Virus record (IMG/VR): IMGVR_UViG_3300021963_000830
Coordinates: 1-20,172 of that record
DNA length: 20,172 nucleotides
Direction: 5' to 3' (one strand)
Origin: a virus
Under the pieces are notes generated by a model. The model was not told where the DNA came from and ran no database searches. It was given only the letters and a program-made list of their open reading frames with translations. How positions within the stretch are numbered: the first letter of the stretch is position 1; each line of letters opens with the position of its first letter. Shown piece after piece: positions 1 through 20,172 of this stretch. The translations under genes and the position numbers were made by a program.

Positions 1-583
1 GGTTAACTTTACGATTCTTTAGGTCGATGATAGCGTCACCAATACCCCGTAGCTTAACGTAGGCATCACACCTTCCCGCATAGCCTGCGCCGACAAGACC
101 CTTTTCGCACCAGTAGGTTTTCTCAACATTCTTTTCTGCCCACTCGCTGAATGTTTTGATGTACGGAGCAAGTGTTTCATCTCTGGATACGGCTCTTCCC
201 AATAGGATGTTTTCCATTTCGGTGTGCATTTTCGTGCCGTGTTCAGCTGCCTTCGTTGTTGATTCTTTAGAGTCCTTAACCACTCTTCGAGCGTAGGTTT
301 CGAGCGTTTCATCTGCCTCCTTCGGAAGTGTGAGCGAGGACATAATAGCCTGCTCTATCTTCCACGCCGTCAATTGCGGCTTATCCATAATGCCAAGCAC
401 GCTGGTTACGGATGGGTACAATCCCATCTGGCGCGCATCGGCTACGGTTGTGTTTCTTTCTTTTCCGTTCTTGCCAATCACAACGTGGGCAGATTCACCC
501 TCGGCTGTGTACCAATGTCCCGCCTGGTCAGTAGCGACCAAGCGGGAATTGGTAGGCTCTTTCGCTGTGATTGTAAGAGCCAT
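1..583 (-). CDS. RecB/Cas4-type PD-(D/E)XK nuclease, partial (3' end beyond window)
   Basis: The frame is open from ATG at 583 to the window edge (194 codons, no stop), so the C-terminus is missing. Visible motifs fit the RecB/lambda-exonuclease-like PD-(D/E)XK fold: an EHGTKMHTEME helix near residues 114-124, which resembles the conserved G-x-x-x-H-x-x-x-E helix of RecB-type nucleases, then D173 in GYAGRCDAY and the IIDLKNRK strand giving D187-x-K189. Known family members degrade or resect double-stranded DNA during phage recombination and replication. The start lies 5 bases after the stop of the ssDNA-binding-like gene, so the two are probably co-translated and may work together, as exonuclease and SSB/annealing pairs do. 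Family assignment is fairly firm; the exact role (exonuclease for recombination or host DNA degradation) is inferred. Confidence 0.8.
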   Translation of the reverse strand, partial: MALTITAKEPTNSRLVATDQAGHWYTAEGESAHVVIGKNGKERNTTVADARQMGLYPSVTSVLGIMDKPQLTAWKIEQAIMSSLTLPKEADETLETYARRVVKDSKESTTKAAEHGTKMHTEMENILLGRAVSRDETLAPYIKTFSEWAEKNVEKTYWCEKGLVGAGYAGRCDAYVKLRGIGDAIIDLKNRKVN

Positions 584-588
584 TTGAT

Positions 589-1230
589 TTAGAATGGCAC
601 TTGGTTGCCGTCTTCGTCCACCTCGACCTTAGTGGCCGTGGACTTGCCAGCAGCGGTAGCAAACTCCTTGGATGCGCGGATCTTCTCCTGCAACCAATCG
701 GGCATATCGTTGAACTGCCCAGCTTCACCCTGCTCGATCTCGTAATACAACTGATCGTTTGTGGTGGTAGCTGGCGCTTTCATTCCCTTGGGGAGTTTGG
801 ATGCACCCGCAATGGCGCAGTACTGCCGACCCTGCTGGCTGGTCTTGTGGATCAGCGTCAGCATAGCTGGCTTTCCCAATAGGTTCTTCAAGCTGAATGC
901 TTGCAGTTCCTTGGATGTGAAGGTTTGACCGCGCCATTGTTCGAGAAGCTTGCGAAGGCTTGCCTTCTCGCCAAGGCTGCGGGTCTGTTCGATGGAAACG
1001 ACCATCGGCTTTTGGACTGTGGTGCGTTTGCCATTCTCCTCGACTTCAAACTCATCGGTTTGATCGGGCAACTCGAAAGTTAGACGGACTTTTGGTGTCC
1101 ACTTCTCTTGGTTGTCCCAATTGGTTTTCTGGTGGCCTAGGTCAACTAGGCTGTAAAGAACGCCAACAGTTGCACCAGCTTCGGGCAACTTGCGTTCCAT
1201 CTTCTGCGATTCACTTATGGTTAATGCCAT
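589..1230 (-). CDS. Probable phage ssDNA-binding / replication-associated protein
   Basis: This is a 213-residue protein starting at ATG 1230 behind a strong ribosome site (AAGGAGA, about 8 bases upstream). The sequence has the layout of a phage OB-fold-like family often found beside recombination nucleases: a YSLVDLG strand near residue 26, a strand ending FELPD (about residue 55), an EQTRSLGEKASLRKLLEQW segment (about 81-99), then FTSKEL and the LLGKPAML strand. The tail is acidic and ends in VPF, reminiscent of the acidic hydrophobic C-terminal tips of SSB proteins. It lies between a resolvase-like gene and a RecB-like nuclease, which supports a role on single-stranded DNA. I recognise the family by pattern only; no characterised member is named here. 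It could be another OB-fold replication accessory protein. Confidence 0.55.
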   Translation of the reverse strand: MALTISESQKMERKLPEAGATVGVLYSLVDLGHQKTNWDNQEKWTPKVRLTFELPDQTDEFEVEENGKRTTVQKPMVVSIEQTRSLGEKASLRKLLEQWRGQTFTSKELQAFSLKNLLGKPAMLTLIHKTSQQGRQYCAIAGASKLPKGMKAPATTTNDQLYYEIEQGEAGQFNDMPDWLQEKIRASKEFATAAGKSTATKVEVDEDGNQVPF

Positions 1231-1242
1231 TGTAGTATCTCC

Positions 1243-1704
1243 TTATTTATTTGGGTTTAGTTTTGGTTGTATGTATGGGGTAAGTTCTTCTTGATTATGT
1301 ACCCAAAATCCAGCACCAACTGTGGTTGACATAGGATTGTTAGGTACATATTCGATCTTCACATTTGCAGGCGCGATCTGTCGAGCTAATTCGCACACGC
1401 TGTCGGCGGTCAGTATGACTAGCCACTCCTTGCGACCATTACGGCGAAAGAATACTGATGGGATTTTGCCCTTCGGACAATCTCGCTTGGATTGTTCCAT
1501 CCACTCTTCGGGTTTGAGTGCTTGGCATCGTTTGCCTTCAATGTGAAAAGGGAAGTTCTCGCAAACCACATCCCCGCTACCACCCTCTGGATTGCCTGCG
1601 AACTGTTGGCTACGGCGAGCCTTCTGCCAGCCCTGCTCCCGCAGGTAGTTTGCTAATTCTCGCTCACCCGCTGCGCCCTTAGCCCGACTATTGATTTTGC
1701 CCAT
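1243..1704 (-). CDS. Holliday-junction-resolvase-like PD-(D/E)XK nuclease
   Basis: This 153-residue protein has a basic N-terminus and the classic Hjc-type arrangement: G-E-R-E (E14) in the first helix, GSGDVV with D45, and FHIEGKR with E56-x-K58. These four positions form the expected metal-binding and catalytic set, so the enzyme looks intact. Family members cut branched DNA, resolving recombination and replication intermediates before packaging. The C-terminal 50 residues are not part of the core fold I recognise. Start ATG 1704 has no clear Shine-Dalgarno; a small hairpin sits just upstream (see 1705-1758). It is followed after 12 bases by the ssDNA-binding-like gene, in keeping with a recombination operon. 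Confidence 0.72.
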   Translation of the reverse strand: MGKINSRAKGAAGERELANYLREQGWQKARRSQQFAGNPEGGSGDVVCENFPFHIEGKRCQALKPEEWMEQSKRDCPKGKIPSVFFRRNGRKEWLVILTADSVCELARQIAPANVKIEYVPNNPMSTTVGAGFWVHNQEELTPYIQPKLNPNK

Positions 1705-1758
1705 TGGTTGGGTTTAGCTGTCAACCCATACCAGTGTCGATATATATTTTAATCTATT
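1705..1758 (-). promoter_or_regulatory. Longest intergenic gap, AT-rich with a small hairpin before the resolvase gene
   Basis: This 54-base gap is the longest in the window. Positions 1709-1714 (TGGGTT) and 1723-1728 (AACCCA) can form a 6-bp stem with an 8-base loop, beginning 5 bases from the resolvase start codon, where a ribosome site would be expected and none is visible. The part near 1740-1755 is very AT-rich. It could hold a promoter or a translational control element; neither is proven by the sequence. Confidence 0.25.
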
Positions 1759-1938
1759 TTAGTTGCGCCAAGTCTTATTAGCTCTGCTAATATCCTCATT
1801 AAATCGTCTAATCATTGCCATCATGGTAAGCTTCTCGACTATCTTCTTGTTCTTCTTGACCCAAGCCACGGCCTCATCAAAGGATTCTGCATCCTTCAGC
1901 CCTTCCTCAAACTTAGCCCACGCCTCTTTCTCGTTCAC
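1759..1938 (-). CDS. Small helical protein of unknown function
   Basis: I place the start at GTG 1938 (59 residues), because that GTG overlaps the TGA of the upstream nuclease gene as GTGA, matching the ATGA couplings seen elsewhere in this window. A longer form beginning at TTG 1980 (73 residues) would overlap the upstream gene by 46 bases and is less likely. The protein is charged and appears wholly helical, with an AWVKKNKKIVEKL segment in the middle. It ends in a basic stretch (RANKTWRN). No known domain is recognised. Its place between two nuclease genes suggests a role in phage DNA metabolism, which is inference from position only. Confidence 0.6.
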   Translation of the reverse strand: MNEKEAWAKFEEGLKDAESFDEAVAWVKKNKKIVEKLTMMAMIRRFNEDISRANKTWRN

Positions 1939-2318
1939 AAGCTTTGGAATACACGCCAGTTCTGACCTGTCGAGGGGCAAAGCTTAGTTGTTATGCTTTT
2001 ACATTTTGCGATGGGCAACAGCCAGAATAGATCATCGTTCATGCCCCAGCAGGCCACATAATCCACGCCACTAATAGCGCGCTTGGGGATGTTAAATCCA
2101 TTGCCACTGCTGGTAGTGAAGCGATACTTGGTGCGCCCAGGCTCTATGGCTTGGGCGGTCTTAACCTGGATGCGGTAAAACTTATTATTCTTCTCAGCCA
2201 CCACATCGTACCCCGCGAAATCCTCATAGGGCGTAAGCACGTTGTACCCGCAGCGTAGCAACGCGCCAGTAACGCGAGCTACCCCTACCGCACCAACTTG
2301 GCGTGATGTTAATTTCAT
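1935..2318 (-). CDS. PD-(D/E)XK endonuclease (PDDEXK_5-like)
   Basis: This 127-residue protein starts at ATG 2318. It matches the small nuclease family typified by group I intron endonuclease-like proteins: an opening helix (GAVGVARVTGALLRCGYNV), a YEDFAGYDVV segment carrying the conserved aspartate (D38), and the FYRIQVKTA strand in which Q-V-K takes the place of the usual E/D-x-K. The later IPKRAISGVDYVACW and LLPIAK segments also fit the family core. The canonical glutamate of the first helix is not obvious (VGVAR where GE is often seen), so catalytic competence is less certain than for the resolvase. It is the first minus-strand gene after the divergent gap with the plus-strand gene, so it may head an early-gene operon. 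Confidence 0.7.
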   Translation of the reverse strand: MKLTSRQVGAVGVARVTGALLRCGYNVLTPYEDFAGYDVVAEKNNKFYRIQVKTAQAIEPGRTKYRFTTSSGNGFNIPKRAISGVDYVACWGMNDDLFWLLPIAKCKSITTKLCPSTGQNWRVFQSL

Positions 2319-2356
2319 GCTTGACGGCTTTCGGTTTGTGCTAGAGACTTTTTCCT
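2319..2356. promoter_or_regulatory. Divergent intergenic gap between exported protein and nuclease gene
   Basis: Only 38 bases separate the divergent start codons at 2318 (minus) and 2357 (plus), so both promoters must be compact or lie within the opposite gene. On the plus strand TTGACG (2321-2326) resembles a sigma-70 -35 box, but no good -10 box lies at the right distance. No convincing Shine-Dalgarno precedes either start. Confidence 0.3.
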
Positions 2357-2722
2357 ATGAAAGCAATAATAACTATAACACTGACGGCGATGCTGATGGC
2401 ATCGGTGATGGCGGAAGATGATGATGGTGACGCTGCTGACTTTGTGGGAGCAGTGCTAAAACGCAACGGATTCTCATGTGGCCGTGGATGCGTAATATCA
2501 GAGAATGGTGGAATGGCTTATTCATCTTCATCTGGTAGGTCAATAATTTCAACTGAAGGTTTTTATTTTAAGTCTGGAAGTAGTGTTGTTGGTAAAGATG
2601 AGACATTCATATCGAAGTCTAGGAATTTCTTTTATGGAACTTCTGCAACGATTAAGGCTGGTTCTGCCTATATGAATGGAGACGCTGTTTGGGTTGGATC
2701 TCAAGAAGAGGATAATGATTAA
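2357..2722 (+). CDS. Small exported protein with four 14-residue repeats (only plus-strand gene)
   Basis: This 121-residue protein has a clear Sec signal peptide (residues 1-19; basic start, hydrophobic core, SVMA cleavage site). The mature part opens with an acidic run (EDDDGD), has a close cysteine pair (CGRGC, 41-45), and from G60 to S115 shows four consecutive units of exactly 14 residues. Each unit has a hydrophobic pair at positions 4-5 (II, VV, FF, YM) and a hydrophobic residue at position 12. This is what a small beta-solenoid or a YadA-head-like beta-roll would look like. The C-terminus is acidic again (QEEDND). It is the only gene on this strand and converges on the muramidase gene, the two stop codons sharing TTAA at 2719-2722. 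By orientation it resembles a moron: an independently expressed cargo gene that may act on the host surface. No homologue is recognised. Confidence 0.75.
   Translation: MKAIITITLTAMLMASVMAEDDDGDAADFVGAVLKRNGFSCGRGCVISENGGMAYSSSSGRSIISTEGFYFKSGSSVVGKDETFISKSRNFFYGTSATIKAGSAYMNGDAVWVGSQEEDND
2372..2380 (-). promoter_or_regulatory. Candidate extended -10 promoter for the leftward nuclease operon
   Basis: Read on the minus strand, this is TGTTATAGT, an extended -10 element (TG-n-TATAGT) one base from consensus. Transcription would start near 2365 and give a leader of about 47 bases to the ATG at 2318. There is no clear -35 box, which extended -10 promoters can tolerate. It lies inside the 5' end of the plus-strand gene. 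This is weak, motif-only evidence. Confidence 0.25.
2534..2701 (+). repeat. Four tandem 14-residue protein repeats (56 codons)
   Basis: Residues 60-115 of the exported protein divide into four 14-residue units, beginning GRSII, GSSVV, SRNFF and GSAYM. The hydrophobic columns align without gaps, but the DNA copies are well diverged, so this is an old repeat and not a recent slippage product. Confidence 0.6.
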
Positions 2723-3486
2723 GCTCCAAATATTGCGAGCCTATTTCGTATTCTGCTTTCGAGTCCACCAATAAACTTCTTTCTGGCTGGATTGCGTTCA
2801 GCCATTCGGTATTCGTCCTCAAGCTGGGCTTGGCTGGCTGCACGCATTAACGCCTTCGGGTCAACTTGGTTGATTGCAGCCAATGTCTTCGGACCTAACC
2901 CTCCATCTACCGTCACATTCTGCCCAAGTGTGTTCAGTCCTTGCTGGATGTACTTCGTTGCACCGCCCAGCCCACGATTAAACGCGAGATCCTGCGTGAA
3001 TGGCTGGAGTGCTTGTGGGAGTCTTTCGACGAGTGGCGCGGTATATCCTTGGATGTACTCTGCCGCAGCCTTCGCTCTTTCTTGCGCTGGGAGCGATGAG
3101 ATTCTTTTGAAGGCATCTGGATGATATTTGTCGTTAATACCAGCAACCTCGAAATTACCACCCATATCTCCTGCTGGCAATTTATAGACTTGCACGTTGC
3201 CTTGCTTGTCCTTCCTTGCCTCAAAATCAATCGTCTTTAACGCTGCTGTTTGTAGCGCATCTTGTTCTGGTTTTGTTTGCATAGGTTGTTGTTCCTCTAT
3301 AAATTCAAGTGTTGGCTGTTCTGGCGTGACTTGTGGCATTTGCTTGGCGTATTCTCTGGCCTTCTCGATTGGGGCAATCCTTCTTATCTCTTCTGGAACT
3401 GGCTCGTATCCAGTTCCAGTAAGTTCTCTTGCCACCATATCGTTTCTTAGGGAAACATCCTTGGATGGGTTTACTGAAAATTTCAT
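2719..3486 (-). CDS. GH108-type muramidase with C-terminal peptidoglycan-binding domain
   Basis: This 255-residue enzyme is expected to cleave the glycan strand of peptidoglycan. The GH108 core starts near residue 84: FEA with the likely catalytic Glu89, then GDMGGNFEVAGIN (106-118), matching the family's D-x-GG-x-T-x-x-GI stretch, and FNRG (169-172). A PG_binding_3-like region follows, with VDGGLGPKTL (193-202) and a basic C-terminal helix (RKKFIGGLESRI). Residues 1-80 are an extra Glu/Pro/Gln-rich extension lacking in typical endolysins. The gene overlaps the ejection protein by ATGA and has a ribosome site (GAGGTGAG) inside that gene. Context and extension suggest a virion-associated enzyme that opens the wall during DNA entry, though a role in final lysis is possible. 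Confidence 0.78.
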   Translation of the reverse strand: MKFSVNPSKDVSLRNDMVARELTGTGYEPVPEEIRRIAPIEKAREYAKQMPQVTPEQPTLEFIEEQQPMQTKPEQDALQTAALKTIDFEARKDKQGNVQVYKLPAGDMGGNFEVAGINDKYHPDAFKRISSLPAQERAKAAAEYIQGYTAPLVERLPQALQPFTQDLAFNRGLGGATKYIQQGLNTLGQNVTVDGGLGPKTLAAINQVDPKALMRAASQAQLEDEYRMAERNPARKKFIGGLESRIRNRLAIFGA

Positions 3487-6400
3487 TGCTTCTCACCTCG
3501 CTTAATTCTATTGCCATATTTTGATATAAACTGCTTCCGCACATCATCGCCTACTTGAGCATACGCACTGCGCAAGACGATTACCTTGTCTTCATCCTTC
3601 ATTCTCTTGAAAGTCTTGTCATCAAACATAACCTCTGCGGCCCTTCTGTTTGCCCTTCCGCGCATTCTTGCGTAATCCTCGTATAGTTCTGGATCAAGTC
3701 TATATTTAACATTATCCAACGTGAAATTGCGCAGTGGCTTTGGAGGCACAACGTCTCCATCATCCGTTGCTTTGAATATCTTGTAAATTCCAAGCGTGAT
3801 TGGATCGTACGAAACTTCACGGCCTTTCGTAACGTCAAAGAAGTTATATGCAATCGGATCAGCACCCTCTGGAGTTTGCGGGACTTCTCTTCCCCAGATG
3901 TCAATCCTCCTTGGCATATCTTCATCCATACTTGGCAACCTTCTGCTCAACACCTCTCCAAACACGTTAATCATTCTTTCAACGCCATCACCTGGCACAT
4001 CCTTGATCTGGAACTTATCTGGCATTGTTTCACGCATAGACCTAGAAACTGCGGTAAGAGTGTTCGGGAAAGGTATTGATGCCACAACGCCGTAGTAATC
4101 TGAAATCCATTTGTCCAGCGTTGCCCCACTTCCATCTAACATAGCCGAAAGCAAGCTATTCGTACCCTTCAAGAAGCTTTGGTTGAATGCAAACGAAAGC
4201 GTTTCTGGAAGAAGCGATGAAAGCTCAAATGATCCTTCTTTGCCTTGTTTTGTTGCATCCATAGCAGAATTAACAATCGACAAAATTGCTCCAGTAATAC
4301 CCATCTTGTCCAAGGAAATCACCTTATCCCCTGGCTCTATTGCGGTTGATTCACCATTTGCAAATCTATTTAACGCTGAAAGATTTATGTTTCTTGGTGC
4401 AAGAGTTTGATACTGTACATCCCTAATCTTTTCGGATGTCGATGGCTTTGATCCAATTATACCTTGATCTGAAAGAGTTTTTGCCACCCCAAGTAATACT
4501 GATCCAGTTAATGCTTTTCCAATAAGCATCTGTGACTTTCTGTAATCTTTTGCCACAGCAGCGCGCCGTGCTTTCTCTAAAGCATAAGGAGGAAGCGAAA
4601 ACTCAAGCATTTCGTCAATCACGTTTGCTGGTGTCTTTGCGTATGGAATGATTGATTTTCCAATCAATCTTGCTATTCCAGACCTATTCCCAGCACCAAA
4701 TAGATTTGCCGCGCTAAGTGCAGCCCTTGTCAATACCGTATCTTGCTGGAATACGGCTTCTGCCGCCTCTTGCTCAATCTTGGATAGCTGTTGCGCTGTT
4801 GGAAGACGAACTGCTGTTTGTAATGCTTTTCCAGTTAGGCCAGCTAATTGTGCTTGTTCCGATAGCAACCTAGCCTGGGCTATCCTTCTGAATGGAGCGT
4901 CACCAAGTTGCAACAAGCGCAACATAGTTTCGGCTGGAACTCCTAGCGTTGCCTCTGTTGCCAGCCGTAACCTATCCAATGCTTGAGTTGACGCACCCCT
5001 AAATCCCTTTTGAATTGGTTTCGCAAGACCCTCTCCAGTCCAGAATTGTTTGAACGCAGTAAGAGGCTTGAATCCTTTGATCTTCTCTCCAGACAACAAG
5101 CCTTCTGCACTTAATCCACGCTTTACGCCAACAAGACCCTCGCCAAGTCCACGCAATCCAGCCTTACCAGCCTCAATTGTTCTGGTTACTCCACCAGTTG
5201 GAGGGGCAATTAGCCTTGGTCCTAGCTCTTTGCCAGCAAGTTTTTGAAATGCCCTACCAATCTCCTGCGTAACAAACGCTCCTTGCCTACTAGCCATTCG
5301 CAGTGGCGAGTTAATGACGTTGCTCCAAAGATTTGTTACTAGAGATATTGGAGAAAGAAGATTGCCCTGGATTATCGTTGGTAGCGTTTCAGCAAATAGC
5401 TTTTTTGGGATAAGCCTTCCTTCAACAACTTGTAAATCATATAGTGATTTTGTGTAATTCTTTTCTGCATTGATTGCTGCCTTTATGTCAACATCATCAA
5501 GGCTATTCCTAGCCTTTTTAGCCAATGAATTAAATCTGTTTTCCGCGCTATTGGAAAGTTTCTTTAGGTTGGCAATCCTTCCAGCCATAGCCTCATCTAT
5601 TCTGTATCCACTCTTTTCAACAACCTTTGCAACCGCGCTTGCATAAGCAGTAGGTTGCATTTTGATTAGTTTGAAAACATTAAGCCTTTGACCGAGATCA
5701 GTCCCAGGCTTGGTAACCATCTCAAGATATTGGTTGGCACGAACAGCGTCACCAGCATCGGCGTACCGCTTGTACATCGTGACTTTTGCCACATCGCCAA
5801 CAATGTCATTCCTTGAGTTTGCCGCGCTTATGACATCTTCATTTGGAAGATCCAAGAATTGCTGTTCAAGCTCCTTGATTGATTTGGTCTTGTAAAGAAC
5901 ATCACCTTTAGCCACTTCACGCATCGTTGCTTCTGGAGCTAACTTCTGCTCAATGATCCTCTGTGGGGTCTTTCTAATCTTCTCGCCAACACCTGGAGTT
6001 GGAAGCTGAATGGGTTCTGCTGCAACCTTTGCTACTGCTTGCTCTGCCTTTGGAGCAACCCCTAGCGCATTCCTGATTAGCAATGTTTCCGAACCCTCTC
6101 TTGAGTGTGGCAATGTTACTCCCTCAATCCCTTGCTTTTTGAGCGAATCAAATACTGGCTTATCGAGCAAACCAGATTGAGGAGGAATTTTGTTTGAAAT
6201 TGAATTTCGCAATATATTGGCAAGCCTGACCTCTCCAGATGCCCTCAAGTCAGCCTCAACAGCAGACAAGGTTTTATAGAAATTATCTGGATTTCTCCAG
6301 TCAATGATCTTATCTGTCGGTATGTTTATCTCGTAAATTTTTCCCTGCTCTGCCAATGCTTTTTTGTATGCTTCAATTTTTTCTAGCGCAGAACTTGCTT

Positions 6401-7604
6401 CATCAAATTCCTTTTGTGACAAGAATTGGTCTGGGTTTGCAGTTGGATCTTCACGAAGACCCTTTCTGTACATATCGTAAGACAATCTCTCTTCATTTGT
6501 TAGTCCAGCCTTATTTAAGTCAACATCCTTTGTTCTTGATAACCTATATGAAGATGAAACATCTTTTGATTCAGATACAAAAACAAGTCCTCTTGCATCG
6601 CTTTTTATGTTTTCAATAGATGTTGCTGGAGATCCGTGATAAAATGTTTTTGTTGGAACATTCTCGGTTGCCGCAATAGCAGCTTTTGGAACAACAGCCT
6701 CAACCGCTGGGGCTACAGCAGGCGCAACAGCTTCAGCGGCTTGAGTGGCTGGGCGAGTTAATGCCCCACGAACTCCTTTTGCTAACCCAACCAACCCACC
6801 GCCAGTAGGCGTAAGAATGGATGCAGCCGTTGTGGTTATTGGATACTTCTCAACATCGCGCTGTAATACTTCGCTGATGCGAGCCATACGCTCTGGACCT
6901 AGCAACGCTTTGCCAGCAGCTTCTTGCCCCTTCTGGCCTGCAATAAATCCACCGATACCAGCAATTGCGCCAGTAGCCAGCTTTGGCAGTATGCCTCCAG
7001 GTGTAAGTGCGGCAGCAGTTTCAGCAGCCACAGCACCAGTCGTTGCTGGTATTACTTGGCTTGCAACAGTGCGTGCAATCGCGCCTAGTCTGCTAGGTTC
7101 TTCTGGTTCAAGTTCAAATGAGTCAACATTCCCATCCTTGTCCGCCTCGAAGCGTACTACCTTGCCGTCCTTGTTTCTTCCAATAGCAAACCCAACTCCA
7201 GTGGCCTTATCCGTTCCAGACGATACGGTTTCAATGCCAAGCCTCTGTGCTTCCTTTACGGCTGGGATTGCTGGAGTCTCAATAATGCTTTCAGCCAACG
7301 CCTGCGCTGTCGGCTTGTATCCTTCGGCTATCGTGCCATCTGGCCTGCGGATCGTACCCATTGCATCCACAGCCCTGCCAGCCTCAATGGATGCTTGCTG
7401 TGGCGTTGCGCCAGCTTGTAGTTGACGCTGTGTTTCTTGCTGTAATACAGCCTCACGCTCTGGAGAGATAACATCCTCTGGCGCGCCACCAGATGCCAAA
7501 TAATCAGCCTTGGTTAAATTGCCAGCTTCTTCTTGCGAAAGTGGAGCAAACTCTAAATCTTGTTCCTGCTCTGGAACGAACTCAAGCTCTGGCTCTATAG
7601 CCAT
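3483..7604 (-). CDS. Giant internal virion / polyvalent protein with ADP-ribosyltransferase-like domain
   Basis: This 1373-residue protein is the largest in the window. Residues 1-110 are Glu/Gln-rich. Residues 175-235 are Ala/Gly-rich with glycine-zipper character (GAIAGIGGFIAG), as in proteins that insert into membranes during ejection. Residues 321-512 resemble the ART fold of phage polyvalent proteins: YHGSP at 322-326, FVSES at 342-346, a strand GKIYEINIP near 421-429, and GIEGV...ETLLIRN at 492-512. Residues 735-1090 are a long helical part with LLSPISLVTNLWSN and SIIPYAKTPANV, reminiscent of the LPD38 polyvalent-protein-associated domain. The end is charged and basic. It follows three other ejection-type genes and overlaps the muramidase gene. 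Likely it is packaged and delivered with the DNA. The ART call rests on motif spacing; the third catalytic position (E506) is the least certain. Confidence 0.7.
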   Translation of the reverse strand: MAIEPELEFVPEQEQDLEFAPLSQEEAGNLTKADYLASGGAPEDVISPEREAVLQQETQRQLQAGATPQQASIEAGRAVDAMGTIRRPDGTIAEGYKPTAQALAESIIETPAIPAVKEAQRLGIETVSSGTDKATGVGFAIGRNKDGKVVRFEADKDGNVDSFELEPEEPSRLGAIARTVASQVIPATTGAVAAETAAALTPGGILPKLATGAIAGIGGFIAGQKGQEAAGKALLGPERMARISEVLQRDVEKYPITTTAASILTPTGGGLVGLAKGVRGALTRPATQAAEAVAPAVAPAVEAVVPKAAIAATENVPTKTFYHGSPATSIENIKSDARGLVFVSESKDVSSSYRLSRTKDVDLNKAGLTNEERLSYDMYRKGLREDPTANPDQFLSQKEFDEASSALEKIEAYKKALAEQGKIYEINIPTDKIIDWRNPDNFYKTLSAVEADLRASGEVRLANILRNSISNKIPPQSGLLDKPVFDSLKKQGIEGVTLPHSREGSETLLIRNALGVAPKAEQAVAKVAAEPIQLPTPGVGEKIRKTPQRIIEQKLAPEATMREVAKGDVLYKTKSIKELEQQFLDLPNEDVISAANSRNDIVGDVAKVTMYKRYADAGDAVRANQYLEMVTKPGTDLGQRLNVFKLIKMQPTAYASAVAKVVEKSGYRIDEAMAGRIANLKKLSNSAENRFNSLAKKARNSLDDVDIKAAINAEKNYTKSLYDLQVVEGRLIPKKLFAETLPTIIQGNLLSPISLVTNLWSNVINSPLRMASRQGAFVTQEIGRAFQKLAGKELGPRLIAPPTGGVTRTIEAGKAGLRGLGEGLVGVKRGLSAEGLLSGEKIKGFKPLTAFKQFWTGEGLAKPIQKGFRGASTQALDRLRLATEATLGVPAETMLRLLQLGDAPFRRIAQARLLSEQAQLAGLTGKALQTAVRLPTAQQLSKIEQEAAEAVFQQDTVLTRAALSAANLFGAGNRSGIARLIGKSIIPYAKTPANVIDEMLEFSLPPYALEKARRAAVAKDYRKSQMLIGKALTGSVLLGVAKTLSDQGIIGSKPSTSEKIRDVQYQTLAPRNINLSALNRFANGESTAIEPGDKVISLDKMGITGAILSIVNSAMDATKQGKEGSFELSSLLPETLSFAFNQSFLKGTNSLLSAMLDGSGATLDKWISDYYGVVASIPFPNTLTAVSRSMRETMPDKFQIKDVPGDGVERMINVFGEVLSRRLPSMDEDMPRRIDIWGREVPQTPEGADPIAYNFFDVTKGREVSYDPITLGIYKIFKATDDGDVVPPKPLRNFTLDNVKYRLDPELYEDYARMRGRANRRAAEVMFDDKTFKRMKDEDKVIVLRSAYAQVGDDVRKQFISKYGNRIKRGEKQ

Positions 7605-7607
7605 TGC

Positions 7608-8339
7608 TTACTGCCTCGCTTGCAGTCGTCCTGGCTTTCCGTTGATGTAAATAAGTTGACCAGGCTTTACGCCTGCTGCTTTTGCTTCTTGGAGGCTCTT
7701 AAAATTCTTCGGTGCTTCTGGTTGCGCTGGTGCTTGCGCTGGAGTCTCTGGAGCAACTCGCGGTGCTGCTTGCGGCGTGGCCTGTAACGGCATTGCTTCA
7801 GATTTATAATCTGGAACATTGGTTTCCATCTGACCCCCTTGTCTGTTAAAACCAAGTTCTGCAAGTTTGTTCTTATATACACCAGCTTCAGCCTCTATGT
7901 CTTTTAGCACATCAGCGCGTGGTTTTGCTCCAATCAATCCAAGTCCAGCTTCCATAGCAAATGTACGCCTATCACCCTTCGCAATTTCAATCTCTTGCTT
8001 TACGCGCTTCTTCTGTAGGTCTTTTAGCCTATCGCTTAATTCAGCGCGCTGGGTTTCAATGTCTTCATTTTGAAGACTTTGCTCGTTGCTAATCGTACTA
8101 CCAATCCCAGCAAGGTAAGGAGCAAACGCTGGGTCTTGGCTTAACGCTGGAAGATCCTTTAGCTTGCCCTTGACCTTCAATCCACCCTTTTCAAAGCTGA
8201 AGTTAACGTCTGGCTGTTCCTTGAGTGCCATTGCACGCTCTTCGAGGGCTTGCTTTCTCTGCGCTTCAGCTACGGCTTGCTTCTGAAGTTCATCTTGGCG
8301 AAACATATTCATCAATTCTGGTACATCTAATACTGCCAT
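7608..8339 (-). CDS. Coiled-coil internal virion / structural protein
   Basis: This 243-residue protein starts at ATG 8339 behind a good ribosome site (AAGGAGA). Residues 12-42 and 95-125 are highly charged Glu/Lys/Gln-rich helices typical of coiled coils. Residues 184-211 are a Pro/Ala/Gln-rich flexible linker. The C-terminal segment (212-240, with SLQEAKAAG and LIYINGKPGRL) resembles a small globular tail found at the ends of other phage structural proteins. It is 3 bases upstream of the giant polyvalent protein and 8 bases downstream of the 520-residue protein, which places it in the ejection module. The N-terminus (MAVL) is shared with the preceding gene product. The specific role is not known. 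Confidence 0.6.
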   Translation of the reverse strand: MAVLDVPELMNMFRQDELQKQAVAEAQRKQALEERAMALKEQPDVNFSFEKGGLKVKGKLKDLPALSQDPAFAPYLAGIGSTISNEQSLQNEDIETQRAELSDRLKDLQKKRVKQEIEIAKGDRRTFAMEAGLGLIGAKPRADVLKDIEAEAGVYKNKLAELGFNRQGGQMETNVPDYKSEAMPLQATPQAAPRVAPETPAQAPAQPEAPKNFKSLQEAKAAGVKPGQLIYINGKPGRLQARQ

Positions 8340-8347
8340 AAATCTCC

Positions 8348-9910
8348 TTATATCTTGATTAAGTTGCCAAGGCCAGTAGCAATCTGACCAAATTGTTCAG
8401 CACCACTCGGCTGCCTAGAAATCGCACCAACCTGCGCGCCGTATGTGCTAGACAAGTAATTAGCCTGCGATCCGTACAAGCTTGTAAACGCATTTTGCAA
8501 TGCAACAGGAATCTCTGGATTGGTTGTCTGATAGAAGTTAGCAGCCGTGGAAGGCTGTTGGTTAAATCCACCAGGCAACGCTTGATTGGCTTGGATGTAG
8601 CTCTGCATCGCGCCCTGCTGTTGGGCTGTCCGCTGGCCTGCGAGGTTATAGATGGAAGGTCCGCCACCAATGAAGTTAGCGGCTGCTCCAAGCCTATTCT
8701 GACGCAATGCATCACGGAATGCTATGTCAGCTTTGAGCGCATCACCAGTTGACTGACCAGACCCAAGGAAGCTCTGCGCCGCGCCATAGCGTGCAAGCTT
8801 GCGTTGCTCGCCAGCAGCACCAATCTGTGCGGCTTCTTGCACCGCTGGTCCAATACCAAAGATATTGCCACGGGCAGTCTGTGCTGCTCTTGCTGCCTGC
8901 TCGTATCCACGCCGTTCTTCCGCGCCAATGGTCGAGCCAAGGCGTAATTGATTAAGAGCCTCATCCTCAATGGTCTTGCGGATTTGCTCAGTCTCTGGCG
9001 TGGTCGTTGCACCAATTGGCTCAGTAGCCATCTGGCGATACTGCTGACCCAAGCCAACCGCAGTCTTGTAGGACTCTGGATCAATCTGGAAAAGCTGTTG
9101 TGAAGCACGTTCTTCGGGTAGCTGGACAAAGGATCTAAAAGATGTGATCTCCTTTAGCCCTTCGGGGCTATCCATCGTGATAGGCGTGAAATTCTTTTGC
9201 ATATCCTGCGCGCTTGTAACTGCGCTGGTTACGCTCTTCAAGTCATCGTTGAGTTGTTTGATGAATACTTCTGAGGAGGTACGCCTAGCATCGCCAGCAG
9301 GAAGATCGGCAAGAAGTTTGTTGGCCGTAGCAAGCCGTTCATTGATGCCAGCAATCTGAGCGTTGCCTCGATCAATCACGCTGTTTAGGCGAGATAGTTT
9401 TGAGTTGTTATAATCGTCAACGATCTGTTGGTCGGAGACTTGGAAGTTAAGCCTAGATCCAAGATCAGAAGATCCGTAGTTGCGATCAGCAGATAGTTGG
9501 GATAGGGCTTGGTTGAATTGTGGGCCAGCAGCTGCACCAGCAGGCGTTCCACCGCCTCCAACGGTTAATGCTTGGATCTGGGCAGCAAGAGAGTTGCGGG
9601 TATTTTCTTGTCCTTGAATTTGAGCCAAGCTTTGCTTCTGCTCTTCGTCTTTTGCGGTGTCCTTGTATTCTTGGTAGGCATTATCAAAATCACGAAGCAT
9701 TGCATTCTTATCAACAGCGTCTGCACTATATGTTCTAGGACCGCTGTTCCAATTTCCGTTGTATGTAGATTTACCAGCTAGAAAACTCTTGTAGTCAGAT
9801 GGAGGATTTGCAGACTGAAAGTGGCCTGGATTGGTGTAGAATAACTGATTCCAATTTGCTGTTGGAGCATATTTCTGATTGTAAAATTCTTCTTTAGATA
9901 AAACTGCCAT
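8348..9910 (-). CDS. Internal virion / structural protein, Gln/Ala-rich with coiled coils
   Basis: This 520-residue soluble protein has two predicted coiled-coil stretches (about 85-115 and 170-205), a glycine run near 118-121, and a long Ala/Gln-rich helical C-terminal half with short Gly-rich breaks. The ends are low in hydrophobic residues; no signal peptide or enzyme motif is present. Size, composition and position between a Pro-rich small protein and further ejection genes fit the mid-sized internal core proteins of podoviruses, but I see no direct T7-type motif. The start at 9910 belongs to a TAATATG junction with the previous gene. Confidence 0.55.
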   Translation of the reverse strand: MAVLSKEEFYNQKYAPTANWNQLFYTNPGHFQSANPPSDYKSFLAGKSTYNGNWNSGPRTYSADAVDKNAMLRDFDNAYQEYKDTAKDEEQKQSLAQIQGQENTRNSLAAQIQALTVGGGGTPAGAAAGPQFNQALSQLSADRNYGSSDLGSRLNFQVSDQQIVDDYNNSKLSRLNSVIDRGNAQIAGINERLATANKLLADLPAGDARRTSSEVFIKQLNDDLKSVTSAVTSAQDMQKNFTPITMDSPEGLKEITSFRSFVQLPEERASQQLFQIDPESYKTAVGLGQQYRQMATEPIGATTTPETEQIRKTIEDEALNQLRLGSTIGAEERRGYEQAARAAQTARGNIFGIGPAVQEAAQIGAAGEQRKLARYGAAQSFLGSGQSTGDALKADIAFRDALRQNRLGAAANFIGGGPSIYNLAGQRTAQQQGAMQSYIQANQALPGGFNQQPSTAANFYQTTNPEIPVALQNAFTSLYGSQANYLSSTYGAQVGAISRQPSGAEQFGQIATGLGNLIKI

Positions 9911-9911
9911 A

Positions 9912-10388
9912 TTACGCCTTCAATTCTGGACTACCAATATTCGTCCCAATCGTGCCATAGAAATCAACTGGTCCTGGCTGGCGATTAAACGCCACATTCT
10001 GCTCAACTGAGGCATAAGGCGATGTGCCATATAGACGCTCGAACTGGCGGGTCATCTGATCGCCTAATCCACGATTCAAGGCATACGCCTGTGGGCTTTG
10101 TTCATACGACCTGCGCAATCCTTCCAACGTTCTCTGCGGTCCGTATTGACGTTCTAATTGCATCCCAGCCTGCACACCTGCCTGTTGGTCTAGGGCTGAT
10201 AGCTGGCGTTCTAGGCCACGCTGGGCTGGCATATATTGCAGGCGAAGTTTGTTTTCCAAAGCTGCCATCGCTGGGGCTTTCTCGATGTAGGTATCAATGT
10301 TCGTTCTGTACGCAGCAGCATTAGCCTGCGCCACCGCATTCGGATCGGGCGGCGGAGGCGGTGCAGGAATTGAAGGTCCTCCACCCAT
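9912..10388 (-). CDS. Small virion-associated protein with polyproline N-terminus
   Basis: This 158-residue protein opens with MGGGPSIPAP, a run of five prolines and DPNAVAQAN, and continues as a Gln/Arg/Leu-rich helical protein (RGLERQLSALDQQAG near residue 57). Small proteins that start with glycines and a proline run often precede the internal core proteins of short-tailed phages. It may be an assembly or core factor that anchors later proteins. The start is one base after the upstream stop (TAACATG), and the next gene begins one base after its own stop (TAATATG), so all three are coupled. No enzymatic motif is seen. Confidence 0.55.
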   Translation of the reverse strand: MGGGPSIPAPPPPPDPNAVAQANAAAYRTNIDTYIEKAPAMAALENKLRLQYMPAQRGLERQLSALDQQAGVQAGMQLERQYGPQRTLEGLRRSYEQSPQAYALNRGLGDQMTRQFERLYGTSPYASVEQNVAFNRQPGPVDFYGTIGTNIGSPELKA

Positions 10389-10389
10389 G

Positions 10390-10758
10390 TTAAACTCTAG
10401 CCTTTCGCATAAAACTCATATAGTCGTAACTCCTTGGTTTACCAGAACGATTAAAGGTGATCCGCTTGCGAGGACCAAAACGCTCCCAAAGGAGCAACAG
10501 CAAGCATCTCAAGGATTTAGCACCTTTTGAGGAGATAGTCAAATCAACAAACACATTCTCACCATCTTCGCTATGCACATAATGGTTAGGCTCTTGCCCA
10601 TCCTTGATACACCTAGCCAAAGCTACGCCAGCAATCCCATCCTTATCCTCGACAATGCCAACCATCCCTTGCTTCTCAAACCAACCAAACCACTCAGCCA
10701 GGTTAGGCCACATAGCCTCTGGAACACCGCTTTGCTCAATGTACTCAACAGCCGTCAT
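10390..10758 (-). CDS. Small conserved phage protein, possibly GNAT-like
   Basis: This 122-residue protein begins at ATG 10758, overlapping the nozzle gene stop as ATGA. It opens with a helix (TAVEYIEQSGVPEAMWPNL), then strands around GMVGIVEDKDGIAGVALARCI and ENVFVDLTISS, then a helix (LRCLLLLLWERFG) and a basic end (SYDYMSFMRKARV). The alternation of a helix, paired strands with the GVALAR step, a VDLTIS strand and a following helix is suggestive of a reduced GNAT acetyltransferase, but the acetyl-CoA loop (Q/R-x-x-G-x-G/A) is not visible. It could equally be a small assembly protein. It sits between nozzle and ejection genes. Confidence 0.5.
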   Translation of the reverse strand: MTAVEYIEQSGVPEAMWPNLAEWFGWFEKQGMVGIVEDKDGIAGVALARCIKDGQEPNHYVHSEDGENVFVDLTISSKGAKSLRCLLLLLWERFGPRKRITFNRSGKPRSYDYMSFMRKARV

Positions 10759-12605
10759 ATTGTTTGCTGGATCTGAACTGTATCTGGATTGGCAGCAGCC
10801 GTGATCTGGCGGATAGCCATCTTGTTTGCTGGCGTGGAAATCTTGATGTTAAGCAAACGCCACTTCTCGTATTTGCGCAGGTCACTGGCAAGCTTCTTTT
10901 TGACTGATGTTGGAAGTACTGCTGGTAGCGTGAATGGAAGCGTGAGAACTGAACTTGCTATATTGATGTTTGATGCAACTTCAATATCGCCAACATCAAT
11001 ATCGCGCTGGATTGCAACAGTAGCATCATTTGAAAACGAATTGTCAAAGATGACCTCGAAATAGCTTCCATACTTTAGCGAGAAAGGATCGCCAAAGTTG
11101 AAGTCCTTGGTGCGCACATAAGACTCGTAATCAGTTCCAGCGTCTTGATAGTCTGCGGACGTAGTGCCAGCTGGAGATTTGTAGCCAGCATACTTCTCGA
11201 TGATGCCATTGGTTTTCTTGAACATCGCCCTAGAGCCTTCTTGATTAAAGTTCGTAAGCGTAAACTGCATAACCTGAGGACTCCAAGTTCCCTCGAATGC
11301 GCTTAACGCAGTATTGTAAACCAAGAGCGTGTCGTTGTAATCGTTTGATCCAGTAGGTATGGCAAGGAAGTAGCGGTTATCGTAGTAAATTGCAGTAGCT
11401 ACCCTAATAGAATCCGTATTGATGCTCTGGATCACATCCTTGACTATCTCCGAAACTGGTATGCCAACCGAGCTAAAGTCATCCGCAACTGACCGAACAA
11501 GCGATCTAATACCGTTATCGGATAGGAACAGAATGTCGCTGCTTACTTGTACAGCCGTTCCAGTTGCCACGCATCCAGTATTGTTTGAAATGATTGAAAC
11601 AATCCAATCCGCGCCAGAGGTGGCATCGCTTGGAATGTCAACCTGGAACACTCTGCGCTTCTTGAATACGATCAGCCTATTCTTGTAGTAAGGCACAACT
11701 GCCGTAATCTGATCGCCGTCATCGCCGTTGACAACAATGCTGTTGGTTGATGCCCATACAGAAGGATCAAGAATATCGGAGGCATAAAGAGTGTTCCGAT
11801 TAGCACCAGAGCCAACGCCAAATAATCTGTTTTCAGCATTAACCAAAATCCTAATCCCAGCTGGAGGCGCGCTGACTGTGGCCGTTGCAGTAGCACCAGA
11901 CCCATTCCCAATGATTGTAACGGTAGGGGCAGTTGCGTAACCAGACCCACCATTAACAACGGTAACGCCAGTAACAGCACCGCCAGCGACAAGCGTAATC
12001 AGTTCTGGCATTGTTCCGCCAAGCGTAGGGCCAGTAATTATTGCAGTTGCGCTGGTGTAACCGCTACCGCCAGTTGTTACTGTGATCGCCCTAACCTTTC
12101 CGCCCTGCCTCTCAACCGCAGTTCCATCCCAAAAGTGTAGGTCACTATCGGAATCAGATAGAAACATCTTGTCAACAAACTGTGCAAAAGATACCTCAAT
12201 GTCTTCGGCAACGCTGTAGCCATCTCGCCATTGGCTGGTGGCTGCTGTCCAAGTTATGTTTGTAGCACTCCACGTTGAATATGGAGTGTGAGCAGTTGCG
12301 CTTCCGTTTGATTCAATGCTGTAAAATCTACCGCCAGTAACAGTCAGTAATTGCTGGTATGCTGACGTTTCGTAGTATCGCATCCCGCCAACCGAAGTTA
12401 CCGCGCTGGTTGCACCAGTTGCAAAGCTTGTTGCACCAACGCGAGTTTCAAGATTGCCCTTTGGAGAAAGGGTCATATTGTACAACTCTTGGACTTGGTT
12501 CTCGGCTAGTAGGTCGGATTGTAGACCGCTGGCTTGACCGCCAGTAAAATTGCGTATTCCGTCAAAGGACAGAACATCGTCCAAATTGTCGCTGTAATAA
12601 GGCAT
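10755..12605 (-). CDS. Tail nozzle / tail tubular protein B-like, with inserted GGSGY repeats
   Basis: This 616-residue protein starts at ATG 12605 behind a strong ribosome site (AAAGGAGG). The N-terminus has the layout of podovirus nozzle or stabilisation proteins: F-x-GGQ-x-S-x-L-x-x-x-LL near 20-33, then an N-M-x-L-x-x-x-G-x-L-x-x-R-x-G stretch (43-58). The body is beta-rich and resembles a propeller (SVGGMRYY, YSIESNG, MFLSDSDSDLHFWDG, ENRLFGVGSG). Residues 168-247 carry two GGSGY-type repeats that look inserted into the propeller. The gene directly follows the tail adaptor gene, as expected for an adaptor-nozzle pair extending the portal. The family call is by layout, not by a single diagnostic motif. 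Confidence 0.68.
   Translation of the reverse strand: MPYYSDNLDDVLSFDGIRNFTGGQASGLQSDLLAENQVQELYNMTLSPKGNLETRVGATSFATGATSAVTSVGGMRYYETSAYQQLLTVTGGRFYSIESNGSATAHTPYSTWSATNITWTAATSQWRDGYSVAEDIEVSFAQFVDKMFLSDSDSDLHFWDGTAVERQGGKVRAITVTTGGSGYTSATAIITGPTLGGTMPELITLVAGGAVTGVTVVNGGSGYATAPTVTIIGNGSGATATATVSAPPAGIRILVNAENRLFGVGSGANRNTLYASDILDPSVWASTNSIVVNGDDGDQITAVVPYYKNRLIVFKKRRVFQVDIPSDATSGADWIVSIISNNTGCVATGTAVQVSSDILFLSDNGIRSLVRSVADDFSSVGIPVSEIVKDVIQSINTDSIRVATAIYYDNRYFLAIPTGSNDYNDTLLVYNTALSAFEGTWSPQVMQFTLTNFNQEGSRAMFKKTNGIIEKYAGYKSPAGTTSADYQDAGTDYESYVRTKDFNFGDPFSLKYGSYFEVIFDNSFSNDATVAIQRDIDVGDIEVASNINIASSVLTLPFTLPAVLPTSVKKKLASDLRKYEKWRLLNIKISTPANKMAIRQITAAANPDTVQIQQTI
11865..12104 (-). repeat. Two GGSGY-type beta repeats inside the nozzle gene
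   Basis: Residues 168-247 of the nozzle-like protein hold two copies of a motif of the form V-x-x-(I/V)-T-V-(T/V)-x-GGSGY-(T/A)-(S/T)-A followed by T-I-(I/T) strands. The same short repeat is known from many phage and bacterial surface proteins. The second copy runs on into an Ala/Thr strand before the propeller resumes at PPAGIRI. Confidence 0.6.
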
Positions 12606-12614
12606 AAGCCTCCT

Positions 12615-13313
12615 TTACGCCGAGAACATTTCTTCTATGGTTAGCTCGCCAAGACTCTGCGGAGTGATCTGCTTCACTCCTCCAACCTGGCTCAACTCGT
12701 AGTTAGCCATAGCTGCAAGATCGGAGTTAGCAGTCTGCGTGATGGCCTGCGCCTTGGCATACTGCCGTTCACGCTCTAGGGCATCGGAATGCGTCAAGGC
12801 TAGAACCAAGTGATGAACGTGGGGTAAGCGAAGTTCATCATCCAGCGCGGCTTGCGATGGGGGAAAGTCAACAATGATGTTTGTGCGAGTAAGGCATTTC
12901 AGCTTCTCGACAACACGCAATGGGATTGTGCCAGATGTGGCAAGTCTTGGGTAAAGGTTTAGCTGTGCAACGCCACTGCTGTTTCTTCCCGTAAAATGAT
13001 AGGTGTCTGGATCTCCAGTACGCGCATCGTCAAGCAAGCCTGGGTCTTGGCTTACAATGGTGGCTAGGTCAATCGGGTCAACTTCCGCATCGTTGTAGGC
13101 CACAGATAAAGGAGTTTCCACATTGCTACCAAGCGTGATTAAGCGATTCGTGCCAACTGAATAGGTGGAGTTAGTGACAGTCTCACGCCAAGGCGCAAAG
13201 TCCCATACGCGCCGATAGGCTAGGCTTGCAGCCTTCTGTAAGAAGGTAAGCGTATCCGAGTCGGTCTTACCAACCTTCTCGCCTGCATATTGGGCGATTT
13301 CAGTTAGGGTCAT
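12615..13313 (-). CDS. Tail adaptor (tail tubular protein A / gp4-like)
   Basis: This 232-residue protein is likely to form the ring joining portal and nozzle. The N-terminal part (TLTEIAQYAGEKVG, then FLQKAASLAYRRVWDFAPWRETV at 24-46) matches the adaptor layout of a short helix followed by A-x-R-R-(I/V)-x-D-x-x-x-W. A long helix near 165-205 (HHLVLALTHSDALERERQYAKAQ) also fits the adaptor fold. The rest is mixed beta. It directly precedes the nozzle gene and has a usual size for such adaptors. The start ATG 13313 is 3 bases after the previous stop (TAATAAATG), without a strong ribosome site, so coupling to the upstream gene is likely. Confidence 0.65.
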   Translation of the reverse strand: MTLTEIAQYAGEKVGKTDSDTLTFLQKAASLAYRRVWDFAPWRETVTNSTYSVGTNRLITLGSNVETPLSVAYNDAEVDPIDLATIVSQDPGLLDDARTGDPDTYHFTGRNSSGVAQLNLYPRLATSGTIPLRVVEKLKCLTRTNIIVDFPPSQAALDDELRLPHVHHLVLALTHSDALERERQYAKAQAITQTANSDLAAMANYELSQVGGVKQITPQSLGELTIEEMFSA

Positions 13314-13316
13314 TTA

Positions 13317-13481
13317 TTACTCTTGGTCTGGAGGAAGCGGAGTGTTACCTTCTGCCAGCCATTTCAGATAGGCTTGGTAGTCGGTGTTGGCTGGGTCAAA
13401 TGGGATGAATATATTTTTTTCTATATTTTTAATTACATCACAATCAAAGCCTCCGTATAGAGATTTTATTTTTTTGTACAT
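13317..13481 (-). CDS. Small conserved tail-associated protein
   Basis: I choose ATG 13481 (54 residues), which starts one base after the fibre gene stop in a TAATATG junction; a longer reading from 13535 would overlap that gene. The C-terminal half (IPFDPANTDYQAYLKWLAEG followed by NTPLPPD) is a motif commonly found in small phage proteins encoded beside tail fibre genes, sometimes fused to them. The N-terminal half is AT-rich in DNA with long T runs and is not conserved in any way I recognise, so the gene looks like two segments joined. It may assist fibre folding or form part of the fibre tip; neither is shown. Confidence 0.65.
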   Translation of the reverse strand: MYKKIKSLYGGFDCDVIKNIEKNIFIPFDPANTDYQAYLKWLAEGNTPLPPDQE

Positions 13482-13482
13482 A

Positions 13483-14607
13483 TTAAAGCTCCGAACTAAA
13501 TCCAAGATACGCCGTGGATGAATTTGCCATAGCAAGTTGACCGCAGAATCCTTGTGTTCCAGTGTATGAAGTAGCCCCTACGATTCTTGCGGAATCAACT
13601 GATGAAGCATCTATTGATATTGAGGTTAAGGCAGAGTTTGCAACACCGTTTACATGATAAAAGAATGTAGAAGCAGAACTTGATTCAAATGATGGCGCAG
13701 ACCTCATTGTTACAGGAAATGAAATGTTTGTCTGATAAGCGTTTGTTGCCATTTGTATATAAGAAAATACATTATTTATTCCATTGCTTGCGCCAGATGT
13801 CCTTGTTTGCCTGTAATAATACCTCTGACACAACGCCACCTCCGTCCCGTACGGCCTGCGCTCGAACTCGGTGGCGGTTGAGCCTGCTTCAAGTTGGACT
13901 CCTGTGATGTAGAAGGTGGCTCCGTTGGTTCCGACTACCGAGATTGCGCCTGTTGCAGAAAGGTAATTTGCACTAGCCCAAGATCCAGATGTTCCGCTAA
14001 CTGTAGATCCAGTGCCTAGTCCAAAATATAACCTAATACCAAGTCCACTGCCAGTTACCCATGTTCCGCTTGTATCGCCAGCAATCGTTATTGTTTTCTT
14101 TTCCCATGTGTTTGCAGAAGATATTGTGTATGAAAAGGGATACGATCTTGTTATCGCTGAGTTTTGAACAGAGCCACCAAATGATCCAGTTAGGCTTGAA
14201 TATACCCAAAATGAAATTGTTATACTTTTTGCGCCAGATGTTCCCCACCCAAGATCTGCACAGTTAAACCCCTCTACAAACTGCCCTAGCAAGAAGTAAT
14301 CTGAAGAAGTTACTGAATACCCTGATGATGATGTGACATTCAGGCAATAATAATTGTTATCTGCTTGTTGCGGATTTGTAATTGATTGTCTTTGTGCTGT
14401 AAGTTTTGATGCTTGTGATAACTGGAAATTCCACCTGTCTATAGAATATGTATTTGCTACTGGTGTATGAATTTCCCCAGCATTCCTCTGGTCAATCCGC
14501 ATATCACCATTGATGATGCGATTGCGAAAGCCAACCGCAGGACGAGTGGTCTGCGTTGAGCCGTCGTTGAAGGTGATTCCGTTAGTTCCGTGGATTGAGG
14601 TTGGCAT
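13483..14607 (-). CDS. Tail fibre / receptor-binding protein with jelly-roll-like middle
   Basis: This 374-residue protein is the most recognisable of the fibres. It has an N-terminal S-I-x-G-T-N-G-I-T-F-x-D-G-S-T-Q-T segment, then RNRIINGDMRIDQRNAG (28-44) and S-x-DRW (55-59). Next comes a beta-sandwich of carbohydrate-binding type (about 60-235), then ITGVQLEAGSTATEFERRPY and LCQRYY (234-264). These motifs mark a widespread class of phage fibres. Another 110 residues follow the usual end at LCQRYY and probably form the receptor-contacting tip. Base composition switches sharply: the motif parts are GC-richer, the sandwich and tip AT-rich. The product probably binds host surface glycans; the specific receptor is unknown. 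Confidence 0.78.
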   Translation of the reverse strand: MPTSIHGTNGITFNDGSTQTTRPAVGFRNRIINGDMRIDQRNAGEIHTPVANTYSIDRWNFQLSQASKLTAQRQSITNPQQADNNYYCLNVTSSSGYSVTSSDYFLLGQFVEGFNCADLGWGTSGAKSITISFWVYSSLTGSFGGSVQNSAITRSYPFSYTISSANTWEKKTITIAGDTSGTWVTGSGLGIRLYFGLGTGSTVSGTSGSWASANYLSATGAISVVGTNGATFYITGVQLEAGSTATEFERRPYGTEVALCQRYYYRQTRTSGASNGINNVFSYIQMATNAYQTNISFPVTMRSAPSFESSSASTFFYHVNGVANSALTSISIDASSVDSARIVGATSYTGTQGFCGQLAMANSSTAYLGFSSEL

Positions 14608-14611
14608 AATT

Positions 14612-15175
14612 TTATCCTACAACAATTATTGTTACTATACCTGAATCAATAAAATTAGCACCGTCTGCGCTAAGAACATCGATCCTTATACTTCCAGATT
14701 GCTGAGCTGAGGCAGCACTAGATATACCAGCATTCGGAGCATTGCTATTTGGTAGAGTAGCGGTGCTTCTCGCAGTAATAGAGACAGAATAGTTGCTGGT
14801 GGGCATAGCTGTTGTGAAGTTTACTGTATAATCTCCAACTCCGTTTCTTGTGACATTTGTAACATTACCACCAGCGGTAGGAGCGTTTGTTCCAGCAATA
14901 GTGCCATTAAAAACGCACCAAGCTCTGACCCCATAAATTGGTGCAGAACCAGTTTGCGCTCCACTCAACTTTGATGCTGAGATAGACCCATTGGCAAGCG
15001 TTGTCGTTACATTCCCGCTTGCATCTACACTCAACACATCAGCCGTAGTCGCACCGCTATTGCCTCTCGCCAGCTTAATCGTGCCATCGGGCGAGGATGG
15101 GACGGAGAGGGTGAAGTTTTGGGTGGCAGTTGCTGACTGGCCGATTTGAACTGAGTTGGCTTTGAGGAGGCTCAT
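14612..15175 (-). CDS. Tail fibre protein (SLLKANSVQ type)
   Basis: This 187-residue Thr/Ser/Ala-rich fibre opens with LLKANSVQIGQSATATQNFTL and SPDGTIKLARGNSG, then DVLSVDASGNVT (48-59). This N-terminal module is common in fibre proteins of aquatic tailed phages. The C-terminal part has YGVRAWCVFNGT (81-92) and NGVGDYTVNFTTAMPTSNYSV (110-130), another widespread beta module thought to be a fibre knob. It starts two bases after the upstream stop with AAGGA in place as ribosome site. It is one of five fibre genes in tandem; a structural part of the tail fibre complex is likely, and receptor binding is possible. Confidence 0.7.
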   Translation of the reverse strand: MSLLKANSVQIGQSATATQNFTLSVPSSPDGTIKLARGNSGATTADVLSVDASGNVTTTLANGSISASKLSGAQTGSAPIYGVRAWCVFNGTIAGTNAPTAGGNVTNVTRNGVGDYTVNFTTAMPTSNYSVSITARSTATLPNSNAPNAGISSAASAQQSGSIRIDVLSADGANFIDSGIVTIIVVG

Positions 15176-15177
15176 AA

Positions 15178-15771
15178 TTATCCTTCGTACATGATGTTGA
15201 TTGAACCTGCGTCAAAAGTATCTGTTCCGTTGACTGTTGTAATTCTTACCCTATCAAGTATGCCACCAAGAGATATTGAGCCAGCCATAGTTGCTTGAAT
15301 TGCTGTGGATGAAAAACATATTACACCAGAACAAGTCCATTTATTTGCAGACACCCAATTAAGTTGAATTGAGCCATGTCTAACATTAGCTGCATTATCT
15401 GTGAATATACCAAAACCAGAAGAAATTGACACAACTACTGGGCTGGACGCATTTGACCATGCGGAATAAACTCCAAGATAACCAGATGTCGAAAAAGTTG
15501 TAGATCCTAGCTGAATTTGGCAGATGCTTGCTCCGCTTGTTGAAACTCCCTCAAGCATAACAGTAATGCGCCTAGCCCAACTAGGAATACCAGTAAAATC
15601 AATTGCTGTACCGCTTGTTGAGGCTTGAGCAGTAGCAAGAGTTAGGGGTTGCGCCAACTTTGCAGTCGTAACAGCACTGCCAGCAATCTCAGCAGTCGTA
15701 ATAGAATCGTCTGGCAATCCGCCAGCGGAGATTCCAGTTATCGTTCCAGTTCCGTTGATTGAGATAGGCAT
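15178..15771 (-). CDS. Tail fibre protein (knob with TTVNGTDTFDAGS end)
   Basis: This 197-residue fibre has an N-terminal module (SINGTGTITGISAGGLPDDS, then TTAEIAGSAVTTAKLAQ) of a type used to join fibre subunits. It is followed by a beta knob starting at GIPSWARRITVMLEGVS (61-77) and ending RVRITTVNGTDTFDAGSINI (173-192). Both halves are widespread in phage fibres. It begins with a TAATATG junction directly behind the preceding fibre gene and shows no strong Shine-Dalgarno, so translation probably depends on that upstream gene. The 5' part is GC-richer than the knob-coding part. Confidence 0.7.
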   Translation of the reverse strand: MPISINGTGTITGISAGGLPDDSITTAEIAGSAVTTAKLAQPLTLATAQASTSGTAIDFTGIPSWARRITVMLEGVSTSGASICQIQLGSTTFSTSGYLGVYSAWSNASSPVVVSISSGFGIFTDNAANVRHGSIQLNWVSANKWTCSGVICFSSTAIQATMAGSISLGGILDRVRITTVNGTDTFDAGSINIMYEG

Positions 15772-15772
15772 A

Positions 15773-16495
15773 TTAAACTACTGTCCAGACGCTTCCGTCT
15801 TGCACTGTAACAGTGCCAGTTCCGATTGTGATCGGTCCTGCGGATACTGCGTTCTTGTTGGTTGAGATTGTATATGAAGTAGTCACAGTTGTATCGTTCT
15901 CCCAAAAGATTTTATCTGTTCCGCCACCCTTCGCGCCAGCAGCAGCGGCAACAGTTGACATTGTAGTAACTCTTCCCTTGGAGTCAACTGAGATGATCGG
16001 TACTGATTCAGTCCCACCATAAGTTCCAAGAGTAACGCCGCTTGTGCCAAGAGTACCAGTTCCGCTACTGATGGTGAAGTCACCAGCCAGGGTAGTTGTG
16101 AAGTTAGAGATTGTTCCAAGCGTGCTGTTAACCCTACCGCTGTAAGTTCCAGATGTAATCGTTGCAGTGCTGATGGTTGATGTTGAAATTACTGCCGTTC
16201 CAATGGTCGCAGTGCTGGCGGTAACATTGCCAGATAGATTAAGGTTAAGATAAGTTCCGAAGGTGAATGCATCTTCAACCAAGTTCTGAACCGTCACCTT
16301 GCGTGGGGCTAGTGAAGAGTCGACGCTGTCTGGAGCGATGAGAAGCAAGTCAGCCGTACCAATGGTTGTGATCTCTTGCTGGTTCTTGATGATCGCAGAA
16401 TTGACAAGCGCGGTATCAATAAGATTATGCAGGCCAGACGCAGTAACCGTACCGTTGGTAGAGAAGGTCTGCTGACGATTGATTATGTTTGCCAT
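15773..16495 (-). CDS. Tail fibre protein with Thr-rich shaft
   Basis: This 240-residue protein begins with a helical head (NLIDTALVNSAIIKNQQEITTIGTADLLL, 24-52) that includes a marker-like DSSLAPRKVTVQNLVED stretch. Next comes a Thr/Ile-rich shaft (91-120; TASTATIGTAVISTSTIST) typical of repetitive beta fibres, then GTYGGTESVPIISVDSKGRVT (157-177). It ends in IFWENDTTVTTSYTI followed by NAVSAGPITIGTGTVTVQDG and SVWTVV (196-240). The last segment is a very common C-terminal tip in phage fibres. The start is one base after the upstream stop (TAATATG). The gene is flanked by fibres of similar make-up. Confidence 0.72.
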   Translation of the reverse strand: MANIINRQQTFSTNGTVTASGLHNLIDTALVNSAIIKNQQEITTIGTADLLLIAPDSVDSSLAPRKVTVQNLVEDAFTFGTYLNLNLSGNVTASTATIGTAVISTSTISTATITSGTYSGRVNSTLGTISNFTTTLAGDFTISSGTGTLGTSGVTLGTYGGTESVPIISVDSKGRVTTMSTVAAAAGAKGGGTDKIFWENDTTVTTSYTISTNKNAVSAGPITIGTGTVTVQDGSVWTVV

Positions 16496-16496
16496 A

Positions 16497-17153
16497 TTAA
16501 GCTGTTGTCCTTAGTGCAAGCGCAGAAATTGTGCCAGATGTTATGGTTGAAATTGTTGTTGTTGGATTAAATATTGTGTACCTGCAAACATCGCTTGCAG
16601 CCACAGAGAATGATGACGATGGATATGAACCAGTAAATGCAATGTTTGTTTGTCCAATAACAGTATCGCCAGCAACTACTCCAGACATTGCAAATGTTCC
16701 AGTTGATGCTGAAGATGCAGATGTCATTGTACCAAGGGTTACTGCTCCAAGTGCAGCCGATCCAAAGCTGGCTTGGGTAATGCTAGGACCAGCAGAACCA
16801 AGGCGAAGTGTTCCAGTAGTTGTTCTTGAGGTTACGGAAAGCGTTCCAATCGTGGATGTGTTTACGCTGGATGTTGCAACAGTCTGCGTATTGATGCTTG
16901 CAGTACCAATCGTAGCCGTACCAGTGGACGCTGTAAGGCTTGATCCAAGGGTAACAGCACCAGTAAGGGTTGAGTCTCCAGTAACCGAGAAAGAGCCAGT
17001 GCTGCTTACGCCAGTGGTGGAAAGGGATAGCGCGGAAGAGGTGTCATCTCCATCGGTAACAACCTGCAAAGCACCACTAAGCCCACCAGTGGTGAATGTC
17101 TTAAGAAGCTGTGCATAGCTACTGCTAATGGTCTGTGTTCCAAGTGTGGGCAT
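16497..17153 (-). CDS. Tail fibre protein with Thr/Ser-rich shaft
   Basis: This 218-residue protein starts at ATG 17153 with a good ribosome site (AGGAGA). The N-terminal part (SYAQLLKTFTTGGLSGALQV, then VTDGDDTSSALSLST) is a module shared with many phage fibres. Residues 52-115 are a shaft of short Thr/Ser/Gly strands (TLTGAVTLGSSL, TATIGTASINTQ, SVNTSTIGTL) that resembles the shaft of the next gene's product. The C-terminal half includes VAGDTVIGQTNIAF (160-173) and a final strand-rich tip. It is the first gene after the membrane cassette, and its own ribosome site suggests it restarts translation there. No enzymatic motif is seen. Confidence 0.68.
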   Translation of the reverse strand: MPTLGTQTISSSYAQLLKTFTTGGLSGALQVVTDGDDTSSALSLSTTGVSSTGSFSVTGDSTLTGAVTLGSSLTASTGTATIGTASINTQTVATSSVNTSTIGTLSVTSRTTTGTLRLGSAGPSITQASFGSAALGAVTLGTMTSASSASTGTFAMSGVVAGDTVIGQTNIAFTGSYPSSSFSVAASDVCRYTIFNPTTTISTITSGTISALALRTTA

Positions 17154-17161
17154 TTAGTCTC

Positions 17162-17410
17162 CTAGTTAGAAAGTCGGTTTTTTAGGACATCCCAGGCCAT
17201 TGAGCAAGCAAGCCCTATCAGCCCAGCTACAGCCAGAACCTTCGTCCGCAGGTGTTCTAGCGCACCTAATCTATTAGCAACATCCCCGTGAAAAGCAAGT
17301 GACCTTTCGATCATAGATATAAGCGTCATCTGGCGTTCTTCCATCCTGGCAAGTCGCTCTGATACGTTGGCAACCTTATCCCTAAGATCCGAAACCTCAT
17401 CAAGACTCAC
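17162..17410 (-). CDS. XhlA/holin-like protein: coiled coil plus C-terminal membrane segment
   Basis: This 82-residue protein starts at GTG 17410, with GGAGG nine bases upstream inside the end of the previous gene, which it overlaps by 11 bases. The N-terminal half is a coiled coil (LRDKVANVSERLARMEERQ). Residues 56-75 (KVLAVAGLIGLACSMAWDVL) are a single membrane helix, followed by a short basic end. This layout, a coiled coil followed by one C-terminal membrane helix, is that of XhlA-type proteins found in phage lysis cassettes. A holin or holin-partner role at the inner membrane is likely but not proven. The GTG start may keep expression low, as suits a lysis timer. Confidence 0.6.
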   Translation of the reverse strand: MSLDEVSDLRDKVANVSERLARMEERQMTLISMIERSLAFHGDVANRLGALEHLRTKVLAVAGLIGLACSMAWDVLKNRLSN

Positions 17411-17678
17411 GACCTTTACCCTCCAAGTATCTTAGTGAAACTGCAAGATGGACAACGGCATCCGTAACTTCTTCCCGATCCCGACCTTCTTCGACAATCC
17501 GCTTGATGCTTCTGTTGACAGATAGGAGATGCTTTACCTTGCCAATGTACTTCGTCTCCTTGACCATGTTGTTGTTCTCCACGGCAAACTTTAACGCCTC
17601 CTTGAAACAAGCGTATTCCTGCCCCGTCATTAAGAAACGCAAACTCAAATTGGTCAGCCACATGGCGATGCGTTTCAT
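17400..17678 (-). CDS. Small helical protein in the membrane cassette, unknown function
   Basis: This 92-residue protein starts at ATG 17678, which overlaps the TGA of the lipoprotein gene as ATGA; this decides the frame over an alternative open frame in the same stretch. The product is basic and mostly helical (KRIAMWLTNLSLRFLM at the start, then KEALKFAVENNNMVKE and DAVVHLAVSLRYLEG). There is no clear membrane segment, although the first 16 residues are amphipathic or hydrophobic enough to touch a membrane. I do not recognise a family. By position between a lipoprotein and a holin-like gene it may belong to the lysis function. Confidence 0.6.
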   Translation of the reverse strand: MKRIAMWLTNLSLRFLMTGQEYACFKEALKFAVENNNMVKETKYIGKVKHLLSVNRSIKRIVEEGRDREEVTDAVVHLAVSLRYLEGKGRES

Positions 17679-17845
17679 TTGACATTACCAGATTTTACTT
17701 GACCAGCATCGTAGGCCGCACCCATATCTCCGTAGCGTGGCAATAACTTTTCTTGGATTGTTTTAGTATCGCCAAAGCACCCAATCATACATACTGGAAG
17801 GAAAAGGACAAGAAACAAGGCAACGATGGGCATGGCGATTCTCAT
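17675..17845 (-). CDS. Small predicted lipoprotein (possible spanin-like)
   Basis: This 56-residue reading frame starts at ATG 17845, overlapping the previous gene's TGA as ATGA, and its own stop overlaps the next start the same way. This double coupling is good evidence that it is real. The N-terminus has a basic start (MR), a hydrophobic core (IVALFLVLFLPV) and a lipobox-like MIGC with the lipid-bearing Cys at residue 23. The mature part is 34 residues, hydrophilic, with DTKTIQEKLLPRYGD. Small phage lipoproteins of this kind include the outer-membrane spanin subunit (Rz1), which is usually proline-rich; this one is not, and no inner-membrane partner is obvious. It could alternatively be an exclusion lipoprotein. 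Confidence 0.68.
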   Translation of the reverse strand: MRIAMPIVALFLVLFLPVCMIGCFGDTKTIQEKLLPRYGDMGAAYDAGQVKSGNVK

Positions 17846-18663
17846 GGTATTCCGATAAGGGTGAAGCCGTATTTGCTTGGATTAGCCGCAATGTTATGCC
17901 TTACGGCAAGGCGGGAGCCTGCGGGTATTTTTCTACCAAACAAATAATTGTATGGAGTTGCGCTTGAAAGTGATTCCCCTGTATTTGTTGATGCTCTGCC
18001 GCTACCAAAAGCAACTTCACTTCCGCTTGCTCCAATGCCAACATCCCAATTTATCGTAATCCCAGCAATATCACTGTCATGTGAGCTTAAAACACAACAA
18101 ATTGCTCGATAGCTTCTTGAGGTAGATGCCACGGCTTCATTCCAGCTTCCGCTTGCTCCACTAAAACTAATTCCCTTGCTATTGGCTGTATCAACTCCGA
18201 TCACATCTACTGATGTCGGTGCGGTATCGTAGCCTCCTAAATCCATTAAAAATACGGAAATGACTGCGGTTTTTCCACCAGCCACAACTGATTGCATCCT
18301 TGCCGATATGCGTGTTCCAGAAGGAATTTTGAATGGGACTCCGTAAATGTTTGCAACTCCTTGACCAGCGGAAGCAGATGCCCCAACCGCAACATCACCA
18401 ATAATTACAGTTTCGCTACCGCTTGCACCAATTCCAATGTCTAAAAGCGAAGCTGTATTTGTTGCTGCTGCTGACAAGGAACTTACTTGAACAAATACAA
18501 ATGAGGTATTGCCAGAAGATGATGCAACAAATTGAGTCCAAGATCCTTTTGTGTTTGCGGTTGCATTTGCCGTAACCGTTATAGTAGTTCCAGAGTTTAT
18601 GATATTTGGTGATGCGTCCTCAAACCAGTCCAGCGCACTTGTAACGCCACCAAAGAAGCCCAT
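17842..18663 (-). CDS. Virion surface / fibre-like protein with internal duplication
   Basis: This 273-residue beta-rich protein consists of two related halves: residues 38-146 and 161-273. Both carry N-(T/S)-KG with a following SW, D-(I/V)-GIGASGSE (75-84 and 207-216) and KIP-(S/A)-G-(T/S)-R (112-118 and 245-251). This looks like two copies of one beta-sandwich domain. There is a short N-terminal region (GGVTSALDWFED). No enzymatic motif is visible. It could be a fibre, a head decoration or a neck protein; the flanking fibre-like gene favours a tail surface role. It is translationally coupled to the lipoprotein gene downstream. Confidence 0.6.
   Translation of the reverse strand: MGFFGGVTSALDWFEDASPNIINSGTTITVTANATANTKGSWTQFVASSSGNTSFVFVQVSSLSAAATNTASLLDIGIGASGSETVIIGDVAVGASASAGQGVANIYGVPFKIPSGTRISARMQSVVAGGKTAVISVFLMDLGGYDTAPTSVDVIGVDTANSKGISFSGASGSWNEAVASTSRSYRAICCVLSSHDSDIAGITINWDVGIGASGSEVAFGSGRASTNTGESLSSATPYNYLFGRKIPAGSRLAVRHNIAANPSKYGFTLIGIP
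17845..18552 (-). repeat. Internal two-copy domain duplication (protein level)
   Basis: Copy A covers 18552-18226 and copy B 18183-17845. Matching blocks are DIGIGASGSE against DVGIGASGSE and KIPSGTRISAR against KIPAGSRLAVR, with equal order and nearly equal spacing (27 and 28 residues between block ends). The copies have diverged widely elsewhere, so the duplication is old. Confidence 0.6.
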
Positions 18664-18666
18664 AAA

Positions 18667-19392
18667 CTAACCCTGCCTTCCGATTAGTTGCGCTGTTCCT
18701 GTGCTTGTAATTCCAGCTATAGCTCCAGTTGGAATAAATGATGCTTCAAATGTAATTCCTTGTCCGCTTGTTAATTGAATGCCATTTGCGGTTGCCGCAG
18801 TTCCGTTGGTGTCAATAAACGCTGTACCGCTTGTGCATTGCACCAAGAGATATTTTCTATTTGCATTTGATGCAAACAATGTTCCGTTGGTTGTTCCTGC
18901 TGTAAGAGTACCAATGGTGGTTGTACCATAGGTTTGATTTATATTGATGCGGCCAGTTGTGTCAGTTGAGATTGCCCTAAGATTTGTTCCATCTGTTCCA
19001 GCATAAAGATTTGCTGATGTTGGTACGGCAGATCCAGTTGTTCCAGCAGATGCCAACATTACATCCAAACGCCTTTTTCCTCCAGACGTTGTTGATGTTA
19101 TGCCATTTCCAGATTCATCACGAAGATTGGCACTGATTGTTCCGCTTGATACGCTTGTAGTTCCAGATGAGACGACAACAGACCCATTAATTGGAAAATC
19201 TCTATCTATTCCAAATACATTTCCATCTCCATCTGATATTGAATTTACACCATTTACGCCATTAACAATTATGCCGTCAGCAATGTCAGCTTGAAGCGTT
19301 GTGAGCAATGCCTCAATGTCAGTTAGGTTGGCATTGATGGACATTGTTCCGCCACTAAGGGCATCAATAATAGCATTCCACTGGCGGCCCAT
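18667..19392 (-). CDS. Structural, fibre-like protein
   Basis: This 241-residue protein starts at ATG 19392 behind AAGGAG. A short helical head (QWNAIIDAL and NLTDIEALLTTLQADIAD, about 22-39) could trimerise. It is followed by Gly/Ser/Thr-rich beta stretches (VVVSSGTTSVSSGTISANLRD at 72-92), SANLYAGTDGTNLRAISTDTTG (125-146), and a C-terminal segment (YLLVQCTSGTAFID, then TGAIAGITSTGTAQL) that resembles a small beta-sandwich tip often seen in phage head-decoration and fibre proteins. The role is inferred from composition and neighbours; it may be a fibre or a capsid-surface protein. Confidence 0.6.
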   Translation of the reverse strand: MGRQWNAIIDALSGGTMSINANLTDIEALLTTLQADIADGIIVNGVNGVNSISDGDGNVFGIDRDFPINGSVVVSSGTTSVSSGTISANLRDESGNGITSTTSGGKRRLDVMLASAGTTGSAVPTSANLYAGTDGTNLRAISTDTTGRININQTYGTTTIGTLTAGTTNGTLFASNANRKYLLVQCTSGTAFIDTNGTAATANGIQLTSGQGITFEASFIPTGAIAGITSTGTAQLIGRQG

Positions 19393-19403
19393 TTTATGAC
19401 TCC

Positions 19404-19640
19404 TTAATCTTTGCGATTGTAGATTGCCATCGCACCACCAGTTAACCGAACTTCGTCAATGTCACCATAAACGGTCACACCAGCAGAGTAGGTTGCGGCG
19501 GTTGTAGCACCACTAATAACAAGAGTAGCTGTGGATAATGTAAGAGCAGTTACCGCATCGTAGCTTCCAGTATTAGTGGAAGCTGACGATGCAATAATTG
19601 TCCCACCATTACCAAGCGTAAGGCGAGATAAGAGTCGCAT
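19404..19640 (-). CDS. Small beta-rich protein, unknown function
   Basis: This 78-residue protein starts at ATG 19640, four bases after the upstream stop. It is Ser/Thr/Ala/Gly-rich with a likely all-beta fold and ends with GDIDEVRLTGGAMAIYNR, which looks like the final strands of a small sandwich. It has no signal or membrane segment. Together with the 64-residue protein upstream it may form a small decoration or stopper component between capsid and fibre genes. I cannot assign it to a family. Confidence 0.55.
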   Translation of the reverse strand: MRLLSRLTLGNGGTIIASSASTNTGSYDAVTALTLSTATLVISGATTAATYSAGVTVYGDIDEVRLTGGAMAIYNRKD

Positions 19641-19644
19641 ACAA

Positions 19645-19839
19645 TTAGGTGTGCAATGCGATTCTGTAAGACGTACCGTTAAGAGTCACGTTCAAGGACG
19701 CAGGGGCTGTTGCAACTGTGTTAACAGTGCCACCGCTGGAGCTTGCCGTAAACTCAATTACGTTTGTCTGGTTTTGGGTATCAAAGCGAATAGCTTTTCC
19801 CTTGGCCTTGCGTTGGCTTCGTACAAATTCATTTGCCAT
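19645..19839 (-). CDS. Small protein with basic N-terminus, unknown function
   Basis: This 64-residue protein starts at ATG 19839 in a TAATATG junction, with AAGGAGA lying within the end of the previous gene. Residues 5-18 are basic (RSQRKAKGKAIRF); the rest is a Thr/Ser/Asn-rich beta segment (NVIEFTASSSGGTVNTVA and LNVTLNGTSYRIAL). The basic head could contact DNA or a partner protein. No family is recognised. Confidence 0.55.
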   Translation of the reverse strand: MANEFVRSQRKAKGKAIRFDTQNQTNVIEFTASSSGGTVNTVATAPASLNVTLNGTSYRIALHT

Positions 19840-19840
19840 A

Positions 19841-20119
19841 TTATTTTCTCCTTAAAGTCGCACGTTTGATACTATCTGGCGTGTACTTACTTTTGAATCT
19901 ACTGCCAAGTTTTTGTTCCTGGCGATAGTACCCCTTCAACAAGTTTGTTTGATTGACTCCCAGCGGGTTGTCGAGGGGTTCGCCAACCCCCACTAGGCTC
20001 AATCTTTGAGGGACGGTGAATCGTTTAAGGTAACGAGGGACAGAGTCCCTTTCGGCCACAGCCTTTTCCAGTTCGACAACTTTCCCATTTCTGGAGTCCT
20101 CGTACTGGTAAATAGGCAT
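19841..20119 (-). CDS. FmdB-like small protein lacking zinc-ribbon cysteines
   Basis: This 92-residue protein starts at ATG 20119, which shares its A with the upstream stop (TAATG). The N-terminus MPIYQYED closely resembles that of FmdB-type zinc-ribbon proteins (MPIYEYxC). The protein has no cysteine at all, so the zinc site is missing. After a polar segment (KVVELEKAVAERDSVPRYLKRFTV) the C-terminus is basic (RFKSKYTPDSIKRATLRRK). FmdB-like small proteins occur in many phage genomes near structural genes; their role there is not known. A virion or assembly function is possible; the family link rests on the first eight residues and should be treated as tentative. Confidence 0.5.
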   Translation of the reverse strand: MPIYQYEDSRNGKVVELEKAVAERDSVPRYLKRFTVPQRLSLVGVGEPLDNPLGVNQTNLLKGYYRQEQKLGSRFKSKYTPDSIKRATLRRK

Positions 20120-20172
20120 TAGCTATAGTTTTCCTTATCCGACTCCTCGGCCATCTTCATCATCTTTTCCTC
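20119..20172 (-). CDS. C-terminal end of an unknown gene (partial)
   Basis: The frame is open from the window edge to a TAA at 20121-20119 that overlaps the next ATG by one base (TAATG). The 17 visible codons encode a charged helix-like tail (EEKMMKMAEESDKENYS). The tight stop-start overlap fits the coupling seen throughout the region, so this is probably the end of a real upstream structural gene. Its function cannot be told. Confidence 0.45.
   Translation of the reverse strand, partial: EEKMMKMAEESDKENYS

Follow-up and report, generated by a model that had tools for sequence, protein, structure and literature searches.

An exported phage protein of an unrecognised family with matched alleles, likely a new superinfection-exclusion protein

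The window, by which we mean the whole virus sequence of 20,172 bases analysed here, carries its genes on the minus strand except for one, P, which runs the opposite way as the preliminary description had noted, see Table 1. P lies 38 bp from gD, and its -35-like box begins 3 bp from the gD start codon. The ATG is found 9 nt past the -10-like box with no Shine-Dalgarno sequence, and the transcript is possibly near-leaderless. At the other end, the stop codons of P and gE overlap by 4 nt in most types of P (see below) and abut in the D types. The upstream box, TTGAC-N15-TAGAGA, is common to nearly all members of the family, and so is the signal peptide.

Table 1. Features of the P locus and of the second variable region, with positions in the window.
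Feature	Position	Strand	Remarks
Promoter-like element upstream of P	2321..2347	+	TTGACG-N15-TAGAGA; conserved TTGAC and AGA.TTTT; putative function
P	2357..2722	+	Repeat protein, predicted to be exported, 121 aa, type A0; from ORF translation, homologues and dN/dS
Signal peptide of P	2357..2413	+	Residues 1-19, predicted cleavage between VMA and E; common to nearly all mature types; exchange boundary
Four 14-residue units of P	2543..2710	+	Residues 63-118
gD	1935..2318	-	PDDEXK_5 nuclease; divergent neighbour of P; no association with P type
gE	2719..3486	-	PG_binding_3 / muramidase-like; convergent with P, stop codons overlapping
gF	3483..7604	-	Large virion protein, 1373 aa; putative ejection protein; variable central insert
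g3	7608..8339	-	Putative ejection protein, 243 aa; segment matching P type: N-terminal ~40 aa (about 8220-8339)
g4	8348..9910	-	Putative ejection protein, 520 aa; segment matching P type: C-terminal ~30 aa (about 8351-8440), but neither the region before it nor the N-terminus
Head-closure protein	10755..12605	-	'Phage stabilization', P22 gp10-like; marks the site of the ejection cluster; no association with P type

We call gF a virion protein on account of its C-terminal half, which hits phrog_22602 ('virion structural protein') at 1e-46 as well as structural proteins of Cellulophaga phages. In podoviruses the ejection proteins come after the head-closure gene, as gF does here. Neither g3 nor g4 belongs to a recognisable family, and from their position near the head-closure gene and the virion protein gF we infer that they are ejection proteins. 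The central insert of gF, about 600 bases mid-gene, varies independently of its surroundings, and the protein is 1113-1630 aa long in other contigs. Since a distant homologue in Pseudoalteromonas phage Y3 is annotated as an ADP-ribosyltransferase, the insert may be an exchangeable cargo domain that is injected. The first ~100 residues of g4 (9600-9910 in the window) are hypervariable, cassette-like and unlinked to the P type, and identical versions recur across phages of differing P type. The tail-fibre genes at 15773-17153 on the minus strand are rich in short threonine/serine repeats (ATIGT, STATIS), and their lengths differ between relatives. Among the tail-fibre genes, at 17162-17845 on the same strand, a small protein with a hydrophobic segment is encoded together with a small lipoprotein-like ORF (LPVCMIGC); these may be a holin and a spanin. 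No separate endolysin is found nearby, so gE may be the lysis enzyme.

The signal peptide proposed in the preliminary description was recognised again by inspection, with 19 residues (MKAIITITLTAMLMASVMA in the ORF translation). By inspection it is also the sole hydrophobic segment of P, and the predicted cleavage precedes Glu/Asp, with no Cys at +1 and no lipobox. On the strength of this signal peptide, P is predicted to be exported by Sec and to be periplasmic. The median dN/dS of the mature protein is 0.09 in type A0 and 0.06-0.17 in five other types, in no case near 1, which confirms that P is a genuine coding sequence. The signal peptide is relaxed, with a dN/dS of 0.4-0.7. The CGRGC pair pointed out earlier is present at residues 41-45, but it is restricted to type A0 and appears as CGKNC in one related type, and it is no family-wide feature.

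Residues 63-118 accommodate four 14-residue units without gaps, as had been described. For the P of the window, lag 14 is the top-scoring lag (p=0.004 for that lag alone) and the hydrophobic autocorrelation at this lag has p=0.0007, but after a search over lags 5-30 the p-value is only 0.11. In eight of ten other family members tested the p-value at lag 14 is below 0.0004, and the 14-residue period is therefore real for the family. According to the AlphaFold2 monomer models, P forms pairs of strands, 4 and 6 residues long, that recur with the 14-residue period. The repeats of the window's P are modelled with block-mean confidences of 72-89, those of type C3 with 79-94.

In two IMG/VR scans more than 100 metagenomic relatives of P turned up in distinct contigs, and all those with flanking sequence sit in the same antisense slot, between the divergent gD and the convergent gE. 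When loci were fetched by gD only, a P-family gene was found in the slot in 80 out of 80, three of which end shortly past the start of P, and two further types surfaced. Thus, P is apparently a core gene, rather than sporadic cargo, of an uncultured podovirus-like, mostly freshwater phage group. As in the preliminary description, no family could be recognised: there is no relative in Pfam (up to E=10), PHROGs, PDB sequences or 50,697 isolate phages. A GTDB scan also found none, but it used a single peptide pattern, TAMLMASV, and is weak evidence for absence from bacteria. Neither an integrase nor a resolvase was found in 14 contigs of 27-39 kb, which may be incomplete, and the phages are therefore probably virulent. 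The nearest isolate terminases, at 35-37%, are those of Akkermansia phages, too distant for a host assignment.

The mature protein falls into about 13 discrete types, A0 (the window), B4, C2, C3a, C3b, C7, D1a, D1b, E5, E8, F6, G9 and H10. Identity is about 90% within a type and 20-45% between most types. The related pairs are D1a/D1b (0.64) and C3a/C3b (about 0.7), while C7 and E8 are each about 0.5 identical to their respective nearest type. In pairwise comparisons the DNA identity drops sharply to about 50% in mature P, between flanks of 85-97%.

To see what the P type tracks, we compared the identity of mature P with that of each gene in 44 longer contigs. There is no association with its own signal peptide (rho 0.04), gD (0.06), g4 as a whole (0.07), the head-closure protein (-0.02) or the tail fibres (-0.07 to 0.04), while gF and g3 reach 0.81 and 0.84. 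Distant P types swap the whole block of P, gE, gF and g3, and the informative test is therefore the one within a single background class in which gE and gF are alike. A one-to-one matching of P with gF was considered and dropped, as one gF class serves several P types and the similar D1a and D1b (64%) lie beside unrelated gF.

The background class consists of 27 contigs of types C2, C3a, C3b, C7 and E5. Here the first ~40-45 residues of g3 follow the P type (delta +0.46, p=0.0002; partial Mantel 0.49, p=0.001), and the deltas are +0.05 for gE, +0.04 and +0.17 for the N- and C-terminal parts of gF and +0.08 for the g3 C-terminus. The g4 C-terminal tail, which abuts g3, behaves in the same way. 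Together the g4 tail and the N-terminal ~40 residues of g3 form a second variable island 5.5 kb from P, and gF, between the two islands, is partly shuffled relative to P. On a tree of gE and gF the P type changes at least nine times; C3a falls in four separate places and keeps one g3 N-terminus throughout. The independent pairs agree in 5/5 and 4/4 cases, too few to reach p<0.05 alone. A clear example is the pair of contigs L205 and L212, with gE 95% and gF 92-97% identical, P 28% and the g3 N-terminus 38%.

The same pairing is seen when the P type is predicted from the nearest neighbour among 69 contigs, with 67 cases scored. The g3 N-terminus and the g4 tail are each correct in 64 of the 67, gE in 50 and gF in 51-52, while within g4 the region just before the tail gives 11 correct cases and the N-terminus 10. 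With gE predicting this poorly, the idea that P targets the muramidase-like gE was dropped. Contigs obtained after the rule had been noticed follow it: G9 has its own new g3 N-terminus in 5/5, later members of E8, E5 and D1b agree with those seen before, and a second C7 retains the MPAIT start. One clear mismatch between the P type and the g4/g3 ends was found, in contig G003. The MPA[I/L]T class of g3 N-termini is shared by four P types and the SYGP class by C3a and F6; the P type thus predicts the g4/g3 ends, while the reverse is not strict. Statistically, then, the P type is tightly paired with the g4 tail and the g3 N-terminus, about 5 kb away, and we regard this as a solid new result.

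We propose that P is a periplasmic, allele-matched superinfection-exclusion protein acting on the DNA-ejection proteins, and give this reading a probability of about 0.5. After infection P would be expressed from a dedicated promoter, opposite in direction to the other genes, and exported to the periplasm by Sec. There its repeat domain would recognise the g4 C-terminal tail and/or the g3 N-terminal segment that a second, same-type virion releases, and the binding would stop the DNA-ejection channel from forming. Distinct P types would recognise distinct g4/g3 ends, splitting the phages into exclusion groups. A protein made after entry cannot serve the entry of the first virion, and an exported one cannot join cytoplasmic assembly. 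With neither of these roles available and with matched virion segments, action on incoming virions is the simplest explanation. The pairing thus favours the superinfection blocker among the options of the preliminary description; the contact with g3/g4 and the exclusion itself are what we infer from it, the exclusion role at about even odds. Against this reading stand the code that is not one to one, the mismatched contig G003 and the universality of P, a property that known accessory exclusion genes, sieA for one, lack.

The pairing could also arise without contact between P and the g4/g3 ends, if both bind one host envelope factor and P masks this factor, as Llp of T5 masks FhuA. The same covariation is then expected, and the sharing of one class of g3 N-termini by several P types is explained. 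However, a change of host factor should drag the tail fibres along, and these show no association, which makes this explanation unlikely. Linkage alone, with P functionally unrelated to g4/g3 and P, gE, gF and g3 swapped as a block between conserved flanks, is rather more doubtful. Block exchange is obvious between distant types, and when all genomes are pooled the partial correlations spread over both the C- and N-terminal parts of g3. Within the background class, however, gE and gF are shuffled relative to P and the match with g4/g3 persists, although single crossovers in gE or gF would break it; the single mismatch mentioned above is the only clear one.

P might instead protect its own cell, by neutralising its own g3/g4 or gE leaking into the envelope before lysis, as a matter of immunity or lysis timing. 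Such a role would fit a universal gene that is convergent with the muramidase-like gE and cognate with the g4/g3 ends, but besides the poor prediction of the P type from gE, the C-terminal domain of gE is about 80-90% alike across many P types, and we consider it improbable. The preliminary description had pointed to YadA-type beta-roll heads and had named a secreted adhesin-like protein and a host-surface modifier among the possible roles of P. P does have an export signal, and YadA-type heads share its 14-residue period; the paired strands of the monomer models may form either a roll or a single-layer sheet. No match to the YadA fold was found: Foldseek searches of the P models against PDB and BFVD gave nothing at E<=0.001, with no YadA head among the matches listed. 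YadA-type heads also have a coiled-coil stalk and a C-terminal membrane anchor, whereas P ends after its repeats, and the Pfam signature of the YadA head repeat is absent from P, which hits no Pfam family. Nor does P covary with the tail fibres, and one narrow scan gave no hit in bacterial genomes. We consider an adhesin or host-surface modifier very unlikely.

Work on superinfection exclusion mostly deals with single proteins. For the question of how its specificity evolves, the P family offers a natural set of matched alleles, in an apparent core gene that the family libraries searched had missed. As the presumed target segments are narrowed to 30-40 residues, the question becomes directly testable. 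More tentatively, and at somewhat less than even odds, we suggest a form of self-recognition among lytic phages, in which about 13 P types are tuned to the ends of two virion proteins and an infected cell is closed only to its own type. If so, exclusion groups would persist and be exchanged through recombination at two islands that lie 5.5 kb from each other.

One of the closest known systems is SieA of P22, whose gene has the last ejection gene as its neighbour and is flanked by genes 16 and 9 (PMC10883804). P has an analogous position, if the putative ejection role of its neighbours is right. SieA blocks DNA injection, and escape mutations map to the C-terminal regions of the ejection proteins gp16 and gp20 (PMC10883804). 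The gene is present in 22 of 66 P22-like phages, in diverse types of about 25% identity; two types that were compared showed no difference in target specificity, and the authors remark that it is difficult to picture how the interactions persist in the face of so much diversity (PMC10883804). However, SieA belongs to temperate phages and spans the inner membrane several times, whereas P has predicted beta repeats and no hydrophobic segment beyond its signal peptide. No integrase was found in the phages that carry P, and the P types match the ends of putative ejection proteins. In Ltp of the Streptococcus phage TP-J34, the repeats act near the C-terminus of the tape measure protein (PMC3952083). 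Ltp is a lipoprotein with helical repeats from a phage of a Gram-positive host, while P lacks a lipobox and is predicted to be beta.

As the P-carrying phages are probably virulent, T4 and T5 are a nearer comparison than the temperate systems. Llp of T5 is a lipoprotein that blocks the receptor, while P does not covary with the tail fibres. Like P as predicted, it is exported, and it is an exclusion protein of a virulent phage (PMC9586334). Spackle of T4, a small protein made early and found in the periplasm, binds a virion protein and so blocks superinfection (PMC7677548). P, with a signal peptide by inspection, is predicted to be periplasmic as well. Spackle targets the lysozyme domain of gp5, whereas the muramidase-like gE is associated with the P type more weakly than the g3/g4 ends are, and P has no PHROG, Pfam or significant PDB sequence match that would place it in the Spackle family. 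No sequence relationship was found between P and SieA, Ltp or Spackle. These three proteins act on ejection, tape-measure and tail-lysozyme proteins, respectively, and provide working precedents for the mechanism proposed for P.
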